DNA from: Spirogloea muscicola
Taxonomy: Eukaryota > Streptophyta > Zygnematophyceae > Spirogloeales > Spirogloeaceae
Direction of reading: 5' to 3'
Assembly: GCA_009602725.1 (NCBI GenBank)
Contig: WELB01000285.1
Coordinates: forward strand, 9,654 to 73,653
Length of the DNA stretch: 64,000 nucleotides
Shown here one piece after another: positions 1 through 64,000 of the stretch. Every line of letters begins with the position of its first letter. Position 1 is the first letter of the stretch. The notes beneath the pieces are model-generated. The model was not told the DNA's origin and did not search any database. It saw only the letters and a program-made list of their open reading frames with translations. The position numbers and the translations under genes are program-made.

Positions 1-91
<91 letters not shown>
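1..91. repeat. (CT)n microsatellite
   Basis: A pure CT dinucleotide tract runs from the window edge to about base 91, so its full length is not known. Nothing coding is visible in it. Confidence 0.97.
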
Positions 92-93
<2 letters not shown>

Positions 94-299
94 GGTACAG
101 GCTATGTGACCCTGCTGGCAAGCGCAATTGATTGAGCAGAAATGTACTCTTGATGTTAGGAAAGGCAGAGTGGAAGACAGTACAGCAGTTGAGAGGAGTC
201 TACTGCAGTGGGAGACGAGACCTGCGACTCTTGAATTGGTGAAACAATATGGTGATGAGAAATGAGAATGTTGGTGTACAAGAGCAACCAACTACACTA

Positions 300-430
300 C
301 TCCATAAACCCGAGAGAAAGGCGCGCGGTGCACATGAAATTGAAAGGGAGGCCATTCTTGCCTTACAAATGTCCTTTTAACTGGTAATGAGCTGGCTAAG
401 GGGAACACTAATATCCCCGAGTGAGAAGGA
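300..430 (-). repeat. Dispersed repeat B, copy 1
   Basis: About 120 bases that recur near 8,545-8,650 and 23,795-23,925. Read on the minus strand it holds a block with 'gatattagtg', then a conserved 'ttgtaaggc' region, then a stretch ending in 'caccgcgcgc'. The same end also appears near 2,140, 14,735 and 31,460 (minus). No terminal inverted repeats were seen. It may be a UTR or internal part of the LINE-like family found elsewhere in the window. Confidence 0.6.
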
Positions 431-514
431 AGAGATTTCGTGTATCTGAAACAATCGAAGGCCACTATGGCCAAGTACAAATGCAAAGCACATCAATGAC
501 GTAGCAGCTAGCAT

Positions 515-1080
515 CTAGCAGCTACTGGAGCTGCTGGAGAAGCAGGGCGGCAGCAGTGGCAGGCGGAGAGATGGGGGGGGAAAGGAGGGCCGGCAGAGCC
601 CCTGGGGTCCTTCTGGGGCTGCTAGAGGATTGAGGCAGTAGCAGTGGCAGGAGGACTGGAGGGGAGGGAAAAAGAGGGCCGGAAGTGCCGATTGGGGCAT
701 TGCCGACCTGTCCTGCTGGAGCTGCTATAGGAGGAGTGGGGCAGCAGCCGCAGGAGGGATGGCATGGGGGGGAAGGAGGGCCGGAAGTGCCGATGAGGGC
801 CTTGTCGACGTGGCCTGCGTCCGTTGCAGGAGCTGCTAGAGGAGTGGAGCAGCAGCAGTGGCAGGAGGGATGGCGGGAATGGAAAGGAAGGCCGGAAGTG
901 CCGATGAGGGCCTTGTCGACCTGTCCTGTGTCTGCTTCTGGAGCTGCTAGAGGAGTGGGCAGCAGCAGTGGCAGGAGGGATGGCGAGGGGGGCAAAGAGG
1001 GCTGCAAGTGTCAATTGGGGCCTTATCGACCTGTCCTGCGTCCGCTGCTGGAGCTGCTAGAGGAGGACTAGAAGGACTAC
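515..1080. repeat. Minisatellite, about 110-base unit, 5 copies
   Basis: A unit that begins near 'ggagctgctagagga' recurs at about 530, 618, 718, 830, 940 and 1051. Each copy contains a 'cagcagtggcagg' block and a 'gccggaagtgccgat' block. The open frames across it on both strands come from the repeat and its GC content. They look like no known protein, so I do not call a gene. Confidence 0.85.
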
Positions 1081-2485
1081 CTGTGATAGAGAATCACAAG
1101 AGGCCCAACCAGGCTGGCCCTTGACTACTTGAAGGACCTCCCACATAAACAGTCAGGCATGCTTTCGATGAGCTTACTGGCCATATGACAGCCTCTCAAT
1201 GGAGGCGAAGTCGCCTATAAGTGCAGTGGCCTGGTCAGAAGAGCTCTAAGCGTTGGGGTGAGATGTTGCCAGGATGGAATGAAAACCGGCTGTCGCTGTC
1301 AGGCGAGCAGCTCAACGAAGGAGCCGGACTTATAATCTTGACAGCCAGCTTTTAATAGATGTGGTATAAGGCATGACTAGGCACAACGCAAAGCCCGACA
1401 GCCCCCGAGAGGGCGCCCAGGAGAAGACTGTGGCTGCTCAAGAGACACTCGCATGCGAAACATCTGCATCAAAGCTGGGCAGTCGGAAGTCCAAGCTATA
1501 TTGCATCGAGCTTGTTGCTGGTCATAGCACGGATAGCGGGGCGGGCAGGTCAAGCACCTTCAGCTGCTGCTCCTTTGTAAGAGCTTTCACGGATACCGGC
1601 TCCTTTGGACCTGTTGAATACTCTATGGGCTATCCGGCCCCTTCAGACTTTGTCCATTCTTTTTTGCTGGCTTCTCACAGCCGCCAGTTAACTAGGAAGC
1701 GCTCTTCTCTAGGGGCTGGCTTCTCACTGCTCTCGCCCCTTACGAAGAGCTGCTTCTTCTTACAGGCGCTGTATTCTTCTGAGCTTTGACAGGAGGAACG
1801 GGTCGGAGGAGGGTACCAGCAGATGCCGAAGTAGGGGTTGACATGGCCCCCATTTCTCTGCACTACTTTTTGTCTGATCAATGTATTGGCTTGATTTGGC
1901 CACGCTCTCTCTTTCTGCATGGTAAGCGGGGCACTGGGCGAGCCCAGTGCCGGCTTGTTCCGCCACTGCTGACGGGGCGCCGCCTGCGCCTGACGCGGCG
2001 GCCCGCCCGCATCCTCGTCTGCACTAGCACTTCTTGCTTTCTGCACTAGCTTTTACCTGAATATTATAATGTTTGTCAATTTGGAAGCGCTGTTGCTGCA
2101 TTATTGGCTTGAATATGGCCACCCTTTTCTCTAGTACGCGCCGCGCGCCTTCTCTATCTTTCTGGATCATCTCTTTCCGGCAAATTCGGGCTGGCTTTTC
2201 ACAGCCCTTTGGGCTGGCCTCTTACAGCCACCAGTCAATTTGGACGCGTTGTTGCTGTTTGTACATTGTATTGGCACAATCCTTTTTGGAAAAGCTTGTT
2301 TTCGGACAGCCATTGCTTACATTTGAGAAGAGCTATTTCTATTTTCCGACTCCTTCAGACCTTGTCCATTCTTTTGGGCTGGCCTCTCCCAGCCACCAGT
2401 TAATCTGGCCGCGCTTGCTTCTTCTTATTTTCTGGACAGCCCAGCCGGCGGCCCCGCCCCTTTCCGGGTATCGTGCGGTCGTGGA
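1081..2485. other. Intergenic stretch with hairpin-repeat copies
   Basis: No gene is recognised here. From about 1,640 onward there are several copies of the hairpin unit described at 3,270-3,560 (cores near 1,660, 1,715, 2,190, 2,215 and 2,375). This looks like degraded non-coding sequence linked to the LINE-like fragment that follows. Confidence 0.6.
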
Positions 2486-3014
2486 ATTGAACAACATCAT
2501 GCCTATTACCACGGATGCCCAGGGACGTCATCATCGCCGCACACTTGACATTGTGGGCGTGCAACCTGGTGGAGGACCAAGGGCTTTGGTCGATATTGTG
2601 GGTACGGAGGCCTATAAAGGTCCAGCATCGACACACATTGGTGGCCACGCAGTGGGCAGTGCTGAACAAAAAAAGTTGCAGCACTACTCCGATTACCCCC
2701 GATGTGATCAGCTCTTGCCAGCGGCAATCGACATCTTTGGCTGCTTAGGTCCTCGTTTCCTTACTCCCCTTCAAAACATAGCCAATCTAGGCTACACACG
2801 ACATGCAGATGTGTTCCCGGCTGAGATGGGCTTGCCAGCTGCTTATCTGTCGTTGTTGCGACGGCGAGTTTCGGCCTGTTTGCAGCGTGCTCAGGCTAAT
2901 GCTTTGCACCAGAAAGCTGGGCGAGCTCTAGTTGGTGGCAGAAGGGCTTCGTATCTGCCATCTAGTATCCAGGCATCGGTTAGCGACCTTTATGTTTTGA
3001 CCCGTGGTTTCTGA
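2486..3014 (+). mobile_element. LINE-like retrotransposon, C-terminal ORF fragment and 3' end
   Basis: The frame encodes the end of a non-LTR retrotransposon ORF2-like protein. It has a 'HRRTLDIVG' strand, a 'GGGPRALVDIV' strand and a later 'AEQKKLQHYSD' segment. That is the D...D...K order of a PD-(D/E)xK-like fold after the RT in some LINEs. A 'FGCLGPRFLTPL' helix and a C-terminal 'SDLYVLTRGF' stop follow. At least eight related fragments in the window end with the same 'SDL.LLTRGY' motif. No reverse transcriptase domain is present, so the copy is 5'-truncated. The exact LINE clade is not settled. Confidence 0.65.
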
Positions 3015-3119
3015 GCGGGTCAATTTACTGTAAGTTATGTAGGTCTTAAGATGTGCTTGCCTTTGTACTTGGCCATTTGGCCTTCGTTTGTTTCAAATAC
3101 ACGAAATTTTCCAGAAGAA

Positions 3120-3560
3120 GTGCGCGCCCATAGAGAAGAGGGGCTGGCAAAGCCAGCCCAAAAAAGAATGGACAATGTCCAAAGCCAAAGAAAGAGGAGC
3201 CGGAAAAAGGACACTTTTCCAGCCCATATCCTCAATGGGCGAGCCCTTTCTTCCTTCGGAAAAAGGACTACTTTCCTCTGTCCCCTTGTCAATTCTTTTC
3301 GGGCTGGCTTCTCACAGCCCCGCAGTCGCTGCTTAGCTCGTACTTTGGCCCTTTCGAACCTTGTCAATTCTTTTCCGGGTGGCTTCTCACAGCGACTGCG
3401 GGGCCTGAAGAGGCTATGGCCCCTTCGAACCTTGTCAATTCTTTTCGGGCTGGCTTCTCACAGCCCTTGCCCCCATTGGGAGAGCCACTTCTTCTCACAG
3501 CCCTTGCCCCCATTGGGAGTGCCACTTCTTCACAGCCCGTGCCCCCATTTGGAGAGCCAC
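3120..3560. repeat. Cluster of hairpin-unit repeats
   Basis: Several copies of a 75-110 base unit lie here. The unit reads 'ccccttcgaaccttgtcaat', then a short T run, then a perfect stem-loop of the form GGGCTG-(8)-CAGCCC, then 'ttgcccccattgggagagcc'. A related core at about 3,150 has an 8-bp stem with an AAA loop (GGGCTGGC/GCCAGCCC). Partial tandem copies of the 3' flank sit at 3,470-3,560. The unit is non-coding and recurs on both strands across both repeat-rich ends of the window. Confidence 0.8.
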
Positions 3561-3883
3561 TTCTTCTTTCCTCTCCCCGCGACTAGCGTCGGGTTAGACA
3601 GACGTCGCCTATAGATGGTCCCTCTTTTCACGCACAAAACCCGTCCGATTTTTCGATGGACCAGCATCGGAGGCGCCACGCGCGTTGGTTGTTCCACGCC
3701 CCCTTTCGCCCGGCGACGGCCACGCGGCCGCTTAGCAGGATCAGAGAGAAGTGCGCGCCCATAGAGAAGAAGTGGCTCTCCCAATGGGGGCAAGGGCTGT
3801 GAGAAGCCAGCCCAAAAAAGAACTGACAAGGTTCGAAGGGGCCAGACTACGGGCGAAGCAGCGACTGCGGGGCCTCTGACTGC

Positions 3884-4513
3884 TGGGGCGGACGGCCGCC
3901 TCCACACCCGGCGCGCCGATCTCGTCGCTAGCGCGCTCGGCGGGGGGCCTCGGCTCATTGCCGACGTCGTCACAACGGACTCCTTGGATTCTTCAGGCCC
4001 CGCAGTCGCTGCTTAGCTCGTACTTTGGCCCCTTCGAACCTTGTCAAGTCTTTTCGGGCTGGCTTCTCACAGCCCTTGCCCCCATTGGGAGAGCCACTTC
4101 TCTCCAGGAGCGCAACACGCTCGGCGGAGGAGGCGGGCTACGCCGTCCGCCAAGCGGCCGCCGCAAAGGAGCGCAAGTACTCAGATCACCCGGTAGGCGA
4201 CGAGTTTATCCCACTCGCAGTCGACGTACACGGCGCCTTTGGCGCCAAATGGCTGGACCTCCTTCACCGCCTTGCGCGGCGAGCAGCGGCCCGCCGCGAC
4301 GGGCAGCAAGGCGAGCAGCCTGGCTTCCATGTCGCCGGGTCCCTCGCCCAAGTTTACCGGATGCGCCTGGCCGTCTCTTTGCAGCGGTCCCTAGCTTTTG
4401 CGGTCCACTTGCGCGCAGGCCGCGCTCTGGCGGCGGCCTCCGGCTTCCGTCAGGGCGACGTCTTTCCGCCTGCTAGCTACTCAGATTTGCATCTACTGAC
4501 GAGAGGTTACTGA
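3884..4513 (+). mobile_element. LINE-like C-terminal fragment split by a hairpin unit
   Basis: The first part (3,884-3,996) encodes 'RRADLVAS' and 'GPRLIADVVTTD'. The second part (from about 4,111) resumes with 'KERKYSDHPVGDEF', 'AVDVHGAFGAKWLDLL', 'VYRMRLAVSLQRS' and ends 'YSDLHLLTRGY' stop. Between them lie about 110 bases that are a complete hairpin unit plus a 'gccccgcagtcgctgcttag' head. The insertion also shifts the frame, so the copy is dead. This shows that the hairpin unit moves as a separate element. Confidence 0.7.
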
Positions 4514-4519
4514 GAGTCG

Positions 4520-4815
4520 GTTGACAGAGCTGTTAGTGCGTTATACTCCGACTCCTTCAGACCTTGTCCATTCTTTTGGGCTGGCCTCTCCCAGCCACCA
4601 GTTAATCTGGCCGCGCTTGCTTTGGGGCAAGAGAGGAGGGGCTGGCAAAGCCAGCCCAAAACAGAATGGACAATGTCCAAAGCCAAAGGAAGATCCATAA
4701 CCGTGCATTACGAGCAAGCGCGGCCAGATTAACTGGTGGCTGGGAGAGGCCAGCCCAAAAGAATGGACAAGGTCTGAAGGAGTCGGAGCATAACGCACTA
4801 ACAGCTCTGTCAACC
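4520..4815. repeat. Foldback element with about 100-base inverted arms
   Basis: The left arm starts at about 4,520 ('gttgacagagctgttagtgc') and runs to about 4,622. The right arm (about 4,712-4,815) is its reverse complement with about one mismatch. The spacer of about 85 bases holds another short hairpin (GGGCTGGC/GCCAGCCC) and the palindrome 'ggacaatgtcc'. Each arm contains one hairpin-unit core, so the element looks like two units joined tail to tail. It could fold into a long cruciform or RNA hairpin. Confidence 0.85.
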
Positions 4816-4924
4816 GCCCCATCGAGACCCATCGAGGACCGGACTCGCGCCCGGAAGGTTCCCGTAGCTGTGACCGATGTGGAGCGTCTCCAGCGCAACG
4901 GCTCCTTTCTGGAAAATACCAGTC

Positions 4925-5047
4925 CTCAAGAAGAAGTGGCTCTCCCAATGGGGGCAAGGGCTGTGAGAAGCCAGCCCGAAAAGAATTGACAAGGTTCGAA
5001 GGGGCCAAAATACGATCTAAGCAGCGACTGCGGGGCCTGAAGAGGCA
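4925..5047 (-). repeat. Hairpin unit, minus-strand copy upstream of polyubiquitin
   Basis: This is a full reverse-complement copy of the unit at 3,997-4,107, including its 'ccccgcagtcgctgcttag' head. It ends about 210 bases before the ubiquitin start codon, so it lies in or next to that promoter. Confidence 0.75.
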
Positions 5048-5211
5048 ATCAAGAGGAATCACTGGTTTTAGTTGCCGATAAGTGTCGAATATAAGTCACC
5101 GCTGGGAGCAACCCTTTCCATAAAGGTCAGGACCGCGTCCAGGCCTCCATAGTCACGACCTGTCTCCACAAGGTCGAGCCCTCGCACCGCCGCACCACCA
5201 CCGCCGCCTAG

Positions 5212-6174
<963 letters not shown>

Positions 6175-7047
6175 GATTGGCTGCCATGTCTGGCAGAAGC
6201 ATAGTCACCAAGTAGCATACCAAACCTCCTTTTGGTATAGCACTGGTGGTCATCGTGCAGGCAATTCCACCCTTACACTGCACCATGATTTCAGACATTG
6301 TATACATAATGTGATCATTGCGCAGAATAATAGCTCCGAATCTGTTCAGTTGTCCAAGGATTTCGAATATTGACATTCCATCTGCCATAATCGAACATAG
6401 TCTGCAAATTGGCCTTCATTTGCTCACGCTCTTAGACTTCAAATTTGGCGTTCGTACGGTGATGTCTTTTCCAAATTCAAGTGTCAATATTTTGCATCCT
6501 GCATCATATGTTAGTTGCGCGCTTTGGTCAGCCTGTTAGGGAACAATCTGCAGTGGGTTATTATGTAGTGTATGTGTCCTCATATTGCACCTCCAGAGAT
6601 TCATACATCTCCTTTGAGCCTGAGTTGGCAGACTGAAAGAGCAGCATCACGGCATCCAGTACCTTGTCATTCCTGCTTACAGCAGTGAAGTGATGGTTGC
6701 AAGGTTGCACTCTTTGTCAGGATTTTGTAAGCAGGTGATGCCATGATCCCTGGCTCATCTTCCCATAATATGTAAACTATACTTGTTATTGTTGCAAGCA
6801 CATATAGCCAGTTCTACATTTCACAGATATATACCAAGTCACAGCACTTCAAATCTGCACAGAATCTGTGTCATGATCATATCTTGCTCATTCCACAATA
6901 ATAGCAGCTAGATTTTAATATGTGCCAAATCATTAGATGCGTCGAAGATTATATCGAGCATATCTGAGTGCTTGTCAGCTGACAAGTGCTAATTAACAAG
7001 CATAGAAGGTGATATCATCGATCAAGTGTGATACGCTAAGCTATCAC
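6175..7047. other. Ubiquitin 3' region and intergenic DNA
   Basis: This is AT-richer sequence after the ubiquitin stop. I see no coding exon, RNA gene or repeat. Short open frames here have no recognisable protein features. Confidence 0.5.
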
Positions 7048-7350
7048 AGCTGACTAATTGAGCATCACATCATCTGACTTACAGGCGGGATTGGCTTTTA
7101 AGTATCAATCTGTTCCTGCTTTCAAGATATATCTGGGCAATGACAGTGTGCAGCGTGCTGTGGGAAGAGGAGAAGTGCATCTCAGCGCTATTGAAGGTAG
7201 GCACTTGCAGCTGCACTTCTCCTCTTCTCAAAGCAGGCTGCACACTGTCATCGCCCAAGTATCTTGAAAGCAGGAACAGATCGATAGTTATGCAGCCAAT
7301 CCCGCCTGTAACTAAGATGATGTGGTGCTCCACCATTAATTAGCCAGCAG
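7048..7350. repeat. MITE-like foldback element
   Basis: The left end (about 7,048-7,175) and right end (about 7,205-7,350) are inverted copies of each other. The pairing includes 'acaggcgggattggct', 'tctgttcctgctttcaag' and 'gacagtgtgcag', and continues outward through 'cacatcatct' and 'ctaatt', with small indels. Both arms have drifted, so the element is fairly old. No transposase is encoded and I could not define a target-site duplication. The open frames across it on both strands are by-products of the symmetry. Confidence 0.85.
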
Positions 7351-7690
7351 ACATGCTTGGCCTACCAGTTTTACTTTGACAGCATTACATCTCCAAGCTC
7401 ACGACAGTAGGAACATGTCTTGGGTACATGGGATTCCTGGTCCAGCCTGAGAACTGATCTTCAGTCTGGCGACTACTGCCACAATTCCCTGTCGGACTTG
7501 GCGGTCGACAGCTTGGTGGTGGCTCCTGAATTGCATCAGATGTTGGCGCAGGTCTCGTTGAGAGTGCTGTTTAGCTACCAGAGCTATCTAAGTACCTGTC
7601 AGAATTTTTGTCAGATTACCTGTCAGATGGCGCTTTTGCAGCTCCAACTCCCTCTCCTTGTGAAGGAGACAAGCCAGCAAATCTTCTTAG

Positions 7691-8393
7691 TCAGCTCAGC
7701 TTTGCCCGATCTTCTGCAATGAATCTCTCACAGTGGCATAATCTGATGGTAAGTTCCATAAGAATGGCAAGAACTTGATGTCGTACTGACACCTCCTCTC
7801 CATTATCATGTAATAGAAGTGCCAAAGACTGCACTTTGTTTACAAATTCTTTGTTCTGCTCATCCTCCTCCTTCCTACGGTCCCTAAGACGCATACTAAG
7901 ATAGCCAATCAGTACCTTTCAGGCCCTATCAGTACCTCTGATCTCGAATTTGCACTTCGAATGTCCCCAAATCTGACTGGCTAGAGGTTTGTTGACAACC
8001 CCAACTCATTCTTCATGAGTCATGTTAGCCATCAGGATTGCTGTGGCTGATGAGATATCTCTCAAAGTGGGCCGACATCACCCACGATCTTGGCTGGGTT
8101 CTACAGCATCCAAACTCCTCTATACTGCAGTATTGTTGTCATGTTTATTTCCACAGTATCCAGTTCGTCTGTCGAGATAGTCTGGGGCTGCGGACAGGAA
8201 GCGAGCCGCCCTACGGGCCCATAACCTGTAAGTCTTCCTGCTCTGGCTTCTCCTGTGCCTGCTCCTGTCTGCTGTAGTCTACATTCTCAGATTCTTGTTT
8301 TTTCCAGTCAGAGTCCTCCATCGGCCGTTTGCCCTTCTCCACAGGCCCAGCAGACCGCCCTCGTCGCGGCAGCACGGATGCAGACCCGCTCAT
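7691..8393 (-). CDS. Possible hypothetical gene, fragmentary model
   Basis: Two minus-strand stretches look coding but match nothing I know. One (8,211-8,393) could be a first exon that starts MSGSASVLPRRGRSAG and is rich in Gln and Glu. The other (7,691-7,894) contains RRKEEDEQNKEFVNKVQSL followed by a likely helix. A short frame just downstream near 7,640 reads HKERELELQKRHLTG and may be a further coiled-coil exon. I could not find splice sites that join these cleanly, so the extent and exon number are guesses. Confidence 0.25.
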
Positions 8394-8544
8394 GGGGCAG
8401 ACAATTCAAGATCTCACTCGGCCAGTCAGACAGACAGCACAGGCTCCGCGCTTACCCAAGATGGGTGGCAGCCATGGCCAGGGCGCACGGAAGCGCCGCG
8501 TGGCCTCAAATGTGGAGTAAGCCCGATGTGCCCGAGGCCTCCAT

Positions 8545-8650
8545 CATCCGGGGAGACTCTCTCGGCCCAATTCTGGCCTTACAAGTGTCCTGGTAACGGG
8601 GTAATGAGTTGGCTAAGGGCGGCACTAATATCCTCGAGTGAGCACATACA
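8545..8650 (+). repeat. Dispersed repeat B, copy 2
   Basis: This matches 355-425 (for example 'ggtaatgag', 'tggctaagg', 'cactaatatc') and the reverse complement of 23,795-23,870. It sits just upstream of the possible minus-strand gene. Confidence 0.6.
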
Positions 8651-9513
8651 CATCTGACAAGCTAAGCTGAGAAGCAAGACCACCACCACGGAAGCCATTA
8701 GCCTAGCCTAATGCACGCCCAGCACGCTGGTGTATCGCGAGTGCCTGGGAGCGCTGTAGACTCAATGATAGCCGCGTTCTATAGCAGGCAACGATGGCTT
8801 GCGGGACGCTGGAATTCCCTTAGCTACCCGCCCCAATGAGACGGGAGGATGGTCACCCATCCCAGCCCGGGCGGGATGGTCACCCATCCCGCCCAATTGA
8901 TTCACCAAATTATACTACATTCAGCAGTAGTGAGGTCCAAGGGGCCCTTGCTAAGTGCATCACGACATTCGAAACATGCATAATCGTTTGTCTACTGCCA
9001 GGCCTGATGGGAGCCTCATGCAAATATCAGAGGATGGATGGATGCCATATGACCCACATTGTTCTGTGAGAGCAAAGTGCTTGAGGCGTTGCTTTGCGCT
9101 AGGGAAGCAGCTGCGACATTTGAGCTTGAATCCCATGTGATGTACTCTCAGATCGTTCCTAACCGTGCTCCAAACCTAGGTGTGTTTTGTCGCGCTGGTA
9201 CTTCTCCCCCATTCTTTCATGAGGAGGATGTGAGACAGGCAGGCAGCAGAAGTGGACTTCAGGTTATCCAGAGAAAGGCTGCTGCACCAAGTTAGCAACT
9301 TATTCTTGCAACACACTGGTTCGAGGCATCGAGAAAGCATGCGTTGCCAAGTGGGCTGCTCAGAGTGGGCTTAGTGGCTTGTAAGTGAAGAGCAGAGTCA
9401 AAGTTTGGACTCAGAGCCTGCAAGGAAGACGCAAGGAGCTTAAGGAGGACGTTTGCTCCTTTACTGAGAGCAGCAGACTACTGCGAGCAACTCATCAGGC
9501 GTCCAGAGTATAG
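8651..9513. other. Intergenic stretch
   Basis: No gene is seen. At 8,841-8,891 there are two direct copies of a near-palindrome, 'gggatggtcacccatccc'. The remainder holds only short open frames without recognisable features. Confidence 0.5.
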
Positions 9514-12161
9514 TCACTTCCGCTGCTGGTGCTGCTGAGACATGCTAACAGTGGGAAGGTTCAACCGTTGCTTTGGCTGCCTCCTATATGTGAGCACAAT
9601 GAGCAGGCTGCGAAGGACCTCTTGGCTGGCCTGCTCAACGGACTCGACACCATCAGTAGGAGTGGCCTGCTTCGCTGCCTGCTGCGGCGCCAGTGCATGT
9701 GCGAACCAGATGTTGCGGACGTGCTCCAAGGGCAGGCTTGGGATGAGGTGCTGCTCACGGCAGCTGATCTCCAGCTGCACCACAAAGCATCAATCATCAG
9801 GCTCAGGGACTCCAGCACGCCATGCAAATATTTGCAGGCCAGTGTCGGCTGATTGATTATCGAGGTGTTGACTCTTGTGACCTCAATGAGATACAGCATA
9901 AAGGTGAATTGTATTGATAAACTCGGCTATTGGGACACTTGCTTCGAGCGGATTTGGCTCATCACCTCGCTCTCACTAGAGAGGCACAGCTTCGCTGCCA
10001 GGAATTTCTTCACAATCGAGACTGGCATGGCAGGGTCCCTGCCAATACAAGGTTCAATGCGTCAAGACGCAGCAAGTGAGAATCTCAAAGTCTTGTACTG
10101 GTCAATCTGGTTGGTCAAGTTGGTAACATCTACAGCATCATTTGGAGTTATCAACGTGTGTCACCTGATCCTTAAGTAGGGCTTGCTGACAGCTGGGAGG
10201 TCCGCTTCTCCATTACTACACAGCACAAGGATACTTTTGCAGGTCAGGTGACTGCACAGCAAGACTCTAAAATGTGACTGAATAAGGGCAGACGCTGCCA
10301 GAGACTCTGCTTACACTGTACCAGGGCCTTAGTGCCTCAAGCATTGCTGAGGGACAAGCATGCGATGAGATCAAGCGTTGGTACATCGACCTGCAGCCTA
10401 GGTGATGATCAATAGCTGCTTGTTAATGCTGTGCAGCACTGGAGTTTATCAGGCACACTCACAATGAGTTCCCAGGTTCCAGCATGATCCACATCGCAGC
10501 ATCTTGCGTCAGCGCCACAACCTCGCTAGCCGGAGATGCTGCCGACTCCTTCGACGGCCGCCTCTGCCTTTCTTCCTCCAAGAAGGGCCGGTCAGGCTGC
10601 TGGGAGCTGGCATTGGCCGCTGCAGGGTGCCGGCTACTGAGTGATGCTGCAACGAGCAGATCTGTAATTGCCTGCTTCGGTTCAGCATTAGCAGGATTTA
10701 CTGCCACCGGCCCTGGTGCTGGCGCACCACTATTGGGCCAGTGATGCTGCTGTGAGGACACTGCTGCGCCTGCAGTCGAGCTGGAAACTGGGGCCCCGCT
10801 GGTCCATGACTGGAGGATGGACTGCGGGTCCAGGCTCAGGCGCAAGGCTGGAATGCCTGGCATGGGGAAGCCCAGGTGGAAGCCTGCGACTGCATGGGAC
10901 CCTGGTGGCGCCATGGATGGCGGGTCCTGTGGAGGCGGCGATTCCGGTGCATGGCTACCAGAGTTCTCAGGGGGCCTCCTGGCCGGTGCGCCGAGGTCGA
11001 GGCTGGCGTGCAGCCCACCAGGACTACGATTCACTGGGCCGCTCGATGGGCCTACCTCTGCCTGGCCCAATGCAGCATCCTCTGGATTGCAGACTCCATT
11101 GCGGGGCCCGGCACTGACGTCTTGTCGCCCCTGACTGTTAGCTTCAGACCTGGGAGCTCCATTGTTGCCGGAGGGCAGAAGCCCGCTGGAGGCTGCTGCT
11201 GCAGACTGGATGAGTCGGTTGGCTTTCAATTCCGTGCGCGCCTCCACATTCGAAAGGCCACTTGCGGTGGTCGCCGCAGCGGCGCCTGGCACGGGCTTCC
11301 TTAGGCGGGCCACCTCCTCAGGGAACAGCTTGGCGATGACGTCAGAGAGCTGCCGATCTGCCCTGCTGAGCAGGCGGAAGCCAGGGAGCAGCTGCAGTCA
11401 GGAGCAGCAACGGGTGATAGCATGCTCATCCAGCATCATGAGCTCTGAGCAGCTCGTGACTAGACTAATACACCTTCGAGCGACTGCCTGCATCTGTACA
11501 GATGCAGGCTCTACCACTGCGATTCGTTCCCTGACCCGAATACGTCAATCGCAGAAATTGCAGCTGTGGAGCCGTACCTAAGCTTCTCAAACGGCACGCC
11601 GCCAAGGCTGAAATTGCAGCGAGGGCAGAAGTTATCCTCGCCCTCCTGCAGGCTCCCGTAAATGCACGCTCTGCAGACTGCATGCGAAGGCAGCGGAAGC
11701 AGCACACACAGTGACACAGAGTTAGCAAACGTGCCGGCGAGCTGCATGGCACCTCCAAACGTCGTGTCTTGCACCAGGTGCGCCCACGGCTGCAGACTAG
11801 CAGGCGCTCGGAGGCGCCAGGAGCAGTCTGGGCGCGTTTGCCAAGACCGAAGTTGCCGTCAAGGCTGGGACTTGCAGGCCGCCTTGACCGGCGCATGCCA
11901 GCTTGATCCCCCACAAGGCCGTCACGGCGCTTGAAATCCTCGGTCAGGGCCGTCCGAAGCTCCGAGGCGCCGGGCTGGCGCGGCGTCGTGGCCAGACGGC
12001 AGGTCGGGAAGGGCAGCGACAAGCGACGGCTCACATGTGTGCAGACACTCCGAGACGGTGGTGGCCTCGTCGAAGAGGCGGCCGCAGAGCGGGCAGGTGA
12101 GGCAGTCCACCACGGCCTGCCGCGGCCGCAGCAGCGGCGGCGGCGCCACGGGCCCCTCCAT
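9514..12161 (-). CDS. RING-RAWUL protein, DRIP/PCGF-like E3 ubiquitin ligase
   Basis: Six exons read 12,161-12,035, 11,677-11,578, 11,362-10,463, 10,215-10,165, 10,038-9,966 and 9,774-9,514. All phases fit and give about 503 residues. Exons 1-2 form a C3HC4 RING (CLTCPLCGRLF, ECLHTFCRACI, FCPRCNF). Exon 3 starts RADRQLSDVIAKLFP, as in DRIP/PCGF proteins, then becomes a long Pro/Ala/Gln-rich, probably disordered, linker. Exons 4-6 encode a RAWUL ubiquitin-like domain (YLRIRDPAMPVSIVKKFLA, LEISCREQHLIPSLPL). In plants DRIP1/2 are nuclear E3 ligases for DREB2A, and PCGF proteins act in PRC1. Which role applies here cannot be told from sequence. It diverges from a permease gene lost in the adjacent gap. 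Confidence 0.9.
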
Positions 12162-12291
12162 GGACCATCGTCAGGCGGCGCCGCAGGCGGCCTTCGGAAG
12201 CGGCGGCAGGCCAGACATGGGGACCAGCGCGCCGCCGCTGCGCAGCCGCCGGCTACTGCTTCGCGGGCTGCCCGCCGCAGCGGCGGCGACG

Positions 12292-12471
12292 NNNNNNNNN
12301 NNNNNNNNNNNNNNNNNNNNNNNNNNNNNNNNNNNNNNNNNNNNNNNNNNNNNNNNNNNNNNNNNNNNNNNNNNNNNNNNNNNNNNNNNNNNNNNNNNNN
12401 NNNNNNNNNNNNNNNNNNNNNNNNNNNNNNNNNNNNNNNNNNNNNNNNNNNNNNNNNNNNNNNNNNNNNNN
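12292..12471. other. Assembly gap (180 N, plus one N at 12,477)
   Basis: The sequence is unknown here. The downstream gene is missing nearly all of its coding part. The true gap is therefore probably larger than 180 bases, or sequence has been lost. Confidence 0.95.
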
Positions 12472-12812
12472 TCCCCNCATTTTGTACACCGACATCATGT
12501 TCATGGTCCCACTAATCTATCCCATTACCCTCGACAACTTCAATTACGGCCCAGTCGGTGAGCGCAGCCGCAACCACATATATCAGTAAATTTGCCAGTA
12601 GCATCGGTCAGTCGCAAATAAGAGTGCTTCAGGAACCCCTGCTGAAAGCTCGCTGGCTCTGTTTTGCCTGGTGGTGGCTGCCAGCTGCTGCTGTGGTACT
12701 GGGCGGGGCGCTCCTGTGGTGGGCAGCGAGCGCGCGCAAGTGGTTTGTGGGGCCGGTGAGGACGATCGACGCGCCCACGCTTCATGGCCGCGACTTCATG
12801 GGCGTCTACTAA
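12472..12812 (+). CDS. Amino-acid/polyamine permease (APC family), 3' end only
   Basis: Two final exons are visible, up to 12,557 and 12,685-12,812, joined in phase by a GT-AG intron. They encode PLIYPITLDNFNYGPV, a transmembrane helix (AAAVVLGGALLWW) and SARKWFVGPVRTID, ending GRDFMGVY. This matches the last helix and tail of plant BAT1/GABA-permease-type APC transporters, which move amino acids or GABA with a cation across membranes. The first ten or so helices must lie in the gap. The substrate cannot be inferred. Confidence 0.8.
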
Positions 12813-14040
12813 AGCAAGCGCCGGTCGCTGCCGGCGCTCTGCATTCATGAGCCCTAGGCAGGCCCCCTAGGTGCTCGCGGTCCATGTGCCTACAGCTGAG
12901 GCGCCCCCTTGGGGCCATTGGAGCAGGAGTCTCAAGACCCTGCCTCCTTGCATCTGCGAGGCCAGTGGTACACTGACGAGGACAGGTACAGCGGCCTACG
13001 TGTTGAGACGCTCCTGCAATAGCAGAGCCCTGGCAGCATCTCAGTAGCGGCGCTTACTGAGGCCGTTGTTGTGTAGAGTGTGTACGAGTTATGTGTGGCT
13101 ATTTATTGGGGCTGCAATCCCAGGCACCAGCTTTATGCTGGCTGCACGACGCCAGGCCCCAACGCTCTACTTGAGCTCCCATAAGGTGTCCACTTCTCCT
13201 GCACTGTCGCCTGCAAAAACTGTGGGCCAAGCCTATACAGTCTTTCAGTGATCGCGCCCCAGCATGCTCAACGAGCTCCAATGGCCAGGTCGAGTGAGTT
13301 CCCATGCTCCAGTATTGTGCTCCATGCCAGTAAGAGACATTGTGCTCCATGCCAGTGTGAGACGAACTGTCAAAGGCATCACCTTACCTACAGTAGCTCG
13401 TTGTAACAGCGGCCTGTCCAAGTGGAGCTTATATTGCTCATGGCCAAAGGAGGACTTGGTTCCGGCTTCCACATCCCACTCGACCCATGTCTTTGGGAAG
13501 TGCGCCCAGCATGCTACTTTGGAGGACTAAGCTACCCCCTGCAAAGCTCACGTCTGTTGATGCTTCATTGAGGCCACAGGCATGTCGGTCTCTCGCACTA
13601 CACTGGCAAGCCTCTTGGCGCCTGGCTTAGTCAAGCATCGCTGACTGCCTCGCAGCAGGCGGGGCGGTTGTGAGACAGGACAAGGTCGCAGCACAGGCGG
13701 CAGGGAAGGCACTCAATGGATGCCGCCACAGCTAACAGTGTCATCCATCTGTGGCAATGAAGTGGCAACCAGTACGAGCTGACAGTGGCACTTGTTCTTG
13801 AACGCCGTCATCGTCCGTTGCTCTGCATTCGTCCCTCTGCATTGGGCCCTCCGTCGAGACCCTGCTTCTGACGCACAGAATCTCAGGCTTGTCCCTTCTG
13901 GCCCTTGTGGTTGAAAGTAGCAGCTCTTCCCAAGGGGACGAGGACTGATTGAATTTTAGCCAATGACCAGGCTAAACAAGCTCCAAAGATGCCGGGAAGC
14001 GTAAAGAATGTGGCTGCAGCCCAGGGGCCCCACCTCCTGA
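12813..14040. other. Permease 3' region and intergenic DNA
   Basis: No gene is recognised. At about 13,311-13,370 there is a small direct repeat of 'attgtgctccatgccagt'. I found no splice-consistent exon chain on either strand. Confidence 0.45.
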
Positions 14041-14620
14041 TTGATCGAAGGCATGCCGTGGCTTGCAGTTACCCCGGAGCTCCAGGCCCCTTCGGACCTT
14101 TTGTCCACTCTTTTCTGGCTAGCTTTCCACAGCCCTCGTCCCCTTTGGATGACTGCTGCTCAAGCAGGAACCACTGGCCAGGGGTCTCGCCACCAGGAGA
14201 CCAGTTTCTCCGACCTGCGGCTGCTTAGCAGGGGTTACTGAGTATTTCGTAGCTGCTTGACTCCATGTGTGCTAGCTTTAGCGCTTTCCCTGGCACCACC
14301 TGAGTCTACTTGTGTGCTTCAGCGCTTTGTCTGGCCCCTCGCACTGCGCTCGTCCTTCGTCTGGGCTGGCCAATCACAGCCATCGGCCTCGAACTGGAAG
14401 AGTTCTTCCCTCTTTCTTTCTCGTGCTTAGTCTCGTGCTTAACTGCGTATTTCAAGCGCCTTTCGGCCTTCGGATCTTCGACGCGTTGTCGATTCTCGTC
14501 GGGCTGGCTTTTTACAGCCATAGCCCCCATTGGGAGAGCCACTTCCTTTCCCAGCCCCTACCTGGACGGGAGAGCCCTTCCTTTCCGCTCTCCCGTGGGT
14601 ACTAATGTCACCTTAGGCAC
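14041..14620 (+). mobile_element. LINE-like 3' end with hairpin units
   Basis: Only the last residues of the LINE-like ORF survive (SFSDLRLLSRGY, stop at about 14,241). Two hairpin-unit cores flank this, at about 14,110 and 14,500. The tail has the 'cccattgggagagccac' flank seen elsewhere. Confidence 0.6.
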
Positions 14621-14776
14621 CTTAGTTTAGGTCTCTGTATTATGTCGCCTTGCTTCTTCTTTAGTTTGCACTCGCCTCTGCTTGAACTGTGTATTGGCTT
14701 GAATTGGCCTCCCTTTTCATTTCATGCGCCCCGCGCGCCTTTCTTCTTTCCTTCTGGACGACCTTACACCTTCCAA

Positions 14777-14831
14777 AAGGGTTAAGGGTTTGGGGTTTAG
14801 GGGTTAAGGGTTTAGGGGTTTAGGGGTTTAG
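14777..14831 (+). repeat. Interstitial telomere-like repeat (TTTAGGG type)
   Basis: About 55 bases are built from variants of TTTAGGG ('gggtttaggggttaaggg'). This is the telomere unit type of land plants and many chlorophytes. It is short, degenerate and internal, so it is not a chromosome end. Confidence 0.8.
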
Positions 14832-14939
14832 CGATCCACGGCTCATGAAGCTGACTTGCCAGACTCTGGCTTTCCAACCCTGCAACTGAATCCGGCACAC
14901 CGCCGCAGCCGCCGCCGCCCCGCCCGCCGCCGCCGCCGC

Positions 14940-14940
<1 letters not shown>

Positions 14941-14994
<54 letters not shown>
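14941..14994 (+). repeat. Poly(A) tract inside a GCC run
   Basis: Fifty-four consecutive A bases interrupt a (GCC)n run 26 bases before the next start codon. It may be real, or an assembly or polishing artefact at a hard-to-read GC-rich first exon. Confidence 0.9.
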
Positions 14995-14996
<2 letters not shown>

Positions 14997-15019
14997 GCCG
15001 CCGGGAGCCGCCTCGGTGC

Positions 15020-15828
15020 ATGGCGCAGGCGGGAGGCCGCGGCAGCCTCGTCCCCGTCGCCGCCGCCGCCGCCGCCGGCAGCGCCAGCGCCACGCTCACC
15101 TGCGTGGTGGAGGATAAGCCGCCAGGTGAGCGCGCCGGCTCCGGAGCCTCGAAGCTTCGGAGCTTTCGATGCCACCGCCTGTGCAGCGTCTTGCCTGCGG
15201 CTCCGCTCCGACTGTCTCTGGGACGTCGCGCGGCAACGGCGCTGCCGGCTGCCACGCCGGTGGGGGCATGCTGATCCGATGCGACGCCACCGCCCTTGGC
15301 GGCGTGCAGAGGAGCGCGTGGTGCTGCGGCTGCGGCCACGCCGCAAGAAGCGCGTGACGTGGCAGCCGGACACCGTCGACAACGAGGGCCTCGGACGCAA
15401 GAGCTCCAAAAGTGAGAACCGGAGACCGTGCACGGTGCTCCCGTTTCATATTACCGAGGGTAGATAGCCCTTCTTGTGGTAGCTCTGCCTCCTCCAATAT
15501 TCTTACATGTCCGCCTAGATCTGTACTCGTGCTTATGCTGGCAGTGACAAGCCGGGCGACAATAGCGTTGGGCAGGCCTTGGTTGACAATCTGCGGTGGC
15601 TGAGCTACAGCTGAACGCGCAAGCTGCTGCTCGCCTGCGCTTGCTGCAGAGTGCTGCATCTTTCACAAGGAGAAGCCGGTGGGCGAGAGTAGCAGCGACG
15701 AGTCCAGCTCTGCAGACGAAGGCGAGGAGGGCAGCAGCCACTGCCGCGACCACCACAACGGCCCCTGCTCCACTCGGAGCCAGGGCGAGGATGGACGGCG
15801 TGGGGATGGGGTCCCTGCTAAGGCATAA
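15020..15828 (+). CDS. Protein phosphatase 1 inhibitor-3 (PPP1R11/YPI1 family)
   Basis: Three exons (15,020-15,125, 15,310-15,411, 15,650-15,828) join in phase to give 128 residues, about the family's usual length. Exon 2 holds the PP1-binding core: VLRLRPRRKKRVTW carries the RVxF-type docking site, and DTVDNEGLGRKSSK follows. Exon 3 gives KCCIFHKEKPVGESSSDESS and a His/Cys-rich tail, as in animal and plant inhibitor-3. The family binds and inhibits the PP1 catalytic subunit, mainly in the nucleus; the human member also has reported E3 ligase activity. The start is the first ATG before the Ala-rich N-terminus. It converges with the SNARE gene downstream. Confidence 0.93.
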
Positions 15829-16428
15829 GCTTCCAGCAATACCTTGCAGAGGCACGCTGCACATACCAAGCAGGGGGAAAGGATGTGCAAGTCCCAATTG
15901 TCTGCTTCTTTCTGCTTTCCAAGCTCTGCAATCATTGTTCTGCCCCCGATGTTGCACACAAATTGCCAAGACAACGATGTCAAGTTGTGAGGTTACCGGT
16001 TTACATGTTTGGCTATGCAAGTCATTCCTTGCCTGCAATATCCGCCTGCCATTCGCACCAATCGACTCAATAAAGCCATCCATGATACAATTATCGCACC
16101 GCCGCGCCAATCCAGCACTCTGCAATGATGCCCAAGCTGAGAACTTTTACTAAGCCTGCATCTGAGTGTGGTCAGGTGTTGGGATTGCCCTGCCGCTTGC
16201 AGAAGGCTAGTAGGACTTCAGCTTCTAAAAGCTGCTCGCTTGACACATGCTCTGCTCAAACACCGTCTTGAACGGGGTTCACAGTGTCTGTACAAGTGTG
16301 GCACTGAATTCACAGATTATACACACACTTATGATGTGGTGCTTGACCGTGGTACTCCACAATTGGCTTTGGGTGCCGTTACAGCCAGGCAGATGGCATA
16401 GGTGGACGTAGCAATAGACGCAAGAGTG

Positions 16429-17885
16429 TCATTTTGATATCCAATAGATGATCAGGAAGAGCGTGCAGGCAGTGATGACAGCCGAAAGGATGATTGTGTC
16501 CCTGTTCCGTCGTCTCCGAATTGCACCTGCACCACTCGTTGCAGATGCAGGCTGAGGAGTTTTGATCAGGTTCAGAGCTGATGCTGTGGGTTGTATAAGT
16601 TGCATGACAGGCTAGCATAAGGTGAGAGCTGGATGAGACAATGTGACGGTGCTGATTCTGGGGATCCTGAGGACCAAAATGGCAGCACATCAAAGGATGC
16701 ATAATGAGCCATCATGGTAGGCAAGTCAAGGGCCTTACCTAGTACATTTCGTACAACTGGGAAGCGGTCTCCGAGGACCTTAAGCCGAGACTGGACATCC
16801 AAGAACAGAGTTTTCTGTGCCGCCAGCGCCCCCTTAGTGGCCTCCGCCTGACTGATGACCTCGTCAATCTGCAGACCAAGTGACTCAAAATCAGTGACAT
16901 ATTCCTACTCTAGTGGTGCAAGGTTGTCTATCTTTGCGCATAGTGCTGTGTGGACGACCATCACCCTGGAGAGTACCTGCGCAATGTTACCATGGATGGC
17001 GCCCCGCTCACGGAGCAGGCCAGGCATAGGAGATGCACCCCCTGCAGAGGCCTGCTGACAATATAGAGATGAACCATGCAAAGTCGCTGTAAATTGCGGA
17101 CTCTGCACGGAGCTGGTGCTGAAGCGGATGGTTTGCGCAAGACCTGGCTACGGAATATGTGAACAATGACCTGTCTTTCACAAGCTATGTGCTTGTTCTA
17201 AGTTGGCGGACAGGGAGGAGGTCAGGATCAAAAGCTGGCCATGCTCAATACAGAACTTCACAATGCCGGGAAGCCACCATCAACAGCCAGGGACGCTGCA
17301 ATGGACTCGTCGCCAGTCTGGCATTCGACAGTCTTTGTATGCAGGCCAAGCTGAAGGTTGGCATGCAAGCCAGGCGGAAGGAGCCACCTTGTACTCGCTG
17401 ATGTCGTTGCGGACCGAGACGAGCAGCTCCGCGTGCTCCCTCTGCGAGCGGATGTTGCCCTTGGTCCGCCGAAACTCCTGCAGTCGGCGCCAGCACCGAG
17501 CGCCAACACAATATCACCATGGAGGCCTCCATCACCGGCCTCCTTCATGAGCACCGCCACGAGACGTGGGCAGTCGTCGTCGCCGCGGTCTCCATGGCCG
17601 CAGCAGAGGCAAGCACAGCGGCATGGGGCGTGCTGGGGCAGACCTGAGTGAACTCGTGGAGGATGTCGCGGTGGCGGGCGAGCTTCTGCGTGACGGACGT
17701 GGTGGACGTGGTGGCGGCGACGCAGCGGCCCATGGCGTCGTTCACATCCAGCAGCTTCTCCAGCAGCGCCTCGATCTCCATCTCCATGCTCTTCCACGAC
17801 CCCACCTCGCCGCCGCCGCCGCCGCCGCCGCCGCCTCCGCCGCCGGCCCCTGGCCCGCCGCCGCCGGGCCCGGACTCCACGTACA
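16429..17885 (-). CDS. Golgi Qb-SNARE, GOS1/GOSR1 (GOS12-like), 5' exon missing
   Basis: Five exons read 17,885-17,644, 17,477-17,388, 17,051-16,977, 16,868-16,739 and 16,526-16,429, all in phase, giving about 210 residues. They contain SWKSMEMEIEALLEKLLDVN, QKLARHRDILHEFTQ, EFRRTKGNIRSQREHAELL and LLRERGAIHGNI. The SNARE helix contains ATKGALAAQKTLF, whose Gln is the likely zero-layer residue. A single C-terminal membrane anchor (TIILSAVITACTLFLIIYW) ends ISK. The family fuses vesicles at the Golgi. The first exon (WEELRREARK region in relatives) was not found. It would lie upstream of an acceptor at 17,886, where a lone N (18,034) and repeats follow. One donor (after 17,644) is the weak GTCTGC. 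Confidence 0.92.
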
Positions 17886-18033
17886 CTGCCTAAGCCCCCG
17901 GCGCCGCCACCGCCAGCCACTCGCCGTCAGCGCCGGCGCAGGCGGCAAAGGCACGACAATGGCTGCGGCGGCGCGAGCAGAAGCAGAAGGGCGGAGAGCG
18001 CGGCGCGCGCCGCCGCACCGCCGTGGGCCAGCA

Positions 18034-18440
18034 NCGCGCCGCGCGGCGCGCCGCGCTTCGCGGCGCGCGGGGCGCGCGGGAGGGCACAGCACTCCGCCCT
18101 TCGTTCCGGGACTGAAACCTGGCTCCCAACGTTCCCCGACGGTGCCTCGCCGTCGGCTCCCACCACTGAAGCCCACTGGATTTTGCCACCCAGACCCTCC
18201 ATCACACATAACACGCTCCATTCTACTGGGCTCGTCCTCGCCAAAGAAACAACTCTTGTGCAGCAAGCGCGGCCAGATTCACTGGTGGCTTGGAGAGGCG
18301 AGCCCAAAGGAATGGAGAGGGTCTGAAGGAGCCGGAGTGCTAAGGACTGAGACAGCAGCAAGCAGTCTCTCAGTAACCTCTAGTCAGTAGATGCAAGTCT
18401 GAATAGCTAGCAGGCGGAAAGTCATCGCCCTGACTCTTGT
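18034..18440 (-). mobile_element. Repeat block with LINE-like 3' end
   Basis: A lone N at 18,034 opens this block. At about 18,240-18,330 there is a minus-strand hairpin unit ('gcgcggccagatt', 'ggtggcttggagaggc'). At 18,340-18,430 there is the reverse complement of the LINE-like 3' end (the part encoding 'LHLLTRG' and its stop). No intact ORF remains. Confidence 0.6.
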
Positions 18441-18599
18441 ACAGTCAGGCGTCGGCTGTGAGAAATATTTGTCAGATGAGTTGAGCTCTTCCAGAGGGGG
18501 ACAGGGGCTGTGATAGGGGGTCGAGAAAGACGCTTCCAGGAGAGGGCGGTGGCTGGGAGAGGCCAATCAAACCAAGGCCACAACAGCCTCTTCTTCCGG

Positions 18600-18755
18600 T
18601 GCAAGGATTTGGCGGTCCTATCACAACACTAGTAACTGTTCCTCTTTGCAAGGCTGGTCAGTGGAGAGACTTGTACAGAGGCAATATCACAACACTAGTA
18701 CGATTTCCCCTCTGTAAGGGTGGTCAATGGAGAGACTTGTAGAGACGGCAGTAAA
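18600..18755. repeat. Direct repeat, about 75-base unit, 2 copies
   Basis: The block 'tatcacaacactagta' through 'ggagagacttgta' occurs twice, starting at about 18,617 and 18,687. The function is unknown. The following DNA up to 19,200 has no recognisable gene. Confidence 0.65.
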
Positions 18756-19219
18756 GGAGACAAGTACCCACGCTGCTTCTTACATGAAGCTAAGTACTTC
18801 CTGCGCTGCAGCGCAGACAACAACCCAGCCTATGCCCAGCTGTGTCTCACAAAAGCAAAGCCGTTGTCTCGTTTGGTTTTCATTACAAGCAACAAGAGGG
18901 AGGTCGCATCCCGTCCACTTGACAAAATGACGGTGCTAGTCAGCCCAACCAGCTATCCTTGCTACTAGACTGAAACCATGCCCACTGACCACACGCTTTA
19001 CAGTTGGCCAGATGCTTGATCTAACACGATGCAAACACCTTACTAGTCAAGGACGCTCTTGCATGCAAGAGCATCACGATGCAACAAAAGACAGTGAGCA
19101 TAGCAAGCTATAAATGCAAGATGCCTGACATGTGAAACAGTGACTGCAGTCCTCCACTTGATTACGACCTGCACATGAACGTCTGCAAAGTCCTGCACAG
19201 CACAAACCACAACGAACAT

Positions 19220-19305
19220 TCGGCACACTCCCTCCGCAGGTCTTAACCTGGTCAGGTTGTAAGGGACTCTCTCAGCCTGCTCTCAGTCACCACCCCTTGT
19301 GTTGG
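19220..19305 (-). promoter_or_regulatory. TPP riboswitch in the THIC 3' region
   Basis: On the minus strand the order is: P1 5' strand ACAC, P2 'aaggggtg', the conserved CTGAGA followed by 'gagtccctt', then 'aacctgaccaggtt', 'aagacctgcggaggga' and P1 3' strand GTGT. These are the thi-box parts of a thiamine pyrophosphate aptamer in the right order and spacing, with a short P3. It lies about 440 bases downstream of the THIC stop on the same strand, as in land-plant THIC 3' UTRs. There TPP binding changes splicing and 3'-end processing and lowers THIC mRNA. Which splice site it controls here is not resolved. Confidence 0.93.
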
Positions 19306-19746
19306 GGATGGTGAACCTCGAGCAAGCACCCCCGGTGCCGAAATAGTTAGCCACAACTCTTCACAAATGGAAAACAATCCAATGCAACCTGCTGTTCCAA
19401 GGTCAAGGGCAAACGAGCCTGCTGTGGCATATCCAAGAGCAGTCTATGACCAGTACGACTCAGCATGCAGACTACAGCAGCCTCTGAAAACGAGCATCCA
19501 ACTCAAATCAATCCTGAGCTGCCTGTGCGTGATGCTCTGGTACCTGCAAAAGCCCGTAGTAGAGACGACTGAGAACGTAGGGGCTGAAGGAGATTATTGC
19601 AAGGTGCAGAATTCTTGATTACAGCAAGAACACATGCTTGAAGCATGCACACTGCACATATCTGGAATGCAGAAGGAGACGTACCGGATTTGCACGCACT
19701 CAAGTAAAAGGGTGGTTATAGGCCACTCACGTATTTAGTAGTCCAA

Positions 19747-23710
<3,964 letters not shown>

Positions 23711-23794
23711 GGCGCGGAGGGAGGCGGGGCCACTGTGATGCTTACTGTGTTCGTCGTCCTCAGACGGGACCCCTAGTGGGTTGTCAGATATGCA

Positions 23795-24370
23795 TGTGCT
23801 CACTCGGGGATATTAGTGCCCCCTTTAGCCAGCTCATTACCCAGTAAAAAGGACATTTGTAAGGCTAGAGTTGGCCTCCCTATCAATGTCATGCGCACCG
23901 CGCGACTCTCCTAGTGGAAGGGGGGGCGGGTCTTTCTCACTTAGAAGGGAGCCTAGCGTCGGAGCCCGTTTGTTCTCAAAAGACCCGCTCCTACCAGTGA
24001 GACGAGACGGTCGGGATCGCCGCGGCGAGCACGAGCCCAAGCATTGACGGCGTGAGGCGTCATCAGCCACGACCACGGCGGGTGGCGAAGGGCCCCCGCG
24101 TGGCCCAATTGACTGGTGGCTGTGAGAGGCCAGCCCAACGAGCCAGCCTTCGAGAGGCCCAGGGCTCGGATACCATCTCGAGCGGTCGCGACGACGGCCA
24201 ACGGCATACGCCGTCACCGCGACACGTCACCGTCGCGCATGCCGGTCTTGGCAGACGGGGGCCAAGCGCGCATGCTGGAAGGCCGTCCCGTGTCTACATT
24301 CGCTAGCTGGAGATTGCCACTCAAGTTTCTCATCGGGCTGTCCTTTCACAGCGCGGAAAGCACGCGGGAT
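23795..24370 (+). repeat. Repeat B copy and hairpin-type unit between THIC and THI4
   Basis: Copy 3 of repeat B lies at 23,795-23,925. A minus-strand hairpin-unit core lies near 24,110-24,135 ('actggtggctgtgagaggcc'), and another 'gggctg...cacagc' core near 24,335. These sit between the two thiamine start codons (886 bases apart) and probably moved into a shared promoter. I found no gene here. Confidence 0.6.
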
Positions 24371-24518
24371 GGTGAGAGGCAGCTCATGGACACGGGCCGC
24401 GATGGGGCCCGGCAGCAGGCACCTGCTTTCCCCTTCATTGTGCGGCTGCGGCGCAGTGCCAAGCCACTCTCAGATGTCACTTTCCCTTCAGCTCCACACC
24501 GCCGCCGCCGCCGCGACG

Positions 24519-24549
<31 letters not shown>

Positions 24550-24596
24550 CCGCCGCTCCTGCCGCTCTTAGCCCTCCCTCTCGCTTGCACTCATCT

Positions 24597-26267
<1,671 letters not shown>

Positions 26268-26458
26268 CAGCCAACTTTGCCCAAGCCTCCTCCTGTGCTG
26301 CATTGATTTTTGCCAGACTGATGATTTGCAATGCTTGCATCAGTAGCAACAACGAGCTGTAGTGTGCACAGTGATGGATGTGAGTAGTGCTAGGCGTGAC
26401 CCTGACAGACAGGCGGACAGTATTGTCTTCGTTGTCAGTGTGCTTGCTTTGGTTGGTT

Positions 26459-26566
26459 GGCACTGGGGGTGCCCGGCATACTGCAAGGCTTTTGGCCTTT
26501 GCATGATGCGGGCTGAGATTATACCCTTACCACCTGATCAGGATAATGCCTGCGGAGGGAAGTGCC
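26459..26566 (+). promoter_or_regulatory. TPP riboswitch 1 of 3, THI4 3' region
   Basis: P1 pairs GGCACT (26,459-26,464) with AGTGCC (26,561-26,566). Then come 'gggggtgc', an extended P3 stem-loop (GCAAGGC/GCCTTTGC), 'ggctgagattatacccttac', 'acctgatcaggataatgcct' and 'gcggagggaa'. All conserved TPP aptamer blocks are present in order. It starts 192 bases after the THI4 stop and has the longest P3 arm of the three. Confidence 0.96.
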
Positions 26567-26642
26567 TTGTCTGTCTTGATGTCATTGTCTGGTGGTCTAT
26601 GCTGCTTGTGGTGTCTGTTCTGATACTGACGTACAACCATCT

Positions 26643-26732
26643 GGCACCGGGGGTGCTCAAGCAAATTTGTTGCTTGGGCTGAGATCATACCCCAAGACCT
26701 GATCAGGATAATGCCTGCGAAGGAAGCGTGCC
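26643..26732 (+). promoter_or_regulatory. TPP riboswitch 2 of 3, THI4 3' region
   Basis: P1 pairs GGCAC (26,643 on) with GTGCC (ending 26,732). The core reads 'gggggtgc', P3 'caagcaaatttgttgcttg', 'ggctgagatcatacccc', 'acctgatcaggataatgcct' and 'gcgaaggaagc'. The last block is one G short of the usual 'gcgtagggaa', so this copy may bind TPP less tightly or behave differently. Confidence 0.94.
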
Positions 26733-26821
26733 AATGGGTTGTGTTCGTTGTTTGTGTGACCAGGAAGCGGGCTGCCTCTGTCATTCTTTGATGTCTTTGA
26801 CACCTGTACTGACTTACTTGT

Positions 26822-26908
26822 GGCACCAGGGGTGCTCGAGCATCACTGCTCGGGCTGAGATCATACCCTGTCACCTGATCAGGATAATTCCTGCGTAGGG
26901 AGTGTGCC
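26822..26908 (+). promoter_or_regulatory. TPP riboswitch 3 of 3, THI4 3' region
   Basis: P1 pairs GGCAC (26,822 on) with GTGCC (ending 26,908). The core reads 'aggggtgc', P3 'cgagcatcactgctcg', 'ggctgagatcataccctg', 'acctgatcaggataattcct' and 'gcgtagggag'. The last block is closest to consensus of the three. It begins 179 bases after copy 2, which begins 184 bases after copy 1. Confidence 0.95.
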
Positions 26909-26969
26909 GAGTTGTTGTGTGCATGTGAGCAGGTGCAGCTAGGACCGATGGCACCGTGGTATATGTGGT

Positions 26970-26974
26970 TGTAA
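26970..26974 (+). terminator. Candidate TGTAA polyadenylation signal for THI4
   Basis: TGTAA is the common green-algal poly(A) signal. This one lies about 60 bases after the third aptamer and would place all three riboswitches inside the THI4 mRNA. Short motifs occur by chance, so support is modest. Confidence 0.4.
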
Positions 26975-27189
26975 TGTTGGCGGTGCTCCTAAAGCACCTG
27001 CGGTCTGGACGAGCTTGCACAAGCTCTGATGGAATTTTACTGTGTACTGAGGCCTGCTCGTAGTCTCTCTTTTGGGATTCGCAAAGTCATGCTCTCATTA
27101 GTCTCTCTGTTTGAACCAGCACAGGCACAAATCATTGCCTTCTGTAAGACACAATCCTCATGTTGCGGCATACTTGTTTATGTGTACAT

Positions 27190-27345
27190 ATCAGCTTGCA
27201 ATGAGGTCTTCAGCCGTCCTTGAGATGTCTGCAGGAAGCTTCGCATTGCATCCATGACTTCTGCTTTTTGGTTGAAGACATCAGGACATAAGACTCTCGC
27301 AAAGTTTGCCAACAACTCGACATCATAGCTAAGAGGTTCAAGTCG
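27190..27345 (-). CDS. Possible terminal exon of an unknown gene
   Basis: A minus-strand frame reads PEARLEPLSYDVELLANFAR, continues through a hydrophobic/charged pattern with FNQKAEVMDAMRSFLQTS, and stops near 27,190. It reads like a real helical protein, and its composition differs from the shadow frames. A second piece (WRLPAACAAVLVDELKRGFG) lies just upstream near 27,440, but I could not splice the two together. It is downstream of the AP2 gene and could be an unrelated small gene. Confidence 0.25.
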
Positions 27346-27613
27346 AGCCTCGGGGAGGCTTCGGCGATGCAGGATGTTGCAGATATTCCTACGTTTTGAT
27401 GCATTCCAAACCCCCTTTTAAGCTCATCAACAAGAACTGCGGCACATGCTGCAGGAAGCCTCCAGTAGCCAAGGACCATGGATGGAAGTTGATGCAGCAT
27501 GCATTATTGAGATCAGCTCGAGTGCAAATGATGGCAAGTGCAATTGTGTCCTGCTGATGACTGCAACTGACGATGCACAGAGGAGTTGCAAATCACTTGG
27601 AAGACAATTCTCT

Positions 27614-30600
27614 TTAAGCTGGGTGACTCAGAGCCCTTGAGTTGCCAGCAGAGGAGGTGTCATGCCGTGGCCTCGCACGCTGATCAACCGATGGCCATCG
27701 CAGGTGCTGCTTCTGCTTCCTCAGCATCCGCCTCTTGGCTGCCAGGCCCAAGGGTCGGCTCTCGAAGCAGGCTGAGAGGAATGGTGGGCTGTCGCTCTCA
27801 CTCTGCCTCCAGCCTCCTGGGTCCGAGGGCTGCCCGAAGGAGGGATGGTCTGCCAGTATCTCACCCTGGGCTTCACCAAGGAGCTGCTCCTGGTGCTGGA
27901 GGTGATGATGCAGAGCAAGCTCCTCCTGTGGTCGCTGGTGCTGGCTGCTGGACGCCGCCGAGTACTGTTCATTGGCGGTCACAGCAAAATGCACATACCA
28001 GTGTTACATTACCTGTTTGCCCCCAAGGCCGTCTGGAGTGGCAACATGACTGTTGAGATTCAATAATATTGAAGAGAATGTAGGATCAACATTGATGAGC
28101 GCGATATGGCTACATCATTCTTCCAGTCGCAGCACTCAGCAGTAGCTTGCGCAGCCAGAAGCCCTAAGAAGCAACACAAGCTACTAGAGCTGAAGATCAG
28201 CAGTTGACCAGGGCAATGTCGAAATTGGTCACCGCTTGTTGCCCTTTTTGCCTGCTCGATGAGGAATTTATCCGTAAGTCACACAGTGAAGAGTCTGAGT
28301 GCACTGTCGGTAATCAGAGTTGCAGGCACGGGCCAGGTATGCTGCAGCTGCACTGGCACGCTGATGATACCTGATGGCCTCGCAATCGTAGGCGGCTGCA
28401 GCCTCCTCTTCAGTGTCATGTAGGCCTAAGTACATATACTTTTTCCCTTGAAGCTGCCCAATCCTTGCCTCCCATTTGCCCTGTACAGACGGCAATGGCG
28501 ATCAGAAGGTATCTCCGATTGTCACCTGATAAGCAAAGGATGAGTCCAATTCCTTACCAGCTAGATGAGGAGTAGAAATAGTCATGTGCTTGCATCAAAG
28601 TACACAATTGTTGTCCAGGTGCTCTGAGCAAAATTCATGCAAGCAAGATTTGCATGTTCTAGTGCTGAAGAAGCTGGCAAGTCAAGGACTGAATCTACTT
28701 TAGCAAAAGCTCTGCATCGACCTTCTGATGCCGTGTGACTCCACGATAGCGTGAGGAACCCCGTGAGAAGCCTTTGCTGTGTCGGCGAAGGGATATAACC
28801 AGCTCCTCCTTTGACACCGCAGCTACCAACAGGTTTGATGCTTGTCCTGTCACCTACTCTGTGTGAAGGACTTGACAAGGATACCCCAGAGATCTAATTC
28901 CGCAGTGCGGCACGCACAGCTCGATGCTATTGGCTCACACGGCTAGAGCAGGGGTTACACATTGGTGCTCCAGGATGCTCACAGATCTCAGCAAAGTGGG
29001 GGCGGTAGTTGTCAATGGACAGGTTCGTGACAGCACCAGGTCCTCTGCATACAATTGGTAGATGAACCCAAGGTGGCTATGCCTGCCTTGTCAGTTGTTG
29101 AGTGTGCAGGTCTTCAAACATGTGAGTGACAATGAAGAAAGCTGAGCTTGACCGCAAATGCACACTTAGAGAGTTGCCAGTTTCAGCACTTCGCACACAT
29201 ACATTGCTTCAACTCCACAAATTTCATCCACAGCCACGAGCAACTTGCTTATGTATTGCTGCAAGGGGACTCCAGAATGTGCAGCTTGCCTACCTGCACT
29301 TGATGGCAGCTATGTCATAGGCAAGAGCAGCCTGCTCCTCTGCACATGGACAACACAAGGGAGCCCCACAGCAGAGATAGACAGGACCTGCCGACCTGGC
29401 AGTCTCTTGGCCAAGACAACATGTCCCTCTACAATATAGCAAATTGTCCAATCCAAAAAACACTTGAGCCTTAATGCTGCTCAATTATTGTCACTCTCAT
29501 TATCGATATTGAGTAAGTGCTGCTGCTGGACATGCTGGTCTACAGTAGCTCTTGAGAGGTCTGACACTAAAGCATACCAGAGTCAAAGCCGCCGAGGTAG
29601 AGCTGCCTTCCGTTTTCCCTACACATGGAGGTACTGATTGAGCGCATATTGACTACTGTACTGACTGTGCGTGCCCCTCATCAGCATCCATAACGACCTC
29701 GTCACAAAGCAGTCAAGTTCTTCGAGACGGGCTGTGACGACTTTGCATTGAGCAGTTCCGGCCAACTTCAGCTGATGCGGAGAAGAGTAGACTTGAAGTG
29801 GCTCACCATATATGACTCTCCCACCTCCCGGTGCGGCAGTGGTGCGTGACGCCCCTGAAGCAGCTCGTGCTGTTCGCTGGCCGCTTCCTCTCGGACACCC
29901 GGCGGCGGGCCAGCCTTGGCCGATCAAGGCCTGAGTCTGCGGCACCACCTCCATTGGAATATATGTCAATCTTGTTGTGATCAGACGCATGCTTGGGAAC
30001 TGGGCATCTAAAGCAGGCAGGAGCCTGGTATAATTGACCGCAGTCGGGGAGGAGCCATAGTGATTGTCGGCCTAGACACATTCTGGTAACGTTACCTCGC
30101 TGGCGCTCCTCAGTTTGTACTCGCGAAGATGTATTACAGAGTACTCATGAATCTGATTAGATGATATGTTTCATATTCAATATCAGATTATAGTCCTATT
30201 AAAGAGTACTTTATTTTCCGACTCCTCCCCTCTGTCCTCCGTGTGTCCTCCCCGAGCACGCGCCTGGCGCTCTCATCTTTTCACACGCAATTAGCCGACC
30301 TGCGGGGTCTGTGGCTGCCGAAGCCGAGGTGGTGCTGACGCGGCTGTTGCCCTCAGACTGGCCGGGGTCGGCCACGTAGAACGCCTCGAGGATGGACGCC
30401 ATGTCTTCCTGGTCCGAGTCTATGGCAGCGCCGCCCAAGGCAAGGCCATGCAGCTGGTCGTCGTGGTACGAGAGCTCGTCGCTGGCCCCGCCATGCGAGG
30501 TGCTGGCCGCCTGAAGCAGCAGCTCCTGTGGTGGCGGCAGTGGCTGGCCGTCCTGCTGCATCTGCGCGTCGAGGTGCACGCGGAAGTGACGGTGCTGCTC

Positions 30601-30699
30601 CGCGCAGCTCAGGATGCTGAGCAGGCTGCTGGTGGCGACGTCCATGCCGCCGTCGCAGCTGCCATTGCCGCGGCGCAGCGCAGCGGCGGCAGCGTCCAT
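27614..30699 (-). CDS. AP2-family transcription factor with two AP2 domains (euAP2-like)
   Basis: Nine exons read 30,699-30,300, 29,948-29,807, 29,618-29,578, 29,339-29,294, 29,044-28,983, 28,822-28,722, 28,480-28,371, 28,049-28,013 and 27,964-27,614. They join in phase to about 429 residues. AP2-R1 is [20 protein letters not shown] plus [20 protein letters not shown]. The linker holds [20 protein letters not shown], typical of plant double-AP2 proteins. AP2-R2 is [11 protein letters not shown] plus [20 protein letters not shown]. Such proteins bind DNA in the nucleus. R1 lacks the 10-residue insert of the ANT group, so it is closer to euAP2/algal types. The frame stays open upstream of the chosen ATG (LDEQECLYM), so the real start may lie beyond the lone N at 30,823. 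The two last junctions are less certain. Confidence 0.88.
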
Positions 30700-30819
30700 G
30701 TACAGGCACTCCTGCTCATCGAGCTCCTGCAGCGCACGGCCGTCGCGGTCCGAGCCGCCGCCGCCACCGGTGGCCGGTGGCGCCGCTAGGCCGGGGTCCG
30801 ACGACGCGCCGGCGGGCCA

Positions 30820-32029
30820 GGCNCCGCAACGAAGCCGAGAGCGAGCACCACGAGCGGCGGCAACAAGGCCCGCGGCGCGGCCGCCATCGATGGCGCCGTC
30901 GAAGGGGGCGAGGGCCTCTGGCGGCGGCCATGGCTGGTCGTGGCGCCCGAGGGGGGCCCCCGCGGCCTGCAGCTCGCCTTTTGCCGATCGCTATTGTGAC
31001 GGAAGATCGGACCGAAAGCCACCCCCGCCGCGTGGGCGCCCCAGACGGCGGGGAAGCTGGAAGTCTACGCACCGTCGAAAAGAGGATCCGCGAGGTGCGC
31101 TTACATAAAAGTAAGACGAAGCCAAATACACTGTACATGCAAAACGCCACGGGCTTGCAATAATGAGACTACACAATGCGAAAGCCCGAAGTCAAGAGGG
31201 CATGGAGCACGAATAAGCTGGCTACTGCACCCGTCAGAAAGAGAAGCCTAATCAAAAGCCGCAAACCTGGCAAAGGAGCAGTCTGAGAGTAACTGCTTCC
31301 CAAATGAGGTGGCGGCTGTGCACTGGCCAGCTCATGAAGGCGGAAAAAGTGAGAAGTAAGCCGAAGAGGAGTCGCCCCGCCTGGGCGGTCGCCAAGGTCA
31401 CAACCAGCAAGCAGGTACAAGGCATTTGCCAGAGTCCGCTGCAGGAAAAGAAAGAAGGCACGCGGTGCAGGTGATATGAAAAGGTGGCCAATTTAAGCCA
31501 ATACACTGTTCAAGCGAAAGCTAAGGCAAAGAGTGGGGCTATCTATATAACAAAGCCCTATGCTAAGGTGGCTAAGATAACAGTGTGACTTCAGTACAAG
31601 TAAGCACACACGAAAGCGACAGGCTAACGTGGGGAGCCGGAGCACGGCCACGGAAGTCAGTGGCCTGACTTAGAGCGCGGCCAGCATGCTGATGAATAGC
31701 CAGATCTTGGGAGCGCTGCAAAATTAAGCAGGAGTCGCATTGTACAGGGAAAGAGCAAGCCGCATGCTATACACCCGGACCTGGGTGTTGAAGTCTGCTC
31801 GCTGTGAGAGTAAGTTCATCCGGAAGGGGGGAAGGCTGTGAAGGCCAGCCCGAAAAGAGTGGATAAGATCCATAAAGGCCGGACAGCGGAAGGCCAGCTC
31901 GAAATATATGGACAAGGTCAGAGAAGAACCAGCTCTTTAGAAGGCAGTGGCTGGGAAACGCCAGCCCAAAAAGAATGGACAAGGTCCAAAGAGCCGAAGG
32001 GCGCCTAAGTAACACAGCTATACACGAGG
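30820..32029. repeat. Repeat debris with hairpin units
   Basis: A lone N lies at 30,823. The block has a minus-strand copy of the repeat B end near 31,430-31,510 ('cacgcggtgcaggtgatatg') and minus-strand hairpin cores near 31,840 and 31,950. One minus frame (31,767-32,015) is just translated hairpin units. No gene was found. Confidence 0.6.
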
Positions 32030-32300
32030 TTACAGCGGGCGGGAGCTTGGTAACCCGGGTTTAGCAGCAGCAAGTCGGAGTAACTTGCAGCTGGAAAGGA
32101 GGCACCCCGACGAGACCCGAAGGCAGCAGCTATAGCGCGGCCTGCTCGCAATTTGCACGGCGTGAGCCAGGGAGCGTTGGAAGGAGACAGGCAGCCGCAT
32201 TCGGAATAGGCAAGCGACCCGGCAGCGTTGAAGCCGGGCAGCTCCTAACACTCAGTAACCCCTACTAAGCAGCCGCAGGTCGGAGAAACTAGCTCCCCCT
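32030..32300 (-). mobile_element. LINE-like C-terminal fragment
   Basis: A degraded copy of the family C-terminus, with FRMRLPVSFQRSLAHAVQ recognisable. A second 3' tip (SFSDLRLLSRGY-like) abuts it at about 32,250-32,300, so two truncated copies are nested or joined. Confidence 0.6.
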
Positions 32301-32309
32301 TGCTGGGCC

Positions 32310-32472
32310 CAGGTATACCGCATGCGATCGTCAGTCTCCCTTCAGCGGTCCATGGCCCACGTCTTGCATCTGCGTGCTGGCCGTGCTCTCGCTGCGGCCT
32401 CCGGCTTTCGGCAGGGGAATAGTTTTCCGGCAGCTAGTCCGTCGGATTTGAGGCTCCTCACTCGTATTGACT
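32310..32472 (+). mobile_element. LINE-like 3' end, opposite orientation
   Basis: The frame encodes QVYRMRSSVSLQRSMAHVLH and ends SDLRLLTRID, stop. It faces away from the preceding minus-strand copy. A hairpin unit follows at about 32,535-32,610. Confidence 0.65.
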
Positions 32473-32610
32473 GAGTGGTCCCATCCTCCCCCGTTCGTAG
32501 CTGCTTAGCGCTTTTTAGGCCCCTCCGTCATTTGGCCCCTTCGAATGTCATTTCTTTCCAGGCTGGCTTTTCACAGCCCTTGCCCCCAGTGGGGGTTGCC
32601 ACTTCCCTTG

Positions 32611-33461
32611 CAGACCCTGCCGACGACGATGGCCAGATGGCCAGAGAGCGTCGGGGAGATCCCGTCGGCCGGCCGGCCGGCTGGCCGCTCGGACAGTGGG
32701 GCTTTCCCGGCTCGCCGACGTGGAGCGCGACAAGTGGCTCGCGCGAGGCCCACGTGGGCGAGGCGAAGCGGCTGGCCCGAGACGGCGCAGCGGCCGCTCC
32801 CACGTCGGGGCCGCCGCTGTGGAGCCGTGGTGGGGCCGTGGTCGGCCTCGTCGTGGACAAGGTCCAAGGGGCCGAAACATTAGAAAGTGAGCTCTTTCGA
32901 AGGCTGTGTATGGCCCAGCCCAGAAAGATGAACAAGGAAAGGCGCTGAAAAGACACAGCTAACGTCGCCGGCTGCTTGACTGGCCGTGGTGGCAGCATCA
33001 GGCACAACCACGATCTTCTTGTACTGGCTGGAGCTGGCAGCTTCCAGCTGTGATGACGGCTAGACTGACCATGGCTGGAGACCGAATGCGCGTGGAACCA
33101 GCCGAGCTCCCTTTAGGAACTTTGGTGGCAGCTCCTTGGTAGATAAGTGCCAACCAACCTTCCAACTTAACTTCCACTTCTGTGAAACGCTTGCAAGCCT
33201 GATCCAAACGTTCAGCACTTTGCTAATCCTCTTCCACTGAGATGCATACTTTGAGAAAAGCGACCTTCATGCAGACTGCTGTGAAGCTGGCCCACCTAAG
33301 CGTCATCCCAGCCTCAGGCCTCAGGCCTCAAGAAGCTCCAACAGGATCGTCATCCCCTTTCTACAAACTACGTGGCAGGTTTCAGTTACGGTTCTGCTGA
33401 TTATCGCTTAATTTTGTCCTCCTGCTGCTGGCTTTGCAGTTGTAACAGTCTCTTCCGTCTT
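32611..33461. other. Intergenic stretch after the LINE-like block
   Basis: Apart from a minus-strand hairpin-like core near 32,905-32,930, nothing is recognised. The open frames at 32,475-32,950 on both strands come from GC-rich sequence and carry no domain I know. Confidence 0.4.
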
Positions 33462-34440
33462 CTATACACAGTAAGCGGCGCTAGGCTTGCGGGACGGGGT
33501 ACCATCGACGTTCTCAGCCCCCTCAGTGTCCCGGCGATGACATGCAGCCTTACATTGATATGCAGGAGCCTTCTTTTTTAGGCATGCACACTTCCCATGT
33601 TCCAAGTAGATCTGCTCTGAGCACCTGCATAGCGTCGTCGAATGACCATGTCGTGAGATGATTCTTCTGGAGATGCGTCCTCCTGTCAAAGTTTGAGTAT
33701 GACCAAGTACAGCAGTGCAGTGTCAACACATGCTTGATTCCGATGTGGTCGTTGCATGTACCCATTTGATGGCGACCTCCCACATGCACAGGGGAAGCAC
33801 AAAAGCTCCTCAAGTGATTCAGCTGCCCGTCAAGCTGCTTCATGCCTTGTGCCTCATTCCTGGCCGAGGTACGGCTTACCAATATCGGTACCGCCAGGGA
33901 GGCATACTTACAAAGTATCCTGAGAGCTTCGGAATCATCTCGTCCTTTCAGCAATATTTGACCTGCCATCGCTTTGACCGCTTGCAGCCATTTACTGACA
34001 TCCTGATTTAGTACATGTCCTGCTCCAGTCTTGCCTGGTAGCCTGCTTGGTGCCTGCCTTGGCCTCAGTGGCATTCTCTGCAGCCTCCCTCTCGACCTAC
34101 CACACCTTTCATGGCAAGCGCTTTCAGTTGTCCACTTTTGCAATAGATCAACTCAGGGATGGCAAGTAATCAACCTGGCTTCACCTGCACTTACATGTTG
34201 TTTCAGAAGTGGCTAGTGTACCAAGTGGCGCAAGTGACTACTTAGAAGGCAACACCTTATAAATCTAGGTCCGAAGGCAGTCAAGTGGAGGACGGCATGC
34301 GGCCTACTCCAGGGCATGCCTTTCCTCGGGTTTAGGCAAACCTTGGGGTTTAGACAAAAGAAAGGCATAGCAAACCTAGAAACCTGCACATGCCTGCCCA
34401 CATCGTGCAGGCCCAGAAATTTATAGGGTAGTCCACGCAA
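33462..34440 (-). CDS. Possible unknown multi-exon gene
   Basis: Three minus-strand pieces look like exons: GQLRGLPYKFLGLHDVGRH (ends near 34,380 at a GTTTCT donor), DVSKWLQAVKAMAGQILLKG (about 33,910-34,005, followed by a strong GTAAGTATG donor), and a Cys/Lys-rich piece SEQIYLEHGKCACLKKKAPA (33,462-33,640). I know no family for them and did not verify phases across the set. The 34,445-34,861 stretch upstream shows nothing else. Confidence 0.25.
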
Positions 34441-34861
34441 TTGTCCCTACCCTTGTCTTAGTCTTGAGAAGTATGACAGGGCTGTAACATCCATTTCATT
34501 TGCCAAATCATGTAGCAGGTTTGCAGCAGCCCACGTCAATGTCATACGCCCTGCTGCGCTGCAGTATGTAGATTAGATGCAGTGTTGACAGGAGACAGGA
34601 ATATGAGCTGACATTGAGATTGGCCAAATTGGCCCTGACCAAGAAAATGGAGATGCAAGTGAGAACATGTACAGATGCCAACTATACACATCCTTGGCCG
34701 CTGGCGCTGCACACATGTGCAGGCAGTGGCTGCAGATTGGACAAGCACAGATGTGGACTTTTAGATCGGCCTGCTGCAGGCCAATGCATCGACTGCGCTT
34801 ATCATAAGGCCTCTGAGGTCCTAAGACGTGGTGTGAACCTCTGGGGCCACTCGCAAATCGT

Positions 34862-37594
34862 TTAGCCACTCAGCTCGACGATCTTAATGACCTGGTGGCC
34901 TCCAAGCCGTTGGCAGACAACCACCCGGTCATTGGGCTGCACAATACCCACGGAGCGGCAGTGCATAATTGCTCCCTTCAGAATGGACTCGTTGGAGTGC
35001 GTGGACCCCGGCGCCTGCACCTTGGGGTCTGCAAGAAGTGGGAATAGGCCCCTATTTGCATTGACCTGCCTGGCCTGCAGCCCCATCTCAAGGAAGAAGA
35101 AGTCAGATAAGCAAGTCAGAGAAGCCATGGTCTCCTTTTGCTACATTCAGCGTTGCGTTTCTTTGTGTGTGATCTCCTTAGAAGATGTGCTGTCATTGAC
35201 TGCATACATATCTGTCTAGAAGCAATCTGACTGCAGTTGCTACTGTATCAAGCAGTCTGTGGCTTGTCAGAGCTTACTGTACAGGAAACGATATTACCTG
35301 AGCCTGTCCAAGCAGAGTCCAGGAAAGCTGGTTGGTGACCAGCCGAGGAATCACAACGACTATGACCGGCATGGAGGGCCGGTACTTGGCGATGAGGCGC
35401 GCTGTTCGAGTGGAGTACGAAAAGACGATGATTACTGATGCCAGCACCTTGGCAGCCGCCCTCACCTGGTCGTGGCAGGTCCAGGGGCTCAAGCTGAGTC
35501 GGCGCTGCCTATCATATTGGCAGAAGTAGCAGCAATGACAGAGCCTGCAGACTTGCTAAAAGCAAAGACTGCACAGGAAGTCGACCAAGGCACGACAACA
35601 CAGACTCTGATGGAGGGGGCAACCTACAACATCGTATTGTCAAACTTACCGCTGACGATGCAATAGACTCCAGGTGAGTCATGGGCTCGCCCACAAATTT
35701 GAGGACCTTCTTAAAGTGCTGCCCATGATTGTAAACTTTCTCTGCTTCAGAACAGATGCGCACAACTGTGGCAACTGCTTCGACTGGATACAAGCCCCGC
35801 AAGGTCTCTGCCCCAAGCATTATGCCATCGGCTCCTGCAATTGGCAAATAGGTAGGAAGGTATAAATAAGTTGGGCAAAAGTCAGAGTTTAGCTGTACAA
35901 GTCAGAGAGCAATCAAGCCATTGTGAGAAGTAGATTTCATCTGTTTTTCTCATCTTGTCCTTTCCTTGGCAAGCGCCACAAGATCAGAATGACTACAGCA
36001 GCAGAGAAGAGAGACTCCTGAGAGATTACCATCTAGAACAGCATTTGCAACGTCAGTTGCCTCTGCCCGTGTAGGACGGGGAGTGTCAGTCATTGTGTCA
36101 ACAACTCGGGTAATGATCCCTGGCTTGCCCACCATACAGCACTTCGTGAGAGCCATCTTCTGGAGGGAGACCACCTGCAGAAACAGTGGAAGAAGAGTGG
36201 CATTGAAGGATAGACATTTGTGGGTTGCACAGGTTCGAATAAATCTCCCTGCTGGTGTCAAGCCTGTCCGTAACATCTGTACATTGTTGATGTAAGAAGT
36301 GAAGCAGTAGATGCACACTAGTCATGAGATGGCAAGATTATACCTTCTCTGGTGGAACATCAATGCCAAGATTGCCACGTCCAAGAATGATGCCGTCGGC
36401 CTCCTCAAGGATTTCGTCGAATTTTGTAAGGCCCTCCGCACTCTCAATCTTGGCGAAGATGAGGGTGCTCGCTAGCAGAGGATTATCTTTCAGGGCGTTC
36501 CGTGCTATCTTCACGTCCTCCGCATTCCGTGTGAAGGAGAGTGACAGGAAGTCGATGCAGTTCTGTGCGCCCCAGGAGAATATGAAATCCTTGTCTTGCT
36601 CACTCAGGGTCGGGAGGTCCATGTGCACTCCAGCAGCAAAGACAGTGATGAGTGCACCGGCCAGTGTTGTGCTGTTCTTTGCCCGACATACAACGTCGTC
36701 GCCTTGTATCTCCAGCACCTATAGATTCCAACAGTGCACAATTAGTCTGGTAGAACAAACTAATTAAAAACGAAGAACCGCCTCTTGCTACTTACTGCTG
36801 TGACTTGACTTCCACGTCAATCGCTAACAAAGAACAACAGGCTGAACGATGGATGACAAAGGCAACTGAGCAACATTCCAAACAAGGAGTGCCAGCACAC
36901 TGTCAACGTCAATGTACCTCAAACCAGACTGAGCTCTTCTCGCTGCCGGTAAAGAGATACTGGCCGACGAAGATGGTGGTGCCAATTTTGGCCGACTGCG
37001 CCAACCCCGTGGCATTGACCGGCAGCACCTCCGCAGAGGCAGCCTGCGAGAGGTCGGGAGTGAAGCGGACCACCGCTCCTGCTGCCAAGTCGATAGGCTT
37101 GTCTGCCGCCTTGTTCATCACGAGCAACTCTGGACCAATTGTGTCCAACATCACCTGCGACAAATTTATGAAGTAGTGATGCAGGTAGGTAATCAAGTAC
37201 TTGCAGGTAATTCAGGCACAATACAGTTGAGTACACCCAGACTGTGACAACGCATTTATTTGCATCTGAAGCCACTGCATGAAGCCAAGGTACAAGAGCC
37301 GAGTTATGATTGGGTTAGTACCCCGCAAATCTTGCCAGTGTTCCGGACAGCTTGGCGCAGATTGTCGATTGTCTCTTGATGATATGCTGCATCGCCCTGG
37401 GAGAAGTCGAAGCGGGCGACTGACATGCCGGCCTTGAGCATGTCTTCAATGACCTCGACGGACCGGGACTGCTGGCCGAGCGTGCACATGACCTTGGTGA
37501 GCGACGTGAAGTGCGTGGGCGGGGACGGCTGCAGGATGGAGCCCAGCTTGATGGGCTCCTGCAGCAGGATGTGGCCCGCCTGCGTGATCGACAT
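34862..37594 (-). CDS. Pyruvate kinase, plant cytosolic type
   Basis: Seven exons read 37,594-37,322, 37,154-36,918, 36,718-36,344, 36,174-36,030, 35,834-35,650, 35,465-35,298 and 35,074-34,862, all in phase, 531 residues. The enzyme turns PEP and ADP into pyruvate and ATP in the cytosol. Seen are [50 protein letters not shown] (K260, the catalytic-site Lys), [35 protein letters not shown] and [16 protein letters not shown]. The changes from the textbook TKGPEIR and NFSHG motifs (here TIGPELL and DFSQG) are shared by one Arabidopsis cytosolic subgroup, so they are not damage. The start codon is only 111 bases past the COA5 stop on the same strand. Confidence 0.96.
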
Positions 37595-37705
37595 CTTGGC
37601 CCTCACAAGTGGCCCCGCCCCTCGGACGTGGCTGTCTGCCTGTGCTTTGCTTGTACCAAGGGGCGCCGGCCACTGCGACGCAGCTGCGAGCCGGCTACTG
37701 TGAGC

Positions 37706-38390
37706 TCAGTAGCCCTTGTTCCCTTTGATACGCGTGCGCATGTCCACCTGCAACCACCAGTGCAGGGACGGTAATTACTGATGGAAAACTCAAGAGGAGC
37801 ACACTCCTGTGATGTACAGCGTGCAGCCCCTCTGTAAGGTGAGGCTGCCTGGATGTTGAGCCAAGACTAAGCTCGTTGCAGCATTGCATGCTGATCTGAT
37901 GTCCATGCAGCGGCAGGACGACACAGCTGCCGCTTGCAAGGTTGCTCTCAGGCGGGCCCCCGATCGATGGCGATCATTTGCAGCCACCCTTGCGCTGCAG
38001 GCAGTCGTTGGCGGCAGGGCAGGGCCGGCGGGCGGCCTCGCCGGGGGGGCAACCTGGCCACGCTTGCAGTTGAAGTAGGTCTCGCGGAGGCCAACGCAGC
38101 GCGCGGGCACGGCCGGCGGAGCCTCCCCGGCGCACTCCTTGTAGCTCCGCTTCTCTACCTGGCGATGGCCGCAGCATGTGGCAGGAGCCGCCGCCGGATC
38201 AGCTCACGGCAGGGCGGCCGCGGAGCCTGGATGCCGGCGACGTGGCCGTCGGCGGCATAGGCCTCGCCGACAGCGGAGCAGCCGCGCCGCGGCGTCGCGG
38301 GCGAGGGAGCCGGAGCCTCGCCTTGACGCAGTCGCTGTCGGCGAGGCACTTGACGAGCTCCAGCGCCAGGCCCTTGCAGGACGAAGGCAT
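37706..38390 (-). CDS. COA5: Cytochrome c oxidase assembly factor COA5/PET191
   Basis: Three small exons (38,390-38,322, 38,158-38,054, 37,747-37,706) give exactly 71 residues, the plant COA5 length. The sequence has MPSSCKGLALELVKCLADSD, KECAGE, ARCVGLRETYFNCKRGQ and VDMRTRIKGNKGY. The paired Cys residues fit the twin-CX9C-type fold of intermembrane-space proteins needed for complex IV assembly. The first intron starts GCGAGG, a GC-AG intron. The gene diverges from the KBL gene across about 430 bases and lies immediately upstream of pyruvate kinase on the same strand. Confidence 0.93.
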
Positions 38391-38422
<32 letters not shown>

Positions 38423-38788
38423 GACCATCCTCCCTCTCCGCAGGAAGGCCTGTCGCGCGGCGGGCGCGGCGCAGCCGGCGGGGACCGCGGCGCGGATGGT
38501 GGCGTGAGGAGCGGGCGGCGGGGGGGAGAAGAGTTGTGGCATTTTTACCTCGAGCTGCGGGCCGGCAGCCGGCCGCCGTCAACGCAACGGCATCGAAACG
38601 GCAGCTCTCTATACGAGGATAACGGCGGCGGTAAGGAAATCCTCAAGTTGCCTGGCGCCCGGTTGAGGGGGCACCGTTGAGCGGCCCGAGGGGAGGAGTT
38701 TGAGGAACCGGTTAGGAAATGGGTTAGTGAGCGATGCATGAGTCGGCGTGAAGGCCACTCTCCACACACTCTCTGTCCAGAGCAGCCC

Positions 38789-38820
<32 letters not shown>

Positions 38821-41663
38821 GATGCCGCTGCGCGCGAGCCGCGTGCGTGCGGCGNNNNNNNNNNNNNNNNNNNNNNNNNNNNNNNNNNNNNNNNNNNNNN
38901 NNNNNNNNNNNNNNNNNNNNNNNNNNNNNNNNNNNNGCGGAGCTGCCGGTGGCGGCTGCGCTGACCCGGCGGCCGGCGCCGCCGCCTCCGCCGCGCAGGT
39001 GGTGCGGCGGCAGCTGGAGGAGGTGCGCAGCGCGGGGACGTGGAAGGCGGAGCGCGTCATCACGTCGCCGCAGGGCTCGTCCGTCGCCGTCGCGCAGAGG
39101 CATGTGCGTTCACGCCAGCGCTCTGAGCTGAGCTGAGCTGAGCTGAGCTGAGCTACAATCATAAAAACACATCCGACTTTGTATTTGCTATACGCCTCAT
39201 GCAAGCTCAGCCGACTTCAGCTAGCTCATGGCCAACGAGCTGTGCGGAGGCAGCGGCGCTGGCCCTCGGAGGCCAGCCTCATGTGGCCCCTTGCCTGCGT
39301 CATGCTCGCCACCATGCAGTGAAGGCGAGGTGCTCAATCTGTGCGCCAACAACTATCTCGGGCTGAGCAACCACCCGCGGCTGGTGGCCGCCGCCCGAGA
39401 AGCGCTCGATGCCCGCGGCTTCGGCCTCTCCTCCGTCCGCTTCATCTGCGGCACACAGGTATGAGCGTGCTGGACCCTGACCCTCAGATGACCAGCCGAG
39501 CCGCCACCACAATGAGTATAGGACTGTCTTCAGAGAAAGCTGTGGCAGCTTTGCTGCTGATGCACGTCTGGCTCCCTCTCTCTACGAGCAGGACCTGCAC
39601 AAGCAGCTGGAGAGGAAGCTGTCCGAGTTCCACGGCACCGAGGACACCATTCTCTTCCCCAGGCAAGCCCAAGACTTGGTCTGCAAATGCTGAGCCCCAA
39701 CAACAACACCTGGTACTTGTCCACAAACTCAAGCTGCTCTGCTGAAGCTCTTGTGGGGCTAAAAGCTAATGGTTCTCTGATTGGTTGCCTGGATATCATC
39801 CATGCAGCTGCTTCGATGCAAATGGCGGCCTCTTTGAGGCGCTCCTTACTGCCGAGGACGCAGTGATCAGCGACGAGCTCAATCACGCATCAATAATCGA
39901 CGGCATCCGCCTCTGCAAGGCAAAGCGGCTGCGTTATAAGCACCTGGACATGATGGACCTTGAGCGCTGCCTAGCCGAGACCCAAGGAGAGCGATTGCGG
40001 CTGGTGAACCTGCACTCCCTGTTGGCAGAAGCATCAATCTGTACTTGCAATGGCTTGACAAGCTGCTAAATTCACGAAACTTATGTGCCTATGCGCACTC
40101 TGGCTGATTGAGAAGCTGTAATTAGTGAAATACATGTTATCCTCCGGAAGGCAAACAAGTGTGCACGCCGCACTCTACAATGCATACTTTGCAATCATGC
40201 ACCATCTTGACCACACTTTCCCTGAGCTGCAGCTGCTATTACAGCAGCAGGTCTATGGCCCTGAAACATACAGCCAAGCTGGAGCTGATTCCTGGTCATG
40301 TTGCTCTTGCAGATAGCCACTGATGGCGTCTTCTCCATGGATGGCCACGTGGCACCGCTGGCCAGGATCCGGGAGCTGGCGGATGCATACAATGCCGCGG
40401 TCTTCGTAGACGACTGCCACGCGACAGGCTTCCTAGGGAGGACCGGCAGGGGTACGGACGAGTACTGCGGCGTATTTGGCCAGATGGACATCATCAACTC
40501 GACCTTGGGCAAGGTTGCAATTCACATCCCTACCTCCCTTGATGCTCCATAAACGACACAAATTTGTATGGGAGCCTCACTTTGAGCCTGTCCGTAAGGT
40601 CCAGTACGGTGACTGGCAAGCCTGTATTCAACAGGTCACCCCGGTTGGGTATGAGATTGAACTATCTCCATTGTTGCATCACAATATTCCCAGCAATGGG
40701 CGTGAGCTCCATTGCGTGTTCTTTCAAGCAGACAAGTCTGGTTGCATGCAGGACTTGGGCTAGGATGCTTAGCGTTGCTGTCAGGACTATGACAACTATT
40801 GCTTGTCTCTGGCTGCAACCGCTCACTGGTGGGCTGGTCGAGTCAGTTGAGTGCAGGCGCTGGGGGGCGCGACAGGCGGGTACACGACGGGGAAAGTGGA
40901 GGTGGTGGAACTGCTCCGGCAGAAGGCCCGGCCCTATCTTTTCTCCAACACGCTTGCACCGCCAGTTGCAGCCGCAAGCATTGCCGCCCTTGAGCTCCTC
41001 ATGGAGAGGTTAGTGGACGATCCTCGCTGTACAGGATCATCTGTATAAGGTTGTGCACCCGAAGTAGGGTCAGACAGTTTCTCATCAGTGTATATTTTAA
41101 TCTCTCCCATACAGCACGGAGCTGCGTGACAGACTGGCAGCCAACACGGCCTACTTCAGGCAAGAGATGACGAGGGCAGGATTTCAGATCAAGGAGGGTG
41201 ATCACCCAATTGTGCCAATCATGCTTGGGGACGCTAGGCTGGCCCATGAGGTTGCTGATAAAATGCTCCAGAGGGGCGTCTATGTGGTTGGCTTCTCTTA
41301 TCCGGTAACGGGTACCCCTACCCCACCCCCATCTCCAGCTTTGCTTATACATCATGAAATGCAAGGTCACTAGTCTGCACTAGGAGTGTCTGCTGTACGT
41401 TTCGAGAAACTCAGAGGCCTGCAGTACAGTTTGTTGCGCTTGACTACTGAAAGTCGAGTGGGCTGAGCAAAGAACATTCTTCTGATTCTATGCAAGTGAG
41501 TATTCAAGCTGAGACTTATGCAGCACGGCAAGTCATTCCGCAGGTTGTGCCCAAGGGGGCTGCACGAATACGCGTGCAGCTCTCTGCGGAACACACAGAG
41601 CCACAGCTGGAGAAGGCTGTGGAGGCGTTCACGTACACAGGCAAAGAGCTTGGCATTATCTGA
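38821..41663 (+). CDS. 2-amino-3-ketobutyrate CoA ligase (glycine C-acetyltransferase)
   Basis: Visible exons are a start at about 38,821 ([10 protein letters not shown], targeting-like) before the gap, then 38,937-39,078, 39,320-39,458, 39,592-39,662, 39,808-40,003, 40,313-40,513, 40,857-41,008, 41,115-41,304 and 41,544-41,663. The PLP enzyme splits 2-amino-3-ketobutyrate with CoA into glycine and acetyl-CoA in threonine breakdown, normally in mitochondria. Motifs are [59 protein letters not shown] and [19 protein letters not shown] (the Lys binds PLP). The intron after 39,662 starts GCAAGC (GC-AG). The junction after 39,078 is chosen by phase and makes that loop about ten residues shorter than in relatives. 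A small exon may have been missed. Confidence 0.92.
38855..38936. other. Assembly gap (82 N)
   Basis: The unknown bases fall inside the N-terminal targeting part of the KBL gene. GC-rich Ala/Arg codons flank both sides. Confidence 0.97.
39121..39154 (+). repeat. (GAGCT)n microsatellite in a KBL intron
   Basis: About six copies of 'gagct' in a row, in the intron after 39,078. Confidence 0.9.
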
Positions 41664-41893
41664 TGATTACGTCCATTCAGGCGCTTATCAACATGCCACA
41701 GTGTGCATATGATTCAGCAATGACCGACACAATGATAAATACTATTTGGGCCGAGCTCAATGGCATGACGGCTCTGTACGATAATAATGATGTGAATAAT
41801 TGTTTCACCAAACCGGCATAGTTGCCTGGATAGACAGGCGTGCCAGCAATGTGCTGGCGAAATGGGCTGCAAGATGATGACATATTGTACAAT

Positions 41894-44655
41894 TTAACAA
41901 TAGTCTCTCAACACTACACACTGGCAGCCGTCCACTGTCTCCAACCGGACCACATTGCTGTACATGTTAAACAAGCTGACTAATTCGCGAGCACCAAGCG
42001 ACACCAGACTGGCGGGCCGGGAGTATCTCTGCAGGTAGAGGTCCTCAAAAGCATGCATGGGTAGGAGACCTCCGAAGCTCACAAGCAGCTCAATAAGGTC
42101 CCAAGCAAAGGCATCCGACTCACGTCCGCTAGGCATGAGGCCTCTACTATCCGCCACATTGCCTCCCCCCTGTGCCTGTTCCAGCTGCTCCCGCTTGATC
42201 ACGCTGCCGTCATCTTCAACGGAATCGCCTTCATCGACCAGCTTTGCCGCTGGCAGTTCAGAAGGAACGCTGGGGGTTTGTGAGTGCACAGGTGCACAGG
42301 TGGGAGGCATCTCACTCACGCCTTCCCTGCCGCTCTGTAGCTCCCCAAGCTTCAACGAAGCTGAGCTCTTTGCCTCCTCAACCTCGTAGCTCAAGCTGGC
42401 TGCCTCCTCCAATCCACTTCCAGCTTGTAGCAGCTTCTGCTCAGATGTTGCTGCCAAGGACGCCTTGGTTGCTGCAAACGCGTCCGGGTCCTCTACCTCG
42501 CTCTCCTCTGTCTCCTCTGGGTCCGAGGTCGTATCCTGCAGCGCCGTGTTGACGAGGACAACCTGGGACGGATCACTGATCCTGCCCAACTTCACGTCAA
42601 CTTCTTCTGCGCTTTCGGGTGCTGCCACTTCTCTCTCCTCCTCAGTTCCGCTCGTCTGTGCCTCCACATCGGCTCTCTCCTCGACCACCCTCTGGTCGCC
42701 ATCGTTTGCCGCCCCGTGCCTTTGCAACTTCAGCAACTGCTGTCTCGCGGCTGGGTTTCTGAGAACCAACAACTTCCGGACGCCAATCCCCTGCACGTCC
42801 AGCACGTCCCTCATCCGCTCCAGCAGGTACTTGAGCTTAGGGACGCCATACTCAGTGAGGTACAGAGGTCGCTGATAGTGCCGCCGATACTCGGTCGGCA
42901 CCCGCACAAGTGCCAGCCGGCCGCCATGGAGCCGCAGGAGCTCGACCAACTGGCGCTTCAGGCCCTGCAGGTCCCCAGGCTGGACGAAGGTGCTGCCGAC
43001 GCTGCGCTGTCTGTCAGTAGGGTCTCCCTCGAGCCCGATGCCACCAGCGGCAGGAGGAGTTGCTGCAGCGGCACCTCCAGCGCCAGTGGTGGTCAGGGGA
43101 TGGTACTTGGGGTGCATCTCCCAGGCCTGACACAACCGCTGCACAGACTGCTGGCTGTACCTTACGCAAGATGCTGGGACAGCCTCGTGGCCAGCGCCCC
43201 TTCCATCATCGCAGACTGCACCTGGTGCTGACGTGCCCACTGATGTGCCAGTGCTTGCACTGCGTGCGATGTCCTGTGCGCCGGCAAGGCCTGTCAGGGG
43301 GGCTCCTGCGAGATAGGATGCCAGGCTCTTCGGGCTGACGTCTTGAAACGCTCCACCCTCTACGGCAGGAGGAGACCACCCGTGACCAGCTCTGTGGACC
43401 GAAGAATGGCCATCATTGGGTGGCTGGCGCCGTTCGCTTTGGCCTGACTCCAAGCTGTAGTCTGCCGCGACCAGATTGCTGCGTGCTGAGGCATAGACAC
43501 ACAACCTCTCTTGACCAACTTGGCCATTGAAGCAGACTGGATGGCCCCCTTCACTGCGCTGTGACAGGTGCGGCGGCGGCTGGTGTGGTGGCGGCGTGCC
43601 GTGAACTGGCCCATCTGTTGAGGCCGTTCTGACACGGTACGGAATTGCGCACTTGGCCGGGACTAAGCCGTCCCCCCTTGCCAGGCATGGCCAGTCCCAC
43701 ACGTAGCTGCCAGCTCTGCGACCAGGAAGGATAACCACAACGCAGGCTTTGTGAGCTTGAGTAGTGTAGCAGCTGCCTACGAAGTGATACTTAGCTGCAG
43801 GTGCCTGTGGAAGATCGGCCGCACTGCTTGACACTGCATCTGGTTACAAGGCCCTGAGGACGATTTGTACGCCATTCGAGATATGGGTTCCTTGCATGAG
43901 GCTGTGACGTCAACTGGAGGTGGTCATGCCTGACGAGCGCGGGCGAGACGCCAACGCCTGCAGGTACCGCCAGCAGCACCGCATAGCCCCGCTGCGCGAG
44001 CTTGTGCAGCGCGGGTGAGAAGTCGCCGTCGCCGGAGATGAGGAGGATGGTGGACGGCGGCGGGTTGTCGAGCGCAAAGAGGAACATGTCCACGAGGATG
44101 GCCTTGTCTACACTCGCGGCAATGGAGGACGGTGTCACGACAGCAATTAAAGTGGCAAAGTGCTGCTGGCTGCCACAACGGAGGTCGTTAATTATCAGAG
44201 GTGACATCTATCAGACACTGGCGGTTCCAGCTGACCTGCGGCGTCCTTCTTGCCGTTGGGGACGTCGATGAGGCTGACGCCGGTGTGCTGGCAGCCCTCC
44301 CGGAGCTTCTTGGGGAACATGTTGAAGTCGCCGTAGGCGGCGAAGGACGTGACGGCGGCGGCGCGCACCGCGGGGTGGCCGCGCAGCGCGCCGCGGATGT
44401 TGCCGGCCACGTCCTCGGGCGGCACCTGCCCTGCCGTGCTCCACCGGCAGACCAGCCGCACCCATCAGCCACGAGCATGGCTTCCTCGCCACCAAAAGGA
44501 CCTCTAACGGCGAGTCCGGACGAGTGGCGAGACGGTTCCCAGCGTTCGGGCTCACCAGGCACGCCGCAATTCTCGATGTCCCAGAGGATCGCCATGGGCC
44601 CGGCGGCGGCGGCGGCAAGCGGAGCAGCCGCCGCGGAGCCTCCGGCGAGAGCCAT
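41894..44655 (-). CDS. NYN-LOTUS protein (MARF1/limkain-b1-like endoribonuclease)
   Basis: Four exons (44,655-44,556, 44,430-44,236, 44,107-43,930, 43,715-41,894) join in phase to 764 residues. Exons 1-3 form a NYN nuclease domain: MAILWDIENCGVP, VPPEDVAGNIRGAL, DKAILVDMFLFALDNPPP and ISGDGDFSPALHKLAQRGY, with the acidic metal-binding residues intact. Exon 4 continues with SYVWDWPCLARGDGLVP. It then has a LOTUS/OST-HTH domain at about residues 405-475 (LKRQLVELLRLHGGRLALV) and a second at about 690-764 (WDLIELLVSFGGLLPMHAFE). An acidic, disordered segment separates the two. The architecture suggests RNA decay or silencing in RNP granules. The third intron begins GCATGA (GC-AG). It diverges from the DnaE gene. 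Confidence 0.93.
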
Positions 44656-45319
44656 CTTCGTCGCTGCTACGCCGGAGAGGGAGAGCGCCTCGCCGACGCC
44701 GACGATGGCCTGGCCGCGCCGCGGCGCCGCGAGCGGCNGAGAAGGCCAGCGGCCGAGCGCCCCGCCCCGCTCGCCGCCAATCGGGGAGGCACCGCCACAT
44801 GTGGCGGCTGCTGGCCGCGCGGCGACCCGGGCCGCGCGCCACCGTGGCTGCCAAGTCGGCGGCCTTGTGTGCCCAGGAAGCGCGCCTAACGGACCCCGTT
44901 ACAGCCCTGCTAAAAATTAAGTTAAATAGTCATGAACACCCTCTGTGTAAGCACCTGGCTGGCCTTTCCAGCCGCGGCAGCCGCATTCTTTTATCACGTG
45001 CCCTCCCGGCTGCATGCCAGCGGCCGCAGTTAAGGGCCTGCCGGCTGTTTCGCTCCCCTGCCGTGTACTTGGCCTCCCAAGCCCTCCATTAGTCATCAAT
45101 ACACGCTACGTTTGCCCCAAGGCGCCGCTGCCGCAGCCCCAGCCGGCGCGCCGCGACGGGGCAGCGCTCGCGGAGACGCGCCAGGATGCTGGCCCGCGCT
45201 CAGCTGGTGCACGAGCAGCCGTGCCGTCCCGTCCGTCTCGCGGCGATGCCAGCCGCCGTTGTCCCAGACGATAGCAGAGGCCGACGGCTGAGCTAAGCCC
45301 GCGAGCTCGCGGCGACGTC
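44656..45319. other. Divergent promoter region of NYN-LOTUS and DnaE genes
   Basis: This GC-rich spacer contains a lone N at 44,738. A plus-strand frame at 44,799-45,092 (MWRLLAARRPGP) is Arg/Ala-rich but leads to nothing recognisable, so I leave it uncalled. Confidence 0.5.
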
Positions 45320-48300
45320 ATGGCCCTCGGCGGCCCGCCCGGCGCCTCCGTCGCAGCTGGCGCGGGGTGCCGCGCCATGTGGCGCGGAGGCCTTCACGCT
45401 CTCGGGGCGAGGGTCGCGGTTGTGCTCCACGTGACCGTCCGCAAGAGCGTCCCGCCGGCCAGCCGCTGCCTCGCCGGCGCCAGCGCTTTCCCGAGGCCTT
45501 ACCTGCCTCGAGGATACGCCTTCGTATCTGCAGCGCTACCTGGCACTCCGGCTCTGCTCAGCAGGCCTCTTTCGTCAGCTGCCATACTATCAAGCAGCTC
45601 AAGGCCATACACGACTTTGACAACGGCAGCAGCAAGTGAGGTTGCTGCAGAGGGCACCTCATCAGAGGTGGCAACATCGGTGGATTTTGTCCCTCTCCAT
45701 GTGCACAGCGATTTCAGCCTGCTTGACGGTGCGAGCCAGGTGTGCTGCCTGAGTGTATTGCTCGGTCACTATCAGGACAACAGTGTGAAGTAAGAAGCGC
45801 CCGGCATGCAGATATAAGGACAACCACTGAACACTGATATAGAAGATAGCTGCTGACCTTCTGCACTCCTTTTGTTAATTGTCAGCATCATCAGTCTGCT
45901 CTTTGTGAAGGTGATGGATAGTTCCTGGCTCCTGATTGACCTGCTAAGTGTGTTTGTTGCCTTAACATTCTGGCAGTTGCCTGCTCTAGTGGAGAGGGCC
46001 AAGGAGCTGGGGATGAAAGCTCTGGCCCTTACAGACCATGGAGGTGGGTCTGGAGTGTTCCTTACCCCTACTTGGTGGTGCAGGCCCCTCTGATGATGCA
46101 GTCAGCTGCACCAAGATACTGCTGTATCAGGCCACATTCTTGTATTATTGGGCAGGCTCTTGTCACTCTGCTGTTTATCACGTGTTCCTGGTACTTCGAC
46201 TGTACATCATTCTTCGACTGTACATCATTGCCATACTGCAGATTCATGATGGGCATGTCACCACTGTTGCCCATGTTCGCAGTTATGTATGGAGCAATAG
46301 AGCTTGTGAAGCTTTGCAAAGCAGCTGGCATTAAGCCTATAATTGGAAATGAGATGTACATAGCACATGGAAACAACGGGCCGCAGCAGGAAGAACGTAG
46401 AAGGTCAGAGAAAGTGTACTGGCTGCTGTGCATTCTCTACGGCCGTCATAAGAACCCCCCCCCCCCCCCCCCCNCCCCCCCCCCCCCCCCCCCAACACAG
46501 TGTTGCATGCAGATCCTAAAGACGTTTTCTGGATCGGCAGAACTAACAAAATCCATGCATCTGCTTGTAGATACCATTTGACAGTTCTTGCAAAGGACGA
46601 TAACGGGTACAAGAATCTTGTGAGGCTAACCAGTGAGTCCCACTTGCACGGCATGGAGGTAGGTGTCAGCTTTTCACCGCTTCATTAGAGTAAATGCTTG
46701 CTTTCGAGTTGTGAGACATGCACAGATCATGGCACCTCATGTCGACCTTGTCCGTTGAAGTTTGAATGCTTGCATTCTCAAGGTCAAGTCTCACAACCAA
46801 TCTTGTCAAGATTAAGGTCAGATTGCACCAAGTGAAACTGTGGTCCTCATTTGAGTTTTCTTCTGCAGGGGCATGGCATTAGATCTCGGCCTTGCATCAG
46901 CAGGCAACTTCCGCTCCACTCATGTAGCTACTATAGTTGGTCACAATGGGCACATTTAGCAGATACATTATCCTCCTAAGCAGGCTTTCAGATTGCTCTT
47001 GTTCTCAAATAGTGACGCGAAGAAAAGTGGTGGCCGTGCTTTTGCAGAAAAGTGTAGATACTCTGTCCACATACTGTCCACCCTGATGCCATGAACAATT
47101 TCCTTATAGCTTTATCTTGTCAAAGTCTAGTCTTTGATCACTATGTGCCGTGATTTTGACTAATGTGGATGATTGCAGAGAGCTACTTCAGAGTCACAGC
47201 GAGGGCCTTATTGTTTGTTCTGGTTGTCAGTCTGGAGAGGTGATTACTAGTCACTCCTTCCCTGCAGCATGTCTCATATGAGAGCAGTTATTGAATATTG
47301 CAGAGCCAAGTCACTTAATCTCGATCTGGAAAGTGATCTTGTCGTGATTCTCTGGAGCTCCATTCATGGAGCATTTGAAGCACTTACTGAAAGTTACACT
47401 TACTGAAAGTTGCACCTGCCATGTACACGTAACATGCTGGTGATATCAGTTGGCTCAAGCGCTACTGGAGCAAGACATGGTTAGGGCTGAGGCGATTGCA
47501 AGCTGGTGCGTTTTAGCACATGTCCTTGCCAGTATCTTCCCCCACCTGAAGATTCTCTCTTCTGTACAATGGTGAAGCACTACTTAATGCAGAATGCTGC
47601 ATTATATTGGTGACTGTAGGCACAAGAAAGTGTTTGGGGAAGACTATTACTTAGAAATCATGGACCACAGCAGGGATGAGAATGAAATCATCAACAAAGG
47701 CATTCTCAAGTTGTCCCAACAACTGGTACGTTGCGTTAAAGTCAAAGAGCACACTGAAACTTTGTTACTGCAAGATAGGTCAACAACAGGTTGAAGAAGT
47801 TGTTCAGCAATCTGCACAATCTCTCTGCTCATTATCTTTCCAGATTTATGCCAATAAATGACTACTCTTGTCTTTGTGGTCCTCACAGGATATAGATGTT
47901 GTTGCTACCAATGACTCTCACTTCACACATTGCAGTGATTTTGATTCTCACAAGGCCCTCATTTGCATAAAGGTGCATCTTCAGTGCTCGTCGGGCTTAT
48001 GTAATGATGTGTTGCTAACCTCATATTGAGCAGCTACTTTTGTGAAGCCCACCAGTTCTGATCTTTGTGAACAGCATGCTGAAGGAATGTTCCCTTTCAA
48101 GACTCATGATCTTCGTATGACCCTCCAACAAGCTGACCTTCTTGACAGATTGTGGTGTCCTCAATGGCAGACAGGCTCAAAATTGACTGAGAAGCCAAGA
48201 TTATCGTACAGGTCTGTGACACTATAAGCAGGTGCAATCAGCTTGTATGCATCAGTTTACGTTTGGAAAGTATGCTCATGCAATCTGAGATATGGGGATC

Positions 48301-51300
48301 ATGTTTGTGGCAGTGGGCAAGAGTACCTGAAGTCAAGTGACGAGATGTTAGCATCATTCAGGACATTGCCTCAAGAAGTTGTTCAATCTGCAATTGCCAA
48401 CACCGCCGTTATTGCCTCCAAGGTGTTTGACATGCACCTTGTGTTGCTTCAGAGGTCTTGTACTTGTAGAGCATTGCATGGTTGTATTAATAGGGATGTA
48501 AAATATTTGAATGCCTTTGAAGTGGTGTTTCTGAGAGGTGCACTTTGTGACACTGACATTACTACTTTGAGCATTATATTTAAATATGCCTCTGCAATGT
48601 CTTCAGGTGTCAGATTACAAACTATTCAAAGCACCTCAACTGCCTAATTTTGATGTACCACCTGGCCATGACGAAAGCTCTTATCTAGAAGTAAGTTGAG
48701 TGGGATGGGTTCACAGCATCTAGCAGCACAACACTGGAGTAAAGTAGGAATTGGAGCATTGAAGCCAACATCTGATAGACAACAATCTGCATGAATGACA
48801 AGACTGGTAGCATAAAGCATCTGTGACCTTTATGGTGTTCTGTTACTTGGCCAGCTTGTTGCTCAGGAGGGGCTATGCAAGAAATTAGAGGTGGAATCTA
48901 TGGTAGATGTACCTGCAGCGTACTTGGACCGCTTGAGAACAGAGTTGGCAGTCATCGCTTCTCAAGGCTTCTCAGCGTATTTCCTTGTATAGTTGCCTAC
49001 CACATCAACTTGGCTCTTGTTGTAGTGATGGCTGTCATGACGCAAGCCGCTCTCTCATTAGGGGCTCGTCTGTTCCTCTTTGGTGTCAAAGTTGCATTGT
49101 CGCTTATCACCTGACAATTCTGGTACTGTGACATAGTTGCTCAGCTTGCAGTCTTTCAGTCTCTTGCACAGTGCATCGACAAGAGACTGGAGGAGCTGCA
49201 GCTGAGAAGCAAGCCCCTTGCTCTCCCCAGGTGGTGTGGGACATAATAAAGTTTGCTCGTGACTGCAACATTCCGGTTGGACCTGGCAGGTGCAGTAATT
49301 GCATCCAATGTCATGTTGATATTTGGGAGGTAAATGTTGAGCTTGCCAGATGTTGTGACTCTCAACTTGACGGGCCACTTCTCTTCAGGGGTTCAGCTGC
49401 TGGATCCTTGGTCGCCTATGCCTTATCCATCATCAACATCGACCCTGTGAAGCACGGTATGTCAGACCTTGGGGACTCGTTGACATACTACAAGGACCTT
49501 ATGCTGTCAATCTCTGCGCAGATGTCCTGCTGGCCTTTCTGCAGGTGTGGGCTCTTAATGCCTGTCTGATTACACACTGGACATTCTTTATGCTAGGGCT
49601 CCTTTTTGAACGTTTTCTGAATGAGGAGAGGAGTTCATTGCCAGATATCGATACCGACTTCTGCCCAGAACAACGAGACAAGGTATCAATGAACTCGCTT
49701 AAGTGCCAGTATGACATAATAATCAAACGGGCTGGGCGTGGAATATCATGGCAGACTATTTGTTCTTAGTAGGACTACTTATGATAGTCTTGAATTGGTC
49801 AAAGAGGCATGCATCGAAGCGGAAAGGGCATTGTGTTAGTAGCTCTGGGCCCTAATGCCATAAGGGCATGCTTTACGGAGCCCAGTGGCCTTGATACCAA
49901 GGTACTGCCAGATGGTCATGGTAATCAATGAGGATGATGGTGCAGGTTATTGAGTATGTGACCACAAAGTATGGAAGAGAGAGAGTCGCTCAAATTGCAA
50001 CTTTCAATAGGCTCACTTCAAAAGCGGTGCTGAAGGATGTTGGCAGAGTGATGGGCCTGTCCTATGCTGAGACCAACTCAATTGCCAAGATGGTGAGCAT
50101 CTATTCTTATAATATATTACACACATTTAAGAGATACTTTCGTGCCCTGAATATTGTTTGTAGAGGTGTGTGGTTGTAAGTGATGCTTTCATGGCGGAAT
50201 CTAGTAGACTACGTCACATATGTCAGGGTATGTACTACCTAAGACCTCGGATCAGCAAGTGGCCATCTCTCACAATTTGCAAGAGGCACACGTCGTTGCT
50301 CCCTGGTGTTAGGTGCCAACTGTGAGGGGCAAGGCAACCAGATTAGAGGCTATGGTGTCGGACAATTCACCCTCCAAGGACTTTCTTCACAAATACAAAG
50401 ACCCAGAGGTAGGCAAATGCTTTACATCTGATCAGAACGTTCTCATAGTTGCACTGGAGAAATAACATCCACCATTTGCCTGTGAGAAGGACACAAGCTG
50501 ACAAACTTGAAATTGCTCACCTGCAGCAACTAGCAAATGCAACCACGACTGACATACCCCTCTATTCATGCAACACAGACCAAGAAATGGGTCGACATGG
50601 CCATATGCTTGGAAGGAACCCACAAATCCTTTGGGGTCCATGCTGCCGGTGTCGTGATCTCAAATGCTGCGCGTCCGCTTAATGAGGTACTCAGTCATGC
50701 ACACACTTGCTTTTATTGATAGACAATCAAAGCGATGTCTTTGCAGCTGTAGGCCGCAATGACAAGCTTTAGGGTCACCATAGGTAGGTCACACTGTCCA
50801 AATTTACAATTGTAATATTCCGAGTTCACAAAAGACAGGTACAATTTTGGCGAATGCATGACTCGCAACTTCTTCGTTTATCAATGCAGGCAGTTCCGCT
50901 GCAGCGAGCTCTAGGCAACCAGGGGGCAGTTGTGACCCAATATGCTATGGATGACATTGAGTCCCTGGGCCTTCTGAAGATGGACCTGTTGGGTTTAAAG
51001 AACCTCACAGTAATCAGGAAGGCTTATGAGCTTGTTAAAGAGTCCTCTGGGGACGATTTGCCCCCTATGGAAAAGCTTCCCACTGATGATAAGAAGACCT
51101 TCGAGCTCCTTGCTTCAGGCAATCTTGACGGTATCTTTCAGGTCTGTTGAATTGCTCTGCTATCCTGGAAGCATAAGTTTCTGAGTGCCACCCCCTCACG
51201 GTATTTGAGGCCCAGGGTATTGCCATACCTCATGCCCTCCTGGTCACAAGTACGTTTTGCGTCTGACCTATGATCACTTATCTGATACTATAGATTTATA

Positions 51301-54300
51301 CCTGCTTCTCAATGGGCGCTGATATTGCAGCTGGAGACATCTGGTGGCATGCGGCACGTTGTCAGAGACCTGAAGCCATCGCGCATCCAGGACATCTTTG
51401 CCATTCTGGCCCTTTACCGTCCTGGGTATGGCATCTCATTCACTCACTTCAGCAGCTGTTCTCTGATGAAGTGCTCCCTTTACAAAGCTGTAGCTTAGCT
51501 TGATAGTGGCCATGTCTGATGCCCTACAAACAGACCGTTGGATGCTGGTCTGGTGCAGGAGTACATTGATCGCAAGCACGGTGTGAAGCAGGCATGCCAC
51601 GACCCTGACCTTTTGAGTATCAACAAACTTTGTCTAGATCTATTAGCATAAGCTACCTGCCATCATTATGTGACATCTCCATGTTCTGCCCAACAAAGCA
51701 TTGCATTGCTTTAGAGTTGTCTTTGTCAAGTGCCGCTAACTGTGGTGCTGATCCTTGTCCTGATAGGTTGAATATGCCACTCCAGAGCTTGAGCCCATCC
51801 TGAAGGAGACCTATGGCGTGCTCCTTTATCAAGAGCAGATTATGCGCATGGCCAGGGACTTGGCAGGCTACAGCCTTGGCCAGGCAGATCTACTGCGGCG
51901 AGCTATGGGTAAAAAGAAGCGAGAAGATATGGAGAGGGAGCGCAAGAGGTTTGTGGGGGGTGCCCTTGACAAGGGTGTCGAGGCCAAGGTTGCTGAGGAG
52001 CTTTTCGAAACTATGGTGAGCGCCTGAGCTAGAGCATCGCATATATGCTAGGTGTGCCTACATCGACCCTCGACACATGGTGGTGATGAATTGTCCATAG
52101 TGACACAATGGTGGCTGCTTTGCATACATATTGATCAGCAGGAGCGAGACAACTTGCTTGTCTTCCTTCCAGAGGAGCCATGTACTTGATTCTGCTGAAT
52201 GATTCTTGGATTTTTTGGGTAAACAGGTAAAATTTTCAGAGTACTGCTTCAACAAGAGCCACAGTGCTGCGTACGGGTACATCACTTACATGACAGCGTA
52301 CTTGAAAGCAAACTATCCAGTTGCCTACATGGCTGCCCTCATGAGCTGTGCCGCCAGTGACACGGACAAGATAAGGCGCTACATTGCAGCGTGTCAAGCC
52401 ATGGGGATTGAGCTCCTCCTTCCTTGCCTGAATGAATCAAGAGAGGACTTCACTATCGCACGAGTTGGACTAGCAGCTGGACATCTGGAGGGGCTTCACG
52501 ATGACCGAGGAAGCTCTGCGAATGGTGCATTGTCTGCTGCCTTTGAGATCACAGACGTAGGGCACGGAGCAGGGAAGGAGGACAACTCATTGTCAGCTGA
52601 AAATTTGAGCAAATATCCAACTGGGGCTATATGGCATGGCCTTACAGCAGTGAGGCACATTGGCGAGGGACCCGTGGTAGCACTCCTCAAAATTCGAGAT
52701 GAAGGTGGCCCATTCAAGTCAGTGTTGGACTTGTGCGAGCGAGTGGATGTGAAGGTCGTGCCAAAGCGGGCTCTCAAAGCCCTCTCTGGCAGCGGCGCAC
52801 TGGACTGCTTGGGCGCTGATTACCCCGACGATGACGAGGAGGGAGATGGAGGAAGGAGGGGGGTGAATCGGGCCTGGATGTGGAAAGTACTTGAGGAAGA
52901 ACTTGACCGACGCTCAAAGGAGGCAATGAAGGAACGACGGCGAGCGGCAAAGGAAGAGAAGAAGCAGAAGCAGGACATGGACAGCCTGCCAAGTGGAACA
53001 GCAGCAAGCAGCAACGATAGCTTGTCCAGTGCATGCGCCAGGCAAGACGACGGAGGCGATGAGAAGGTGGATGGTGCAGTGATGCTCGAGGGAGAAGCTT
53101 CACAAACGGCCGAGATCGCCATGAGCCTGTCAGCGGTGAAGGCCAATACAGGGGAAGATGGTGGGGGCTTCGCTTTGAAGAAGGGCGCAAACAGAAAAGG
53201 GAGGCCTCGGAAAGCAAGTGTCATTGCAGATGCGGAGGCAAGCACCGCGGAAGCAGTGGAAAGCTTGGAGGAGGAGGAGGAGGAGGAGAGGAGGCAGGCA
53301 GCGCGGGTGCAGCAGAGCCGCGAGGAGCGGTGCAAGGAGCAGAAGGACCTGCTGGGGTACTGGCCAGATCACCCAATCGGCCCTCTGCTGGAGCGCCTGC
53401 CCGAGTGGTCGGTGCCTCTGAGGCTTTGCGATGCGGGTGAGCCGGAGAACGAAGGGAAGCTTGTGACTACGGCGGTGCTTGTCGGGGACACCACCGAGAA
53501 GGTGACCAAGGCTGGGCGCCACTATGCCACAGTGCAGCTGGATGACTGCACGGGACAGCTGGAGGGCGTCGTATTTGACCCCGCATACACCAGCGTCAAG
53601 GAGCTCTTCAGGGAGGACGCGCTGCTGCTGGTGTATGGCGAGCTGGAGCGGCGGGGGGACCGCAAGAGTGCCGGGAGGAACGAGGAGGCCGGTAGTGCCG
53701 AGCTGGGGCTTGGCTTGGCTTTGGCAGCTGCGAGCCCGGCCGACATGCAGATCAAGGTGCGCGGCGCGGTGGAGATTGACAAGGCGCGCATCGTGTGCGT
53801 GCAGCTGACGCCCACCGAGGCCACTGATACGAGCAAGCAGAACATCCTGGAGCGGGTTTTGGCTGGGAGGGCCTTGCAGCAGCGAGGCAGGCGGCGGAAG
53901 AACCAGGTCATCAATACCGTCCCTGTTGTCATCACGATCATCCCTGAGGGTGAGGGCGACAATGCCTTGGGGCTGGCAGATACGACAGCCTTCCACTCGG
54001 AAATCCGGGAGGGTGATGGTGCTACCACCGCACAGCAGCTCGGGGACGAGGGCGAGAGGGCACTCGACCTAACCAGGTTAGGGGAGGCCGGCTGTTTGGA
54101 GTACGTCTATTTCGGCCCCACCTCAAACACAGTAAGCAAATCCACAACCGCAGTAGCAATAATGGTTACCTGGCTATATGACAGAAATTTTCCATGGCTC
54201 TGTATTTTCATGCTCCACATTTGCATTGTTGTCTGCAGTCTGCATGTCGATTTTGCTGACAATGGACGCAGCCTGTTTTCTATCCCCAGGACGATGCAGA

Positions 54301-54511
54301 CGCCACGGCACGCAAACTCAGAGCTGCAGGTTTCCAGGTTGACGTCAGGCCCTTGCTCTTGGACAAGCAGCTCGCATCAGCCACACGTGCCCATAAGCTG
54401 CAGAAGCCACCCATCCACAGCAACTGCAAGAGCCAGTCACTTGCAGCTGACGCTGCTCCAGGCACCCCACACATTGCAGGCCAGACTCTCTCAGACTCTT
54501 TGGTAGTCTAG
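45320..54511 (+). CDS. dnaE: Bacterial-type DNA polymerase III alpha subunit (DnaE), nuclear, intron-split
   Basis: About 24 exons. Firm ones are 45,320-45,739, 45,977-46,043, 46,283-46,403, 46,571-46,658, 47,179-47,239, 47,620-47,725, 47,889-47,972, 48,291-48,422, 48,607-48,690, 48,855-48,986, 49,231-49,289, 49,389-49,456, 49,597-49,682, 49,946-50,092, 50,313-50,408, 50,579-50,686, 50,890-51,141, 51,331-51,425, 51,534-51,591, 51,767-52,015, 52,227-54,131 and 54,290-54,511. Short exons near 46,870, 47,240-47,620 and 48,250 are unresolved. Product at least 1,540 residues. An Arg/Ser/Ala-rich leader precedes the PHP domain ([22 protein letters not shown]). The C-family palm has PDIDTDFC and KMDLLGLK (the three metal-binding Asp), plus [12 protein letters not shown] and [11 protein letters not shown] charged insert (about 52,830-53,340) precedes an OB fold ([16 protein letters not shown]). 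The intron after 51,591 is GC-AG. The alternative start at 45,377 (MWRGGL) would shorten the leader. Confidence 0.95.
46447..46493. repeat. Poly(C) tract with one N in a DnaE intron
   Basis: About 46 C bases, interrupted by one unresolved base at about 46,474, lie in the 167-base intron between 46,403 and 46,571. Length is probably uncertain. Confidence 0.9.
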
Positions 54512-55288
54512 ATGCTTCTGTAGATTCTCAGAGTTGTGCCACTTCAGCTTAGGAGAGGCGACCTGGCGATCATCTAAGTTGACTAGTGCAATTAAATGTG
54601 CCGGTCGACTTCCCGTGTTTATGCACTTGACCCTGTCCAATTATTTCGAGATCTGTCAGCAAGAGCATCTTAAATCCTGCTGGAAAGCCAACTATACATG
54701 TTGACGAAGTGGAGCGGTCTCTGGACACGCATGGCTCGCGAAAGCGATAAGATGTGCGTCATTGCTGGCACTGGTGAAGGAGCTCGTCCGATATGATATC
54801 TCCTTCTCATTGACAGCAATAGGCAATTGTGCGCGCATCACAGATTTACCTGGCCTGAAGGATCTGCAAAGGGAAAAGCTCCAGATTGGGGGGGGGGGGA
54901 GCGTGAAACAGATCAATGAATGAATGAGCCTTCTATCCTGCTGGGAGGAGGGGAAGGTGCGGCAGGACAAAGCAAAGGCAAGAAATTCGTCCGAAGGCTG
55001 ACAAGGGGGGCTCGCTAGGGACCTGTAAAAGGCAAGTGAGCCGGCACATGACTGTGTGGCATGCTTTATAGTGAAAGTGGCAGACTGAGGATTTGGAACA
55101 GGCTCTGTGCAGATGCTTCTGGTGCACACACTCCCGAATTGAGAAGACAAGCAGCATACTCGACTGCTTGTACTCTGCGCAGCAGTCACATGTGGCCCCC
55201 ACTATTGCGTATGTATGTACCTGGGGGCTGCGAAGCTTCCGGCGCCTAGTCCGGACACGGTCCAAGCGTTGACTCTGTCCCGCCTGCG
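54512..55288. other. Shared 3' region of convergent DnaE and KEA genes
   Basis: There are 777 bases between the two stop codons. I see no coding exon. A short poly(G) run lies near 54,890. Confidence 0.5.
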
Positions 55289-58200
55289 TCACCTGTGATG
55301 GTGCTCGCTCTCAGAGCCGCCCCGCCAGCTCTTGCCGCCGCTGCCACCGCTACCGCCCATGCCCAGCATCGCCGACAGGGGCCGCCGCATCATCGCCCGG
55401 CTGGGTGTGGTCGGCGACAGGAGCGCGGCCTTCCCGACTCCCCCGCCGCCACCTCCCGCCTCCTCGCCCACCTCCTCCGCCTCCTCCTCCCGGCCCTCGT
55501 CGGCCCTCCCCGAGTCCCTCCTCGTGAGTGACGAAGCATAGTCGCTGCAACGACGCGCGTCAACATCCGTAAATACGTGCGTGCGGCACTGCATCCACTA
55601 ACTACTCTAGACCAAATGACCAAGCTCAACCTCAGGATCTAAGTCATCTCCAACCCCTGATTCAAATACTAGAATATCACTCATCTGCAATCTGTGAAGC
55701 ATGCTGCCAACTTTCCAGCAAAGTGGAGAGACAGTGAAGCTGAGGCTCACCTTGGAGAGTAGTCGGCGGCAACCTGGGACTGCATGAGGGGGGTCTGCGG
55801 GGATGCCGCAACGTCCAGGCCGTCCAGTGCCGCAGCGGCCTTGGCGCCGCCACGTGGCCGCTTGGTCATCGAGTCTGCCTCCTCCCGGTGGTTCGTGATG
55901 ACCAGTGGAAGCATCTGGTGGTCCTTGTCGTTACCGCTGTAGCGCACTTTCTTGCCGCCTCCAAGGCTCTGCTCCCAATGCAGAACAAGGCAAGCGGAGG
56001 ACCTCAACCCCAGCTCTGACATGACACACCTCTGCAGCACCAGCTAAGCCCAATTCTGGCGAGAAACAATCAAGAGTAACAACGGTAGCTGCTCCCAACA
56101 GCTCCCATTAGATCTGCCAAATTGGCCTATGAAGGTCAAAATTTTGCTACAGCAACTTCATCAGTATTGAGCAATGAAGGCATACAGGTGGCAACTGGCA
56201 GTCAAGCTAGATCATGCCCGTGGGGCGAAATGGCATCAGGAGGCAGCTGAATAAGTAGTGGTATTCTTCCATACCTGGGTCGCAAGGATGTACGGCACGA
56301 GCTTGAAAGCGAAGGGCGTGAGCACCAGCGAAAGTGCAGTGGTGCCCATGAGGAGGAGGTACACCTGGCGTGACACAAGGTTGAGTGCCTGGGCACGGCT
56401 TAGGAGCACGAACGAAAACTCCCCAATCTGCGCGAGCGCAATGCCCACGCTTACCGCCGTGCTCGCCGTGTACCCGAAGACCTTCACCTGCGGCCTCGAA
56501 AAGGCATAAGAGCATGAGGCATGAGGCAGCAGCCAGTTCATGGACATGTGTGAGGACGTCGGTGTCAGTGCAAAGCCATTCTTAAGAATGATATGCAAGC
56601 AGCAATGAAGAGCTGCTATCCCAGAAGGCAATAAGATGGTATTGATATCGATCCATCCATTGCTCACCTAGTCATTTCTTACAAAGACTTATGCATTTGC
56701 TATACATTCTGTCTTCATATAGAAGAGGCATGAGATTGTGCAATTGAATATGATTGTATCATGAGTCAGGACAACGTTCTTACCACAACAGCAATGAGGA
56801 GCGCCTTGCCAAAGAAGACCACGGCGAGGGCGGTGAGAAGTATGTCCTTGTGCTGCCACAGGAACACGGGGTGCATGACCATGCCAATGCTCGCCAGGAA
56901 GAGCGCTGCGAAGATGTTGCGAATTGGCTCGACCTGGTGCAGAGTCCGCTCGCTGTAAGCATTCCCTGCTTGCACCCCAGCCATAAGATAGTCTGACTTT
57001 AGACTTTGAAGGTCAAGATTAAGAGAATGGTCTTCAGGCTTAGCATCCAGAATTTAGAACTGTAAGGTGATCAGCTAGATGCCAAGCTCTACATGATCTG
57101 CTGCTCTTATATCAAATAGTGCCATAAGCCCCAACTTCAGTTGCATCAATCTGTGTGCAATGGCCTCAGCTGCAATAAGAGAAGGTGCACAATGCCAGGC
57201 ACTAAGAACGTAACAGGGGTATGCCGTACACAGAGCAGCAACGCAAGTGCGTACCTGACAGCATGAGGCCACCAACAAATGCCCCAACTTCCAGGCTGAG
57301 GCCGGTCCACTCGCTGAGGAGCGCAACTGAGAGGCATACAGCAACGACGGCCATCTGGTAGAGCTCTGAGTTGCACTTGACGAGCCGCATGAGAGTGCGC
57401 AGGAAACGGGGGATGAGGAGCTTTGCCGCGGCCCAGGCCAGGAGGCAGAAGGCAACAAGAAGCACAAGCTCCCGGCCCAGGGCGTACAGGATGGCAACAA
57501 CGCCGCCCGTCTTGGATGCGAGCGCCGGCATGACCGCCAGGAGGATGCCAAGCGCGCAATCCTGCAGGATGAGGGTCCCCAGCATAATCTGCAGATGGAA
57601 GCCGAGCAGGAAATAGTGGTGAAGGAGTGGCCTGGTTAGTAAGTCCTGTTACACTGCCACAATGCATGAAGTCAAGCTGTTGTGAGGGATGACGATGAAG
57701 GTATGAGGACAATGCAGAACATGTCAGCCAAGCTGCCATAGCTGGCAGGTATACCTTACATGACTTCACATGAAGACTGACATGCCAATACTAGGGTCGC
57801 TTGTGGTCATGTACTTGTTGAGTCCTCACCTGGCCATGCTCTGTGTTGCTCATGTTGGAATCCATCAGGCACTTGAGCACAACAGCAGTTGATGACATTG
57901 ACAGAAAGGCACCTGCTTGTAACGAGCACTGTGCTTCAGAGGTGTAGCTTATAAACTTCAATGCTTCATGTCAGGCGAGTAACAAGGCAATTGACATCTG
58001 CAAGTTGTCCTTGACTTGATGTAATGTACCAGTCATGTATGACTGAGGAGTACATGACAAAAGCATGAGGCCTGATGTTACCAATTCGAAAGCCTGAGCC
58101 ATACCTACAAAGATGCCCTGAGGAGCAGAGGACCCCAGCAGACCGCCCAGGAGTATGGCAAAGCCAATCTGCAGCGCTCCTCCGCCCAGCGCGACGCTGT

Positions 58201-60602
58201 GCACGCCCTGCATCTTGGAGATGTTGAACTCCACCCCCAGCGCAAAGAGGAGGAAAACGACTCCGAACTGCGCCAGCGTCTCCACCTGCATAACAATTCA
58301 ATTCAGATGGGGATCAAAGGCCAAGAGTCAGTGTGCAAACAAGCCATCTTCAGAGGGTTTAAGCGCATGGCAGCAGAGTCGCACACTCCAGGTAAGCCCT
58401 CGGGTGAAGAAGCTACAAGCTGCTGGCATCTTGCACTCGGAGCATGACTGCACTCGCACCTGAACGAGCTCATGGATCAGCTTGAGCCCACCGGGCCCAA
58501 CGACCATGCCGGCGGCGAGGTACCCCAGGATCAGTGGCTGCCCAAGCATGCCGCAGATCAAGCCGCCGACAGCTGCCGCAACAATGATCTGCACCTCCAG
58601 AGGAGCTGAGGAAACTAAGGCCCTGAGCAAGCAGCAGGTGCTGGCACAGTGCTCTATCTGCATCAGTAAGCTCCTGCACCATGCATGCCTGCCAAACCCA
58701 TCGGCGCAGTATGTCATCGCATCTTGAACTCTAGGATGAACCCCAGCCCTCTGACATGCTGGACAAGCTTGAATCAAATCCTTTCTTACCTTGACTATGT
58801 CTGAGATGAGAGTCAGATCCTCCTGCAGCTGCATCTGGGAGCCCTTGCCGGGGTTGCTGATGACGTACTCATTGTCCTGCGACAATAAACGCACGCTTGC
58901 GCGTAAGCTTGCAAGCAGGACTGGGCCTCCACGAGCATGCACGGGCATGGGATGCTCAGCATGTCTTCTGGATGGAGGGGGGAGCTGCTGCTTGAGTGCA
59001 CCTTGGAGTCAATGAGGCGGGGGAGGTCGTCCACGGCCTCGTTCTCCTCCTTCTCGCTCTGCTTCTGCTTGGCCGCCTCGTCCATGTCCTTCGCCTTGGC
59101 CTGGTCCTTGCCCAATTCCTCGGCAGACTTGCCGCCCATTGCCACAGCAACCTCAGAAGCATTGACAGCAGTTTCATTCTGGCGGCACACAAGAGAGTAA
59201 CAGCCAATGTGTCATGGTCACATTTGTCATGAAGGACCAATTTAGGGTAAGACCCAAAGCAAACTCAGTAACATCATCAATTTGCACTCTTTACATTAGT
59301 AGCGGATGCTGACCTTGGGCCGCAGCTGCTCCTTGGAGGCCCCCCCGAAGAACGTCTCCAGCCACGGCTTGTGGTCCCCGGTCCCTGCTTGACCACCATC
59401 ACGCTCCTTGTCCTCCTCCTTCTCCACGAGAGCCCCCTGAGCTCCCGCGCCACCGCCATCAGCCGCCCTGGCCTGGCCGTCGTCCTCCCTCCCGGCCTCG
59501 TCGTCTGCTGGCGGGGGCATAGCCGGCACTCTGCAATCACAGCAAGAAACTCAGCCAAGACCAGTTTTGCCTGGCCACTCATCTGACAACACTCGTGTGA
59601 CAAACCAGGTCGTCAAAGCCCTTACTTCCTGCCGGACACTACAGCACTACAACGAACACTGAACGAGCACCGAGGGCGACATGCGACTGCGGTCGCCCCA
59701 GGAAGGCATCAGAGCACACCGCCAACGTCACTCCCTGATGACGGCAGCTGACCTGTGGTGGTGCTTCCCGACGCGCGCCACGGTCTCCAGCACCGCCTCC
59801 TGCTTCTCCAGGGTCTCGTTGAAGCGGCCAGCTCCCTGGCCGCTCCCCAACGGGCAGCGCTGCCGTCAGATGCGGCGCAGCCGCGACCGGCAGATGGACG
59901 AGCTGCCCCTGGCCATGCCCTGGATCGAGTGCAGCGAGGTCGACCGGGACTGCCTCCGCAGACGTGAGCGGGAGACGATGCCGACGCAGGCAGCTGACAC
60001 TCTCCCACTCGACCGCAAGTCACAAGCCCTGCCCCTTCTCGCCAGCAGTTCGCCGGCGCATCCAGACGGTGACCTCAGCCGCGACGCAGTGGCACAGGTG
60101 GAGGACGACGGCCTAAAGTGACGACGCGCTGCTCGACGTTCCCGGGCCGAGGCGAAGGCCGTCGGGGCTTCCGATTCCAACGCGCGCGAAGCCAGTGCCA
60201 CGGCGGCATAGGAGTGATCACCTGCTCCTCCACGTCCTCCAGGCTGTCCAGCATCTTGTTGAACGTGGCCTGCATGTCCTCGCCGCCCTTGGCCGCCGCG
60301 TCCTTGCCCTCGATGTCCTCGTCGTAGTGCTCCGGATTCTCGTCCACAGCAGCGGCCCCGTCGTGGCGGTCGTCGACGAGCCTGCGCCGGGGCATGGCCG
60401 GCGGGTCGTCGAAGGGGCGCGCATCTAGCTGGCCCGCCGCAGCATCGCCGCCGCCGCGGACGGCGGCGCCGAGCGGGTCCTGCCGCAGCGCCGACGCCGG
60501 CGGCAGCCGGCACAGCGCCGCGCAGGCGCTTAACGAGTGAGTGGCTGAGGCTCTGAGAAGTGGCAGCCATCTCTGCGTCTCCTGCAGGTGGTGCAGCTCC
60601 GC
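55289..60602 (-). CDS. KEA-type potassium (cation)/proton antiporter, CPA2 family, 5' end incomplete
   Basis: Thirteen exons read (60,602)-60,222, 59,835-59,753, 59,530-59,314, 59,178-59,002, 58,876-58,790, 58,588-58,460, 58,285-58,105, 57,912-57,830, 57,588-57,255, 56,965-56,784, 56,487-56,275, 56,043-55,751 and 55,520-55,289. They join in phase to about 860 residues. An acidic, probably lumenal N-terminal part (EKQEAVLETVARVGKHHH, LPRLIDSKDNEYVISNP) precedes a transporter core: GLICGMLGQPLILGYLAAG, FGVVFLLFALGVEFNISKM, AFLSMSSTAVVLKCLMDSN, TLILQDCALGILLAVMP, EPIRNIFAALFLASIGM and ALAQIGEFSFVLLSRAQ. The best match is plant KEA4-6, endomembrane K+/H+ exchangers. A hydrophobic run (LSACAALCRLPPASA) may be a signal peptide, but the start is lost near the lone N at 60,603. 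A long Gly/Ser/His tail closes the protein. Confidence 0.94.
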
Positions 60603-60603
60603 N

Positions 60604-61700
60604 GGGAGGGGCCACACGGTGGCTGTGGGGGGAGGCCGGGGAGAGGGAGAGAGGAGGGGGGGGTGGTAACGGATGGCCATCCCCCGGTCGGCGAGACGCG
60701 CTCTCTAAGGCGGGACCGTTGCCCGTGGGGTTGCGAAATCGTTTCTGTGAGCGAATGCCCCCAGATCGAGCCGATCGGACGGCGTTGGTGGCTCGGAGCT
60801 CCGACTGCTGCCCCCCGGCGTCTGTAAGGCACACCAAATGTCGTCAAAATTGGATCCGTGGTGTATTCAATGCCCGGCCATCGCCGATCGGACGGTGCAC
60901 CGTGAATCTTGCCGCGCACGGAGGAGGACGGGTCCTCTGCGGGCAGAGAGCCTAACCAGTGTGTGGCAGCCGGCAGGGCCTTCCGGGCCTGCCGAGGCTG
61001 GGCGGTGCACGTGCCGGGCGGGGGCAGGTTACTCGATAATCGCCGGGCCCCCGCCTCCGAGAAAGAGAAAGACGCTTCCAAGAGAGGGCGGTGGCTGGGA
61101 GAGGCCAGCCCAGGAAAAAGATATAAGCAGGTCCGAAGGGGCCAGGGAAAGCGCAAAAGCATATACAGAGGCAAGTAGCTACCAAACACTCAGTGACTCT
61201 TCTCGAAGGGCGCGCCATTCTTCTTCTTCTTGAGATAATGCTCGCCCATAGAGAAGAAGGGCTGGCAAAGCCAGCCCAAAAAGAATGGACAATGTCCGAA
61301 GCCAAAGACAGCAAGCGCGGCCAGATTAACTGGTGGCTGGCCCAAAAGAATGGACAAGGTCTGAAGGAGTCGGAGTGCTTGTTGTGCTTCGTACTTCCCC
61401 TGGCCCCTTCTCGTCCTTTGTTCATTCTTTTCTGGGCTGGCTTTTTCCCGTTCCGTGGCCCCAGTGGCCCCCCCGTTCTGCCATAGCCTCTTCAGGCCCC
61501 GCAGTCGCTGCTTAGCTCGAGTTTGGCCCCTTCGAACCTTGTCAATTCTTTTCGGGCTGGCTTCTCACAGCCCTTGCCCCCATTGGGAGAGCCACTTCTT
61601 CTGCCAATGGGCTGGCTGTTCTCAAGGTTTTTCCAGCCCCTATCCTCAATGGGCGAGCCCTTCTCTCGAGTGCTAAGGACTGAGACAGCAGTAAGCGAAC
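60604..61700. repeat. Repeat block with dense hairpin units
   Basis: After the lone N at 60,603 come about 400 bases of unassigned GC-rich DNA in which 'gatcggacgg' occurs twice (about 60,774 and 60,888). Hairpin units follow near 61,095 (-), 61,260 (palindromic core), 61,320-61,365 (-), 61,435 and 61,553 (+). No gene was seen. Confidence 0.6.
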
Positions 61701-61830
61701 TCTCAGTAACCTCTCGTCAGTAGATGCAAAACTGAATAGCTAGCAGGCGGAAAGACATCGCCCTGACGGAAGGCGGAGGCCGCCGCCAGAGCGCGGCCTG
61801 CGCACAAGTGGACCGCAAATGAAAAAGGAG
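61700..61830 (-). mobile_element. LINE-like 3' end fragment
   Basis: This is the reverse complement of the C-terminal coding end seen at 4,390-4,505 (the region encoding AVHLRAGRAL and the VFPPAS/LHLLT part). Only about 130 bases survive. A minus-strand hairpin unit follows at about 61,890-61,950. Confidence 0.6.
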
Positions 61831-61989
61831 CCGGAAAAGGACTACACTACAAAACACAAGACGATGCAGCGGGCTCACTACAGAGAAAAGCGCGGCCAGA
61901 TTGACTGGTGGCTGGGAGAGGCCAGCCCAAAGAAATGGACAACATCTGCTGGAGCCGGAGTGCTAAGTACTAAGACAGCAGCAAAGAAG

Positions 61990-62720
61990 ACTCAGTAACT
62001 AGTCAGTAGATGCAAGTCGGAATGAGTAGCCTTAAGGCGGATAGCAGGCGGATCCCCTGGCCCCCTTCTCGTACTTTGTTCCTTCTTAGGGCTGGCTTTT
62101 CCAGCCCCTATCCTCAATGGGCGAATCCTTTCTCCTTGATAGACGTACCCGCAAGTGAGCAACATCAAGCCTGAGTAGCTCGCTGCAGGGAAAGAGGCGC
62201 TCCGCCGAGACCCAGAGGCGGCGGCACGGCCTGCTCGCTTGTGGACGGCGTAGGCAAGGGATCGTTGAAACGATACCGCCAGGCGCATTCGGAATACTTG
62301 GGCGAGCGAAACGGCGGCGTTGAAGCCGGGCATCGGGCATCGCCCCTGGCAGACCCGGCCGCCGGGCAATGGCCTGACGGGCAAGCCGCTGGAGGAGATC
62401 CAGCCAGCGGCTGCCAAAAGCCCCGTGAACATCTATCGCCAGGGCCGCGAATTCATCACCAACCGGGTGATCGGCGTATTTTCGCTCTTTGCCCCGGGTC
62501 GCCAGGCCAACTAGGTGCCCTGCAATCGACGCCGATCTGGTGGGATTGGCGGAGTCGATGCAATCAGTTGTCACCACATCGGCGATGATGCGAGGACCGC
62601 CGCCGGGCGGAATGGCGACGTCGGCGCGTCGAGTATGGGGCTGGCCGTTCGCGCCCGGCTGGATGGGCATTATTGAGGTGTTTTCCACAGCCACCTTGAA
62701 GCATGAACACCCCCTGCATG
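61990..62720 (-). mobile_element. LINE-like C-terminal fragment
   Basis: The best-preserved copy of the D...D...K block: HTRRADVAIPPGGGPRIIAD, then VVTTDCIDSANP, ATRGKERKYADHPVGDEF and AIDVHGAFGSRWLDLLQRL. It decays toward its 3' end. A separate 3' tip with the shared terminal motif lies near 62,000. Confidence 0.7.
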
Positions 62721-62827
62721 CCATCTCGCATGAGGTCGTGGGAACCGGTCTGCTCGCTCCCGTGCGCGCAACGGAGGATATGCGCAGCCAGCTCCGCAGG
62801 GGCGGCGTGACGGGCACCGCACTCGCA

Positions 62828-63234
62828 CTAAAGCAGCAGCAGGTCGGAGAAACTAGTGTCCTGGTAGCGGGTCCCCTGGCTAGGGCCAGTGGCGGCAGCA
62901 AGGGCACGACCGGCGCGGAGATGCAGCGCGCAAGCCATGGACCGCTGCAGCGAGACGGCCAAGCGCATGCGATACACCTGCGCCGGGAGCCTGCTGCATG
63001 GAAGTCCACCGGCTCCCCAAGGCTGCGGCGGGCGAAAGCGTGGCGGGAGAGTTTGTTGAGTAGCTCGAGCCACCTAGCGCCAGGTGCACCGTGGGTGTCG
63101 ATGGCGAAGCGGGAAGAACTCGTAATCCTGCGGATGAGGTCAGCGTGTTTGAGCTCCTGGCCCGGGCGGCGCAGGCCACCCGAAGAACAAGCTGCTCTTA
63201 AAGCAAACAAGGGGGGCGACACAACAGCTCTCAA
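62828..63234 (-). mobile_element. LINE-like C-terminal fragment, second copy in tandem
   Basis: This encodes FAIDTHGAPGARWLELLNKL, then QVYRMRLAVSLQRSMACALH and ends in a SFSDLLLL tip. It lies just upstream of, and in the same orientation as, the previous copy. Confidence 0.65.
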
Positions 63235-63426
63235 TATAAGGCAGGGGCTGCAGATAGAAGAGAGAGAGAAGGACGCTTCCAGGAGAGGGCAAGGGCTGTG
63301 AGAAGTGGCTCTCCTGATGGAGGCAAGGGCTGTTAACAGCCAGCCCCAAATAATTTGACAAGGTTCAAAGGGGCCAATCTACGAAGGGCCAAAAGCGCTG
63401 TCTTAGAATTGGGAAGGATGACCCAC

Positions 63427-63948
63427 TCAATACGCACGCGTGAGGAGCGGCAGATCCGAAAGACTAGCTGTTGGCAAGCAAACCCCCTGACGAAAGTCAG
63501 AGGCTGCAGCAAGAGCACGGCCAGCTCGCAGGTGCAAGGCGTGGGCCATGGACCACTGAAGGGAAGTGGATAGTCGCATGCGGTAGACTTGGGCAGACGA
63601 GCCAGCGGCGTTGAAGTCAGCCTGCTCCCCTTGCCTGCGGGACACAGCGCGCCACGCAAGCCTGGCAAGCAGGTCGAGCCACATCAAGAGCCCCGTGCAC
63701 AGCCACGGCCAGGGGTACAAACTCGTCTGCAGCCGGGTGGTCTGCCATATTTTGCTGCCTTGCCGCGAGCGGCATTCGCCCCTGCATGGCCGGCTCCCGA
63801 GGCAGAACATCCCAGACTGGAGCGATCCACCAAATCGGTGCTGACCCATCTGCCCATCTGCAATGATGCGCGGGCAGCCGCCCGGCGTGGAGGCCACCAA
63901 ATTGACACGGCGAGTGTGCAGTCCATCCGCCTTCAGTAGGATGGGCAT
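63427..63948 (-). mobile_element. LINE-like C-terminal fragment, third copy in tandem
   Basis: This begins MPILLKADGLHTRRVNLVAS and ends SLSDLPLLTRAY, stop. It includes VYRMRLSTSLQWSMAHALHL. The middle is scrambled relative to the other copies. Minus-strand hairpin units lie between it and the second copy (about 63,285-63,380). Confidence 0.65.
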
Positions 63949-64000
63949 AATGAAAAGTGATCTCGACAGTGTTTCCGCCCCAGGAAAATGCCGAACATGG

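Follow-up and report, generated by a model that had tools for sequence, protein, structure and literature searches.

A conserved array of three TPP aptamers in the 3' region of THI4 in the streptophyte alga Spirogloea muscicola

The TPP riboswitches of plants lie in 3' UTRs, where they control splicing and 3'-end processing (PMC10226581). Part of P4-P5 is described as pairing near the 5' splice site at low TPP (PMC2258182), and a spliced form, THIC-III, as lacking 7 bp at the 5' end of the aptamer (PMC5853225). According to a paper on diatoms, the acceptor AG of green-algal and plant aptamers falls within the AGGG of the P2 stem (PMC9544697). A second plant TPP riboswitch, that of THI1, is described as lost in angiosperms and as present in plants except these and certain gymnosperms (PMC10226581), and THI1/THI4 riboswitches have been reported both in non-angiosperm plants and in chlorophytes (PMC4260697, PMC10226581, PMC5853225). 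A 2025 review gives TPP and its analogues as the ligands of all eukaryotic riboswitches known (PMC12371167). Single aptamers on algal and plant THIC and THI4 genes (PMC4260697, PMC10226581) and tandem TPP arrays in bacteria (PMC9481103, PMC12452182), both taken as known in the initial annotation of the present locus, are indeed published.

TPP riboswitches in series are common in bacteria, though triples are rare there. One survey reports 213 tandem TPP representatives with one example of three (PMC9481103), and a table for the Bacillota gives 2-8% triples for thiE, thiD, thiM and thiC (PMC12452182). These arrays resemble the one described here in their serial arrangement, but sit in 5' leaders and involve no splicing. 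Among eukaryotes, Saprolegnia NMT1 likewise has more than one TPP aptamer per gene, which is explained by duplication; unlike the present case, it has two aptamers, located in 5'-UTR introns of a different gene in oomycetes (PMC5882874). More than one aptamer per algal gene is also described for the Micromonas gene(s), but there the riboswitches occupy both UTRs, at opposite ends and on other genes, and form no array (PMC4260697). The initial annotation knew of no triple array in a eukaryotic 3' region. Among the open-access literature matches listed there is indeed no eukaryotic triple TPP array, although two-aptamer eukaryotic genes had already been described. In the published matches listed, eukaryotic riboswitches are single or at most paired per gene.

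With the THIC 3'-UTR riboswitch of plants such as Arabidopsis and cassava, the present locus shares the aptamer class, a location 3' of a thiamine biosynthesis gene and, in its third copy only, a putative acceptor at the aptamer's 5' edge. It differs in having three aptamers rather than one, in their location behind THI4 rather than THIC, and in that the regulated splice is one that we infer. Gene and ligand class are those of the non-angiosperm THI1/THI4 riboswitch; that system is spoken of as one riboswitch (PMC10226581), and here there are three aptamers.

The DNA analysed (the window) is the whole 64,000-nucleotide stretch. THI4/THI1 (thiazole synthase, 24597..26267, + strand; Pfam Thi4, E 7.2e-114) comprises five exons (24597-24845, 24995-25366, 25542-25637, 25740-25952 and 26103-26267), which splice into a frame of 364 aa with no internal stop; its best PDB match is 1rp0, 'Thiazole biosynthetic enzyme' (E 7.9e-163). 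The window was searched on both strands by cmscan with the TPP model of Rfam 15 (RF00059, gathering score 54.3). Behind THI4 and on its strand (+), three matches exceed the gathering score, each over the full model (positions 1-105 of 105): 26455-26577 (69.5 bits, E 1.3e-11), 26639-26743 (62.7 bits, E 6.2e-10) and 26818-26919 (62.5 bits, E 6.9e-10). Delimited from P1 to P1, copy 1 occupies 26459..26566, copy 2 26643..26732 and copy 3 26822..26908, with start-to-start spacings of 184 and 179. Copy 1 has a long P3. The P1-P2 junction reads CACTGGGG in copy 1 and CACCGGGG in copy 2, both without an AG, and CACCAG/GGG in copy 3 (slashes mark splice boundaries), with a candidate plant-type acceptor ending at 26829. 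The RF00059 search proposed in the initial annotation therefore returns three copies rather than a single one, and bears out its reading of three complete aptamers, each with its own P1 (GGCAC and GTGCC), CTGAGA and ACCTGATCAGGATAAT block. The distance of 192 bases that it gave from the THI4 stop, which ends at 26267, to P1 of copy 1 at 26459 is also correct. A conserved triple TPP aptamer array is present in the 3' region of THI4.

The array recurs in the 153-Mb genome (471 contigs), in which at least 12 RF00059 matches over the cut-off were found at three places (49 of 3764 first-look candidates were scored for this count). Every version of the locus, both that of the window (C285) and those on contigs C17 and C33, has a THI4 followed by three aptamers and a THIC followed by one; when four stretches of C17 and C33 were submitted to cmscan independently, 8/8 aptamers were recovered. 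Collinear blocks with 80.6-94.3% identity link the versions across some 35 kb, where blocks >300 bases are counted, none of these lies before window position 14995, and the 50-kb pieces of C17 and C33 that were compared contain 11.6 and 12.3 kb of N. Since the same array is found on three contigs, it is no assembly artefact; a recent duplication was likewise rejected, given block alignment at this level of identity. Another, distant part of the window likewise occurs at three places in the genome. The three-place pattern fits a polyploid or anciently triplicated genome, and the genome of Spirogloea muscicola is triplicated. The TMP synthase domain TH1 (PF02581) was matched at one locus only, on contig C25 at about 895.7-896.7 kb, so that not all genes were recovered in triplicate; either the aptamer-bearing genes alone were retained in several copies or other TH1 copies were missed.

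All 10/10 aligned aptamer rows, taken from 12 aptamers (C33 copy 1, identical to that of the window, and the C33 THIC aptamer were omitted), have helices P1, P2, P4 and P5 as well as the ligand-contact motifs CTGAGA and GCG. Of the four P4 pairs, the one beside the internal loop is a G-U in copy 3 and mismatched in copy 1, copy 2 and the THIC aptamer. Among the P1, P2, P4 and P5 pairs listed, 14/17 are invariant across the 10 rows, so that covariation says nothing on those pairs. Shuffled sequences that fold at least as well are rare for copies 1, 2 and 3 (3, 2 and 2 of 200; z -2.25, -2.45 and -2.76). No tandem repeat was detected by TRF at a score of 30 or more. A decayed fourth copy after copy 3, considered because of a GGCACC at 26952, was rejected, as RF00059 gives no match there up to E 10.

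Variation was counted as variable columns in the three-way alignment of C285, C17 and C33. Together the THI4 aptamers vary at 8/285 columns (copy 1, 1/108; copy 2, 4/90; copy 3, 3/87), and the THIC aptamer varies at 3/117. The corresponding counts are 68/560 for the THI4 introns, 242/1993 for the THIC introns, 26/191 for the stretch from the stop to copy 1, 5/76 and 10/89 for the two spacers (15/165 together), 9/52 for 26909-26960 and 66/326 for 26961-27300; four-fold sites vary at 15/203 in THI4 and 26/313 in THIC. The aptamers are less variable than the THI4 introns (p = 1.7e-6), the stop-to-copy-1 stretch (p = 1.3e-5), the downstream region 26961-27300 (p = 5.4e-12) and the spacers (p = 0.006). 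The spacers, compared over the three versions, are not significantly more conserved than the introns (p 0.33). In terms of the Rfam structure, 0/8 aptamer changes break a pair: six affect unpaired bases and two turn A-U into G-U, both in P3 of copy 2. The change at 26531 in C17 would break a pair in the minimum-energy fold of copy 1, but the base is unpaired in the Rfam structure, and C17 copy 1 with this change scores higher against RF00059 (72.0 versus 69.5 bits). Because the aptamers vary so much less than the introns of their gene and no Rfam pair is broken, all three copies appear, as far as sequence can tell, to be under selection. Over a 64-base 3' part, neighbouring copies are 80-87% identical and counterparts across versions 97-100%; the copies had thus already diverged from one another when the three versions separated, and no homogenization has followed.

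THI4 is arranged head to head with THIC (HMP-P synthase, 653 aa, 10 exons; 19747..23710, - strand; Pfam ThiC_Rad_SAM, E 8.4e-182), which is divergent from it and also has a spliced frame. Both genes are intact in C17 and C33, and the GT/GC and AG ends of their introns are kept in the three-way alignment. Intron 7 of THIC (20873-20672, - strand) is a GC-AG intron (AAAG/GCAAGT), with GCAAGT in all three versions. The intergenic region between the two start codons (23711..24596) presumably acts as a promoter region common to both genes. Both thiamine branches are thereby joined at one intergenic region, with TPP aptamers at the far ends. The THIC 3' region has a single aptamer (19222..19339, - strand; RF00059 55.1 bits over the full model, match 19343-19211) about 400 bases beyond the end of THIC at 19747; 0/200 shuffles fold as well.

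As the host is a streptophyte alga, the plant 3'-UTR mechanism is the natural model for the array. In keeping with such a host, the four best PDB chains for PsaB of the same assembly include entries of moss photosystem I (6l35, 7ksq, 8htu), which rank ahead of green-algal chains. TPP binding would change the splicing of THI4 pre-mRNA and thereby 3'-end formation and stability, as published for plant THIC. From its sequence the array likely regulates THI4, and there is a strong case that the three aptamers act in cis on this gene; that they jointly give TPP feedback on THI4 by a plant-type mechanism is probable, if with less assurance. Diatom thiamine genes with predicted 3'-UTR TPP aptamers are reported not to be thiamine-regulated (PMC9544697), so the function of predicted aptamers should not be taken for granted.

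The splice signals differ between the copies. The CACCAG/GGG of copy 3 is kept in all three versions, its AG ending 8 bases into the aptamer (numbered from 26822); in copy 1, copy 2 and the THIC aptamer this place reads CACTGGG or CACCGGG, with no AG, in all three versions. Sites were scored with a matrix derived from the 13 introns of THI4 and THIC. The copy 3 acceptor reaches 6.5 and rank 2 among the AGs of 26268-26960, the top AG being 26343 (6.6), which lies upstream of the candidate donor at 26380. About 4% of + strand AGs reach a score of 6, and 12/13 training acceptors score 7.5 or more. A candidate branch point, TACTGAC, together with the copy 3 acceptor (TACTGACTTACTTGTGGCACCAG/G; 26807..26829, + strand) is found in all three versions, in each of which CTGAC precedes P1 of copy 3 by 13 nt. 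A distance of 13 bases is usual for a branch point. CTGAC or CTAAC also stands ahead of copy 2 and of the THIC aptamer, not of copy 1, and motifs of the CTGAC/CTAAC type occur in 4.5% of 30-base segments. An AG-free stretch (26563..26659, + strand) takes in the last bases of copy 1, the T-rich spacer and the beginning of copy 2, flanked by AGs at 26561 and 26660; it is AG-free in the other two versions as well, and 95-nt segments without AG make up 0.17% and 0.24% of those on the two strands of the window. Steeper or graded feedback, or a different splice or poly(A) site under each copy, was what the initial annotation thought conceivable. Because copy 3 alone has a plant-type acceptor, the sequence leans to unequal roles of the copies, not three equal switches, and we regard the unequal distribution of acceptors as the best clue to how the copies share the work.

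Copy 3 may be the copy that receives the regulated splice, since it is the one with a plant-type acceptor, placed after a branch-point-like TACTGAC; splicing from an upstream donor into it would then remove copies 1 and 2. We put this at somewhat below an even chance. A donor candidate is GAT/GTGAGT (26380), which is followed by a stretch complementary to P4-P5 at 26387-26409 (both within 26377..26409, + strand). This donor is weak: its score is 2.8, where the 13 training introns range over 5.9-11.1, and in C17 and C33 it is replaced by GTGAGG. If GC sites are counted, the highest-scoring donor ahead of copy 3 is one in copy 1 (26488, 4.9), and the best GT donor of the region, CAG/GTGCAG at 26933 (5.9), lies downstream of all three copies. 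Spacer donors among the ten best listed score 2.8 or less (26592, 26631). We speculate that copies 1 and 2 are additional sensors, and that at low TPP the donor is partly masked by their P4-P5 strands; splicing would then need more than one bound aptamer, and the response would be steeper than a single aptamer gives. A division of labour, in which the acceptor-less copies 1 and 2 lock the donor and copy 3 receives the splice that deletes the locks, is equally tentative. If it were true, splicing would require several bound copies, and the mRNA for this single-turnover, and hence costly, enzyme would be controlled with a cooperative threshold.

The predicted pairing of the donor region with P4-P5 gives a mixed picture, and the counts are nominal, uncorrected for the number of tests, which were chosen after inspection of the sequence. 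In the window, 22 and 11 of 792 background segments do as well as 26387-26409 does against P4-P5 of copies 1 and 2; in C17 the figures are 13 and 5 of 792, in C33 318 and 207. For copy 3 they are 95, 40 and 77 of 792 in the three versions. When the stretch from the stop to copy 1 is shuffled with its dinucleotides preserved, 65, 27 and 101 of 200 shuffles equal the donor-side pairing of copies 1, 2 and 3, which is thus nothing special. Pairing of P4-P5 with the aptamer's own 70-base 5' flank corresponds to a background share of 4% for copy 1 and is not special for copy 2 (46%), copy 3 (60%) or THIC (21%). THIC has splice-site candidates of its own, with acceptors in its 3' region at 19193 (11.2), 19389 (11.0), 19169 and 19544 (9.6 each) and a donor CAG/GTACCA at 19543 (8.1). 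P4 of its aptamer (CAACCTG) has a seven-base perfect match to CAGGTTG at a possible donor at 19388 (4.6); the longer duplex of P4-P5 with this CAG/GTTGCA region is equalled, version by version, by 22, 61 and 158 of 792 background segments, and pairing with the ACGTGAGT region behind the stop is at chance level (740, 740 and 576 of 792). Given these sites and this pairing, the splicing platform of THIC need not equal that of copy 3.

Folding of whole 3' regions, free or with the aptamers enforced, revealed no consistent change in the exposure of splice signals. The probability of copy 1's own P5 is 0.05 or less in a 521-base fold and about 0.9 in a 697-base fold of the window, a conflict that makes long folds unreliable here. 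All three copies have in common a perfectly self-complementary CCUGAUCAGG, and a self-complementary CCTGATCAGG is present in all THI4 aptamers (window 26533-26542, 26698-26707 and 26874-26883). In the minimum-energy structure of the 521-base window fold copy 1 is paired with copy 3, and the 697-base fold gives pairing between copies 2 and 3 a probability of 0.98 in C33 but of 0.07 or less in the other two versions. A further and weaker possibility is that unliganded copies could pair with each other via CCUGAUCAGG, for which the predictions are thus unstable.

The copies could instead be three equal, independent riboswitches in series, each served by a separate platform for splicing or poly(A) addition, that act pseudo-cooperatively, as bacterial tandem TPP arrays are described as doing (PMC9481103). 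Every copy is complete and conserved, the spacing is regular (184 and 179), and TACTGAC stands ahead of both copies 2 and 3, all of which speaks for such an arrangement. It would, however, leave copies 1 and 2 without the plant acceptor AG found in copy 3, span 26563-26659 where there is no AG whatever, and depend on spacer donors (26592, 26631) that score 2.8 or less among the ten best listed. We consider this reading unlikely.

Bound aptamers might also act without splicing, by altering cleavage and polyadenylation or the stability of an unspliced long 3' UTR. The weakness of the donors upstream of copy 3 agrees with such action, as do reports of eukaryotic TPP aptamers in apparently unspliced genes and in the 3' UTRs of single-exon genes (PMC4260697), and of a diatom predicted poly(A) site that overlaps the aptamer (PMC9544697). 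The copy 3 acceptor and the branch-point-like motif, however, are kept in all three versions, and the 3'-end signal that the initial annotation placed after the array is only partly substantiated. TGTAA is present at 26970, but is deleted in C33 and is reported as a chlorophyte signal, which makes it a weak sign of a 3' end. The pentamer is over-represented in the window (84 versus 60.7 expected; 0/100 shuffles reach 84). An EST study describes UGUAA as a chlorophyte signal that is lacking in streptophytes, with no clear near-upstream element in Closterium, Klebsormidium and Coleochaete, although UGUAA is nonetheless the top pentamer in the streptophyte Closterium (PMC1868727). With a streptophyte host the argument from TGTAA is weakened, and action without splicing seems to us a little less plausible still than three equal switches. 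Redundancy, with one regulating copy and the others harmless leftovers of tandem duplication, would suit copies that are recognizably related (80-87% identity over the 64-base 3' part) but is highly improbable, as introns and flanks are more variable than any of the copies (1/108, 4/90 and 3/87), no change breaks an Rfam pair, and each copy is closer to its counterparts (97-100%) than to the other copies.

Joint feedback by a plant-type mechanism, with unequal copies, is therefore the reading we prefer. Three near-unchanged elements suggest unusually elaborate feedback control of vitamin B1. A conserved triple in a lineage apparently near to the land plants would be a natural case of eukaryotic multi-aptamer control of RNA processing, and the array allows a direct test of whether added aptamers steepen a splicing response, as tandem riboswitches do in bacteria. 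The head-to-head THIC-THI4 pair with its far-end aptamers would be a simple system for coordinated feedback on both B1 branches.

Outside the alga, a DNA pattern gave 0 matches in viral contigs, and no THI4 was found in viral contigs. In GTDB genomes, two Peregrinibacteria MAG loci carry THI4 with 64-67% identity to the algal protein (L033 1569-2561 and L034 3827-4804), with one TPP aptamer just upstream of each; they possibly reflect gene transfer or an old bacterial THI4 lineage. Elsewhere in the window, among neighbours that the aptamers might serve in place of THI4 and THIC, Pfam gave no match for two minus-strand ORFs near 30 kb or for a 52-aa stretch near 17.7 kb. An ORF at 52206-54506 (+ strand) matches only HHH_6 and an OB fold in Pfam, and presumably resembles the C-terminal part of the bacterial DNA polymerase III alpha subunit; the contig is apparently nuclear. 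A 646-aa ORF at 41894-43834 (- strand) has an OST-HTH/LOTUS domain, and 5218-6174 (+ strand) is an ordinary polyubiquitin gene with four ubiquitin repeats.
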